A stretch of 64,000 nucleotides of DNA, from positions 85,887,270 to 85,951,269 of the forward strand of contig CM048846.1 in assembly GCA_026545225.1 (NCBI GenBank), given 5' to 3'. Below are positions 1-64,000 of this stretch, in pieces (position 1 is the first letter of the stretch; the number at the start of each line of letters is the position of its first letter). This DNA comes from Cornus controversa. Taxonomy: Eukaryota > Streptophyta > Magnoliopsida > Cornales > Cornaceae. The notes under the pieces are model-generated. The model saw only the letters and a program-made list of their open reading frames with translations, did not search any database and was not told the origin of the DNA. A program made the translations under genes and the position numbers.

Positions 1-252
1 CTCAAGTAGTTGCATTGCATTTTCTCCAACATTATATTGCAATTGAATGAACTAAGCATCAACGAAAAAACACCCACAATGTATAGAACACAAAAACATG
101 TCCAAAATTACTAATTCACGCACTGTTTGGTTGCCAGGAAAAAAACTCTTAGTTGAAAGGAATTAAATGTTCAGATTTCTGATTGTATATTTCCTGCATT
201 TTCTCAGCAACCAAACAAGCAAAAAGAAAATGTGGGACAAACCCCAACTTAC

Positions 253-477
253 AGAGAGAGGAAGATGAGGAGACCAATTCGCTGCTTGATTGAAAAATGG
301 AGGCTGCGAGGCATTGAAAAGGGGCTTAAAGGTGGGTGAAATTACAGTGGATGAGAGAGGTTTGTGAAGAAGTAATGGAGAAGAGTGGAGGAGACGATGG
401 GAAGAGAGAGAAAGTTGGGTTTGGGGGCTTGAATGAAGTAGTGACAGTGATCGAAGCTTTGAGCACCATCTCTGCAT
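253..477 (-). CDS. First coding exon of an unidentified gene with an organelle-type leader (partial)
   Basis: Read on the minus strand from the ATG at 477-475, 75 codons run without a stop to a strong splice donor (CTCTCT then GTAAGT at 252-247). The peptide begins MQRWCSKLRSLSLLHSSPQT. It is rich in Ser, Leu, Arg and His and almost free of acidic residues, as expected of a mitochondrial or plastid presequence. The frame is open upstream to 612, but the Glu-rich stretch there (EEEEEALSE) looks like leader sequence, so I chose the internal ATG. The remaining exons lie beyond the left edge. Two site II-type motifs about 140-160 bp upstream fit a nuclear gene for a mitochondrial protein. I do not recognise the family. 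The exon call is fairly sure and the function is unknown. Confidence 0.55.
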
Positions 478-614
478 CGTTTTAGCTCCGAAATGAAATG
501 TTGCTTTTGCAATACCAATACCTAACTCAGAAAGAGCTTCTTCTTCTTCTTCTGCAAATGGGCGGTCGTCGGGCTGAACCCGGCCCTGTGAGAGTGGCCT
601 GGTTCTGGCCATTA

Positions 615-639
615 TGGGCCTGCACTTTGTATTGGCCCA
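615..639 (-). promoter_or_regulatory. Pair of site II-type elements upstream of the 253-477 exon
   Basis: TGGGCC at 615-620 and GGCCCA at 634-639 form two site II elements (TGGGCY, both orientations), 138-162 bp upstream of the ATG at 477. Site II elements are known TCP-binding motifs enriched in promoters of plant genes for mitochondrial and ribosomal proteins. The motifs are seen; their use here is inferred. Confidence 0.4.
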
Positions 640-1744
640 TTAGGCAGGGTTGGGATTTCTTTTCGGACATGTTTTTTTTTTTTTTTTCAACTAAATTATT
701 TATAGTCGAGCACAAATGCTTCTATGTAAATCCAAACCCAGTTGGTTGGGTGAACGATGGAAAAATTATTACATGATTTTGGAAATATTAGTTCTGGTTA
801 ATCACAAATAAACATTCAGGTAAAAATTTAAATAAAATTGACACATTTAGTGTTGGCTTGAAATTATGTAATAATTTGTCTAAACAATAGAATCTTTCTG
901 AAAATTAATTATGATAAAATTATCACTAAACAGATAAACTATTAGAAGTTCATAGACTATATGCTTCAATCTAACCAAAACTCTAAAAGTAAGAAAATTA
1001 GATTCAAAAAGATTAATAAGATATTATTAAAAAAAAAAATTGAATGAATTTTGATTATACTAGAATTTATCATTGTGATGATCTATACCGTACAATTCTT
1101 TTTTTTTTCTTTCGTTTTGGATATTTTCAAACATTCTTGAATTCACTTTAACAACTCACATCTGACCCTCACTGTAGACTAACAAGAGTTTTGTCACTTT
1201 TGTGCAAGACTAACCGTATATTTGTATAATTTGTATGTGAAATTTCATTTAACTTTGACAAAAAAACACAAGCCATTATGGTTAGACACATCAAATTATT
1301 ATTTACTAAGGCTTGGTTTGGTTAAGTGAAAAAAAGTGTCAAGTGAATAAAACTATCTTTTTAAAAGAATTTTAAAAGTTTGAAAAGCCGTAAAAGAAAA
1401 TTATAAAGTAAATTAATTTTTTATACCCACCTAACTTTCTCATACATTTTTCTTGTAAATGAAAATACATAATTTTTTGCTTTCTTGGAAAAGTGAGTGA
1501 ACTTATTATTATTTATTTTTATCTTTTAATATTAAATGTGTTTATGCATAACTTTTTAGGATGGGAGGCGATATTCGCAATCTCATTTTTTTACAATTGT
1601 ACTCTAACTATCTTTTTCTTTTAGAAAAAATAATAAAAAAATTCCTAAACTAACTAATATAACATCCCTTATTTTATAATTCCACAACCACCCTTTATAC
1701 CATAAAGTTAAACTTTTTTTTACATTCTTTATTACTTTTTTTTT
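640..1744. other. AT-rich intergenic stretch
   Basis: About 1.1 kb of AT-rich DNA with homopolymer runs and no supported gene. Confidence 0.5.
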
Positions 1745-2255
1745 TGTCCTATCAAAAGAGATAATCTTTTTACCTTTTTACTTTTTTTAGTACTTTTTTT
1801 TTTTTATCTTATCAAAATAGATAACTTGTTCTTAAGTCTGCTTTGGTTTTTTTTTTTTGTCCTTTCAAAAAGGATAATTTATTCAAGGTAACTATTTTGT
1901 TTTTGGCTTCTTCCAATAGAGATAATTTATTCAATAGAAATAATTTCTTTTTTTGAACCTATCAAAAGATATAATTTATTGAATAACGATAACTTTTTTT
2001 TGGATACTCTCAATATAGATAATTTATTCATCAAGAATAATTTTTTTAAGTATTTTTTTTTGGTCCTGTCAATAGATAATTTATTCAAAAAGTATAACTA
2101 TTTTTTGGATACTTTTTAATTTGTAATTCCTGCCAAAAGAGATAATTTATTCAACAGAGATAAAAAAAAAATCGTCCTGTAAAAAGAGAACTTTATTTTT
2201 TTGGATTATTATTTTCCAAGTATATTTTTTTTTGGATCGTATCAAAAGAGACCGA
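1745..2255. repeat. Degenerate minisatellite of about ten units of 46-64 bp
   Basis: A core like CCTATCAAAAGAGATAATTT recurs near 1748, 1808, 1861, 1911, 1957, 2007, 2065, 2129, 2176 and 2238, mostly followed by TTCA plus a second short GATAAC or AATAAT block and a T-rich linker. Spacing is 46-64 bp and the units are strongly diverged, so this is an old tandem array. It has no coding potential. Confidence 0.65.
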
Positions 2256-3202
2256 AAATATTAAAGATGTGAGAAAGAGAGATAATGTTTGAAATAGTAT
2301 TTGAAAAAAAGTTAATCATTCACATGTAAAGTGAATGTTAGAAGTGACATTTCATTTAAGATGAGAATACAAATGTAGAATATGGCCTCCCGTTAAGATA
2401 ATTGGTAACTTTTATCCATTGTGAAATAGTTTTACCATAGAGATCAAAATTATACTTTAGTTGAACTCTCAATTTAACTGTCTTAAGTGATATCAAAAGA
2501 AAAGTTCAACCAACAAAATGCATAAATATTTTTTTAAGCAGGTGGCAATTAACATATATTAAAAAAAAAAATCTTGTATATATTGGATTCGCAAATTACA
2601 AGAGTCTCTTTGACTTTGCTTCTAACATTTTTATTTTTAAATACCTATTAAAAAATGTGTTGATCTGTCTAACCTTAATACACCAAATAAAATTTTGTAA
2701 ATTGATAGACATAATTCATAGATTAAGGTTCTTCCAAAATTTATTTGATTTCGTGAGTCATTACTTAGAACTCTTCATAAATGAAATTGAATTATAGCGC
2801 TTCAACATTATCATTAAAATTCAAAAGTATATGTCATTTATGATTTCACACCAATTTTGTTTTATGAGTCACAAATTGATCAAGGACATCTTAGTCAATA
2901 GACTTTTTTTTTTAGGGTAAATTACACTGACCTTAGAATTAGATCCTCATTATCTAAACGAACCCGGAACATACTATTGGAAAGCGATTCAGTAATTAAA
3001 CTTTCATGAATTCATTTTTGTTCTCTCATTTCAGGTAAAACATCCTTGAAGTATCAACTAATGGGGGAGGAATGATATTAGACAACCCGCCCTTTCTCTC
3101 TCTCTCTCTCTTTTTTTCCACAAATAGTAAGTTTCGAATCCAATTCGGATATTAGAAGGATTACCATATATAACACAAAATTTCCACTGATTCCTTCTTA
3201 GC
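2256..3202. other. AT-rich intergenic stretch
   Basis: No gene is seen. A CT microsatellite lies near 3096-3112. The rest is low-complexity AT-rich DNA. Confidence 0.5.
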
Positions 3203-3568
3203 AAGTTTCACCTTCCTTGATGTTTCGTCAATATGTACTTGCATCCCCTCTTGTTTGCAAAATTATATTAACCTCCCTTGAGGTTTGTATTTTTGTAACA
3301 CTAACCTCCCCTTTTGTTTGCAAAATTAGACTAACATTCTTTAAGGTTTGCTTGTTACCTTCCGTTAACGACCATTAGGGGTCAGTGTGGTCAATGTGTA
3401 TACAAGAATCATTCATTTTGTATAATGTTAGAAAGATAGAAACGTAGTTACACAAGAATCGTTAACAACATCCTCTCGATAGTTCTGACAAGGGAGATTA
3501 ATGTAATTTTGCAAACAAGAGAGAAATAAGTGTATATTGACGAAACCTCAGAGAAGGTAAGTGTAATT
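3203..3568. mobile_element. Short terminal-inverted-repeat element (MITE-like)
   Basis: The left end (about 3203-3285) and the reverse complement of the right end (about 3487-3568) align over roughly 75 bp. Both contain TTTCGTCAATAT, then CTCTTGTTTGCAAAATTA, then CTCCCTT. The element is about 366 bp and non-coding. No clear target-site duplication is visible, so the ends are approximate. Its style of terminal repeat (CTCCCTTGAGGTTTG) resembles the Mutator-like element in the GTPase intron at 32310. Confidence 0.5.
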
Positions 3569-3616
3569 TATCTTCTTTTTTTTTTAACGTTAACCAAACC
3601 ATTGGTCCAATAGATT

Positions 3617-4290
3617 TAGGGATGGCAACGGGGTGGGTATGGGGCGGATATGTCAAAACCCTACCCCGCCCCGTTAAGGAAATACTTAATACATCTCCCG
3701 TTAAGAACCCTAACGGGTTTGTGATAAGCATATCACCACCGCCCCATTTAGAGAAATAGAGGAATAACAAAATCCTTAAAATCATTTGCTTTATTTGTTT
3801 TGAATTCAATGTTTAGGCTAAATGTACTTAAACGATGATACAACACTCCTACAGTCAAAACTCTAATATATAAGACCAAAGAAAATGACACAAACATACA
3901 TACATATGTAGATGAAGATAAAAACAGTTTTGGTCTTTAAGAATTTTTTTTTTATTATAGATCTATTATGTACACAAGATAGAGAGAGTTCTCTTTTAGT
4001 CATAAGATAAAGAGAAGAATAGAGCAGAACAAGGTAACCCTACTGGCTGTCATATATCTAGTATACTATATTTATATAAGTAATATAATAATAAAAGAAA
4101 TGACACACTTCATATAATTATGTCACTATATATATATATATAATCGGGGCTGGGCGGGTACTAGACGGGTTTTCTTAAAAAAATCATACCCGCCCCTACT
4201 CCTATTAGGGGCGAACTAAATCCCCTCCATTACTTATTAGGGGCAAAGCGGGATGAAAACCCGCCAGGACGGAGGAAATTGTCACCCCTA
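3617..4290. mobile_element. Non-autonomous hAT element with perfect 8-bp target duplication
   Basis: The left end reads TAGGGATGGCAAC and the right end TTGTCACCCCTA, which are imperfect terminal inverted repeats of the plant hAT type. The flanks are identical 8-bp duplications, AATAGATT at 3609-3616 and 4291-4298. The element is 674 bp with GC-rich subterminal regions full of GGGGCG-like motifs and an AT-rich centre. It contains no transposase, so it is a non-autonomous derivative. Confidence 0.85.
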
Positions 4291-4298
4291 AATAGATT

Positions 4299-4790
4299 AG
4301 GTGATCTTTTTGCATTTGTCTAATGTTTATAAATTTGAGTAATGATAGGTACAGTAAAAGTTATCATCGAATTGTGAAAGTGAATCACTTTTATCCTTAT
4401 ATTAGTACAAATGAAATTCACATTTTTATAATTAAATTTTAATTTAGTGATAACTTTCACTATTTATAAATTTTTTATTTTAACCTTGTAAGCTTTCTTA
4501 ATAGATAAAATTATGATATCAACTAATCTAGTTTATATTAGACCTGTGGGTAGTCCAACGAAGTGAAAACTGTAGAAATATTTGGTCTTAATTTTTTTAT
4601 AACAATTCTGAAAATTCTTAAAAAACAAAATTTTTTTTTTTAAATAATAATCTTTAGTTGTCAATCAAACAAATTTTCGTAGAATCTGACAAAAGTGACA
4701 TTGTTTTGTGTAGATCATAGTTATGTGAGTATTTTTTTTCATTTTTATTAACGGCGTCGTTTTTGGTCTTTGTTGACTATTGCTAACAGA
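4299..4790. other. Intergenic stretch before the EMSY-LIKE gene
   Basis: AT-rich up to about 4750. Base composition then changes to the CT-rich, GC-richer leader of the next gene (CTCTCTCTCATCC near 4797). Nothing else is seen. Confidence 0.4.
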
Positions 4791-4794
4791 ATTC

Positions 4795-5020
4795 TCGCTC
4801 TCTCTCATCCGCGAACCGCCGTGGACCGCCGTGGACAACCCAATCTGGCCGAAGCAACGCCACACTATCGAACTACTCTCTATCTGTGTATCTTCTTATT
4901 CTTTCTTTTCTTATCTACTTAATCGGAACCCCACGTACTGATTTGTTCTCTTTCTCTGTGATTCACTGCTCCGCATCCTCTTTTTCTCCGTCTTCGGAAC
5001 CCTACGATACCAAATACCTG
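4795..5020 (+). other. Probable 5' untranslated exon of the EMSY-LIKE gene
   Basis: A CT-rich leader-like segment ends in a good donor (ATACCTG then GTAATGAG at 5021). A T-rich stretch and TTGCAAG at 5156 give a possible acceptor, so a short leader intron of about 136 bp is likely before the coding ATG at 5198. The transcription start is not determinable from sequence. Confidence 0.4.
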
Positions 5021-5161
5021 GTAATGAGAATCTCTCTTTCTTTCTTTTTTTTTTAAATTGTATTCGTTTTTCTTTCAATTGATGGTGCCCTAACCCTATT
5101 TCTAATTCTTAATTTTTTTTTGAGAGTTTGGTATATTTTGTTGTCTTTGTTGCAAGTACTC

Positions 5162-5188
5162 ATGAATCGAACTGAATATCTGGTTTGA
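5162..5188 (+). CDS. Eight-codon upstream ORF in the EMSY-LIKE leader
   Basis: ATG at 5162 opens a minimal frame (MNRTEYLV) that ends in TGA at 5186-5188, nine bases before the main ATG at 5198. If the leader is spliced at about 5156 it lies in the mature mRNA and could lower translation of the main frame. Its presence in the mRNA is inferred. Confidence 0.3.
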   Translation: MNRTEYLV

Positions 5189-5197
5189 ATAAATCGC

Positions 5198-8100
5198 ATG
5201 GACTACGAGCGTTCTGATAGCAGTGGTGGTAAGTTAATCAAAGATCGCATCTTTAACCCATGTTTTTAAAGTTTATGGGTTTGTAAGAGTTCTCTTTTCC
5301 TTTTTATAAATGAATGGGGATTATGATTTGTGTGAATTTGTCAAATTACGGAGAAGAAATTAGGGTTTAGGGCTCCAATTGATGATAATTAGGACTGAGA
5401 TTTCAAATTTTAGCAATTCTTTTTTAATGTGAGGTAACCCAAGATCACTTTTGGATACTAGTAAAATCTAATGGGCGATGCACATGATGATAAATGATTG
5501 TAAAAGTGTTTCTGAACAATCTCTTTGGATACCAATACTTTGTCCAATGTAATAATACATGCATTTATGTATATCAAGTAAATGAGGAATCAAATCAAAT
5601 CATGGTGAACTGGATGATTGATATCAGGAAAAAGAAATTGTAACATAAAATTTATGACACCCAAAATTGGGGACAATAGTCTCTTAGATGACAAATCCAG
5701 GAAGGCAGGAAGAGAAGATAGTAGCACAAAACTCTATATCAACTGGAAATTGAATCTGATGATCGAAAACATTTAGAGTTATCCATTACCTAATAGATTA
5801 CTAGAGGGCAGAACTTCCAAAAGCTAGAAATATATTAAGAAGAATTGCAGTTGAATTTCTAGAAAAAATTATAAAAGAAATCACTTGATTCTTTGACCAA
5901 CTGTATCTTTAATAGTGATTAGTTAGATCACAACTCAACTATTAGGAAGAATTCTGAATGGAAACCTGAAAAATGGCAGGAAAGTGATGTTCTAAGTTCA
6001 TATAACATGGTGCATATAAATATTTGGAGAATACGAGAATGTCGATGCATACAAGACGAAGAAGAAACATATAAAATCCATCACCAGGTTAACTAAACAG
6101 CACAAAGCAATGGTCTTTATTACCTCTCGTTGCTCTTGTAATTGAACATGATTTAGTTTGTCCTCTACGTCGCTCTTATAGTTGAACTCGGTTATATCCA
6201 TTTGCAATTTCAACTATGTAAACTAATTTGAGGTGTTAGGAGGGATAAACTGGGATGTACCTAATAATAATACAAAATCTACGTGTTAATGAACAACGTC
6301 AATTATCAACCAATTACCATCATGATTACTGTTGTGGGAATCCATTGACCACCATTGTGAATAAATCAATCTCACTGATATCAGCCATCACTAATAGAGC
6401 GACCATCACTTCCAATAACTTTATTCCTTTTTCTAGCATTCCTTACCATTGTGGTGGTCATGTCTTGCAAAAGGCCAAATGTGAACAGTACTGTTGCAGT
6501 TTTACGATATTTAAGTTGTTCAAGGTACATACATTTTTGTCTGCTTGTTGCGAGGTACATATACAACAAGTGACCTGCTCAATTAAATGCAAGGTTCTCT
6601 CTCTCTTTCTCTCTCTCTTATTTGTATATAGATTTTTGCAGAAAGCAACATTACTACTCATGAACTACTAATATCAAAAAATTACTGCTGCTTTTTAAAT
6701 AAGTCAAGTCCGTGCACTTTTTAATTAATGGACCATTTTTTAAACAATCATGCATCTGGCAGGCTGGCAGAATTTTTCCCTTTCCTGCAAATTTCTCAAT
6801 TTCATCTGCAATATCCAAGGAATTTATTTCTGTTGTGGTTTCTCTTCATTTAACTACAGGCACGGATGATGACCTTACTCCTTCAAATCGAAATAGATTT
6901 CCAAGTAGGGGTCGTGCTGCTGCAAATGGAAGATCTGCGGTTATAGGTTCTGCTCCACTCCCTTGGATGCATAGTGATATGGAGACTCAGATCCACCAGA
7001 TAGAGCAAGAAGCGTACAGTTCAGTCTTGCGAGCCTTTAAAGCTCAATCTGATGCCATTACTTGGGTATATATTATCATTCCTTTGTAATTCATTATATT
7101 TAATTTTTCTAAAATATGTTAATTAGGTTTAAAAGCCCTTCGTGTCTTCTTTAGGAGAAGGAAAGTTTAATTACAGAACTCAGAAAAGAGCTGAGAGTGT
7201 CTGATGAGGAACACAGAGAGCTTCTATCCGGGGTTAATGCTGATAATGTCATCAGGAGGATAAGGTTTGATAATATCATGTCCTTTTGCCGAGAATGGTT
7301 CTCTAGATATCTCATCATGTTCGATCAGTTACTCATTCTAATAGGAATGCATCATTAGGGAGTGGAGGAAAGCAAATGGGCTTCAACCTGGCATGCTCAA
7401 TAGTAGCCAACCTATTCATGAACCTATTCCTAGTCCAGCTGTTTCAGCATCACGCAAGAATCAGAAGACATCACAATCTGTAGCTTCTTTATCGTTGGGT
7501 GCACCATCACCAGCATTGTATCCATCCATACAGCCTTCTTCAGCAGCCTTGAAACGAGGCCCTGTCCCAGGAGTGAGGGGCAAGAAGCCAAAATTAGTAA
7601 GTTAATTAAATGTTTTCTATAATGACAACAAAATGATGTGAACTATCATTTTCATTATCATCTATTTTTGGTTAACTAGTTAGAAATTGTATGCTGCATC
7701 CTCAACGAAGTCCATGCAGTATCCTTCTACAGGTTTCACTGGAGGGCCCCAAGTTCAAAAGCGGGGTACAGGTGCTTTTGATGTAATTGAACCTGCTGAA
7801 GCAACAAATTTTGGTACACTAATTGGAAGGAAAGTTTGGACAAGGTGGCCTGATGACAATAACTTCTATGAGGCTGTTATAACTGACTACAATCCTGTTG
7901 AGGTATGTCTCATTGTTGACTACACAATGTTACAGTATCTAGTTGACTGGTTTTTGCAAACATTGGCAGGACCGTCATGCTCTGGTTTATGATATTAATT
8001 CGGCAGATGAAACATGGGAATGGGTCAATCTCAAAGAGGTAAAGATGGAGCTATCTTCCATCTTTATTAATTTTTCTTGTACTATGGGAAACATATTTTA

Positions 8101-11100
8101 GTTTGTACAAAAGAATTTGACAATAGCATTATGTTTTGAGTTATGGAATATTGGAAATGGTTGTATCTTTATCTACTATTTTTGTTGAATTATTGATGAA
8201 TCTATTTTTAATGGCTTTATGTGAATACTACTTTCATGTTTGTTTATAGGATTGTTTTCCTGCAAGTGTTGTTTTATGCCTAGTTGATTGCTTAGACATA
8301 CATCTTCATTGTTTCCCAATCATAGTCTAGGTGAAAATATGACACACTTGAGATGTTCTGTTTTAGAGTTTCCGAGAAATGGGATTAATTTTTCTCATCT
8401 TCGGGGTGCTGTTGTTTATTAGTACATATTTGTAAACAAACATTTGGTCATCTGAATCGGGATGCGCTAATTCAGTCTATGTTTTTTGGATACATTTACA
8501 CTGCGTTTGGATCTAAATCCTTTTAGGAAAGAAAAGGATTTTAAATGAGATCGTTTGGAATAAACTGAAATTCAGGATACCAAATTAGTTGGAGCTGGGT
8601 CAAATGCAAATTTACTTTAGTAATTCCCAAAACCCATGATATCCTACCATTTTTAATGGGATCCTGAAACAGTATATTTTGTCTTTTGAAATCCCTGCAA
8701 ATACAATTTCATTTCAATTTCTCTACATTCCAAACAACAGAAATTGCATTCTAAATTCCATATATTGTCAAACCTTTTCATTCTAAGCACGCCGTTAAGG
8801 GTCAGTATTGTAGTAAGGAAGAATGCCTCGTGATGCAGTTTTAGGGCCTGAAGTTTCTTTAGGTGTTTGTGTACAGATTTCACAGCTGGGATCTCATCAT
8901 TGAATTGTTTAATGAACCTCTTGCATTAACCTCTATTGAGTTATTTTCACCTCTTGCATTAACCTCTATTGAGTTATTTTCTTTTTCTTTTTGGTTTTTT
9001 GTCATATATTATATAACTTAGTTTTATAAGTCTTGTTTTTTTCTTTATTGTTTCTAGTTTAAAATGGCACTTCCTTTATTAGTTCTTTTGTTTTTTTTTT
9101 TGGATACACATACCATCCTTCATTTTATCTAGCATGTCCATGATATGCCCTAGAAGAATGTGGAACGCTCGAGCATAGTTCTAATTTTGACTGCATAATA
9201 TCTTAGTCACTTTTGGATTTATTCTTTTCAATTCAATGGTTTACTCATCCTAAAAAACTATACATATTTGTAATGATATATTGTTAACCCTTTTTTTGGC
9301 CATTTTTAAAACTTTGTTTTTGGCTCTTTTTTAATCTTTTGTAGCTTTCCCACATTGTAATCTAATTTTGTTCAAGAACTAGATAGGCTCGTGGGTTTGA
9401 ACTTTGAAGTTTGTAACTGCTTGTTTCATGCCCTCTAGATTGGAGCAATGTTAATATTATGTATGTTTGAAGTGGCAAGGATCAAATAAATTTTGTTTGT
9501 CTGCCAAGATGGAATTCACTTGTCTTAAAGCACTCAGATCCATTAGTTGTTCAAGGGAGTAGGAGAATGGATAAGAGGTTGTTGGCTCTTGTATAGGTTT
9601 ACTAAGCAAAACTTTGACATCTTAACATTATTAGCATTTTAAATAAAATTGTTCATTCTTACTCTATTGATTTTTTAAACAAATTAATAGTTACATTGTC
9701 ATAATTGTCGTAATTCAAATAAACTCGTATCATGGTTATAATTATTATACCATTGCACATATTATCATCATAACACTATGACCAATATCATTATTTTCTT
9801 TGGTAAATTATTAGATTGACAGTGGATAAATGAAAGGATGGCCTCTTATCCTCTTAACTTGACTTGCTAAACCCCTAAAAGCTTGTTGGCAAGGGGATAC
9901 CGTCCTTTTTAATGCAAAATATCATCACCATCATCATCAATGCCTTAGTCTCATCTAAATGAATTTGGCCACATGAATTATCTTTTTTTAATTTATTTTA
10001 TTATTATAAGCCAAGTCTCATATTATATCTAATTTCTTAAATTCACTATCTCATCCCATGTTAGCTTAGATCTGTCTCTTTGCTTTTTCCCTTCTATTTT
10101 AACCAATGTTCCTCTCCTTACAGGTGCACTTTCTGGTCTATGTTGTATATAACTAATTAACTATATGTCCATGCCATTTAAGTCTACTTTCTATTATTTT
10201 ATCACAAACAGTTGCTTACTTCCAATTTTCTCTAATAACATCATGATTACTAATCTTGTATTTTCTACTTAGTCCTATCATCCATCTCAACATTCTCATT
10301 TCAATAACATGAATCATTGTTCTTGTTTCTTTTTTGATGCCTAGCATTCAACTCCACATAAAATAGTGATCTAATAGCTGTCCTATGGAATTTACCTTCT
10401 CCACTTCGCTCACCTTGTTCCAGTCCTACTTATTATGTTGTCATCTACCTCTATCTTGTAGTATTGATCCTAAAGACTGATTTTGATTAATTCAGTTAAC
10501 CTTTTGACCTTGAATTGTTATCATTACACTGTCATTATATGTATCATTACTGAACTTACCTTCCATTTTATTCTGTTTTTCTTCTACTAATTTTAAAACC
10601 TTTTAACTCTAATGTGTTTCTCCATAATTCTTTTTACTTCTAGATATTCCATAGAAGTGTCTAGAAACAACGTGAATTGGTGATGCAGAAAGGACCTTCT
10701 CAGTGCCATATTTTCTCTGAATGTGTGCTTTACAATGCTGTACTGCTAAGAATTATGCACAAAATCGTGCTAATCATGTGTTTGTGTTGAAAGAGTGGTA
10801 ATTTAATTGATTGTTTTTACTTTTAGTTTTTTACACATTATTTGTAGCCCTCTTCTTAAGGGTCTTGGTTGGGCTAGTCCTTATATCTCATTTCAATCTA
10901 GTTAGGGTGATATGGGGGTCCATTCCTTTTTCTCTCCCTTTTCTTATGTAATGATATTAAGTACATTGATGTATGGTGGGTGTCCACTCCTCAAATGTCC
11001 CCCCTCCCCCAAAACACTCTCTTGTTGGGTAAAATAAGGGCATTTTTAATAAAATATTCTTACTTCTTTGTATATCTTCTCTCTGCAGGTTCAGTTATTT

Positions 11101-12881
11101 CCCACTAATTTTTTTTTCTTATCTTTGCCAATGAAAACTATCCTCACATCGTCAAGTAACATCACCAAAAAGACTTCGAATCATACTTTGACAGTCCAAA
11201 AGGGGTTTTCTCTTCATATAAGAAAACAGTTAAAACACAAAACTTCCATAAATCCACAAACACTCAGACCTAGCAAGAGCTGGTTGGTTTTCCTATTCTT
11301 TTTCAGTTGGGCAAGATAAGAGTTCTTCATTAAGTAAGCTCAAACAAAAACTTTAACAAAAACCTCTCATCAGTATAACGAGCAAGAGCTAGTTGATTTA
11401 TCCTATTCTTTTGTGGCAATACAACCATTTTCATTATGTGATCAAATAGCTAGCATTCTGCATTTGACTGATTATCATATCTATTAATGTTAGATATCTC
11501 ATGAAGATATTCGGTGGGAAGGTGAGGATCATGGATTTTCTCGTAGAGGTGGCCATAGTGGATCAGGCCGTAGATTTAAGAAGTCTATGGCCCGTGGTGG
11601 TGCTATTGCTGGTGTTGGAAGAGGTAGAGGGATGACTAATGTTCCGTCCATGAAAGATTTCTTTCCATCACAAAATGGCATTGGAAAGAAGGCTTTGGGT
11701 GACATTGAAATACTTCACACTGATACCTTAATTGAGGAGGTATGCGTGCATGTTAAAATCTATGCCTCATAATACAAGTGTAGTGACATGTCTTCCCACT
11801 ACTATGGTGATGAATTTTATAGGTTGAGAAAGTTGTCAGTGCAAGCCATCCTGATCCTACGGAGATTGAGAAAGCAAAGAAAATCCTTAAAGTAAGAACA
11901 ACCAAGTATCTTGTGATATTTTTCTTTCACCATCTTTCGTTGTAGCAATTATGTCCTTCCAAATGCAGGAGCATGAGCAAGCCCTAGTTGATGTGATTGC
12001 AAGGCTTGAAGATGCATCTGACGGTGAAAGTGGTAATAACTGACTACATATAAGTATATTACAGGATGGTATAAAATCAAATGAATACACTGTCTTCTGT
12101 TGTATATTGTATTTCTTATTAATTATGAGGATATCAAGACTTGACTTATAACGGCTCTGTAAAATTTTGTCAATTAAATTCAAGTTCTATTTTTAGATTG
12201 GAGAGTATGAGCTCCAAATGTCATTGATCTTTTTCTCCTTCCATTTTTCTATTGGTATAACATGTAAGAATGGGATCTCAAAAGTTGGTGCATCTCTATG
12301 CATGCCTTTACCATCATGATAGGACGGCTTACTTGCCCGGAGTTGTTGTTGATGTAACTAAGATAATTCTTCCATTCATTTGTTATCTTTTCTAAACTGC
12401 AACTGCTATGGATAACATAATTGTACTTTTTGTCTGGAATCTTGGATGTCCGTTTTACTTATTTCCATGTGATTATTTTGAGGCACAAATTCCATAGGCT
12501 GCCTAGAACAAATTTGCCTTTTTCCCCTGTAAAAGTTGAAAACTCTATTTTCAGCAATTTATTTTTTTACTAATATGCTACACTAGTGATTGTGTTTTGT
12601 CCATCATTGCTGTGAAATCCTTGTTAATTTTCTGGATTACAGCAAAAGGTTATTTAGCTTTATCAATCATGAGTGCCATGGTTTTTTCCTTTTCCTGGAT
12701 TTACTTTGAAGCAGATGGTGGAGAGCATCAATTCTCACAAGGGCAATCAACGGACCAAGAGGGAGGATGGCGAAATCGGCACAATGATGAAATGGGTGGT
12801 GTAGGTAGAGTAGTTGAAGGTTCAGACGGTAATAAAACGGCTATAGAAGGGATGGTTGGATTCAGTGATCTGCAACAATAG
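5198..12881 (+). CDS. EML: EMSY-LIKE protein (ENT domain plus Agenet/Tudor-like domain)
   Basis: Ten coding exons join in frame: 5198-5228, 6860-7065, 7155-7264, 7359-7596, 7684-7902, 7970-8038, 11494-11739, 11823-11891, 11969-12032, 12715-12881. All introns are GT-AG and the product is 472 residues. It starts [16 protein letters not shown], the typical EML N-terminus. The ENT domain covers about residues 51-125 ([20 protein letters not shown]). A Royal-family Agenet/Tudor-like module covers about 237-291 ([12 protein letters not shown], then [17 protein letters not shown]). An RG-rich stretch follows at about 305-340, then the conserved [16 protein letters not shown] and an acidic C-terminus. 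Arabidopsis EML proteins are nuclear histone readers acting in immunity and seed development. The exon 4/5 junction (acceptor at 7683) is the least certain. Exon 9 can also read into its intron and stop after SGNN. The exact paralogue is not decided. Confidence 0.9.
5229..6859 (+). other. EMSY-LIKE intron 1
   Basis: A 1.6-kb AT-rich intron from GTAAGT at 5229 to the acceptor ACTACAG at 6859. Open frames inside it are short and show no recognisable protein. Confidence 0.7.
8917..8982. repeat. Two-copy tandem duplication of about 33 bp
   Basis: A unit containing CTCTTGCATTAACCTCTATT and then GAGTTATTTT occurs twice in direct succession inside EMSY-LIKE intron 6. It looks like a recent slippage or unequal-exchange event. 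Confidence 0.7.
9930..10650 (-). mobile_element. Decayed RTE-type LINE fragment, 3' part of ORF2
   Basis: Read on the minus strand, pieces of the RTE C-terminal region appear: GKFHRTAIR, a stretch like MRMLRWMIG, and SRLKWHGHI, with stops and frameshifts between them. The left end (CTTAGTCTCATCTAAATGAA, then TTGGCCACATGAATT) is the characteristic RTE 3' terminus in antisense. It is heavily decayed and lies antisense in an intron. Confidence 0.6.
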
Positions 12882-14090
12882 GGCTATGACATGTTACAAT
12901 AGGGTTATGACATGTGATTAGAGTAGGTTTACATGATGAGGCTAAATGGAGGAATCTGTTTTATTTTTTATTTTTATTTTGAGGGTAGGTTCCAGTATTC
13001 CTTTCACTGTACTATAACAATCCTGGGGAGCCAGAATATGCTTATGGAAATTATACAGCAGTGAATAATTTCAGATGTTGATAATCTTTTGCCTTCCAGA
13101 TGATTTTCTGTCCATCTAAAGATTGTTGATAATGTTTGCCGTCCTGACGATTGCAACCCTGTTATATTACAGAATTAGTCATACCCTTGATTGCACAGCT
13201 GCTCAATTTTCCACAGAACTAATGCTGTAATTTACTGCGGAAGTGAAACGCAGGTATGAATCTGAGCATCAATGTACAATGCGTGAAGCTCTTGGAAGGC
13301 AAGGTTTCTGTTTCTGACAAGGCATGGATGGCAACTACCAGGTGACTAAGTGTTCCTTAATTTAAAGATTACTCCATGAACTAGTTGATGAACCTACAAT
13401 GATGCGATAAATTCTGGGATCAGATTCACCATATGAGCATCATAAGCAGGCACTTCCATTCAGCTGATAGTAAATCCCATTGCGAGCGGAGAGTTCTGGT
13501 TTTAGAAATTTTAGGATGACTTTGTGGTGGTCTTCTTAAGAAGATTGAGACAATCATGCCAAAAGGGTAACCATACTCGCATAGCCCACTACTAGTTTGA
13601 TCTGATCAACTGCATAGCCTGAAATAGGTGAGCACCTCCAACAGAGTAGGGGAAGATTGTGACCCCTTTCCTTGAAAATGAAAGTTCTTTGTTTTATTTA
13701 CTTTTGATTTGGAAAACAGTTTAACTGAGATATTTGGAGACAACGGCTGAGTTGGATTACATCTTACGAATCCGAAATGTAAGATTAAAATTATTGTGCA
13801 AGCGATCTAACTTGGTTGTTGCATAAGCAATATAAATTTATTGCGTAAGCAATGCAAAACTGTTATGTAAGACACAAAATAGACATAGGATGAAAATAGC
13901 ACGGGAGAAGATCCAGGTTCGTTCCGTTTTTATGGAATAAAGTCTCCTTTTTTTGTGGTGAAAAAAAAAAACTCACTCACTCTTTTGTAAAAAAAAAAAC
14001 TCACTCACTCTTTTGTAGTTTCTGGTGTCCTAATAATAGTTGAATTTTTGTAGTTTTTTTTTTTTCAAAATTAGAGATAAAGTTTTTTTA
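12882..14090. other. 3' flank of the EMSY-LIKE gene and intergenic DNA
   Basis: Holds the 3' UTR and downstream sequence. A 30-bp direct duplication with A-run plus ACTCACTCACTCTTTTGTA occurs at about 13962-14018. No further gene is seen. Confidence 0.45.
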
Positions 14091-14950
14091 AGAGAAAATT
14101 ACTGTTAAGTTCTACTTTTCTCATTAAAAAACAAATAAGTCCTAAATATATTTTTTTAGGACTAATAAATTCTACTTTTTTCATTGAAAGACAAATAAGT
14201 CTTCAAAAATTTTCTTTAGAACTAATAAGTTTTAATTTTCTCATTGAAAAACATTTAAGTCCTAAAAAAAATTCTTAGGACCAATAAGTACTATTTTTGA
14301 TTTTTTTTTTTGTTTCCATTTAAGTCCTAAATCACTACATATTTCATTTACACCATAAATAAATAGAAGTAAAATTTTATAATTATATATTTATCCAAGA
14401 ATTGATATATAATCTATTTTTTATATATTCCTTTAAGTTTTAATTAGTTATTTAATAATATTGAATTATAATTTTGAATAATAATTAATTTAATTTAAAT
14501 TCAATTCAAAAAAACTTGTGTAGAAGACGATTTTAGTACCAAAAAAATTAATTATTCTATAAAAAATTAATAACATGTATTTTTAACCTTTTTATTCAAA
14601 ATTTATGTCTACTTTTGTAAGGATAATTTGAGTCAAAATTTTATATCTAATATTACAAATAATATATATATATTTATTAAGAGTATAAATTGAAAATTTA
14701 GTAATTTATGACTTAAATGAAAAATATATATATTCAAAAGTAGACTTATTAGTCCTAAAAAAAATTTGTTATGACTTATTTGTTTTTCAATGAAAAAAGT
14801 GAAACGTGTTGGTCATAGAGAAAAAAAAATTAGAACTTATTTGTCTTTTAATGAAAAAAATAGGACTTTTTAATTCTAAACAAAAATTTTTAAGATTTAT
14901 TTGTCTTTTAATAAAAAAAAATAGGACTTAAAAGTAATTTTTTCTTTTTT
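14091..14950. mobile_element. Foldback-type element with repeated inverted arms
   Basis: The left arm (about 14091-14330) has three diverged units containing TCATTGAAAGACAAATAAGT followed by a block like TTTTAGGACTAATAAGT. The right arm (about 14735-14950) holds the same units inverted. The centre is very AT-rich and non-coding. The layout matches foldback or subterminally repeated MITEs. No target duplication could be fixed, so the ends are approximate. Confidence 0.5.
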
Positions 14951-15574
14951 TAATGACACTAAACCATTTTAATATAAAAAATTGTAGGAAAATGTTTTAT
15001 ATAGCCTATCAGCCTAGCCAACAGTGCTCGCCTCACAAGAGTTTGTGTGTTGGGTTATGCCCATTGGCCGAACAAACATGATTCTCTCGATCTTCTTCTC
15101 ACAACGATGGAGGTAACAAGAAACGAGAAAATTCCAAATTTTGTCGTCCTTACTGCTCTTAAAATTGTCAAATAATTCTATAATATTATTCTTCTTTGGA
15201 AATTCTATATTATAATTCAAACATGAACTAAATTGTTATCTCTTCACTTTTTAAACTATTTTTTTGAAATTAATTTTTTAGACTACATTTTCAAAAATGT
15301 TGTAAAATATTATGATTTATCTAAATTATTCTTATTTTTGTTAAAAAAAATAGGTATAAATAAAATTATATAGAATAAATATTTTTTGCCTTTTTTAAAG
15401 AATAAAAATAATAGAAGAATTTTAATAATTCTTTTTGTGTCCATTCAAGAGATACAGACCATTATACCATTTTATACTATTCTTATCCAAAGTTAAACAT
15501 AAACACACTATATTTAAAAAGATAAAAAAAAATGACATAATTATAAATTCACATAATTTTCTAAAGAAAGTAAT

Positions 15575-15582
<8 letters not shown>

Positions 15583-15606
<24 letters not shown>
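15583..15606. repeat. (ATGT)n microsatellite
   Basis: Six uninterrupted ATGT units about 140 bp upstream of the PPR gene. Confidence 0.85.
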
Positions 15607-15607
<1 letters not shown>

Positions 15608-15746
15608 AAGTCAAACGCCGGAATCACATGCTAATATATTCGTCAATCAGAATCTTATATTCTGCTGGTAAATCCTAGGTTTATTTCCTCAGAGCTCTTA
15701 GATTTGGCTCTACATACACATGAAACCAGTATCTCTTTACTGATAC

Positions 15747-17810
15747 ATGTTTCCTGTTTTTATAACTCAATTCAAGTTACTGACTTTTTTCTCACCCTAT
15801 AAACCCCAAACTCTGTTCCAATCCCTCAAATCATTCTCTTCAACCTCTGCCCAAAAACCAAAATGGAACTCACAGAGCAGTTTCATGATCACCAACCCAA
15901 CTCTGTTAATCATGGAGTCATGCAATTCCATGTTCGAATTGAAGCAAATTCAAGCTCACATGACTCGAACTGGCCTCATTTTTCACCTTTTCCCTGTAAG
16001 CCGAGTGATATCTTTTTGTGCACTCGCCGAAAATGGCAACATTGAGCATGCGCAAGTACTCTTCAACCAAATTCCAGAACCCAATGTTTATATATGGAAT
16101 ACAATGATTAGGGGTTACTGTAAAGCTCAATTTCCTGAAATGGGTTTCTCTTGTTTTCGCAGAATGGTTCGGGAACGTGTTGAAATGGACAGTCGAACCT
16201 TCATCTTTGCGCTCAAATCGTGTGAACTGTTTTGTGGACTCGAAGTGAGCGAATCGGTCCATTGTCGAATTTGTAAGGTAGGTTTTGATTTTGATCTGCT
16301 TGTGCAAAATGGGTTGATTCATTTTTATGCAAATCGTGGGTCTTTGAATCATGCGCGTTTGTTGTTTGATGAAATTACTGAGAGGGATGTTGTTTCTTGG
16401 ACCACAATGATTGATGGGTACGCGCAGAAGAATATGCCGGGCGAGGCTTTGAGGTTCTTTGACTTAATGTTGTCAAGTAGTGTTGAACCTAATGAAGTTA
16501 CTATGATCACAGTGCTTTCGGCATGCTCTCAGAGTGGGGACTTAAGTTTAGGGAAATTTGTTCATGAGTATGTAGAAAAGAAGAATGTGAATTTTAGTCT
16601 AAATTTGATGAATGCCATGTTGGATATGTATGTAAAATGTGGTTGCTTGATCACTGCCAGAGAGATTTTTGACAAGATGAAGACTAGGGATGTTTTCTCA
16701 TGGACAAGCATGATCAATGGTTATGCCAAAAATGGGGAGTTAGATTTGGCAAGAAAGTATTTTGTTGAAATGCCTCATAGAAATGTGGTGTCTTGGAATG
16801 CAATGATTGCAGGTTATTCACAAAACAATCAACCAAAGGAAGCTATAGAACTTTTTTATGATATGGAGAATGCTGGTTTGGTTCCTATAGAGAGCACTTT
16901 GGTATCTGTACTTTGTGCTTGTGCTCAATCGGGCTGCTTGGATTTGGGACAATGGATTCACCACTATTATGTTAACCAAAAAAGGATTCAACTTAGTGTA
17001 ATTCTAGCTAATGCGTTTATAGATATGTATGCTAAGTGTGGGTGCATTGATGCAGCTGCAGAGCTCTTTAATAAAATGCCGGAGAGAGATTTGGTGTCTT
17101 GGAATTCCATGATTGTTGGATGCGCTTCTCATGGGCATGCTGCAAAGGCCCTTAACCTTTTTGAGCAAATGCAAAGTATGGGATTCAAGCCTGATGAAAT
17201 CACGTTTGTAGGTGTCTTGTCAGCTTGCAGTCATGGTGGATTGGTTTCTCAAGGCTGGGAATATTTTACAAACATGGAGAAGGTTTTTGGGTTAAAGCCA
17301 AAACTGGAACATTATTCATGCATGATTGATTTACTTGGTCGAGTAGGGCTCCTTGGAGCAGCTTATGAGCTGATAACAAAAATGCCAATGGAACCAGATG
17401 AAGCTGCTTGGGGTGCTCTCCTTAATGCATGTAGAATGCATGGGAATGTTGAACTCGGTAAGTTTTCCGGTGAAAAACTTCTACACTTGAATCCTAAAGA
17501 TAGTGGTATTTATGTGCTTCTTGCAAGTATTTGTGCTAATGAGAGAAAATGGATTGATGTGAGGGCGGTTAGGAGTATGATGAGAGAGAGGGGTATTAAG
17601 AAAATTCCTGGACGTAGCTCAATAGAGGTGGAGGGTATGGTTCACGAGTTTTTGGTTGCAGATGAATCACATCCTCAATCCAAAGATATATACAAAGTGT
17701 TGAATGAAATGATCTTGCTGTCAAAAATGGAAGATTACGCACCAGATACTACCCAATTGATGTACTTCCACAAGAGGAGTGTTGACTCCACAATCTACTC
17801 AGAGGCTTAA
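15747..17810 (+). CDS. Pentatricopeptide repeat protein, PLS class, E/E+ subgroup
   Basis: A single uninterrupted frame of 687 codons, as usual for this intronless family. The N-terminal 45 or so residues (MFPVFITQFKLLTFFSPYKP onward, rich in Ser, Lys and aromatic residues) look like an organelle transit peptide, which supports the first ATG. An internal ATG at about residue 47 is the alternative. A tandem series of P, L and S repeats follows, with phrases such as DVVSWTTMIDGYAQ, NVVSWNAMIAGYSQ and DLVSWNSMIVGCASHG. The C-terminal E and E+ motifs (AAWGALLNACRMHGNVELG; KIPGRSSIEVEG) end just where a DYW domain would begin. Such proteins specify C-to-U editing sites in mitochondria or plastids and usually rely on a separate DYW partner. 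The ortholog and target are not determined. Confidence 0.93.
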   Translation: MFPVFITQFKLLTFFSPYKPQTLFQSLKSFSSTSAQKPKWNSQSSFMITNPTLLIMESCNSMFELKQIQAHMTRTGLIFHLFPVSRVISFCALAENGNIEHAQVLFNQIPEPNVYIWNTMIRGYCKAQFPEMGFSCFRRMVRERVEMDSRTFIFALKSCELFCGLEVSESVHCRICKVGFDFDLLVQNGLIHFYANRGSLNHARLLFDEITERDVVSWTTMIDGYAQKNMPGEALRFFDLMLSSSVEPNEVTMITVLSACSQSGDLSLGKFVHEYVEKKNVNFSLNLMNAMLDMYVKCGCLITAREIFDKMKTRDVFSWTSMINGYAKNGELDLARKYFVEMPHRNVVSWNAMIAGYSQNNQPKEAIELFYDMENAGLVPIESTLVSVLCACAQSGCLDLGQWIHHYYVNQKRIQLSVILANAFIDMYAKCGCIDAAAELFNKMPERDLVSWNSMIVGCASHGHAAKALNLFEQMQSMGFKPDEITFVGVLSACSHGGLVSQGWEYFTNMEKVFGLKPKLEHYSCMIDLLGRVGLLGAAYELITKMPMEPDEAAWGALLNACRMHGNVELGKFSGEKLLHLNPKDSGIYVLLASICANERKWIDVRAVRSMMRERGIKKIPGRSSIEVEGMVHEFLVADESHPQSKDIYKVLNEMILLSKMEDYAPDTTQLMYFHKRSVDSTIYSEA

Positions 17811-19084
17811 GCTATTAGTACTGTTCCATTGAAGCAAGGATGATGAGTGACCTCTGGTGTGATGGGGGTGCAGATGTGACAGAGTGTTGCAACTTCAGGC
17901 AACACATGCCATCTAAAAACTATGCACTTACGCAGAAGTGTGTGAAAAAGAGAATGCACCCTGGTTATTTAAGCACAAAGCTGATCAAATGAAGAGTGTT
18001 GCAACTTCAAAAAGACAACATACCATCTTAGAGCACTGTGCCTTTGGGGAGAATATGTGGAAGAGGTGGAACCCTAACCTTGCATGCTAACAAGAACATG
18101 TTGCATCAGTTTTGTACCCTCAAAGTAAATGTGTTTGCATCATTGTTGCGTTGTCAATGTATTGTGTTGCGTAACCGGTTTAAAATACGTAGGGTCTGCC
18201 ACAAGAAAGCGGTGCTCGAACTCGTTTTACCAAACTTGAGGAAATTTAAGAACGATTCATTTGGCTCTTTTAATGAAACAAACATTACAAGTCTGCATAC
18301 TCCTGAGGTTAACAAGTTAATCATTGTTCTTCATTGCAGAAGATATGTATAGCGATTAGAGATTGGGACATGATTAAGCCTTTAAACATGCAGACGAGTG
18401 TTTACCCCAATCCTTTGGTTTCCAAACTGGAATAAGGAGTTTCATGTTCAATAAATTGAATACTTGTTTGAGGGCTTGAGGAATGAAGTCGGACCTGCTT
18501 GTTATTTGCAGTTCTATTGTTTTTAGTTTAATAACACTACATAAATATGTTTATAAACATTGTAATGCTAGACATAGTGATTTTTTGTTGTGATGCTGGT
18601 CACAAAAATTTATTGTCAAACTCATTTTACCCTATCAAATTAGAACTTTTGTGAATTGAAAAAATGCTTCATAGATTAGTCATGTCGATTTGGTTTCATA
18701 AGATCCCCTCAATAATGTACTCGAATTTTTACTATTTAATGTTACTATTGAAATTCAAGTACATAAATCAAATGGTGAAACACTTTAAAATTATGCAAAT
18801 ATTGGTGAAGCCCTAGTCTATTGTATTTTTCATTTCTTATTGCTTATCCCATAGATGAGAGTAAAACACATTTCAAAATCATGTAAAAATTGACGGTGCT
18901 CTAGTCGAACACAATTTAAAATTATTAAATAACACAAAATTTCGTGTAAGGTGAAACTTCATCAATAGTAACTAACTATTTACTATATATTTACTGTTGG
19001 TGAAATTTCTGTTTATACGAATTTTGGGTAGCAAATACCTTCTCCTCGATAAGATGAAGTTAGAGTTATTAAAAGGCAAAGTGT
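17811..19084. other. 3' flank of the PPR gene and intergenic DNA
   Basis: No second gene is seen and no decayed DYW domain follows the stop. AT-rich from about 18500 on. Confidence 0.5.
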
Positions 19085-19666
19085 AAAAAAAACCCTCTGA
19101 ACTTTTCTCTATGTGCCCTAAACTATTGGAGTTATTAAAAGGCAAAAGTGTAAAAAAACCCCTCTGAACTTTTCTCCATGTGCTCTAAACTATTTTTTGG
19201 AGCAAATCAGTCCCTCATCTTACAAAAGTAGGTAACTTGACATTTGATAAAATTATAATGACATATATACCATTTACTATGACTATCATATCATTCTTTT
19301 TATAAATATGGGGTTTTCTAAAAATTCAAAAAATAAAAAATAGTTAGATAAAATTTTCAAATAATAAGTTTAGAAACATAAAAAAAATAAAAGGCTAATA
19401 TAACTTTATTTAAGTTTTTTTTAAATAAAAATATAATTAACATATATACTATTTTCTCTACTAGTATAGTCAATAGTATTTTCTAAATAAAAATTTTAAA
19501 AATAAAAAAAGAGTTTGATAAAATTATCATTGAAAATATTTTTTCTTTGATTTGCTAACTATAGTAGGAAGCACAACTGTAATAATAAAAAATAATTAGA
19601 TTTTATTTAAGAATTTTATCAAACTATATATATATTTTTTAGAAAACACCATACTAATAGAAAAAA

Positions 19667-19812
19667 AAAAGGTCGTACTTAGTACACAAACTTCTGCTTG
19701 AGTGGAAGTATGAGGGAGGTGGATGTCAGCAAGTCTTATCCTTATTTTTGGAGAGGCTGCTCCAAAGTCTCGAATTCACGACATATCACTTTGGACGAAT
19801 GCACTTTTATTT
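19667..19812 (-). mobile_element. Au-like SINE fragment
   Basis: GGTCGTACTTAGTACACAA, then GAGAGGCTGCTCC, then AAGTCTCGAATTCACGAC and a GGACGAATGCACTTTTA tail match the antisense layout of the plant Au SINE family. On the minus strand GAATTCGAGACTT is the degenerate B box. It lies within the older element left of the copia insertion. Confidence 0.5.
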
Positions 19813-19973
19813 TAAAAAAACTTAAATAAAACTCTATTAATCTTTTTTTTTTTAATGTTTTTAAATTTGTTATTTGGAATTTTTATCTAATTATTTTTTT
19901 ATTGTTTGAATTTTTAAAAAATATTATATTTATAAAGAGAATCACATAATAATCATTCTAAAAAAATATAGAC

Positions 19974-20266
19974 TGTTGTATAATAGTGGTAGTATATATG
20001 ATACTATAAATATATATGTTATTTGGCGTCAATATATACTGATATAAGTATGAAGAGAAAAGTGAGATGAAGAAGAACAGTACGAGAGAGAGAGAGAGAG
20101 AGAGCAAAGAGATTGAGAGAGAAAAGCTTCTGTTATTTCAAAAGTCCAAAAATATAACATACAGAAGCATATATATATAGGCAAAGGATGATGGATATTT
20201 TATTTGGATAGAATTTCATATCCCACGTGGGTTATGAACCCACTTGCTGCAAATCCACTTGCAACA
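19974..20266 (-). repeat. 3' LTR of the copia element
   Basis: A 293-bp repeat with a long GA microsatellite inside. A polypurine tract adjoins its inner edge, so it is the 3' LTR of a minus-strand element. Confidence 0.93.
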
Positions 20267-23200
20267 CTCCCCCTTGGGTTCATGACATTATAAAGATTAC
20301 AAGATTCTTGTGCATCTGAAAATGGTATTGCATATACAAGAACTGCCTCATTAAAACCTTGTCAGGAAAACCCAGTGGGATAAAACCTGATCGAAGGAAA
20401 AAGAGTGCAGTATGCTAATACCTTTTCAAACAAATTCTCCTCCTCATCAGCATGAAAAATCCTTGAGCTGCCGCATCCCAATATTGTGAACCAATTTCTT
20501 GAATGTCGTGGTAGGCAGAGCTTTAGTGAACAGGTCTGCCAAATTATCACACGAACGAATTTGCTGGACATCAATATCACCATTTTTCTGAAGCTCGTGA
20601 GTATAAAAGAATTTTGGTGAAATGTGCTTGGTTCTGTCTCCTTTGATATAGCCTCCTTTGATTTGCGCAAGACATGCAGCATTATCTTCATATAATATCG
20701 TTGGGATATTATTTATTGAGGAGAGTCCACAGTTTTCTCGAATATGCTGTATCATAGATCTTAGCCAAACACACTCTCGGCTCGCTTCATGAATTGCGAG
20801 TATTTCAGAATGGTTTGAAGAGGTTGCTGTCATTGTCTGTTTCATGGATCTCCATGATATAGCAGTGTCACCGCAAGTAAATACATATCCTGTCTGTGAT
20901 CGAGCTTTATGTGGATCAGAAAGATAACCTGCATCTGCATATCCAACTAACTGAGATTTTGATTTATTTGAATAAAACAATCCCATATCAGTGGTCCCAC
21001 GAAGATATCTCATTATATGCTTGACACCATTCCAATGTCTGCAGGTTGGTGCAGAACTGTACCGTGCCAGTAAGTTGACTGGAAAAGCTATGTCCGGTCT
21101 TGTGCAATTTGTAAGGTACATCAGTGCACCAATAGCACTCAAATATGGAATTTCTGGACCAAGCAATTCTTCATTATCTTCTCGATGACGAAATGAATCT
21201 TTCTTCACATCAAGCGATCGGACGACCATTGGAGAACTTAATGGATGAGCTTTATCCATAAAAAATCGCTTGAGAACTTTTTCTGTATATGTTGACTGAT
21301 GGATAAAAATTCCGCTTGGTAAATGCTCAATTTGTAATCCGAGGCAAAATCTCCTTTTTCCAAGCTCTTTCATTTCGAATTCTTTCTTTAAATAATCAGC
21401 AGTCGCGGTGAGCTCATCAGGAGTTCCCACAAGGTTTAAATCATCAACATATACTGCTATAATTGCAAATCCAGATCCTGATTTTTTTAATGAAAACGCA
21501 TGGACAGATAGGATTATTTACTTATCCTTCTTTGATTAAGTACTCGCTAAGGCGATTGTACCACATGCGTCCAGACTGCTTTAATCCGTACAACGATCGT
21601 TGTAACTTGATTGAATACATCGACTGTGGTTTTGAAGCGATTGCTTCAGGCATTTGAAATCCTTCAGGGATTTTCATATAAATATCACTATCAAGTGATC
21701 CATATAAATATGTTGTAACCACGTCCATTAGATGCATATTCAGCCTTTCTGTGACTGCCAAATTAATCAGGAATCGGAATGTAATTGTATCCATTACCGG
21801 AGAATATGTCTCCTCATAATCAATACCAGGCCTTTGTGAGAAACCTTGTGCCACTAAGCGGACTTTGTATCTCATAATTTTATTTTTCTCATTTCTTTTC
21901 CGTACAAATACCCATTTGTACCCTACAGGCTTAACACCTTCAGGTGTCTGGATTATTGATCCAAATACTTCACGTTTTGCCAGTGAAGTTAATTCTGCCT
22001 GTATTGCCTCTTTCCATTTTGGCCAATCACTTCTGCGTCGACATTCGTCAACGTATTGAGGTTTTGAATCCTCATTATCTCTTGCAATATCAAGAGCAAC
22101 TGCAAAAGAGAATATGTTGTCGACAAGAACATCATTTCTATTCCATCTCTTCGCATAATTTATTGAGATCTCATCATTTTCAGGTACGACTACCTCTTTT
22201 TGTGCCTCATCAAGGGCTATCATTTCTTCAGGGGCTATTATTGCTCCCTTTGTAAGTATGGCCTCCTCAGGAGTGCCATCTTCTTTATCTACTTTCTCTT
22301 GTACTTTCCTTTTTCGAGGAACAGTATCTTTTGCACCAATGGGTCTCCCACGCTTCAGGCGTGTTTTAGATGCATCTGCTGCAATACTTATAGACTGTCC
22401 AACAGGGACATCTATTCGTGCTGGGAAATTGGCAGGAGGGATATGAGATTGTATCACTTTACTTGTATCAGTAAATGCATCAGGCAATTGATTTGCAATA
22501 CTTTGCAAATGAATGATTCTTTTAACTTCAAGTTCTCTTTGACTTGTAGGGGGATCAAAATGTGATAATACCGTAGCATTCCAAGTGATCTCATGTTGTT
22601 GTTCAGGCTGTGTTATTTCTCCCCCTAATGGTGGGAATACCACCTCATCAAAATGACAATCAGCAAATCTTGCTTTAAACAAATCTCCTATCATAGGTTC
22701 AAGATATCTAATGATAGATGGAGAGTCAAAACCTACATAAATTTCAAGTCTACGTTGAGGGCCCATTTTTGTTCGTTGTGGTGGTGCAATAGGCACAAAG
22801 ACAGAACAACCAAAAACTCGTAAATGAGAGATATTTGGTTGTTGACCAACCATAAGTTGTAGAAGTGAAAAATTATGGTAAGCAGTTGGTCTAATACGAA
22901 CTAATGATGCTGCATGTAATATGGCATGTCCCCAAGCTGACACAGGGAGTTTTGTTTTCATAAGTAATGGTCTGGCAATCAATTGAAGACGTTTTATAAA
23001 AGACTCTGCTAGACCATTTTGAGTATGAGTGTGTGCAACAGGGTGTTCAACATCAGTGCCAATAGACATGCAATAGTCATTGAACGTTTTAGATGTAAAT
23101 TCTCCGGCATTATCAAGACGAATTACCTTGATTGGATAATCCGGGAATTGTGCTCTTAAACGAATTGTTTGGGCCAAAAGTCTAGCAAATGCTACATTTC

Positions 23201-25189
23201 GAGTAGAAAGTAAACAGACATGGGACCATCTAGTTGAAGCATCAATTAAAATCATAAAATAATGATAAGGTCCACATGATGGGTGAATAGGTCCACATAT
23301 ATCTCCGTGGATCCTTTGTAAGAAATCAGGAGATTCAACAACAACTTTTGAAGGAGATGGTCTCACAATCAACTTTTCTTGTGAGCATGCAGTGCATGTA
23401 TAATCACTTGTTAAAAGAATTTTCTGATTCTTTAATGGATGCCCATTTGAATTTTCAATAATTCGGCGCATCATTGTTGACCCAGGATGACCAAGGCGAT
23501 TATGCCATAAAATAAAATTTTTTGGGTCAGAGCACTTCTGGTGCATCACTACATGTGATTCAATTGCCCTTATCTTCATAAAATATAACCCAGAAGAGAA
23601 AGCAGGGAGTTTTTCTAAAACATGCTTCTGGCATGAAATAGTTAATGTAATGCATAGATATTCCATACTTCATTTATTTATTGTCTCAATATGATATCCG
23701 TTATGACGTATATCTTTAAAACTCAACAGATTTCTCTTGGATCTGGTTGAGTAGAGAGCATCATCAATATGCAATTGTGTTCCACATGGTAACACAATAT
23801 TAGCCCTTCCAGAACCATCAATCAGGTCTATGGAACCTGATATGGTATTAACATTAGCTTCAGCTAATGTTATATGGAAAAAATATTTTCTATCTCTCAG
23901 GATAGTATGTGTCGTGGCACTGTCTACCAAACATATATCTTCATCATTTATCTTGGATGTGGGCAATGCATTGATGAAATCCATTTTCTAAAAAGAAACA
24001 AACTTTATTACATTAATAAAAGTGTAATTACAAACAAAACAGGAAATAACATACTTATAAAAACCAAAAGAAACGATATTTAATTGATGTGGACATTTCC
24101 ATCATCAGTCCACTGTTTATTTATTTCAGGGAGGTCTTCATAGAAATCTGAAATATCAAGATGATTGATGGCTACCAGTTCATAATTTTCGATAGCATTT
24201 GTTTCAATCTCTTTTTCCTTCCCTTTTACTTTGATTGAAGCTTGATATAACTCAACGAAGTGTTTGGGCGCTCGGCAGGTCTGTGACCAATGCCCTTTCA
24301 TTCCACAACGAAAACAAGCATTTTCATATTGCTTGGAGGGTGCATTCGGCACACCTTTCAGCTTTTCTTGCTTGGCCCCACTTGCATTTCCTTCATGATA
24401 ATATGGTGTGTGGTTCCTGCTCGGAAACTCAAATGAAGGATAACCACCATTATTATTTCTGCCGCGGCCACGACCACGACCAAATCCACGACCATGTCCT
24501 CGACCACGTCCACGTCCACGACCATTAAAAGATGCTGAATGTGTTTCAGTTAATGAAGTTGGTCCGGTCTGGCGGGATATGTGGTTTTCTAATAAGAGCT
24601 CATTATTTTGTTCAGCTACTAATAAGCAAGATATCAACTCAGAATATCTTGTAAAATGTCTCTCTCGATACTGCTGCTGGAGGAGCAAGTTCGAGGGATG
24701 AAATGTGGTAAATGTTTTTTCTAACATATCCACATCATTTTTAGGCTCTCCACATAAAGTCATTTGGGAGCTAATTCGGAATAGAGCTGAATTATATTCT
24801 ATTACCGATTTATAATCAGACAACTTCAGTTTTGACCAGTTGTCTCGAGCTCTTGGCAGGATTATAGTTCTCTAATGTTCGAACCTATCCTTCAAATTTT
24901 TCCAAAGTACGGACGGGTCTTTGATTGTAAGATACTCGGATTTTAAATCCTCATGTATATGGTGGCGAATGAAAATCATTGCCATTGCCCGTTCTTGCAT
25001 AGATGCTTTATTTCCTTCTTTGATCGTCTCTCCCAAATTTTTAGCATCTAAATGGATCTCGGTATCGAGAATCCATGATAGATAATTTCTGCCCGAAATA
25101 TCAAGGGCAGTAAAGTCGAGCTTTGCAAGATTTGACATTATCAGTATACTATATTGGAAGATAAATATTGTTAGAATTTTATATGTAAG

Positions 25190-25257
25190 CATATTGACAT
25201 TATAAAATAATATAAATATGAACATGTCACTTCGCAATTGGAAAGGACTTTATATAT

Positions 25258-25293
<36 letters not shown>

Positions 25294-25438
25294 AGTATAT
25301 TGACAGAATAATATAAATATGAACATGTCACTTCGCAATCGGGAAGGACTTTATATATAAATATATGTATATTGACAGAATAATATAAATATGAACATGT
25401 CACTTCGTAATCGGAAAGGACTTTATATATACATATAA
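25190..25438 (-). repeat. Three-copy tandem repeat in the copia leader
   Basis: A unit of about 70 bp containing AATATGAACATGTCACTTCG and GGACTTTATATATA occurs three times in direct order, separated by AT dinucleotide runs. It continues into AT-rich DNA to about 25610. It lies between the 5' LTR and gag. Confidence 0.8.
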
Positions 25439-25711
25439 ATATATAATATATATGTATATATAGATATATTTATAGGTAGTCTATATATTTATATAAATAT
25501 ATAGTAGTATATAAATATATAGATTATATGTATGGGTATATATATATATATAGATATATGATATATGTATAGATATATTTATCTATATATATATATTTAT
25601 CTATTGAAATGACATAAAATAATTTTCGTACCTCTTACTTGTCTTCTTCGTTGGTCAGAACTTCGAGCTTTATTTGTCTTCTCGGATGGTCAGAACCTCG
25701 TGCTGATAACG

Positions 25712-26000
25712 TATTGTATAATAGTGGTAGTATATATGATACTATAAATATATATGTTATTTGGCGTCAATATATACTGATATAAGTATGAAGAAAAAAG
25801 TGAGATGAAGAAGAACAGTACGAGAGAGAGAGAGAGAGCAAAGAGATTGAGAGAGAAAAGCTTCTGTTATTTCAAAAGTCCAAAAATATAACATACAGAA
25901 GCATATATATATAGGCAAAGAATGATGGATATTTTATTTGGATAGAATTTCATATCCCACGTGGGTTATGAACCCACTTGCTGCAAATCCACTTGCAACA
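25712..26000 (-). repeat. 5' LTR of the copia element
   Basis: A 289-bp repeat, about 99% identical to 19974-20266. A primer-binding-type site adjoins its inner edge. Confidence 0.93.
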
Positions 26001-26297
26001 TAGACGTTATTATAGTTTTGTCAACGGTGAAGTTACTCATTTTTGTAAAACGAGACTGAGAGATTGATTTGTTCAAAAAAAAAAAAAAAAAAACAGTTTA
26101 ACGGGGGTGTGTTTGCAGGTGAAGGAAAGTTCAACTTTTGTCTTGTTAAAAACTTAAGTGGTATAATGCAATCGTATGTATTTTATTAATATCCGAAAAT
26201 TATTATATGTGACTCGCCCTTCGAGAGTGTCGGGTATCCAAGTTAGTTTCCGGTCTACTACTTGGGTTGAAACTCTTTAACCATATAAACCACCATC

Positions 26298-26305
26298 TAG
26301 GGTTT
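26298..26305 (+). promoter_or_regulatory. Telo-box in the GTPase gene promoter or leader
   Basis: TAGGGTTT (AAACCCTA on the other strand) lies 76-83 bp upstream of the ATG at 26381. Telo-boxes near the transcription start are common in plant housekeeping genes. The retrotransposon ends only about 300 bp upstream of it. Confidence 0.4.
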
Positions 26306-26380
26306 AAGCTCTAAGCTCTCCACTTTCTCACTCTCCAAAACAAAGCCCCATTCCCTGCCATTCACAAAAGTCTTACTGCA

Positions 26381-29300
26381 ATGGCCATACGGTTATTGTT
26401 TTCGAGAACGGTAACTCAAAACCTCTGCCAAACTCTCCATCATAGTCGTTGCAATGACACTCCTACTATCTCAAAGGTCCTCAGAACCCTTCACTCTCTC
26501 GTTTCCACAGAATTCCAATTTCATCCCCCAAATTGCAGGGCCATGTCCTCTTCCCCCAATTACGAACCTGAAGACGCCGGAGCATCTGTCGCCGCTGCGT
26601 TAAATCACGATAATCGGCTTCCCGCGACCGTGATCACCGGCTTTCTCGGTTCTGGGAAGGTTAGATTTTTCTGTTTTAATAGCATTGATATTGTTGTTAT
26701 TCTGATTATTCATTTGGGGGCCTCTGTTTGGCTGCTGAGAAAAATGAGGAGAAGAAAAAGAGTTCGAATTTTGGGGTTATTTGTTATTTCCCTATGGCTG
26801 CTGAGGAGAACCGTGGAAAAGAAAAGACATATAACAATTGTTGTTTCTGTGTTATCTAAACAAAAATTCTGTAACAAAGCTCTTGAATTGAGTTTGTATT
26901 CTTTGGCTGGACCTAATAGTGATTTTTTTTTGTTATTGGTATAAGAACAATTTTATCCATGGCATTTGTAATTTCATTTTCTGTATTTTTCTTTTCCCTG
27001 AATTGTTTAATTTGAAATCTAAGCAGAATAGTTTAAATGGAGTTACTTTTATTATTCAAATAAAAGAAGTAAATTCATACACACTACAATAACTCATATG
27101 TGAAAATATATATACTATGTAAGTATTCAGTTATGTATTCATGCATGTATGCCTCTTTGTACATATGAACAGTTCAAAATGGCAACCTGAAGTAACTTTT
27201 CACGTATTGCCTCTATTTGGTTTGGGAGAATTGTTTAGTTTCTGTTTTAATTTTACTTTTCAAGGGGACCAATGAAAATTTCAGATGTAAAACAAGTAAA
27301 AAATATACATGTGTTTATTTATGTAATCATGCCTGGTAAAAAGACTAGATTAAATTTACAAAGCTTCGGCAAAATATAGGTCTAGCTATTTCTTTTTGAA
27401 AAATATGAATGTTTTTTCATGCATTACTTTTTGTTAGAAAAGTGCATTTGGGTTCAGTTATTGAATTTTGTTTCTGTTAATTTTATAAATCTTGCTTACA
27501 TCATTTGTACTGTGGCAGACCACTCTGTTGAATCATATCTTGACATCTCAACATGGGAAACGAATCGCTGTCATTGAAAATGAGGTACTAATGTTTACCT
27601 GTCTTAAAACTCAGAATTGTGGACTACTGCTTTAAGTTTTTTGGACAATACCTCTCTCTCCCCTTCCCCCTGCCTCAACCAATTTCAACTTTTTATGTAT
27701 ATTTTGTTCCCCTTCCCCTCCAAGACTTGTAGAGCTAACCTATATATTTTCTTTCTACTAGCTTTGATGGCTTTAACTTTTTTTTTTTCCTTTTAAAGTG
27801 ATGAAAATTGTTAGCAGTTATATAAGAGAGATTCTGGTCATGAAACTTATTCATGATGGTAAATGTAAAGCTTTGCAGTAAACACAACATGCTTCATTGC
27901 TTTGCAACCTCTGCTAAATAATTCATAAAAAAAAAACTCCACAGGAGCTTCATAATTTGTGTGTGTGTGTGTTGGGGGGTGGGGGTCAGGCAGAAACAAA
28001 AATAAAAATAAATAAATTAAAGGATGAGTTTTATGTTTAGCATTTCTAACACTTCATGATTGTGACATAAGAGGTTTGCTCCTACAATGTTTGCTTGCTA
28101 AAGTTCTTGGCATAATCATTTATACAATATATTTTTTATTTTAAGTTGCGATTGTCTATGTAAAACATATTGCATGCACACTCTTTGGATCTTTTGTGGG
28201 AAGAAAAAAGAAGAGAAGGAAAAACAAAATGGGGAAGAGAAGATATAATAACAGATTAAGAATAATTTTTATCAGTTTTGTTATTGAGAAGAATTGGAGA
28301 GAAAGTAAGGGAAATACAAACATAGGGCCTGACAAAGCTGTCCTTCATGCTTAAATCTGTAGCATGTACTGGTCCACCTCCTATTAATGATTTACCATAT
28401 TCCTCCAGCATTTAGCTTTAGCTACAAAAATCTCAGATAAAAGTGAAAAAATGATTATTTGGCACTTATGACATTATTTGAAGCTAAGGATGTGATGTGG
28501 TTTACTGGTGAGCTATAAAAAGAGTGTGATTGAGAAGGTTGCTAAATTGTTTTGCTCTAATCTGAGCAAGTTAACCTTTTCTGCTACATGGTTTGCGGCA
28601 TGGGCACAAATGTAACAGAGCTAACAAATTGATCTCTCCAAACTATAGCTGCATATAAATTCAGGGCATTACAAAATTTAATTCTTCGTTCTATATATTT
28701 GGTTTTTTAGGCTCAGTCTATTTGCTACTTTGTGTTGCATATAAATTATGTAATCACTTTTAGATTAGTGCCCATGAAATTGGATAACTTCAATTCCTCA
28801 GTTAGTTGATTCTATGGTTTCGGTCTTACTCTAGTGGCTAACCTATTTGTGTTTTATTATTTTTACCTTTTTTTAGCAAATGAGATTGTGTTTCCATGGT
28901 TGTGAGTTTACTACATAGCAGGGGTGCCCCTCACATATACCCATAAAGGCTTAGAGAAATTAATAATATTACTAGAACTATATCTAAAAATGCCTCCATT
29001 TTCAAGTTGATATAGGCTATTAAAGGCATGTCCATTGAAATTAAACTTGTTTCTCCCCTTGGAAGGATCCAACTTTCTAAAACATCTTCCCCCCTATAAA
29101 ATATTAGCTCTTTGCTCCTTGCAAAAACCACAAGAAGCTTTTTTTCACTAAGTATATAAGTGAGGCAATGAACTCAGCATGGTTTGTTTTCTTATTCTTG
29201 TATAAAACAACAATATGGGATAATTGATGTCATGATTGATGTTATTGTACCCACCAAATTAAGGGTAATCTCTTTTGGCAGTTCAATCCTCATGGTAATA

Positions 29301-32300
29301 ATTATGCCGACATCATGATTGTTCATTGTAACTATCAAACTATTGACATCATGATCTTTCATTGTACTATCTCAAAATTTAGTAACATCTTAAGAGAATC
29401 CTGAGGATAGGTAGCATCACTTATTTGTAAGTTCCCTAATTAAATGTCTCACACAGGGAATGATGGTGCCATGAGTCAAAATTATGATAAATATGCAGGT
29501 ATTTCAAGGATTGTGTGACATTGAATTCCAATTTGTCTTTAGATAACCAAAACCAAAATTTTTATGCTAATACATAATTGGTGCAAGATTATGGTGGATT
29601 GCTATTTTGGAAGCCCTTGTTTTGTGGTGGTTGTTATCAAACTTTTCATATATGCATGTTGTTGGCATTGTCTCATGCTGGTGATGACTGCACACCGATC
29701 AACCACTGAAGGATTATGCTATGTGCTATATTCAATAAAAAAGTTATTTTTATTGAAAAGCTTTTGTAGCATGGACATTAACCTACAGTCTTTAGTAGCC
29801 AGAGGCCAATTTCTTGTTTATACTCAAAACTAAAGTTTTTATTTTTTTACAGTTCTGCAGCTGGTTCAACTAAACCTCTCATTTTTATATGCTTTTTTTC
29901 TTGTTTGTTAAACAGAAGATCACTTGAACATCGTCTGGTAGTATATATAGCAAATTTAGTTTGTAGTTATTGGGTGTGATCAAGTAATTAATCATTTGAT
30001 TTTAGTAGCATCTTTTTAGAGGGTATTGTACTAACATTGTACCAATGGAAATAGTTTAACTACTGTTGGTAACATACTATATACTGAGAATGTGCTTATT
30101 AGTTATGTTAGTACTTATATGTACTTGATTTCTATTTCCTTTTTCTTTTCTTTTTTTAATTCTTTTATGTTATTTTCATTGCAGTTTGGTGAGGTGGATA
30201 TTGATGGTTCATTGGTTGCTAGTCACTCCTCTTCTAATGATGACATAATCATGGTTAATAATGGTTGTTTGTGTTGCACCGTGCGGGGAGATCTGGTCAA
30301 AATGCTTCTGGAATTGGTTAAGAAGAAGCGTGACAAATTTGATCATATTGTTATAGAAACAACAGGTATATCCATTTCCTCTATAAATTCAAGTACAATA
30401 AATTGTTGTATATGTAAAAAAGCACACATTCTATTTATATAGAAGTTCTCATATAATTATGTGCACACTCACACAAGTATTTGTTTGAATATATTATACA
30501 AATTTTATCTCATTAAAAAGGTTTAAATGCTTTATGTCCAGAATCTTGTCCCTTGAGTTTTCACCCCGATTAAACCCTAAACCCTGAACAGAAAGAAAAT
30601 AGAACAATTAATTAAGAGGGACCTTTCTATAAGAATCTGTTTCAAGGACAATTGTCTCTCCTTTTTATCACATATTCATTTTCTTTATTTAGCTCAATAA
30701 CAAATTCTGTTAAATGCAATACTTAAGAAGTCATTACATACTTTTTGTTTTACTTGATTTTGTTTGTTTGCAGTTTAACAAATTTGGCAAATGTATTTTG
30801 TGTTATCCTTTTTTTGTTTTGGTATTTTGTTTTATCTTACTTGTTGAATGCATGTAAACTTAAAGGGATCAGTTCTTCTTCTTCTTCTTTAGATAATCAG
30901 AAGAAATGGATAGGGGGATTTTGATTTTCTCTTTTAGAAATTTTGGAAGAAAGTGAACTATTTTTAAGGAACCAACTTGGTTTCATGGGTTATAACTAGT
31001 GTTCTTTGGTATCTGTTTATTAATGGTTCGTCAATGATCTTTAGGTATATACTTTACATATAAGAACAACCCAGTTATTAAAAATACTTGTACATGTATA
31101 ATAGGCATATGAATATTTAACAAACTCTTTTTTTACAATTCAAATTGTCTCTGAAAAAGATCAACATGCTGGAATTTTCCCCCATTCATTTCATTTTGCT
31201 TTTAAGATTTGAAATTTGATAGTTAGGTTATTTGTGTTTTTGACTGGTCTTTTACTTTAATTGACATATCTGATGTATTTAAAAAGAATATATCAACCTT
31301 TTTTTCTCTATACAAGATGTGGGATCTTCGAGGCTGCTTTTGTATGCAGAAATATATAATAAACTAGGGGATGGAATGAGGCAGGAATGGAATAAGGCTA
31401 GCCATTCACGTTCTCTCATTTGGTTGCAGCGAAATGTATGGCCATACATACAGACGTAGAAACTGTGCAAACCTTGAGGAAATATAGAGTTAAAGTCCTA
31501 GTTGGGACATGGCTTTGTGCTCTATATTAAAAATTTCATTAATGGGGGTGTGTGTATATATATATATACACACACGAGATTAGGAGGGCTAGGGTTTTGA
31601 TTGGAATCAACACCTTAACGTGTATACCTGGAAAAGGAGAAAGAAGAGAAAGACACAAGTTGGCCCACCCACGGACCAATGGGTCCCATGATTGGTGTCA
31701 GAAATGGGAACTACCTTCAATTGGGTTTGGATACATCGGCTTGCCTGTAGTGTATTTTGAGTTTGAGGAATAAAAATTTCATAATTAAGGGTGTTTTGGT
31801 TATTTTCAAGTTTGGGTGTATCAGTAATTCCAGCCTTCTAGGTAAGCAGTTTTGTTATGGGCTTTTGTGTAATGCCCCATCCTTACCTGACACAATATTG
31901 TCTACTTTTGGCTCCCTCGGACCAAAGACTTCTCAGGGGGTCACCCATCTTAGTACTACTCCCAGTTAAGCACGCTTAACTGTGTAGTTCTGGTGGGTTC
32001 ACAGCCATCACGGCTTTAAAACGCGTTGTGTCATAGAAGGGTGATGAATATATATATAGCACTTCACCTTCAACTGCCCAAGCGATGTGGGATCGTGACA
32101 CCCGTAGCTTGCCAGTGTTCGCCCACACCACACTCGCCCATAGAGGTCGTCACATTTTGTCAAGTATTTTCCTTGTTTATGATTAGTTGTGTCTTAACTA
32201 GTTTAGGTGTTTCTATTTGGGTAGTTTTTCTTTTTCTTTTTTGTTAGTTATGCTTCTATATGGGGAAGTTTTTTTATAGACATTGTATAGCTTTGATTAA

Positions 32301-33617
32301 TTATAATTTAGGTTAAATACAATGACCTTCCCTGAGGTTTGCCCTAATTACACTCAGATGAAACTTTTCAAAATTCCTACACTGGCCTCCCCTTTAAAAA
32401 ATTAGGGTTAGGTATAGCATAATCAATATTCCTTTCGGCGCTGCTCGATTTGCCAGATGTGAATCCCTACTGGGCTTCCGGCGATGTCAAAATCGACGCT
32501 TGTAGTACGACCATAATAAGCTCTGATGAGAACCACAAGAGTAATCTCCAAGTCACAAGGGGCTCTCCAAATTGATATTTGAAACAGGTGCTCAAGGAGT
32601 GGTCAATGCCATTTATGGGAGGACGATGCTGACAATTGTCAGGCTATTGCGTGGGAACCAAGGATTCTCAGTTCTTTATACAACTAGAGAAACTAATATG
32701 GTGGCCCATGAGCTGGGTAAGCTTGCAATGTTGAGAAAATATAATGGTATTTTACAAGAAAATTCATTAAAAGGGAAGGTGATTGATTTACTTAAAACAA
32801 AATACATATACACAACAGACACATAGAAGAGGGAAATGGAGGATATGTATACATATATATCTCTATTATTGATGAAAGAGGTGTTTTGATTCTTGGAACT
32901 ATTAAATCCATGTAGCACACACATATAAGAGATATGGGTCTATTATAGTAATACTGTAATAGAAGCTAGATTGGCATGCTTGGTAGTCTGCTGATTCAAA
33001 AATTTATGAGAATTTTCTTTGGAATTTTTTTTTTTGGTGTCTGGATTTGGGTCTTAAGAGTGGTGGGGGTGGTGGGTGGAGAGAGATAAAGAAGGGTATA
33101 GTTGTCCATGGAAACAAGGTTTTTTGGTAATTTTATAGCATTTTAATGGTAGTAACGTCATTTCAAGTGAGTTGATCGGCATTTTGGTCAATAAGTATAA
33201 TTTTTTTGACAGATCTAACGACAATTTAGATGGAGGGGGGTCTTTGTTCAAACACGCCAAATTGATGGGAACCCGGTGCAAGATTTTTGAAAAGTTTCAT
33301 CCGAGTGTAATTAGGCTAAACCTCAGGGGAGGTCAGTGTATTTAACCCTTATAATTTTTTACTGATTTTCCTCTCTTTGGATGGTGAAACTCCATTGATT
33401 TCTTTGAGGTGGGATTTCCACAACTAGCTTTTCTGAAACCCTAAATTTATCCTATAAACTAACCATTTGTGGCTTATGGACGTCAACTTTTTGAGTGATT
33501 TTACCTTTAGACCCCGAATATTTTAACAATAAAAATGATAAAATACTTGTGTATTGTGAAATGACCATTTTGTCCTCACTTTTTCTCTCTAATTTCTTCT
33601 CCTTAAAAAATCTCCAC

Positions 33618-33652
<35 letters not shown>

Positions 33653-36600
33653 CTATTTCCGCCAACACACCGCCACTCTATTTCTTCTCCCACCATCAAG
33701 CCATGTGGACTAATTTTTATGAATTTTGATTTGGCTGTAAATCATGATGAAACTAAAATTTGGACTGTTTACATGTCCAGATTTTGATTTGGACTGTATA
33801 TATATATATATAAACCAAAAAGTCAATATATAAGGAAGGCAATTGCACGTGTGATATGTGAATAATGCAATAACATGAGAGCTCAAACAAATCAATTCCC
33901 AAATCATAACTTCACCATAATTGCACAAAGTGAGACATTTTTTCGTATTTTGTCATATCCTATTCTTGTTTGCAACCTCCAAATCGATGATTAGTGTGAT
34001 GGACCCAATTCAAAATCTCTAAAATTTGTAGTATTGTCCATCAACATATATACTTTAAAAACTATGCATATATATTACCAAGTCTCTCTCGAATCTCTCT
34101 CACACATACACATGTACACACATAGAGGCAAGGTTGCATGCCCTTGATCAGTTCATTCAGATCTGTTAGAGAGGATTGAAGATCATCAATAAAGTGAAAT
34201 CCGGCAACCTAAAACCCAGCTCAAGACATCCAGTGTTGGGTTAAGAAATTGAGAAAGAACCCTTCCCCCAAAAGAAAGCACCAAGAATTCACCTTTCAGA
34301 TAACCGCTTTAGTGCCAAAAAAATGAAAAATACGATTTCGATTGAACCCCAAATTGCGATTCCAAAACGAGGAATATATCAAGAAAATGAAAAAAAATAT
34401 AAAAGAATAGAATATAAATTTGTATCACAGTGCATTCAAAATGAGAAAGAAAGAGTTCTAGGGCTTATTTGCACATAGAGAAAAAATAAAAAAGAAACAT
34501 CAAAGTATGAGAATATATATATATATATATATATATGTTATGTTGTGGCCCGAATTTTGTCTCGGCAACGCGACCCGATTTTGACCCGAAAATGGAAAAA
34601 AATTTATGACCTGTTTTTCGCTTGCAGGTTTTGGACCCGGATTAGGACTCTCTTGTAGCCCGATATATAAGGGTATCCAAGGGTTTGGAGTGAGTAACGA
34701 GAGAAAACACTAAAAACACAGAAAGAGAGTGAGAGAGCGAGAGCTAGGGTTTGGGGTTGAAACTTGTAATCTCCTGATTTTTGCATAGTGAAATCTTTCA
34801 CACGATCTTTATCGTGGACGTAGGCACATCGCCGAACCACATAAATTCTTGTGTTCTGTGTGTTGTGCTTGTTTCGTTTTGTGTCGTATTTCGTGATTGT
34901 GCTTGGTTCATCGACTTCTTTTCTCAACAATATATATAGGGTAAATATCATTGACACCCCCTGTGGTTTGGACTTATTTCACACGGATACAAACTTTGCT
35001 TATAACTATCATAGCGACCCCAAGTGATATTTCCGTCACTAACGCCGTTAGTTTAGGCGTAAAATGTCTAATATACCCCCACTTTTTTAATGAAATATAA
35101 TATAAAAAATTTAATTTTCAAAAAGACCAAACTACCCTCTGAAGCTTCCTCTCTCTCATCAATCGTTTCATTCTCATCATAAAAAACCCTCACCACCAAC
35201 CATTGTTCCATTTGTGTGTGTATATATTTACATAGGCAAAACCATTGGAACCCCATTTGTGTGTGTGTGTATATATAATTATAGAGGCAAAACCAATGGA
35301 ATTCGGCATAGGATCTAGCATGAATTTCATCAAACCGCCCTGTTGATCTATAGTTCAAAGATTGGATGAAATTGAACATAGTTCACAGATCGAGCATCTG
35401 TGTAAAGCAAATCCAATCTGCAGGCGTCGGGCTTGGGTCTCACAGGCTCTTTTACACTCCTATCAGTGCCCTTCTCAAAGGAGAAAAAAAAGGCTATTTT
35501 GTTTGTTTTCTCCTTTATTTGGCTCTCTGTGAAGCATCAGTTCTTGGCTCGTCGTAGAGGGGTGTGATGCTCTTTTTTCTCATAGAATGTACATCCTAGT
35601 AAGATTAGTTAGTTGCATCAGGCACAAACCTGAAAGTCAGCTGTTTACTTCTCCAGCTGCAGGTATTGAGGGCTTATATATTTAATATAATTATGGAGTT
35701 TTTGTTATTATTTTGCAGGACTTGCAAAGCCAGGTCCGGTGATTGAAACATTTTGTACTGATGAACTGGTTTCACGTTATGTGAAACTTGATGGAGTTGT
35801 TACTTTGGTTGACTCTAAGCATGCCATGCAACATTTGAATGAAGTGAAACCAAGATTTGTTGTGAATGAGGCAGTGGAACAAGTTGCCTATGCAGACCGT
35901 ATTATTTTAAACAAGGTATATTAGATTTCTTCTTAATAGTCAGGAACTTTACCTAACTTACTATGACTTCCTTCGGAATTCAATGAATTCTTTTGCTCCT
36001 ATCTTTATGCTCTTCTTTGGATAATGTTGGCAGACAGATTTGGTGACCGAGGCTGACTTGGAGGTGTTGACAAAGAGAATTCAGGTAGGCTTTTACCTTG
36101 TACATAGATAGATTTTGCCTATATCTTTGAAATGAGTTACTCATTGAATTGAGAGGGTTAGATGTGTTTTAAAGCTGTGCCAAGAAAATCTGAACTGGTA
36201 TATATGTGAAAAGTGGTAAAACGGTTGTCGGCATTTTTAAATTTATTTGATTCCAGCACAATGATGCTTCTCGTAACACCCTCTGTCTATTGAAATGCAT
36301 GATTTGCAATTTTTAATCTTTAAATTTCTGTACACAATAAATAATTATAACTGTTCACACAATAGATCTCTCTGTATGTGCAGTCAATGGGGGATGAAAC
36401 TAAAAAATAGAAATAAAAGTTCAATGATTGCTTTTGAACCTTGTATATCTGTAGCAAACATGGGTTAATGTTGCAAGTGCTCAATAGCAAACATGTGAGC
36501 ATAATTATCTGCTGCTAAGAGTGATATTAATAATCTGGTAGATTGTTTTGTTATGCAAATTTAGACCGGTCGGTCTATGTGGTTTTGTGATTATAACCTC

Positions 36601-38752
36601 AAAGGAGTAGGACTTGGAATCAAATAGGCAGTATGTTGCTTCATCTTTCCTTGGCATTTTATTGATTCTGCAGCTTTTGGATTTTTGATGCACTTTTGTC
36701 AGCATATCAATGGGATGGCACAGCTAAAGTTGGCTAAATACGGGGTTGTTGACATGGACTTTGTTTTGGGAGTGGGCGGTTATGATCTAGAAAGGTGATT
36801 CAGAGCTTTTTTTGTTATTTTCTTATATTGTTTTTTTCCCTCTTGTTTGTGGTTGGGAAATACAAATGATGCTAGGAAATACAAATGATGCTGCTTATCC
36901 ATATCATAAGTGGTATCACGTAATATCATATTCCAAGACGTGTGAACATGCCATTTCTTTTGCAGAATTGATTCAGAAGTTCAGCCAGATACTGCTCATT
37001 GTGAATCCCATCAACACGAAAGTGCGCATGGTACTGTCATCTGATTCAATATTTTTTCTCTCGCTTTCTTTTTCTCCCCTTGTTTTCCTCCCTTATTCTG
37101 GATCATGGAAAAAAATGGGAGAAGACTGGAACTGAAAATTTTCTTCCTGAATGCAAACTCATTTGGTCTTGCAAGTTTTTTTACTTGCTAAATTTCTCTT
37201 CTAATTTTTTATTGTGTTGCCTTGTGATTTTTTATTGGGTTTAATTAAAAAAATTTCATTTTAATCACAAATATTACCAATTTAAGCTTTACAATATTCC
37301 GGTGAGGCTGGAGGAGCACTAGTATTTGCATTTCTCTATTCTTTTGATAATTTGATCTGATAAATATGTTCTTCATACTTTGTAGTTTTCATCATCATTG
37401 ATATTTTGTTTCTAGATATTCTCTAATAATTAAATGGGTGATTGGATTAATGTGTGCTTATGTTTGTACTATAATATATGTTGTGTAATGGTTATGTAAT
37501 GTTCATGGGTCAGCTTGCCCATTTGGCCCATGATTGTGAAGTTGCTAGAAAGGGCAATATGATTAATTACCTTTTAGCACATGTTATGCATACATAATTA
37601 TCGTTATTTTCCAACAAAAATTAAGGTTATATAGTTAAGCCAGAGCTATACCCGTGATAGATTTCTTATCTGTTTCAATATATAATGCTTAATACAACGG
37701 TAACTGAAGAATATTTAATTCTGACCCATATACAGTTACATCATATTTTCGGACCTCTGTTTGATTTATCTAGCTCAGCATTTCAGCAGAGGGAGTGTTT
37801 GCAATAAAAGTCTAGAATTGCTCATTTCCCCTCAGTAATATTTGTGTCATTTAAATGCTTTATATTAGACTATCATGCGAGATATTATGATAATATGGTA
37901 CTTTTGTCCGAAACGACTTTGAAATCCATTTCTCATGTTTGTTGTTAAGTCATCTTTTTACTTTTTTTTAATAGAACACCACAAAGGACATCATCATGGC
38001 CATCTACATGATTCTGCTGTCTCCAGCGTTAGTATTGTCACCGAGGGAACCCTTGACCTTGATGAGGTAATTCATACTTAAATACTGGTTAGATGGTTAT
38101 TTTTTATTATCTTTATCAACTTGTGGAACTTTATAATGTTTGAAGCCTCACAGTTTGGACATTTGTCCAAGACCCTTTTTTATCTATATATGTTGAGTCA
38201 GCTTCTCACATCCTATTATATGATGCTGCCGTCTTTCAATTTTGTTGCATAAATAGCATAGAAATTGTAACTGAAGAACAGTTGGACCCTACCATAATTT
38301 TTGTTTACTTAATAATTTATACTTTTGGCATTTTTGTGGATTTATATTATCTATATTTAGATCCCACTACCTGCAACTTATTTTCTGGTTTCGCATGATG
38401 CAGGTTGATGATTGGCTTGAAAGACTAGTTGAAGAAAAGGGGGAGGACCTGTACAGGATGAAAGGAGTTTTGTCTGTGAAAGATTCCCACGAGCGTTATG
38501 TTTTTCAGGTTCTCATCTAAGTGCTCACCAACTTACCAGAGTACTTCGCGACTCGATTACAAGTTAAACTTATCTTTTGTGTTGGTCTAATTCTTGTTCA
38601 TCCGTTTCTTTTAGGGGGTGCATTCCACTTTGGATGGCTGCCCCGGCCAGACATGGGGACCCGATGAGAAGAGAATAAACAAACTTGTCTTTATAGGAAG
38701 GAACTTGGATGAAACTTCCCTAAGAAAAGGTTTCAAAGGTTGCCTAGTGTGA
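26381..38752 (+). CDS. CobW/ZNG1-type P-loop GTPase metallochaperone
   Basis: Ten exons join in frame: 26381-26659, 27519-27584, 30185-30365, 35719-35915, 36034-36084, 36703-36794, 36966-37030, 37975-38066, 38404-38508, 38615-38752. All introns are GT-AG and the product is 421 residues. The P-loop GFLGSGKT is at residues 87-94, split by intron 1. The metal-binding CXCC motif (GCLCC) is at 142-146, the Walker-B-like IVIETTG at about 170-176, NKTD at 240-243, a His-rich stretch at about 298-322, and the CobW C-terminal domain at 342-421. The family (G3E GTPases; ZNG1, Arabidopsis At1g26520, At1g15730) delivers zinc or related metals to client proteins. The first 54 residues resemble an organelle presequence, and Met55 (MSSSPNYEPEDAG) could start a cytosolic form. 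The gene appears intact despite a TE-filled third intron. Confidence 0.93.
27585..30184 (+). other. GTPase gene intron 2
   Basis: A 2.6-kb AT-rich intron. A GT run lies near 27958-27973. No recognisable inserted gene or element is seen. Confidence 0.7.
31868..32154. mobile_element. Solo LTR of a Cassandra TRIM retrotransposon
   Basis: A 287-bp LTR starting TGTAATGCCCC and ending GTCGTCACA, flanked by the 5-bp duplication TTTTG (31863-31867, 32155-32159). Diagnostic Cassandra sequences are GGCTTTAAAACGCGTTGTGT, GCCCAAGCGATGTGGGATCG and an internal 5S-rRNA-like segment. There is no second LTR and no internal region, so it is the relic of LTR-LTR recombination in the host intron. Confidence 0.88.
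31921..32015 (-). other. 5S rRNA-like segment inside the Cassandra LTR
   Basis: Read on the minus strand, AGTTAAGCGTGCTT (box A region) and AGTAGTACTAAGATGGGTGACC-type sequence (internal element and box C region, positions about 31941-31960) match plant 5S rRNA. The flanks have diverged. It is part of the LTR, not a 5S gene of the rDNA array. Whether RNA polymerase III still reads it is unknown. Confidence 0.75.
32310..33348. mobile_element. Non-autonomous Mutator-like element with captured coding fragment
   Basis: Left end AGGTTAAATACAATGACC and right end (reverse complement) GGGTTAAATACACTGACC begin terminal inverted repeats of about 62-75 bp. They also share CCTGAGGTTT, TAATTACACTC and GATGAAACTTTTCAAAA. 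A 9-bp target duplication TTATAATTT flanks it (32301-32309, 33349-33357), which is the Mutator signature. The body is 1039 bp and carries an RNase H-like fragment instead of a transposase, the arrangement of a Pack-MULE. Confidence 0.82.
32572..32826 (+). pseudogene. RNase H-like (RVT_3) fragment inside the Mutator-like element
   Basis: An 84-codon open stretch includes GVVNAIYG, then FSVLYTTRETNMVAHELGKL, the C-terminal signature of plant RVT_3 RNase H-like domains (usually REANxVAHxLAKLA). The first half of the domain with its catalytic Asp/Glu is missing, so it cannot be an active RNase H. The source could be a host RNase H-like gene or an L1 element. Expression is not shown. Confidence 0.5.
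34536..34929. mobile_element. Probable solo LTR of a copia element
   Basis: A 394-bp segment begins TGTTATGTTGTGGCCCG and ends TTCTCAACA, with ATATA on both sides (weak evidence because of the TA run). A sequence typical of copia LTR ends, CGTGGACGTAGGCACATCG then CCGAACCACATAAATTCTTG, lies near the right end after a CT-rich leader-like stretch. No internal domain adjoins it. Confidence 0.55.
34939..35090. repeat. Single end of a CCTGTGGTTT-type terminal-repeat element
   Basis: GGGTAAATATCATTGACACC, then CCCTGTGGTTTGG and TTATTTCACACGGATAC resemble the terminal sequence of the 32310 and 3203 elements. No matching inverted end was found downstream, so this is a truncated or very diverged copy. 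Confidence 0.3.
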
Positions 38753-40384
38753 GCAGAATTCGGTCCATGAACGTGTAAACAATTGATGAATAGCACGAAT
38801 GAAGCACCTGACGTGACCATGTCTTTCAGTCATCAACCATTGCATATATCCATGGTTTTGGTTCAGCAATGAATTGGAATCACAGTTTTGTCATGTATAC
38901 ACATAAAACTGTAAAAGTTCAGTTTCTTCAAATATGGACATGAACCCATCTAGACCACATTCTTCAATGTACCATTTTGTGATTTCTGATTAGGATTTAA
39001 CTACTTGTGTTTTTTTGCTGTTGTTTATGCATGTATATATTGTTCTCGTCTTTTGCTATCATTTATTTTTCAGTTATACTGTTTAGATTTTTATTTACAA
39101 TAATTATCAGCAATTTTGGGACTGTACTTGATCAACACTTTTGTCTATTGATTACATCTCTTTGAGATGATGGGTCTGAATCATGTCTGCAGTGATGTCC
39201 TTTGTTTTAGCAGTATCGATATCAGAAATTGTGTTTAGAAAGACGAATTGAAAGATTTATTTCGGAGTTGGGATTTATATTTTTATTTTCATGATAGTAA
39301 TTATTTGGTTCCGAATCATCACGTCCAATTGAACAATACTTGTCTCCGCACTGGTGGAGAGAAACCTCTTTTCATACTTGTTTATTGTGAATGAACCGAA
39401 GGCTTCAAATGCTAGCATGGAGAAACAACACAATGCAGGCATAGACACATTCTCTTGACTGAATTTCTTGCATCTTTTTTTCACAAAATTCACGAAATTT
39501 GTATAATTTTACATAAGATAGAACTGCTATCTCAAGCAAAGAATTTGCTTCATCTGTCTAATCAAATACCAACGTCGTATAAATTGAAAACAACATGCAA
39601 GGCTGGCTATTTAAATCCCATCAACTTCTACCTTCCCAAGTCAAATACTTGAAATTGCATTCAATATGTTGCACCCAACTAACATTTTTGCTCGGTGTCG
39701 ATTATCTCTTTTATATCCATATACACTATAAAGAAGAGAGCAGAAATAATTGTCTTCAAGTATCTTGAATCAGTTAAACTTCACAGTTCAAATAACACCG
39801 CCCTGTATTGATCAAGACATTTAAAAACTAGCCAGAATAAATAAAGGATTGAGAAACTGTTTTGATGGCAAACAGGCGAGCGTTCAGTTTAGTTAGAAAT
39901 TTTGAATCCAGATTTGATTTTCAAATTTGCTATAAGTTTTTTGTATCAAAACAAAGATGTTTATAGCTCAAGGACTGTGTGATTTTTTAAATCCTTTGTC
40001 TCACAACTAGCTCTCCTGACTAACAAGAACTTCATAGAATGTATAAACCTATTGACAATTTTACTTTTACATCTGATGCTGAAACGGAACCAACAGTCTA
40101 AGTTGCTGAATGATTCTCTTTCTAATTTCTCGCTATCTTTTCTTTAAAGAACATAAAAGTAAACTATGGAATAAAAAATTAGCATGCAAATGATCGCATA
40201 CATCCACTCTAAACAATACAAAAAAACATTAGTCTGAAAAAACATAAAAGTGATTTTCGTTTTGTTTTGTAAAAAGAACATAAAAGTGCTGCTTTCTCTA
40301 TAATGGTTTATTAGCCACATGCATAACCATTCCCTGTTTGATAATGTTGACCAATACTCATAACAAAAATATTAAGGCAAAAGG

Positions 40385-40420
<36 letters not shown>

Positions 40421-41755
40421 ACAAGTATGCACTATATTCAGTGATAAGAAGAAATATCATTCTTTTTTTACATGAAAGACCTGCCATGGTAAGAATTTAG
40501 ATGACAGTATAAAGAAACATGATAACACAGTGTAGGCTAGATGCATTATCTCCTGAAATTTTGGACTTCCTTTTTCACAAAATTCTTAGTTAAACAATGA
40601 GGAATTACTACCTCCATCAAAGAATTTGTTTAATCCATCTAACCAAATGATGTTTACATCTTGTAATCTAGATAGCTCTCAGTGGTGAGTCTACTGATTT
40701 AATCCCTGGACTTCTTGATTCACTTGACAGCTTAATGGACACTAATCTGCTATTTGGATTACCTCAGTGCAAATCTCCTGTTGGGAACAAAATGTCATAG
40801 TAAATATTTTCAATGTTGAAGTTCACTACAACAAACATTTTAGAGTTCAACATACTTTATCCTCTCTCACTGGCATTGAGATATTAAAACAGAAAAAAGA
40901 AGCAAACAAAATTCGAAACATGTTTCGTTAAAAGAGGCATGTAAACACATATTATAGGTGGCAACCATTGGCACCTAAATTGACCTCGCATAGTATCTAA
41001 TAGGTTTGCAAATTTGAAAGATGAATTTGCAATGTATTTGTATTGGAAAATTGAACTGGGATAGTTAAAATTAAGTTGATTAAATAATAATCAAATAATT
41101 AGTTTGTTAGAAAAACGGCTGAATATTAGAGCAAGTTGGAAAATTTGAATAATCAATTCGGGTTGAATATCTAAATTCACTATACTTTTATAATATCAAA
41201 AGAAACATGTTCATAACTCCAAGTTCCATTCTACTTTCTCCAATTTGGAGCCTTATATCGGCCTATCCTTGGTGAATGGAACTCCATAATGGTCCAATCC
41301 TGTTTCCAATTTATATATGGGAAAATTTAATTATAGGAAAATAACAAAGAGAAGACTTTGAAAATGACATACATCTAAAATGCACAATGATGAGAACCGT
41401 CCCGAACCCTTTACCTTACTGCTGATATCTTACAGTCATCTACAAAAATAAATTCCAACGATCAGTACATAAGAAAGAAAGTGGCGTTGATACTATTAGT
41501 ACTCACATGTACTTATTAGTTATTTGAAGAGACATTAAACAAAAGCGCACACACATATGTATATATTTGAAAATTTAAGCAAAACACATATAGATATTTA
41601 ATATAAGAAGTTACCTTTTGTAATATGAAATAGCCACCACATGTAATATGAAATAGGTTCTGGTGCTTGGAGCAAGTGCTATCCTATATCACACATTTAT
41701 ACGAACATCTGGTATGTGTACGTTGTATCTTATACCAATCCTCCCCCTTCCCTTC
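38753..41755. other. Intergenic region between the GTPase gene and the LRR pseudogene
   Basis: The first few hundred bases are the GTPase 3' flank. Two similar segments lie in direct order (about 39470-39580 and 40570-40650, sharing TTCACAAAATTC and TCAAAGAATTTG-type blocks). A TA/TG microsatellite lies at 40387-40422. No gene is seen. Confidence 0.45.
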
Positions 41756-42670
41756 TCAGTTCTCGCATCTCCTTTTGAGTTGTTCACCACATCCCAAAAT
41801 TCTCAAAGTTGTGAGATTGGTTAGGCTTTGAATGCTGTCCGGAAGTGACACAAGCTTAGGAAAATACCCAATATTCAACGACTGAAGACATGCAAGATTT
41901 CCCAACCAGTCAGGTAATGATGTTAGCTCTGGACAATTTGAGATCCTTGTAGATTGCAGTGCAGGGACATACTGTAAGGCCTCCGGCAAAACCACCAACT
42001 TGTAATTCGAACAAATTTTCAGTTTTCTAAGGGAATGGATATGTTTAATACCCTCCGGCAGAGAAAGGAGCTCCGAGCAGTGCTGAACAGTCAAACTCTC
42101 AAGGGCTTTGAGGTGTTGCATTCCCTCAGACAAGGACTTCAACTTTCCACAAGAAAAAAGAAGTAAAGAACGGAGAGAGTTGAGGCCTTGTAATCCTTGT
42201 TCTGGCAATGACTCGAGCTCACCACACCATTGGATAGACAGTGACTTAAGAGCACTGAGGTTTGATAACTCATTGGAAAACTCTACGAGTTTGTTAAAAT
42301 AGCTAACGTCCAGATTCTGAAGAGCAGTGAGGTTTCGCAGCATCCCTTCCGGAAAAGAGAGTTGCTCATCATTTTCCCAAATTGAAAGAGAGGTAAGACA
42401 ACTAAGATCTGAGATTGAACTTAATGAGACATCACTGCATCCCCATGCTTTTAAATCTTTGAGTGATGGAAGGGTTGACAATGTCAGTTTAGGGCAACCA
42501 AGAATGTCCAGCCGGGAAAGACAGGGGAATACATCTCTTCCTTCTTACCTTGACAACCTTTCCAGACATGGCAAGTAAGTAAGAAATTTTAAGTACCTCC
42601 AGAGAAGGGAATCTCCTTACTATACCAAAGCACAGATTGATCCCTTTTGTATATGTCCTTGTAAGATAAG
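41725..42670 (-). pseudogene. C-terminal LRR remnant of a CNL (RGA-type) resistance gene
   Basis: A minus-strand frame of 241 codons (42481-41756) consists of leucine-rich repeats in the RGA2-like style: LSCLTSLSIWEND, LKSLSIQWCGELESLPEQGL, LESLTVQHCSELLSLPEGI, LTTLRILGCGEQLKRRCEN. It is not intact. A stop follows RRCEN, after which the family's usual tail (GEDWYKI) continues. Upstream the frame continues only through a stop (LERLSR, stop, EGRDVFPCLSRLDILGCP). No NB-ARC or coiled-coil sequence is present within the next 2 kb. The whole family member would be about 1000-1400 residues and recognise pathogen effectors. This is a decayed fragment. Confidence 0.75.
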
Positions 42671-42689
42671 TAGAGTAACTCAAAACAAA

Positions 42690-42830
42690 ACCCTAAATCA
42701 GCTCATTGGCCTTTGGCTTCTAAGACATATATATATATATATATATATATATCACCACAACAATCCCAAAGAGAGATTGACATCTCTTGAGTTCCAATTC
42801 TCTTCACTTTCCAGTAACGTTGATAGCTTT
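42690..42830 (-). repeat. Displaced copy of the kinase gene's 3' end
   Basis: This 140-bp segment matches 43728-43852 (AGCTCATTGGCCTTTGGC, then ATCACCACAA, then CAGTAACGTTGATAG). The match includes codons for YQRYW-VKRI of the open frame behind the kinase stop, and is followed by several indels. A TA microsatellite has expanded inside the copy (42727-42752). It indicates a second kinase copy or a local duplication, now mostly lost. Confidence 0.7.
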
Positions 42831-43727
42831 GCAAGCCATAACTTGTGGCACTAAATGGCCCAATAACCATTTCACTATTTTTGTGGATCCTATGAAGGTT
42901 GCCAGAGAATATTTCATATTAGAATCAAAACACTTACCCAAAAAGAGCTGAATCAAAATAGTTGTTTTAGAGAGCTTTTCTAAAGCTCTAGACCTAGAAT
43001 CCTCCTCCAATCCTAAGTTTGGGTATCTGAATTTCCTAAGATACAACATAAACATATCTACTAAAATCCCTATCTCCACAACATAAAAGTGACCAGAAAT
43101 AAGCAAGTCTTTAATAATTGACTGTTCTGAGACTCCAATTCACAAAGTGACTGTGTTCTGAGACTCCAACTTAACCATTACTATTTCACTAAGTGACTGT
43201 TCTGAGACTCCAACTCACACACACGAATGTTACTGTTGTTCAAGCATTAAACCACTTACAAATTAAGCACACTATAACATCACATAAGGTTTTTTAATAA
43301 CTGTATATTTCTTATTCTTGCTCTGATAAAAACCACAACTTACAATCACAAAAAACCAAAGTTAACTACTTGGTCAAGTTACTTCTAAGCTGAATGCTAT
43401 CAACCCCTTCTGCATTTTCAGTCTCCACCATCACACATTGGGTGGAAGATTTTGGAAGTCTTTAAAAATTGTATAGCCAACAGCCCATGGTTTTTTGGAG
43501 TTAATATACAGGGGGTATGCCCCTCTCATACTCTGTAAAGGGTAAATTTGTATAGAAGAAGAAGGAATACACAGAACAGGGGGACAAAGTCCATCACACA
43601 TGAAAGGCTGACAGAGGAAAGCCATATCATGAACCAGAGACTCCAAAAAATCGAAGTTAACTAGCAACAAACAAGATCAGAAATAAAAAGTTAGGAACAG
43701 AATCAATAAGAGCAAAAATTTGGATAA
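42831..43727. other. Spacer between the two copies of the kinase 3' end
   Basis: About 900 bp. Minus-strand open frames at 42804-43106 and 43431-43670 encode nothing I recognise. A short direct repeat with GACTGTTCTGAGACTCCAA occurs at 43120-43220. Confidence 0.4.
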
Positions 43728-43760
43728 GCTCATTGGCCTTTGGCCTCCAAGACATATAAA

Positions 43761-44057
43761 TCACCACAATAATTCCAAAGAGAAATTGTCATCATCTCTT
43801 GAACCATATACTGCTGTAATTCTCTTCACTCCCCAGTAACGTTGATAGTATGTTGCATTGGGCTGCTGTTGTGCTTCCTGGACCTCTTCCATTGTTCTTT
43901 TTCTCTTCTTGCAAAGGAGCTGTCCTTCATGTTGTTGTCTGTTAAGCCCTCTCTTCCACATAATCTTGTATGGTTTAATTAAAAGATCGACTGATGAACT
44001 CTGGGATGATGAATCATATGCTGCGTTTCTTGTTTCACTCCAAAAAACTTTGCTTCT
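43761..44057 (-). other. Open frame continuing in phase behind the kinase stop
   Basis: After the kinase stop (44060-44058) the same frame runs 98 codons to the next stop at 43763-43761. It encodes a hydrophilic tail with a basic, NLS-like CKKRKRTMEE block and YYQRYWGVKRI near the end. A run this long is unlikely by chance in AT-rich DNA. It may be the former C-terminal tail cut off by a nonsense change, or a read-through extension. I know no homologue. Confidence 0.45.
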
Positions 44058-44942
44058 TTATGAAACAAAGGGATGGCTTAAGAGCATGTCGGCAGACCAT
44101 CGCGACTTCGGATCATCGACCAAACACTTCTCCAAGAAGTCTTTCGCCTCTTCAGACAACCAACTTGGAATTTCCGGCAGTTTTTTTCCCCAACCAATGC
44201 GAAACAAAAGAGCACAAGGCTCGGTATGTGGCTCGCAATGCCATGGTGTTGTCCCCTTAATCAACTCCAACACAGTGCACCCAAGTGCCCAAATATCCGA
44301 ATGAGGCTGGTATTCTTGATGACGAACAGACTCAGGTGCCAAATACATAGCTGTGCCCCTCAACTTATCACTTCTTTTCTTTACAATCTTCATAGCAAGC
44401 CCAAAATCAGCAATCTTTGCGGTTTCTTCAACCCTTCTCAACCTCGGAATAATCAAACTCGAAGCCAAACAAGATGATGATAATGATGAAGTGTCCTCAC
44501 TAACAAGTAGGATATTATGGGGCTTTATGTCACAGTGCACGTAACCTTGTTTGTGAATATAACTGAGACCCATGAGCACATTCTTTGTATATCGTCTGAC
44601 TTCGAACTCCGGCAATCCTTTACCGGAACTCTTAATACGATCAGCCAAACTACCACCAGAGGCATACTCCAACATGATATTGTAGAGTTGAAGTCCATTC
44701 TCAGTAGAAACCTCGTCACCGAAACAGCGAAGAACGTATGGACAGCCTTCAAGTTGATGTAGAAGCTTTCTTTCCTTGTGAAGCGAACGTGACAAAGACA
44801 GTTGTGCAGATTTCACAGCCATCATAAAAGGAGGAGCAATCGAACTCCGATCTTCATCGTATGCCTCAGCCAATGAAACTACTCCAAAACTGCCTCTTCC
44901 CAGTTTTCTTCCTCGCGTCCACCATATAGTCTCTCTTTCCAT
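44058..44942 (-). CDS. MAPKKK-like protein kinase (MAPKKK17/18/20 type)
   Basis: A single-exon frame of 294 codons that is almost entirely kinase domain. The glycine loop GRGSFGVV is at residues 15-22, the catalytic Lys is K44 (MAVKS), the catalytic loop is HCDIKPHN (136-143), DFG is at 179-181 and APE at 202-204. LRGTAMYLAPE and DIWALGCTVLELIKGTTPW are typical of the plant MEKK-like clade of small ABA- and stress-linked MAPKKKs (Arabidopsis MAPKKK15-21), including Cys in place of Arg in HRD. A Ser-rich insert (about 151-165) separates the catalytic loop from DFG. The protein ends at HPFVS, right at the domain end, whereas relatives carry a regulatory tail. The frame stays open afterwards (see 43761-44057). 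It likely phosphorylates MAP kinase kinases, and start and domain limits are clear. Confidence 0.88.
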   Translation of the reverse strand: MERETIWWTRGRKLGRGSFGVVSLAEAYDEDRSSIAPPFMMAVKSAQLSLSRSLHKERKLLHQLEGCPYVLRCFGDEVSTENGLQLYNIMLEYASGGSLADRIKSSGKGLPEFEVRRYTKNVLMGLSYIHKQGYVHCDIKPHNILLVSEDTSSLSSSCLASSLIIPRLRRVEETAKIADFGLAMKIVKKRSDKLRGTAMYLAPESVRHQEYQPHSDIWALGCTVLELIKGTTPWHCEPHTEPCALLFRIGWGKKLPEIPSWLSEEAKDFLEKCLVDDPKSRWSADMLLSHPFVS

Positions 44943-44954
44943 CTCTCTAGCAAA

Positions 44955-45375
44955 ATTGTTTCTGTACGTACGTATAGTCTCAGTAGTTCTCTACCCTAAA
45001 TTACGTACGTATAGTCTCAGTAGTTCTCTACCCTAAATTGTTTCTGTACGTATAGTCTCAGTAGTAGTTCTCCACCCTATCATAACTCTTTTGTTGCTTA
45101 AAAAGGCGGTGATTGCCTTGCCCTACTTTCCTATTTTGCCCATCTTATCTTTTTTTTTTTCATTTAATCTCTCTTATTTCCTTCTGTAATCTCTCTAAAC
45201 CTACCTTACGCAACATTATTGTTAGGTTCATAAACTTGGTTTTACCATCTATATATTATAATTGGAATTTAAAAATACCGGTATATAATAAAAGACTTAT
45301 TAGTGTTTTACTTAGCTTAACTTGCAAGCCACATATCATTTTTGCTCCAACTTTGTTAACGGCTACTTGTTTCAA
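44955..45375 (-). promoter_or_regulatory. Kinase 5' flank with triplicated element, first copy
   Basis: A unit containing TACGTATAGTCTCAGTAG followed by TTCTCTACCCTAAATT occurs three times at about 44960-45075, directly upstream of the kinase ATG. The following stretch to 45375 (GCGGTGATTGCCT, then CCTACCTTACGCAA, then CAAGCCACATATCATTTTTG) is duplicated further upstream at 45520-45865. The tandem units lie in the promoter or leader region. No function is shown. Confidence 0.6.
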
Positions 45376-45519
45376 ATGATCATACTCTTGGGCCTACTGG
45401 GCTTTCTAGTTTTTTGGTCCTATATGGCCACTAACTAATCCTGGTTTTTTGAGGTAACCAGTTGTTGGATTGCTTTTGGGTGGCCTCTGGTCTTGTTATT
45501 GGCCTTTAGGTCCAATGGA

Positions 45520-45865
45520 AAATTGTTTCTGTAAGTACGTATAGTCTCAGTAGTTGTCTACCCTATCAATGTAACTCTTTAATTTGTTGCTTAAAAAAAT
45601 TGTTTATGTGAGATAGAAATAAAATTTATTAAAAAGGCGGTGATTGCCTATATAAGATTAAGATTGCCCTAGCAACTTTCCTATTTTGGCTCCCTTGTCT
45701 TTTTTTCATGTAATGTCTCTAAAACCTACCTTACGCAATGTTAGGTTCGTAAACTTGGTTTTACATCTAATAGCTTAACTTGCAAGCCACATATCATTTT
45801 TGCTTCAAGTTCTCTACATTGTTCTGGTTGCTTAGCCGTTGGCAACGGCTACTTGTTTCAAATTA
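45520..45865 (-). repeat. Second copy of the kinase 5' flank
   Basis: Direct repeat of about 44955-45375. It shares ACGTATAGTCTCAGTAG, AAGGCGGTGATTGCCT, CCTACCTTACGCAA, ATAAACTTGGTTTTAC-type sequence, CAAGCCACATATCATTTTTG and CGGCTACTTGTTTCAAAT, with several indels. Only one of the three tandem units is present. Confidence 0.65.
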
Positions 45866-45928
45866 GGCGGGCTGCTGCTAACACCAATTACCTCCCTCTT
45901 CATGGGAGATTAAATAGGTTGAATTACT

Positions 45929-45970
<42 letters not shown>

Positions 45971-47236
45971 TAATGCTACACATCATAAAATTATTTCATG
46001 ATTTTCTGTCATGAATGATGTGACATGTAACAATTTTATATTTAAAGGAATCCCACTAACAATAATCTTTATTTTTTATTATTATTTTTCATTATTCTAG
46101 GATATAAAATTAAATTGTGAGTTATTTTTGGTGAGATTCTCCCATACACAGAATTTCAATGGTATTATCACTTGTCACATAGATTCGAGTTAAAATTCGT
46201 AAAATAAAATCATGAAGTTTAACATTTTTCAAATTGAAATTTAATTTTAATCACTGTGTTCTTTGTGCTGTATGTGGTGTAAATGTTGGTGTTAATTTGG
46301 TATTTTGGTTATAAACGTCATTACGGATGTTTTGCTTGAATTTCTTCTGCACAAACTAAATGTACTGTCTATCTTCATTTTATCTTTTCTTTTCTTATTG
46401 GCCAAAAAGGGGTGGTTATTAAATGTAGGGTCTTATCTTTACTTTTTCCTGTTAACCAAAGAGGAAGGTTAGTTTGTAGCCTTAGATATATTGTTCCTTA
46501 GCCTGCTTATTTTGAATGTAGTGTCTTATCTTTACTTTTTGTAATTTTTTTTAGGTATTTTTTGACAAATTAAATTTCTTTTTTTGGTACTTTACGAAAA
46601 GAACTTTTTTTTTATAATTTTTTCTTTTTTGGGTAAATTTTTTCGACAAATTAAAGTTTTGTTTTTTGGTATTTTTTAGTAAATTAATCAATTTTTTATT
46701 TTTTATTTTTTTATTTGTGAGGGTATTTTTGTCATTTTAAGTTATTTTTTAATCCAAATAGGGACAAATTGTACTAATTTGTAAGTTGAAAGGTGTTTGT
46801 TGCACTCAAAAAAAGAAAAAGAGGATATTGTGCACCATTTTAAAACCAAAAGGGAGCTTATTACACTTTGGCCTTCTTATTTTGATCCATACTTTTGCTT
46901 AATTATATATCCAAGTTGGTTCCTTGCAGGTATGACCATTACACATCTCGATCGATATCACTCATTGCTTTCAGATTATCCTTTATCTAGTTGATTGGGC
47001 AGGTTTTGGAAAAATGGAGGAAAGTAGTCTAGGCTCTTCAACACCTAATTAATGCCACATTTGGATTGGATTCTCAACTTACAGCTGCTACTAATTCGAC
47101 CCCAAGTAAGCTAGGTTTGAATATTTGTACATGCATTTTTTGGTGAACCTTACAAATTAATTTGACTCGTGACTGGTCAGTCAATTTGTTCGTCTAGAGA
47201 GTTTAACCCATCATTCTTTTTGAGCACTCCGTCCTC
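45866..47236. other. AT-rich intergenic stretch
   Basis: Begins with a TA microsatellite at 45931-45965. The rest is T-rich, with diverged direct repeats around TTTTTTGACAAATTAAA (46555-46680). No gene is seen. Confidence 0.5.
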
Positions 47237-47244
47237 ATCTCTAA

Positions 47245-47645
47245 AGGGCTACAAATGAACCAAGTCAAGCCTATCTGTTCAAACTCGATTTGTTCGTTTG
47301 TGGGCTCAGCTCAAATTTGACTTCGGATCGTGACAAATTCAAAAAGCTGAGCTTGGACTTGGCTCATTTAATAACAAAAGTCGTTCAGGCTTGATTTAAG
47401 CTCGTGTTAAAAATCGTTGTGCCTCGTTCATGAGCTCATACAAGTCTATGTTCATGAACCTATATAAGCCTATATTCACTAACATATACGAGCTTACATG
47501 AGTGAGCCTAATATTGTTCAGGATAGGCTCTTTTACTAAACGAGCCTAGAAATCAAGATTGAGTTCGACTTGGTTACTTAAGGAATGAGCTTCAAACAAG
47601 TTAAGCATGAATTGTTCATGAACAACTCGATTCATTTGCAACCCT
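47245..47645. mobile_element. hAT-type MITE
   Basis: The left end AGGGCTACAAATGAA and the right end TTCATTTGCAACCCT are inverted repeats (13 of 15 positions). Flanks ATCTCTAA and ATCTTTGA form an imperfect 8-bp target duplication. The 401-bp body is non-coding and contains many CGAGCTT/GAGCTC-like motifs. It looks older than the element at 3617. Confidence 0.65.
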
Positions 47646-47656
47646 ATCTTTGAGGT

Positions 47657-47700
<44 letters not shown>
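47657..47700. repeat. (TA)n(GA)n compound microsatellite
   Basis: About 12 TA and 10 GA units directly adjoining the hAT MITE. Confidence 0.9.
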
Positions 47701-47701
<1 letters not shown>

Positions 47702-48524
47702 TTGTTTTCACATGCATGGCTAGCTGACTTTAAACAGCTCTATGATAGATGTCGGTTGGTTGCCTATCAATAATTTACTATGCGAAAAAAGAAGGTATGA
47801 AGTGATTCTTCAAACTCTTATCTATTTTTCACTTTTACTTTATGTTATAATTTTTTATGTTTATATTCAATATTTATGATACAGTAAATTAAAAACATCA
47901 TATAACCAATAAAGAAAAAAAATTAAAAGTTTAACAAATTTGTTAAATCTAATTTTTTTATTTTAAAAATATAAATTTATTTAGATTAATAGAAACTCTC
48001 TTAAGTTCTATTTATTTTTATTCTTTTCTTTAAGGTTATTTGTTAATTTTAAATTATTTAGATACATCAATATTTTTTTATATTTTTTAGATACTTTTCA
48101 ATACATTTTAGAGTTTCAGTATATTATTATTTTTTTATAATGCATTTTAATAATATAAATTTACCTTTTTTCTAATTTTATTCTCTTTTTAACTCTTTCC
48201 TAAATAATAATTTACCTTTTTTCTAATCATATTATGTTTCTAACTCTTACTATTATAATAATAATTTTGATCCTTTCAACACAAATTGTACAGTCCTTTT
48301 TTACAAAGAGTTTCAAATTATTTTTAATTTTTTATATATTAATTATTCCAATAAAAATATCAACTACTAATAAAATTTAATTTTTTTGAACACAAACATT
48401 TTTCTATGTTTTTTATTTTTATTTTTTTATGTGATATTGTTTAAAGAGAAAAAGTATATCTATATCTATATACTTGTCTTTTCTATACATTTTTTATCCA
48501 TAATAATATCTATCTCAATCTAAA
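47701..48524. other. Very AT-rich stretch left of the Helitron
   Basis: No gene. A segment at about 48325-48480 (ATTCCAATAAAAATATCAAC, then TTTAAAGAGAAAAAGTATAT) is repeated directly at about 48560-48725 inside the Helitron, so it is probably part of an earlier, related insertion. Confidence 0.45.
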
Positions 48525-49825
48525 TCTATACTATTATTAGAAGTACAGAGAAGTTCACATCATTTTTTATTTTTTATAATATTATTTATTCCAATAAATA
48601 TATCAACTACTAATAAATTTAATTCTAAATATAGCATTGACAAACATTTCTATATATATATATATATTATGTGATATTGTTTAAAGAGACAAAAAGTATA
48701 TCTATATCTATATACTATATTTCATATTCATAATAATGTCCATAGTATTATTAAGTAATTGTTCTATATACAATATTATTAAATCATTTCAAATTAGAGG
48801 ATCTCATGCGCGACTAGCATATTTTGAATTTCATAGCATATATTTATTTATTTATTATTTATAACGCATTTTTTAACTTATTCCCTAATTCTATTGTATT
48901 TCTAACTTTTCCTTAAATAGTAATTTATTTTTTCTTGTAATTCTATTCAATTTCAAACTCTTTCCTAAATAATTTTTTTTTCTTTCTAATTCAATGCTAT
49001 AGTTTCATAGCATTTATTTATTTATATTAGTTATTTCAAGTATTCCCAAATCAACATAAATACTAAGCATGCAAATTACTTTGAAATTTATGTATCAAAG
49101 CTTTTTTTTTTTTTCCTTTTTCTTCTTTTGGAGTCAAATATACAAATACATTTTTTCACGGTATATATCTACCTAATCTAATTTAATCTATTAATTTAAT
49201 CTAATCTCACCTCGTTATTTTTATTTTTATAATTTATATCCATTTTTTTCAATATTAAATAACTAATAAATATTAATTTTATATTATTTTACAACTAATA
49301 GACTCTCAAGAATTCTATTTGAATTAAATAGCTAATCTTTATTATTTTTTAAGCGAAGATAACAATCCTACCATTTTTTATTTCCTACATTAAATAACTA
49401 ATAAATGACTACTTTTATATCATTTTGTAACTAATATACTCTTAAAATTTTGATTTTAAGTAAACAACTAATATTTATTTATTTCTTCCTAAAGATAACA
49501 ATAATACGAGTTGTGTCTATCTCAAATTCCTATTTTATATTTTTTTAAACATTGTTATTAAAATTAATATATTTTAAAATTAATAATAATTAAAATTAAT
49601 AATTTATGGGTGTGTACATAAATATGAAGATTCATATCTTATATTAGCAAAGATATAGAATGATATACAAAGAAGTGTCTATATAAATGTCATATAATAC
49701 TTATTTTTGAACGGAATAAATCAATTTTTAATATTAATTTAATAAGCATTTTTGTTTAAATTCACTTTTTTATCAAAATATAAATTAACTTTTTTATCCA
49801 CGTGCGACACGCACTCTTTTACTAG
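48525..49825 (+). mobile_element. Non-autonomous Helitron
   Basis: The 5' terminus TCTATACTATTATTAGAAG follows an A. The 3' end has a small hairpin (GTGCG-ACA-CGCAC at 49802-49814), then TCTTTTACTAG and a T outside. These are the classic Helitron features: 5'-TC, subterminal hairpin, 3'-CTAG, insertion between A and T, and no terminal inverted repeats or target duplication. The 1301-bp body is extremely AT-rich and non-coding, without Rep/helicase. Confidence 0.72.
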
Positions 49826-50872
49826 TTTAAATAAATGCCAGGTTGGTGCTATTTACAACACCTACGCTTTTGTTAATGAACATGTAATGTCATTGCAATT
49901 TGGTCACAAAAGAACAGAGATTACAAAAGAAACTAAAAAAATGATAATGGAACTAATTGATTCAAGTTTGTCCCAGTATTGATTGCATGGCAATGCAATG
50001 CAGATACAGTAGAATGAAGTACCAAAATGCAAATACATAAAAAATGCAATGTTTTTTTCCCAACTTTATTTATTTATTTATTCTTATGAAAAACTATGCG
50101 TTACCATCTTTGTGCTAGCACAGCAAACCAATAGAAACACACTACTAAATCGTTGTGCTAGCACAGCGAACCAATAGAAACACACTACTAAAGCAAAGTC
50201 AATCGTTGTATCACAGAGAACCAAGAGAAATACACCACTAAAACAAAATGGTCTGACAAGGAGGAAAATTAAAAAAAAAAAAAAAAAAATTGGTATTTCC
50301 CATCACTGCAAAAATACAGTTCGAAAATAATAGAAGCCACAGCCCAATAAATCAGTGACCTGTTGTCCGATCCATAACATAAACACAAGTCCAAGTATCT
50401 GTTTAGATTATTTAGCACAACAAAATTGCTTTACACGTCCCACTAGAAGAAAATTTCAGCTGTCCGATTCTTTTCCAGCTGATAGTCTGATACAAATCAA
50501 CTAGTTCATCAATGCACTTGAAAACTGAAGCATCAAATATGGTTGAAAGATGATAATTGAGATGCACAAAGATAATATTGCAATAGATTGAGTATTTGAC
50601 TATTTCGTCCCTTCAATAAGTCTGAATTATCTCATTCAGGTCGAATGATCAACCATGAGAAAACTAACTTTGGAAGATATGCTATAATGTGCACGAATAT
50701 GAATTAGTCACTAACTTATTCTTGGAAACAAACATAATTAATATGTACAAACTTCTGACAAGGAAGAGGAATATACCAACCAGGCCAGATTTCACAATGA
50801 GGCAACAGAATCATCAATACTGTTTCAACTACACAGCTTCCCCGGACCCCTCGGAAGTGACAGTTCAACCCT
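49826..50872. other. 3' flank of the F-box gene and intergenic DNA
   Basis: Contains a three-unit tandem repeat (50111-50245), an A-rich run at 50270-50289 and the probable 3' UTR of the F-box gene. No other gene is seen. Confidence 0.5.
50111..50245. repeat. Three-copy tandem repeat of about 45-50 bp
   Basis: A unit containing GTGCTAGCACAGC-AACCAA then TAGAAACACACTACTAAA occurs twice almost identically. A third, diverged copy (CACAGAGAACCAAGAGAAAT) follows. Confidence 0.7.
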
Positions 50873-51628
50873 TTACTTCCAATCAAGAATGTCTAGTAGC
50901 CATAGTACCTCTTCCTTGGAGTTGGCTGCATCACAGAAATCTATTTCAATACCAAAAACATCAATGACCCCTTCACTACCATTGTCCATGAAGAGGAGAG
51001 AGATCCATGCCCGGATACCAGATACAAATGGGTGTTCAGGAGAGAAAACAAGGTAGTCATATGCAAGTGCCCTATAGGCAGTCCGGTCTATATAATCAAA
51101 TACTGATTTGTTGATTATGCAAGCAACTTTATTGGAATCCTTGCGTCCTACAAGCACGGAGACACTGACTGTCTGGCTCGGTGGAATGGTGAACCTTGGC
51201 TCCACAAGTAGCATCATTTTATATTCTTGGCCCTCCAGGTGGAACCTAAGCATGTCACTAACTCCAGGTGGTGGGAACTTGATCCCATTCTGGAGAGCAG
51301 GCCCCGGGACAACTTCTGAGAAGATTAAACTCTCTCCTGTCCAAATGTCAATGTAGAATTCCAAGTCGTTAAAGGACAGTCTTGGTGGAAGGAGGGGCCG
51401 ACGACGCTGGCGTTTATAGAAAGTTTGGAATAGCTTGTAGTAGGTTACAATGGGAGGGGATTGTCCCTTGCAGATTGAAGGCCATCTCTTGGCACACAAG
51501 CGTTTCCAAAAGTAATCGTCCTGGGCTATCTCTCGCCACTGCTTACATACCAGCATACATGCAGCGAGGTCAGTGCCTTCAAGTTGCTGGAATACATCCT
51601 TCAAAACATCTTCACATGAAATTATCAT
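50873..51628 (-). CDS. F-box protein resembling Arabidopsis At5g39250
   Basis: A single frame of 251 codons, the same length as the Arabidopsis relative (about 252). The F-box is at residues 6-48 (EDVLKDVFQQLEGTDLAACM, then CKQWREIAQDDYFWKRLC). The rest follows the At5g39250 pattern: PPRLSFNDLEFYIDIW, then VEPRFTIPPSQTVSVSVLV, IINKSVFDYIDR-AYRALA, ISGIRAWISLLFMD-type sequence, and a KEEVLWLLDILDWK end. F-box proteins bind SKP1/ASK adaptors and select substrates for SCF ubiquitin ligases. The substrate of this one is unknown. The ATG at 51628 gives the expected N-terminus. An RTE relic lies about 240 bp upstream. Confidence 0.9.
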   Translation of the reverse strand: MIISCEDVLKDVFQQLEGTDLAACMLVCKQWREIAQDDYFWKRLCAKRWPSICKGQSPPIVTYYKLFQTFYKRQRRRPLLPPRLSFNDLEFYIDIWTGESLIFSEVVPGPALQNGIKFPPPGVSDMLRFHLEGQEYKMMLLVEPRFTIPPSQTVSVSVLVGRKDSNKVACIINKSVFDYIDRTAYRALAYDYLVFSPEHPFVSGIRAWISLLFMDNGSEGVIDVFGIEIDFCDAANSKEEVLWLLDILDWK

Positions 51629-51867
51629 GTCAAGGATGAAAACTAGGGGAATAACAAAAACTTAACCACACTATTTACAAAAATGGAGATCTTTAAAGTG
51701 GTTGGCTCACGTCTATTCCCTGTGAAAAACACAAATGAGATTCAACTTCAGGATTTTATCTACATATCTATTTTTAAGATTGACAACATAACTCAAAATT
51801 CCTTCAAAGATATACCTATTAAAGACACCAAAACAGGGAAAGTTAAATTTACAAAAGTAAAGAGAAC

Positions 51868-52275
51868 AATCATCATAATCCTTATCTTAATCCCATATGA
51901 ATGGAGTCGGCCACATGTATTCTTTGTTTCTATTCTTTTCAATTATACGATATCTCACCTACTATATTAAACTTTTTAAAATCATTTCAAATAATTTCAT
52001 CTCACGTTAATTTTGTTCGCCCTCTCCATCCCTCTTTTTTTTTTTCAATGAGAAGCCCTCTCCGCCTCTTACCTTCTATGGAAACTAATCTTCCTTTGTC
52101 CTGGAGCATTTACAGGTCTTTGATGTATGTGTCCAAACTATATAAGTCGACTCTCCTTATTTTCTCACTGATGGGTGTCACTCCCAATTTTTCTCACTTC
52201 CATTAATAATCCTATCTCTTCAATTCATTCCAACCAACCATCCATCTTAACCTTCTCATTTCAGCTACATGAAGG
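51868..52275 (-). mobile_element. RTE-type LINE 3' end fragment
   Basis: CTTATCTTAATCCCATATGAA then TGGAGTCGGCCACATGTATT is the antisense of the plant RTE 3' terminus. Downstream blocks (CCATCTTAACCTTCTCATTTC, then AGCTACATG) correspond to the antisense of the MRMLRW region of ORF2. It is short and decayed, and belongs to the same family as the fragment in the EMSY-LIKE intron. Confidence 0.55.
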
Positions 52276-52292
52276 CATTGCTTTTGTTTCTT

Positions 52293-52690
52293 TCTTTTCT
52301 TTCTTCTTTTTTGAAATGTAAAATTTCATTAAAGAGCACATATAGGGGAGCGCAGCCCAAGAACAAAAAGCAAGATCAACAAGGTCTGCTATACAATCAA
52401 CGTATCCACATAATTCATTATATCCCTCACAGATTTACAATTCCATTCTTGTATCTGAAAAAATAAAGAACAGAGAACTTAAGCACCCGTGTCATAACCT
52501 CTACTACAAAGGACCGCTTCTTCTGCTCATGTCACAACCCCCACAATAAACAAAGGGGGGCTGCCCTCCAAGCATCTCGGATATGCCTCCTCACAGTACA
52601 CCCTCTCCAAGCCTCAAGCATGCTCTTCACTCCCAACAGCAGAATCTGCCAGCTTAATGTTGCTAATCCTGTTGATAATAGTGCTTGTAT
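52293..52690 (-). mobile_element. L1-type LINE 3' end
   Basis: On the minus strand a sequence ending in CTCTTTAATGAAATTTTACA followed by an A-rich tail (antisense at about 52293-52318) is typical of the 3' end of plant L1 elements. It includes a GCTGCGCTCCCCTATATGTG block. There are no intact domains. Confidence 0.45.
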
Positions 52691-52849
52691 TAATATATTT
52701 ATGTCAATGTAAAGAAAATGCTCTCCTTGCTATGTTGGTTATTTAACATTTGTTCATTACAACATGCGTTTATGTTATGAGCTACTCTAATTCTGTTTTG
52801 TTTTTTATTTGACCAATTGATGATATGAATAATTGGAATGCATATGCAG

Positions 52850-53118
52850 AAGTTCTATCATCATTCTTATTCTTTTAATAACTCCCAGGTTCCTAGGATA
52901 TTTGGGATTATGGCTTCCCTTGTAAAATCTAAAGGTACGAAAGATTTAATGGATTTGATGCCTTAATTATATTATTCTAACTGTTTAGAAGTTGCTTCTA
53001 ATTTTATCCAGTTAGCCCGTTGCCTTGGAAAAGCTAATCTTATTAATCAATTTCTCTTTGTAGATTGAAGCTCATCGGGAACTGATCTATAAACTCTACA
53101 ATCTTATGAATTCAAAGG
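52850..53118 (+). pseudogene. Dicer-like 2 (DCL2) gene fragment, two exons
   Basis: The first exon remnant encodes KFYHHSYSFNNSQ, directly followed by VPRIFGIMASLVKSKG (to 52934, donor GTACG). It corresponds to the helicase segment EFYH...VPRIFGMTASLxKSKG found in plant DCL2. The motif reads IMAS instead of MTAS. A second exon after an acceptor TTTGTAG at 53063 encodes RELIYKLYNLMNSK, matching the DCL2 segment I-ELE-LMNSKVYT. The splice phases do not join in frame, and no other part of the large protein (about 1400 residues) follows, so it is a broken fragment. Dicer-like 2 makes 22-nt siRNAs in antiviral defence. Confidence 0.6.
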
Positions 53119-53399
53119 TTGCTTTTTTATCTTGCGATTGATTTTATCCTTATACATGCCATCTTGACACAATGTTAATTCAAAGCTGGAGAAAAAATGG
53201 CTCATATAACATGGTATTTTTGGGCTACTTTATATAGGTTATCACTGCTAATATTTTTTCTGGGTCTGTATTTAAGCATTTTTTAGGTAGATGATTGTGT
53301 TTCTTGTACTTCAATGGTGGGTCTGTAATTTACATCTCCTAGGATTTTCAATCATTATTGTTGTTTTTGTATGACATGTGATTCTCTTTTGACCAAGTA

Positions 53400-54617
53400 T
53401 AGTATTTGGACTTTGTATTGTCTTAGATGATTTCACTTTACCTGAATATTTTACTGCTTCTGGTCTTATGTGGTCTCATTTTGGTAAATTTGAGTCATTT
53501 GAAGAGCATGTATAAATGCTTAGAGAAATTGGGGTACAACGGTGATAGCACGTCCTCATGCCTACTTAGTGTCATTATGCGTCACATAATACATGCGGCA
53601 AGCATTCTTCACATTAGCTGAACATTAGTATTAATACCATAAATAGTAGCTCTGCTTATATTTGACTAATGTCATAATGCGAGAGGAAGTCCCTCTTGAG
53701 TTTATGGAACAGTTCCCAATAGGCACAACTCAAGTAGCATTGTTACTCGTTGCGATTCTTCTTGTAGGGTGTCAGGTGTAACAATAAGCTCCAATAGGCC
53801 TCTAAAGATCTATTAAAATTGAAAATATATATATATCAAGAAAAATGAAAGTAACATCAAAATCATCATGAAAAACCTTTGCTTGTTTTTAGATTTGTGA
53901 TAAAATTCCTTCACCAAAACAAGATACAATCATTAATATGTTTGATTGTTGAAAGATAGAAAACAAAAAGTAAGAGAGGAAATGTGAACTAGATGAAGTA
54001 TGAAAATTAGTGAAGGATTTTCTACTCACGAATGATGTTTACCTCATTATTTTTGTACAAGGATGATGGTTACTAGTAGCATATTGTCATTTACCATTTT
54101 CATACTCTGTACAAAAATAATGAAAGTAAACATCATTATATCTTGTTTCGGTGAAGGAATTTTATCACAAATCTAAAAACAAACCAAAAGTTTTTCATGA
54201 TGATTTTAATGTTATTTTCGTTTGTTTTGATATATATGGCCCTATTGTTACGCTTTACATCCTGCAACAAGAACCGCAACAAGTAACAATGCTATTTGAG
54301 TTGTGTGTCTGTTGGAAACTGATCTATAAACTCGAGAGGTGACTACTTCTCACATTATGGCATTTGTCAAATATAAATAGAGCTATTACTTATGATATTC
54401 ATACTAATTTTCAGATAATGTGAAAAACGTTTGTCACATCTATTATATGGACGAACAATGACACCAAGTATACATGAGGACGTACTATCACCATTGTAAC
54501 TGAATTCCTCTATGCATGTATACATGCTCTTCAAATGACTCAAATTACCAAATGGATATTATGTAAAGTATCCAAATCAAATGAAATCATCCCAGCCAAT
54601 ACAAAGTCCAAATACTA
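53400..54617. repeat. 1.2-kb imperfect hairpin built from DCL2-related sequence
   Basis: The left arm (53400 to about 54060) and right arm (about 54108-54617) are reverse complements over some 500 bp at roughly 80% identity by eye. The ends are TAGTATTTGGACTTTGTATT and its complement AATACAAAGTCCAAATACTA. The loop is about 47 bases. The left arm carries one extra block of about 95 bp near the loop. Both arms contain the DCL2-like exon (KEFYHKSKNK, plus strand in the right arm, minus strand in the left). No target duplication is visible at the ends, so this looks like an inverted duplication rather than a transposon. Confidence 0.75.
54149..54341 (+). pseudogene. DCL2-like exon remnants in the right hairpin arm
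   Basis: VKEFYHKSKNKPK (from 54151) matches the DCL2 segment IMKEFYHK before VPRIFGMTAS. CWKLIYKLER (about 54310-54340) matches the later YWKKI-ELE segment. The FGMTAS exon between them is missing, and the linking sequence looks intronic. The mirrored left-arm copy lies at about 53700-53935 on the minus strand (KEFYHKSKNK; YWELFHKLKRD). Confidence 0.5.
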
Positions 54618-54654
54618 GGAGTGGTACCCATATAAAGTAATCTTCTTCAATGAC

Positions 54655-55556
54655 TAAAATCATTCTTCAGGGACTTCGACATAAACTAATAGACTCCAAA
54701 AAGGACAAAAAGCAAAGCAAGACTGTCTCTAGTTATTGGGTAATGCAAGAGAAGATGACTAAATGACTCTTCATCTTTCTTTCACATACAACACCAATTA
54801 ACAATAATCTAACGTCTCCTTGGATTACCAATCATCAAAATCCACCGTAGTACCACTGTCTAACCGAAAAAGGCCATCTTGAGTGGTGCAATGGTGCGCC
54901 AAACTGCCTTCCAAGAACAAGGCATGTGAGCATTCATCAATCTCCTACCTAAAGAACACCTAAAAAAATCCCATGACTAGTATCCACCTCCCAACGATAT
55001 AGCATGGCAAGAAGCTCGCCAATATCTCCTAGCACCCGATCCTAAAAAGGTCTAACAAACTGAGCATCCCAAAACAACCTCCCGCTATCAAGGCGATGGC
55101 AGTCGGCAACCAAAGCCTCGTTGTCCACAGTTAACAGATTGAGACTCAGATAGGTGGATGCTACTGAACGATCCCCACACCACACATCCATCCAAAAGCC
55201 ATACTCCTCCCACTCCTCAACCTAAACTATGTCTTCAAAGAATTCATCCCACTTTTTTCGAATGGCCTTCCAAACACCCACCCCTGTCGACTGCCTCACC
55301 TCTAGAGATCACCACCCACGCTTGCACTCCCCAAACATGTTGAAGATGAACCTACTCCAAAGCTTGAGTTTATCCACCCCGAACCTCCTCAACCACTTCC
55401 CCAACAAGGCCTTATTGAACAACTCCAACCTTCTGATGCCCAAAGCAAAATAGGCCTACAAAAACTTGCTCCCAACTCCAACCTATCCAAAAATATATGC
55501 TGTCCCACTCCAAGTCTACAACTTGAAGACAAAACTTCACACAAAATATGATAGAG
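54655..55556 (-). mobile_element. L1-type LINE fragment, ORF2 3' part (copy 1)
   Basis: On the minus strand decayed pieces of the plant L1 C-terminus are readable: [38 protein letters not shown]-type sequence, then the zinc-binding zf-RVT region (WKAVWRTIAPLKMAFF; HLLLHYP). There are several stops and frameshifts. It shares its right end (ATAGAGA at 55556) with copy 2 at 60250-60993. Confidence 0.7.
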
Positions 55557-55689
55557 AATGTGTTTGTGTTTCTTTTTAGGTAACAAGCTCAAAGCTTTCA
55601 CTAACACAAATGAAATAGAAAGTCCATCAAATAATATCCAAGTAAAACGAAAAGAAAAAACAAAACATTGATGATACAACCAAGTACCT

Positions 55690-56185
55690 ATTAATATATG
55701 GTCCACATAAAGTTTCAACTTGCAAGTAAAATACAAAAACAACAAAGATCCAATAAAAAAACTAAATTTACAATTCTTTTTTATTTCAAATAAATTAAAT
55801 ACTCAAAAGAAGCTAAATTAACCTGTGTCACTACATGAAAGGCAAAACAATCAATATATATATATATAACTAGATTTCTCAATCCATGATAACTATGAAA
55901 AAAAAAACACAACAATCAATGCATGCCTAAAAATAATACATTTTTTTAATCAAAATTAAACCCTAGATAGCGAGTGCAAAAAAGGCCTTACAATTACAAA
56001 GCACATCACACAATCACTACGATAACCTCACAAATAGGGAGAATTGAATTATACGATGATAAGTTTAGATCTGAAATATCAAAACAGACATGTCTGAAGA
56101 GGCTGATTCACCATTGGAATTGAGAAAGAAACCCTAGGATTTGTCGAATCAATGAAATACCTGCATGGTCCAAAGGGAGAGAAAG
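55690..56185. repeat. Outer left arm of the large inverted duplication
   Basis: Matches the reverse complement of about 61020-61500. Shared blocks include TTTTTGTATTTTACTTGCAA-type sequence, GAGAAATCTAGTTATA, TTAATCAAAATTAAA-CCTAGAT and TGAGAAAGAAACCCTAGGA, ending at GCATGGTCCAAAGG. Non-coding. Confidence 0.7.
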
Positions 56186-56669
56186 AATAGAGAGAAAAGT
56201 ACGCTGACACATAAAAGTAGAGGTGCTTTTGGTTCAAATGTTCAATGAATCATGACTAATTATTAAATGTAAGGTAGAGGTTGATATGGTGTTCGAGTAT
56301 AACCCTTGTGGCGACTGGCAAGTGATTAGGTATTGGCAAGGTTGATTGATGATCAAATAAAAGATGCGCAAGATAAAGGGTTAGATATGAAGAGGACTGA
56401 GATTATTAGTGTGGCCATGTACATTATCGGTGGCTACTTTATATTTTCAAATAACTTATTACAAGGAAAATAAGGCAGTTTGTTGTTATGACATCTTTAA
56501 ACATTCAGGACTGACTCACCTCATGCAAAAGGGTATGCCAGGGAGATGTCCAGTAATTTCAAGTGCACCAAAATGATGTCATTTTAATGTACACCACTAC
56601 ACGTAACACCTTACATCAAGGACCAAGATCGAGATGCAATACCTATTAAATGAATATACAACGCCTCAA

Positions 56670-57300
56670 GCTCTAGTTTCATAGCCTCTAGTCGCTATCC
56701 CTCTCTGCGATCAATTTGGGGAAAGGAAAACAAAAGGCGGTTTGCTTATTATATTATCCATGATCACCCCAACCAAGATTTCAATTTAATCCATAACTCT
56801 TTTTGACCCATACCTAATTTCTTTAAAGTTAAACCCAACCCAATGGCCCAACCCTCAAAACTATCCAAGATTTCATATTGCTTGTGGAGTCATGTGTTGT
56901 TCTCAATAGGGGTGCACAAAAAACTGGTTAAACCGGAAAACCGAATAGAGTTTTTAAACGGTTCAGTTCGGTCCCGATTCCAAAAATATAGAAACCCTGA
57001 TATTATATTACATATAATATATATTTTATTTTAGCCTAAACCCGTAGAACGGTTCAGTTCCAATTTTTATGGAACCGTTAGGACTAATTTGGTTCCAAAA
57101 TATTCCTAAACTGCTCCAATCCGAACTGTGTGCACCCCTAGTTCTCAATATGTTATTCAAGATACATGTGATATTACTTATGGTTCAATACTATATTTTA
57201 AAAAAAATAAAAAATACACACGCACAAAGATTTGTTTCTTTCATTTTGGAAAATGCAAAAAAAAAAATTGGTTTGTTTCTTTCTTTCTCACTCCTTCCTT
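56670..57300. repeat. Inner left arm of the large inverted duplication
   Basis: Matches the reverse complement of 58080-58850 over its whole length, including GCGATCAATTTGGGGAA, TTTCAATTTAAT, GACCCATACCTAATTTC, and a hAT MITE at the same position. It ends with CATTTTGGAAAATGCAAAAA beside the spacer. Confidence 0.8.
56907..57140. mobile_element. hAT-type MITE, left-arm copy
   Basis: TAGGGGTGCACA...GTGCACCCCTA inverted ends with a perfect 8-bp target duplication GTTCTCAA (56899-56906, 57141-57148). At 234 bp it lacks about 160 bp present in the middle of the right-arm copy. Confidence 0.88.
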
Positions 57301-58079
57301 CACTCTCTTTTTACTTCTTGCCAATTTCATAACTGTTTACACCCTAAATATGGCACCTGCCATATTACGCCATTCATATGACCCATCAACCACGGGAATT
57401 GGCTATGTAACTGCTCTCAATTTCTTTGGTTGGTTTGCATTAGAACGTGGTATCGAAAATCAAGGGGAAGTGGATATTGGAAGTTTCAAAATATGGAGAG
57501 AACATGACCTATAGGAAAAGAAAGTTCTGAGCAATTAAAATCAGGGAATAACCATCATGCAAAGCTTACTATAAATACAAGTAACGTCAAATGAAGAACA
57601 CAATCTTTACAATGCACTTATCTTTTCATTGTACTTGCACTTTCATTGATAGTGTAATTCTTAGTTAACAGTTCTTTCAATTCCAGTTGTTAGCTTAGAT
57701 AGTTGCTCCTTCATTTCATAGCGTTGCAGTACATTTACCTTGTAGTTCACTTAGTTAATGCAATTAGTCCCAGTTCAGTTACAATATTTGCAATATTTTA
57801 AGTCCATCATATTTACACCATATTAGCAATATTAAAAGTCCCTTTCCAAGGCAAGAAGAACCAACAAAGGGTGGTCATTGAGACTCTTTTCGCAATCGTT
57901 GATACGTCTCTCAACCGAATATCTGGAATATTGTTCGGCCCACATTGGGTTATGCTAGGATCCTAGCACGCCCACGTCAAGCAAAAATATTTTGTGAGCC
58001 AAACATTTTTTGACACATCCAGGGTGTCTAGTGATGAAAAACACTTCTACAACAAGGTGGGAGAAAAATAAAAAAAGAA
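57301..58079. other. Single-copy spacer at the centre of the inverted duplication
   Basis: About 780 bp not repeated in the arms. It contains a short open frame (57350-57514), a TATA-like CTATAAATA at about 57570, and a CCTAG-rich block near 57955. I cannot assign it to any gene or element. Confidence 0.4.
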
Positions 58080-58850
58080 ACCATTTTTTTTTTTTTTTTT
58101 GCATTTTCCAAAATGAAAAAGAAATAAAATTTGTGTGTGTGTTTTAAAAATATAGCCTCAAACCATAAGTGATATCACATGTATCTTGAATAACATATTG
58201 AGAACTATGGGTGCACATGGTTCGGATTGGACCAGCTAAGGAGTATTTTGGAACCAAACCGATCCTAACGATTTCATAAAAATTGGAACTAAACCAAACC
58301 ATGAAACCAATGGGACCGAACCAAACTTTCGTTTCTACAGAATTAGGCTAAAATAAAATATATAATAAAAATATAATATTATATTCTATTATTCCAAAAT
58401 ATATTATATATAATATATAAATATACATTAGATATAATATATAAAAATATGTATATTTATATAACAGCTCGATTCGATTTGGTCCAGTAGAATTCCAAAG
58501 CAGACCCAAATCATTTATAAACGGTTCCATATTTTTGGAATTGGGATTGAACTGAACCGTGAAAAAACCGAATTCGATTTACCAGTTCAAATGCACCCCT
58601 ATCGAGAACAACAATATAAAATCTTTGAGAGTTTTGAGAGTTGGGCCACTGGGCTAGGTTAGGTCCAATATGAGTTGGGTTGAACTTTAAGGAAATTAGG
58701 TATGGGTCAGAAAGGGTTACGAATTAAATTGAAATCTTAGTCAAGTTGATCATAGATAATATAAACAAACAACCTTTTGTTTCCCTTCCCCAAATTGATC
58801 GCAGGGAGGGAGGGCGACCGGAGGCTAGGAAACTAGGGCTTGAGGCAACA
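58080..58850. repeat. Inner right arm of the large inverted duplication
   Basis: Reverse complement of 56670-57300. It is longer mainly because its MITE copy keeps the AT-rich centre. Confidence 0.8.
58206..58601. mobile_element. hAT-type MITE, right-arm copy
   Basis: Ends TATGGGTGCACA and TGCACCCCTA are flanked by TTGAGAAC (58198-58205) and TCGAGAAC (58602-58609). These are the complement of the left copy's GTTCTCAA, so both copies descend from one insertion that was later duplicated in inverted order. Length 396 bp, with an AT-rich centre. Confidence 0.82.
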
Positions 58851-60249
58851 AAACTTTGAGGAGCTGGTGTCTGGTGATGCAATAAAAATGAAGATGGCAA
58901 CAAGCTCTGGCAAAGATTGCAAATAGCTTCTCTCTCTCTCTCTCGCTGTCTCTCTCTTGTGGCTTTGAGACCAACAAAAATTTACCATTTCTTTGTGACT
59001 TGGGTTTTGAATGTTAGGGTTTAGAGACAGGGTCTAATCGGTGCTAGGGTTTCGTGATGGGGCTAGGACTGGCTTGAAACAGTAGTGTTTGGCTAGGGTT
59101 TGTGATGTTGATAGGGCTTCGGTTCTGTGTTGTTTGGTCGGTGATGGATTTCAGTGAGGGTTACACAACGGGTTAGGGCTATGATAGTTGTCAACTAGGG
59201 CTGGTGTTTGTGAAGGCTGAGTTTCAAGACAGTGATGGAAATTCTTATACTAAATTCAGGAATTTTTTTGGGTATTTCACAATAAATTCAGGAAATTTTT
59301 TGGGTATTTCACAATAAATTCTAAAAATATTGAAATTTTTTGAGATGGATTCAAGACTTTTCAGTTTCAAGAACATATCAGGAAAAATTCAAGAATTTCA
59401 AAAAAAAAATGGAGAATATTAGCATTAGTATTGAGCCTCTAAACAAATGTGAGGTTGGGTTGTGAACTTGTGGGTTCCTACTTAACTTGACAGGTCTAAT
59501 TTGATTTAGTATTCACCCAGCCCATCTATGTGTTGGCCTTACTGCTGGGTAGGGCTTTCTTGAGGTCCAAGACTCAATATGACAATTAGTAAAATGAATA
59601 TGATCAACTCAATGTTCTTTTGAAAAGTATCTGCATTAACATTTTTTGGGGAAAAAATAACTGAATATTAGTTATAGTATAATTTAAAATTTTAGAATCA
59701 ATATGGTGTTAGTTAGGAATTCAATTCTTTATTACTGTGCACAAAAATTCAATTAGACAGCTTATCTATAATAAATAAATGAAATCAAACAAAAAAAGAT
59801 GAAAATTGAAACCTTTTTACTGCGTTTGCATTGGCAATGATAGCTACCTGTTTTAAATAGTCTTTTTAGTAAGAGATTTTATTCTTAGAAAATAGAAAAA
59901 AACTAATTCCAAAGAACATAACACTTTTAAATTTGTGATTTGACTCGCAAATGTAAATATTGGTTGAACACATTACATAAAGAAAGAGTCTGTTATAAGG
60001 TTGCTCCCACTAAACTCACACCCTTAATAAATCTTCTCCACATAAAAGTAATTATTGTGCGCAGTAATCTTAACTTAGACCAACACATGATGAATGGAAG
60101 TGGTCATAGAGTGGGATCCCAGATTCTCTCATCTACAATGACAGGTCCAGTACTTTCAAGCGCATGAAAACGACGTATTGTGAGCAGTGATATTAACTAG
60201 CATCATCACATGATGGATGGAAGTGGTCACATAGTAGGATTCGAATCCT
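58851..60249. other. Right-arm-specific stretch of the inverted duplication
   Basis: No counterpart in the left arm was recognised. It has a CT run near 58930-58957, a two-copy tandem repeat (AAATTCAGGAA...GGGTATTTCACAAT, about 59251-59318), and a 60-bp direct repeat at 60057-60115 and 60183-60243. No gene is seen. Confidence 0.45.
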
Positions 60250-60993
60250 CCCTAATACCACAGTCCAGCCGAAAAAGGCCATCTTGAGTGGTGCCTTGGT
60301 GCGCCAAAATGCCTCATGGCTTGCGAGCATCCCATCAATCTCCTGCAGAAAGAACGCACCTAAAAAATCCCATGACTAGTATCCATCCAGCACCAAGCAT
60401 CGAGCACCGGCCCGCCCACCTCCCTCGCGATACAGCACAACACGAAGCTCGACAATATTTCCTAGCACTAGGTCCTAAAAGGGTCTAACAAACTGAACAT
60501 CCCAAAACAACCTCCCGCTATCAAGGCGATAGCAGTCAGCAAATAAAACCTTGTCCACAGTTATTAGATAGAAACTTGGATAGGTGGATGCTAATGAACA
60601 ATCCCCACACCACACATCCATCCAAAGCCATACCCCTCCCACTCCTCAACCCAAAGTAAATGTGTTCAAAGAATTCGTCCCACTATTCCAAATGGTCTTT
60701 CAAACACCCACCCCTGTCTGCTGCCTCACCTCTAGAGATCACCACCCACCCCTGCACTCCCCAAACATGTTGAAGATGACCCTACTCCAAAGCTTGAGTT
60801 TATCCACCCCGAACCTCCACAACCACTTCCCCAGCAAGGCCTTATTGAACTACTCCAACCTTTTGATGCCCAAACAACCTAGCTAAATAGGCCTACAAAC
60901 TTGCTCCCAACTCCAACCTACCCAAAAATATTCGTTGAATATCGCACTCAGTTTACAACTTGAAGACAAAAACTTAACACAAAATATTATAGA
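60250..60993 (-). mobile_element. L1-type LINE fragment, ORF2 3' part (copy 2)
   Basis: Direct repeat of about 54849-55556, with shared blocks such as CCGAAAAAGGCCATCTTGAG and CCTCACCTCTAGAGATCACC, and the same right end (ATAGAGA). It encodes the same decayed L1 C-terminal piece on the minus strand. Here it abuts the outer right arm of the inverted duplication. Confidence 0.7.
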
Positions 60994-61019
60994 GACAAAA
61001 CTTGCACTCCTACCTTTGG

Positions 61020-61500
61020 ACCATGCAAGATTAGACGATTCCTAGGGTTTCTTTCTCAATTCCAAAGGTGTGGTTCAATTTTATCTACTGTGAGGTTATG
61101 GTAATAATCGTGTGGTGTGCTGATGTGCTATGTATGATGAATCTGGTAAGGCTCCTTCTTTGCACTCGCCATCTAGGTTTTAATTTTGATTAAAAAATGT
61201 ATAACATTTAGGCGTGCTTTGATTGTTGTGGTTGTTTTTTTTCTCATTTTCCATAGTATTTATTGATTGTTGTGGTTGTTTTTTTTCTCTTTTTCCATAG
61301 TATTTATGGATTAAGAAATCTAGTTATAAAATATATATTGATTGTTTTGCCTTGACTGGGTTAATTTAGCTTCTTTTTAGTATTTAATTTTATTGAACCA
61401 AAAAGAATAGTAAATTTAGTTTTTTTAATGGATCTATGTTGTTTTTGTATTCTACTTGCAAGTTGCAACATAAACAAGTGAAGTAACATAAACCGAAAAG
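61020..61500. repeat. Outer right arm of the large inverted duplication
   Basis: Reverse complement of 55690-56185. It also contains its own small direct duplication, GATTGTTGTGGTTGTTTTTT at about 61219 and 61265. Confidence 0.7.
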
Positions 61501-62300
61501 ATACAACAAATTTAGAAAGGGAATACTTCAGAGGCCTAACGACGAAAAAACTCACCGGAATGATGTAGATCCAAACGAAGAAACGCTGCTGTTGTTGAAA
61601 CGGGTCGGTGGCTACTGGTCGATCAGTGAGAAAACCACATTTTTTTGTTTTTTCGGCTACTGGTACGCCTACACGGTGGTCGATCGGTGAGAAATGGTGG
61701 TTGAATCGCAAAATACCCCGATGATGGTTGACTGGCGAAGATGGTGGAGAAGGAAACGGTAAAAATGAACAGTGTGAACTGTGAAGTGAGAGTGAAAGAT
61801 TGTCGATCCGGGAGAAAACCACAATTTTTGTTGCTTTGGATGATGGTGTGTGGATGCGACTTGCAAGACTTAATGGCGCTGTAGGGTTGCTAGTGTGAAG
61901 AATTGAAGAACCGAAGACGGGAGGGGTTAAGCGTTGGGTTAAAACTTATAACTTAAAAAGAAACAATAAAAATATTATTATTATTATTATATTATATTTG
62001 TAAATACAGTAAATTACCATGACCTCAAGGAGGTTTTGACTTAGACTAAAAGTCTAAAAGTAACGTATCATTACTCTGACATGGTAATTTAGCCTTGTAA
62101 ATAATATATATTAAAAATAGTATATATATAATATTTGTAAATATTATATAATTTACAGTTCGGTCTAATAGTTAAAATCGAATTTCTCAAATAATTGGAC
62201 CGTTACCAATAAAATTGTACTTTATAAATTCATGACCAAGTCAAAGGTTAAAAAAATAGAACTCATTCGTACAAATTAGCAAATATCTTGAACACCTCTA
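61501..62300. other. Intergenic stretch, no supported gene
   Basis: A GC-richer patch at 61500-61900 has a minus-strand open frame of 153 codons and a donor-like CCGGTGAGT, but no recognisable protein. AT-rich after 61960. Confidence 0.4.
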
Positions 62301-62414
62301 CAAAAGTGTTCATACAAAAAAGTATTTATAATTTTTTTTTAAAAAAAATATGATCGTTTATGGCATTTAATGCCTGAATGAACAATTGAACTAGCCGTTA
62401 GATTTTAAAAATTA

Positions 62415-62740
62415 CAAATGCAGTCGACTACTTTATCACTTAGTTAACTATATTTCAATTTTAATCCACTTAGTCGAATGAATACTTTTCATTCCAAAAG
62501 TTTAAGTATACCAAATTATCGTATTAGTCGACTAGATTGATCAACATTGGTTTTAGTTCATTTTAATGGAATTTTATTTAGCGTCTTAGAAAATTAGTCG
62601 ACTAGATTGATTGAAATAAAATTTTGTTTTGCTACTGGAATACATATTAGTTGATTGTATTTCATACTTAGTCGGCTAAGTCATTCAGGTTTATGATGTA
62701 ACTTGTAAGCACTATTTTAGCTACTTAGTCAACTAAATCA
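62415..62740. repeat. Cluster of degenerate AGTCGACT palindromes
   Basis: TTAGTCGACTA-like sequences recur about eight times in 320 bp, the clearest being ATTAGTCGACTAGATTGAT near 62526 and 62594. Others vary as CTTAGTTAACTA, TTAGTTGATTG, TTAGTCGGCTAAG and TTAGTCAACTA. Confidence 0.6.
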
Positions 62741-62756
62741 TATAAAATATGAATTT

Positions 62757-62875
62757 TGAGAATTTTCAAGACTTCAACAAGCTTATCAATCCTAAGATAA
62801 ACTAAAGCTTTATAAAGTGAGAATTTTCAAGGCTTCAACAAGCTATCAATCCTAAGATAAACTAAAGTTTTATAA
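62757..62875. repeat. Two-copy tandem duplication of about 60 bp
   Basis: A unit from TGAGAATTTTCAAG to AACTAAAG-TTTATAA occurs twice in direct succession, immediately left of the Tourist-type MITE. Both contain CTTCAACAAGCT and ATCAATCCTAAGATAAACT. Confidence 0.85.
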
Positions 62876-63517
62876 GAGCATCACCAATGGAATAGCTAAA
62901 GGCACATTTGGATATCAAATACACACTGTAGCAATACAATGTGATAGCCAGATTTATGGGTCCCACTTGAGGTTAGCTAAGTGGTTAGCCAGATCCGACG
63001 AACTACTTAGCTAACCAAAGGTTTGTATATATATTTTTTTTGGTCTTTGCTTTTCTCGAAAATCGTGCCATGTATATATATATATATGTGTATCATTTAT
63101 TTAAATGTCAATAACTTTCACTACAAATTAAATTTTTTGATGAAACTAATTCTGTTATAAAGATAATTTCAAGAGCTTTAATTTGAGTACCACTTAGGCT
63201 ATTTTTTGACTTAAAACAAAAAAATTATGAATTTTTTAAGTTAAAAAAGTATAAAAAAATTTAATATAAATATGTATATACATAAAATTTTAAGATTAAT
63301 TTAATTGTGTAAGATTATTTAATTGTGTGGGTAATAAAAATTTGGAGAACCTGTTGTGGAGTTAAAATTAGAAATTATGATGTGGTTAGCTAAAATTCAA
63401 ATCTGGAGAACCTGTTGTGGAGTCAAAATTTGGAGATCCTGATATGATGATGTGGCTGGCTAAATTGCTGAGGTGGCTAGCTAAAATTCAAATTTGGAGA
63501 TCCCATAGTGGATGCTC
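62876..63517. mobile_element. Tourist-like (PIF/Harbinger) MITE
   Basis: The left end GAGCATCACC and right end AGTGGATGCTC are imperfect inverted repeats, flanked by TAA on both sides (62873-62875, 63518-63520), the PIF/Harbinger target duplication. The 642-bp body is non-coding. Its right third has internal repeats of GCTAAAATTCAAAT-TGGAGA. Confidence 0.68.
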
Positions 63518-64000
63518 TAAAGCGAGTAAGTTGACTCCAAATAATAAGTCAATGGGTCTAGAAATTTTTAAATGATATATGTTTCATCTCAAGTGTGGGT
63601 CTAGAGTGCTGCTAAGTCAAACTAGTTTCTTCAAAAAGAATTTTACAAGTTAAACTAAGGATCCATTATATAGACTATTCTACCCAAATCTTGATCTTCA
63701 ATCTTCTGGCTTTGGACACTATCACCATCTTGTAATTTGAATTTTTTTGCTTTACCATTGATCCTTGATTTACTTTTGTTTAATTTAAAACCTAACTAAT
63801 ACATACTCAAGTGAAATAATTAAATCTAGCTACAATGGTTTGTATCATTAAAATTATCCAAACTTATAGGCTACAATGGGGGTGTTATTATCAAAATTAA
63901 TCAAAAGTACTCAAATATCCTGGAACTAAAATGAATGTACTAAGGATCCGTTTGGTTAGATGAAAATTTATGATAAAAAATAAAAGTGAAAGTGAAGGAA

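Follow-up and report, generated by a model that had tools for sequence, protein, structure and literature searches.

Does the long inverted repeat at 53400-54617 of this Cornus controversa DNA silence a Dicer gene through small RNAs, or is it what remains of a Dicer-like pseudogene? A preliminary description had reported a hairpin of Dicer-like 2 (DCL2) gene fragments with arms of about 500 bp and a loop of about 47 bases, and had proposed that it could feed DCL2 activity back on DCL2 itself. In a self-BLAST of the 64-kb window (the whole stretch of DNA that was analyzed), the top-scoring inverted pair was 53400-53933 / 54617-54132, with 75.5% identity over 539 columns when gaps were counted and an E-value of about 1e-110. 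This confirmed the 1.2-kb inverted repeat at the coordinates first given for it. Without the 58 gap columns, the arms were identical at 409/486 positions (84%). The repeat has the following parts.

53400 to 53933, plus strand: left arm of the inverted repeat, from self-BLAST (534 nt)
53934 to 54131, no strand: spacer between the strict arms, from the self-BLAST arm limits (198 nt)
54031 to 54137, no strand: nested imperfect palindrome, from self-BLAST (self-pairing of 75% over 112 columns) and the minimum-free-energy (MFE) fold
54132 to 54617, minus strand: right arm, the reverse complement of the left arm, from self-BLAST (486 nt)

The loop of about 47 bases belongs to the nested palindrome, and the spacer between the strict arms is the longer interval of 198 nt. 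In the MFE fold, 54031-54059 of the nested palindrome paired with 54108-54137, leaving 48 bases between the main stems, which closed further to a 22-base apical loop. The MFE of the 53400-54617 RNA was -588.9 kcal/mol for the plus strand and -605.7 kcal/mol for the minus strand, whereas 40 dinucleotide shuffles of the repeat had a mean of -251.8 kcal/mol and a lowest value of -268.0 kcal/mol; 419 pairs joined one arm to the other. The fold, which had been suggested as a check on the hairpin, thus bore it out, and self-BLAST and folding together indicated that 53400-54617 is a long inverted repeat from which dsRNA could form. All six reading frames of the repeat were interrupted, with 26-31 stops in each, and there was no Rfam match at the gathering score in the whole 64-kb window. 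The perfect runs of 33, 28, and 21 bp in the duplex between the arms favor the proposal of an active hairpin-siRNA locus that would silence DCL2 or DCL3 in trans, the Dicer feedback loop first suggested.

Translation of each arm confirmed that both encode KEFYHKSKNK, the left arm on the minus strand and the right arm on the plus strand, and that the right arm also encodes WKLIYKLER; the left-arm counterpart of CWKLIYKLER is a diverged AYWELFHKLK. A pair of DECH-box segments, oriented opposite to KEFYH, is an addition to the segments described earlier. The Dicer references were from Arabidopsis only, with the DCL1, DCL3, and DCL4 letters as printed in the PDB and the AtDCL2 letters provisional; among the 51 PDB sequences listed, DCL1, DCL3, and DCL4 were present and none was named DCL2. 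The segments in the arms are as follows.

53655 to 53693, plus strand: DECH-box (helicase motif II) segment of the left arm, LIFD*CHNARGSP, rank 2 of 127,924 positions
53692 to 53724, minus strand: AYWELFHKLKR segment of the left arm, weakly DCL2-like; window top for SYWKKIHELET, reached by 28/100 shuffles
53867 to 53932, minus strand: KEFYH segment of the left arm, LYLVLVKEFYHKSKNKQRFF; best tblastn match AtDCL3, 10/19 identical, 26.6 bits
54133 to 54198, plus strand: KEFYH segment of the right arm, SLYLVSVKEFYHKSKNKPKVFH; best tblastn match AtDCL3, 11/19 identical, 29.6 bits, E 2.3e-4
54307 to 54339, plus strand: VCWKLIYKLER segment of the right arm, rank 28 of 127,900 with a 17-residue DCL2 query; weak to moderate
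54339 to 54377, minus strand: DECH-box segment of the right arm, FIFDKCHNVRSSH, rank 1 of 127,924 positions

When a DCL3 segment was used as the query, the right-arm KEFYH ranked first and the left-arm KEFYH second among 127,870 window positions, with scores of 59 and 47 against a maximum of 43 over 100 shuffled windows (0/100 reached either). With a ten-residue KEFYH profile of DCL1, DCL3, and DCL4, the best score was reached in 0/100 shuffles and the second-best in 5/100. KEFYH had been called DCL2-type on the understanding that DCL2 should be its best match; in tblastn with the Arabidopsis references, however, AtDCL3 scored higher than the provisional AtDCL2 letters in both arms (29.6 vs 20.4 bits on the right, 26.6 vs 20.8 on the left), and that assignment was not upheld. 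With a DECH profile of all four DCLs, the score of neither arm was reached in 100 shuffled windows (best score 39.5, shuffle maximum 34.25); with the provisional DCL2 row removed, the right-arm score was reached in 0/100 shuffles and the left-arm score in 3/100. The DECH segments scored 23.9 (left) and 22.3 bits (right) with the provisional AtDCL2 letters versus 16.9-20.8 bits for the listed rows of the other three DCLs, so that this piece appears to lean to DCL2 insofar as the provisional letters hold. Because KEFYH matched AtDCL3 best while DECH leaned to DCL2, the arms were not assigned to one DCL subfamily, and because all references were from Arabidopsis, the arms could derive from DCL2 or from DCL3, or they could be a mixture of the two.

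Upstream of the repeat, the preliminary description had placed a further DCL2 fragment (the FGIMAS piece). Two DCL2-like fragments were located there.

52844 to 52936, plus strand: DCL2-like helicase fragment, MQKFYHHSYSFNNSQVPRIFGIMASLVKSKG; 17/31 identical to provisional AtDCL2 in tblastn, E 1.25e-6
53064 to 53120, plus strand: DCL2-like fragment IEAHRELIYKLYNLMNSKV, exon-like and directly after AG, colinear with provisional AtDCL2 LDSYWKKIHELETLMNSKV

The FGIMAS piece, VPRIFGIMASLVKSKG at 52889-52936 on the plus strand, proved to be the end of the fragment beginning at 52844. Its assignment held: among the Arabidopsis references, 52844-52936 scored 39.3 bits with the provisional AtDCL2 letters versus 25.0, 25.4, and 25.0 bits with DCL1, DCL3, and DCL4, respectively. 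With a PRIFGMTAS profile built from the PDB-printed DCL1, DCL3, and DCL4 letters, the upstream score was reached in 0/100 shuffled windows, and a PDB search with the upstream peptide returned DCL4 alone, at E 0.23. The fragment at 53064-53120 was weak in tblastn by itself (E 0.64); none of 1000 peptide shuffles was as good, it ranked first of 127,900 positions, and it resumes the DCL2 colinearity of 52844-52936 past an intron-like gap ending in AG. Within it, 53077-53096 had 19/20 nt in common with 54314-54333, the DNA of the right-arm WKLIYKLER. This match apart, eight comparisons of the upstream region with the arms gave no significant overall DNA homology, being equalled by 11 to 182 of 200 shuffles, and with a short upstream query the two best orientations would run KEFYH the same way (11/200 and 15/200 shuffles as good).

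Chance resemblance, with arms unrelated to Dicer genes, would explain why the Dicer-like segments are short and why some lie within reach of shuffles, namely YWELF (28/100), VTPDTLQ (2/100), and, with the PDB-derived rows only, the weaker DECH copy (3/100) and the weaker KEFYH copy (5/100). The DCL3 scores of both KEFYH copies and the best DECH score nevertheless exceeded the maximum over 100 shuffled windows, and both motifs occur with a clear DCL2-like fragment inside 1.8 kb; we therefore regard chance as extremely improbable, and the earlier view that the hairpin holds Dicer-like helicase fragments stands. Pfam gave no match for the two peptides tried, which are short and degenerate, and the PDB search gave none for the right-arm peptide. 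A further left-arm candidate spotted by eye, LLELIVTPDTLQ...LLELC at 53809-53723 (minus strand) in the KEFYH frame, ranked first in the window for a C-terminal motif of DCL3; it was reached by 2/100 shuffles, its right-arm counterpart ranked 74, and it is left as an unproven DCL3 piece.

On the plus strand, the motifs of the repeat are ordered DECH (plus), KEFYH (minus), spacer, KEFYH (plus), and DECH (minus), whereas in the printed DCL1 and DCL3 12 residues lie between DECH and (K/S)EFYH on one strand. Because the two motifs are neighbors on one strand in Dicers, the arms carry a rearranged and stop-interrupted Dicer fragment in which DECH and KEFYH are opposed in each arm; the left-arm DECH box itself carries a stop inside the motif. 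Inverted duplication of an intact Dicer stretch would not by itself produce this arrangement, and we infer at least one further rearrangement because each arm bears the two motifs in opposite orientations. The arm-to-arm alignment stops at 53933/54132; the homology on the KEFYH side, as scanned, starts a single base away (53932/54133). One specific inversion model was not supported: the continuation expected beside the inverted piece was absent, and 31% of 1000 shuffles were as good.

The long arms might instead be the terminal inverted repeats of a foldback or MITE-like transposon that captured Dicer fragments. The outermost 21 bp of the repeat are perfectly inverted, and the window holds several further large inverted repeats, as would suit this origin. 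At the ends of the repeat, however, no target-site duplication was found, whether among exact repeats of 4-7 nt or, with one mismatch allowed, among those of 8-12 nt; a TA duplication would be indistinguishable from the repeat itself because TA is self-complementary. The termini, TAGTATTTGGACTTTGTATTG, were single copy in the 64-kb window: a search allowing up to 3 mismatches gave two matches, both being the ends of the repeat, and no second element. We consider a transposon origin rather unlikely.

The window contains other repeats and coding frames. Within an AT-rich tract, the 857 bases of 14090-14946 are imperfectly self-palindromic (70% over 887 columns). Two kilobases downstream of the locus, the nested inverted repeats 56663-56993 / 58525-58846 (73%) and 57051-57289 / 58063-58295 (80%) form a second large foldback structure. 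A duplicated block, part direct and part inverted, lies at 54839-55557 / 60244-60995 and 55712-56048 / 61074-61469; by eye, its minus strand resembles the terminal part of a LINE-type reverse transcriptase. A Ty1-copia-like element at 20447-25249 (minus strand) is split over several reading frames, two of which contain RVT_2; the larger of these also has gag_pre-integrs, and integrase matched it below threshold. The window also holds a frame for a PPR protein with an E motif and kinase, LRR, and F-box frames, which together with the Ty1-copia-like element are in keeping with plant DNA.

The divergence of the arms bears on whether pairing has been maintained. The arms differed by 51 transitions and 26 transversions. 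In the plus-strand RNA, 23 of the transitions preserve a G-U pair and 28 disrupt the pair, and the numbers swap for the minus-strand RNA; there was accordingly no clear sign of selection on pairing. C-T differences between the arms occurred at 16/34 CG and CHG sites and at 35/140 CHH sites (Fisher p 0.02). The same bias was found nearby: in the direct part of the duplicated block (54839-55557 / 60244-60995), C-T differences were about four times commoner per site at CG and CHG (19/63) than at CHH (21/271; p 9e-6), and it recurred in the two inverted repeats of the downstream foldback structure, with p about 0.04 for either one. The remaining control, a third inverted repeat, contained no CG or CHG sites. 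The bias fits past cytosine methylation of the neighborhood better than anything specific to the hairpin. Among five arm stretches compared, the KEFYH region was the most similar (61/66) and contained the longest perfect run (33 nt, or 34 when gap columns were skipped), although a longest run at least as great arose in 17% of 5000 permutations.

Several known systems join hairpins, Dicers, and gene-derived sequence. DCL2 and DCL3 process the transcripts of IR71, an endogenous long inverted-repeat siRNA locus of Arabidopsis, with DCL4 acting secondarily (PMC12825306); the Cornus locus is likewise long self-complementary DNA, but its arms are 0.5 kb long and its small RNAs hypothetical, whereas IR71 forms about 3 kb of dsRNA with demonstrated small RNAs. 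Young MIRNA genes originate by inverted duplication (Allen et al. 2004, cited in PMC3707012 and PMC12825306) and resemble the locus in having gene-derived sequence in both arms of an inverted duplicate; here, in contrast, the arms are scrambled and mostly unrecognizable as coding, and their likeness to a live target gene is putative. MIR838 in intron 14 of AtDCL1 and miR1047 in intron 7 of PpDCL1 are also hairpins tied to Dicer gene sequence, but they lie inside a working gene and act via pre-mRNA processing, whereas the hairpin described here is a detached pseudogene fragment (PMC4429486). In Teosinte Pollen Drive in maize-teosinte hybrids, DCL2-dependent 22-nt hairpin siRNAs target a lipase gene and lead to pollen killing (PMC11390486); the Tpd1 hairpin and Dcl2 similarly bring together a long hairpin and DCL2, although the target there is the lipase gene and the Tpd1 hairpin is not described as Dicer fragments in the available portion of that source. 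In legumes, miR1507 and miR1515 cleave DCL2 mRNAs (PMC3707012).

The related logic of miR838, miR1507/miR1515, and the maize-teosinte siRNAs lends the proposed Dicer feedback some plausibility. Against it, the coding-like pieces are short and degenerate, with at best 11/19 residues identical to AtDCL3; transitions lack a preference for keeping pairs; the locus decays like the neighboring repeats, with the CG/CHG bias in common; and provisional sequences of miR1515 and miR6026 had no match within 3 mismatches in the whole window. Trans-silencing of an intact Dicer would depend on near-complementary stretches of 21-22 nt in the exon-derived parts, which is possible but unlikely because these parts are degenerate and cover 138/534 nt of the left arm (sum of segment coordinates). 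Feedback silencing of a Dicer gene by the hairpin, a proposal made from sequence, seems unlikely, and we judge an active locus silencing DCL2 or DCL3 in trans improbable. A self-limiting loop, in which Dicer-made siRNAs from a hairpin of Dicer fragments would silence at least one DCL2 or DCL3 gene, seems very improbable. Within the open-licence literature, the titles and abstract beginnings of part of the matching papers named no hairpin built of Dicer fragments, and phrases for a Dicer pseudogene or a Dicer inverted repeat gave no match.

The repeat, the Dicer-like segments, their opposed orientations, the stops, and the divergence of the arms are all observed. We favor a scrambled pseudogene: the locus probably arose long ago by inverted duplication of a Dicer-like fragment, rearranged and non-coding, from the DCL2/DCL3 helicase region, and it lies beside a second, DCL2-like pseudogene fragment. 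We read it as a once-methylated, decaying relic. The steps of rearrangement may have been that a pseudogene copy was first scrambled, so that the DECH-box and KEFYH pieces came to face opposite ways, and that an inverted duplicate of this stretch was later made by foldback or template-switch repair; the locus would subsequently have been methylated and have decayed as nearby repeats do. Transcription by Pol II or Pol IV would provide DCL2, DCL3, and DCL4 with a substrate, as in the case of IR71, and so give rise to 21-24-nt siRNAs, which, if produced, would probably act mostly on the locus itself and maintain its methylation. The locus, with two adjacent Dicer motifs opposed in each arm, would be an example of a scrambled gene fragment turned into a long hairpin. 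If it is transcribed, the Dicer substrate and the Dicer gene would share sequence, which could couple the dosage of Dicer to its activity.
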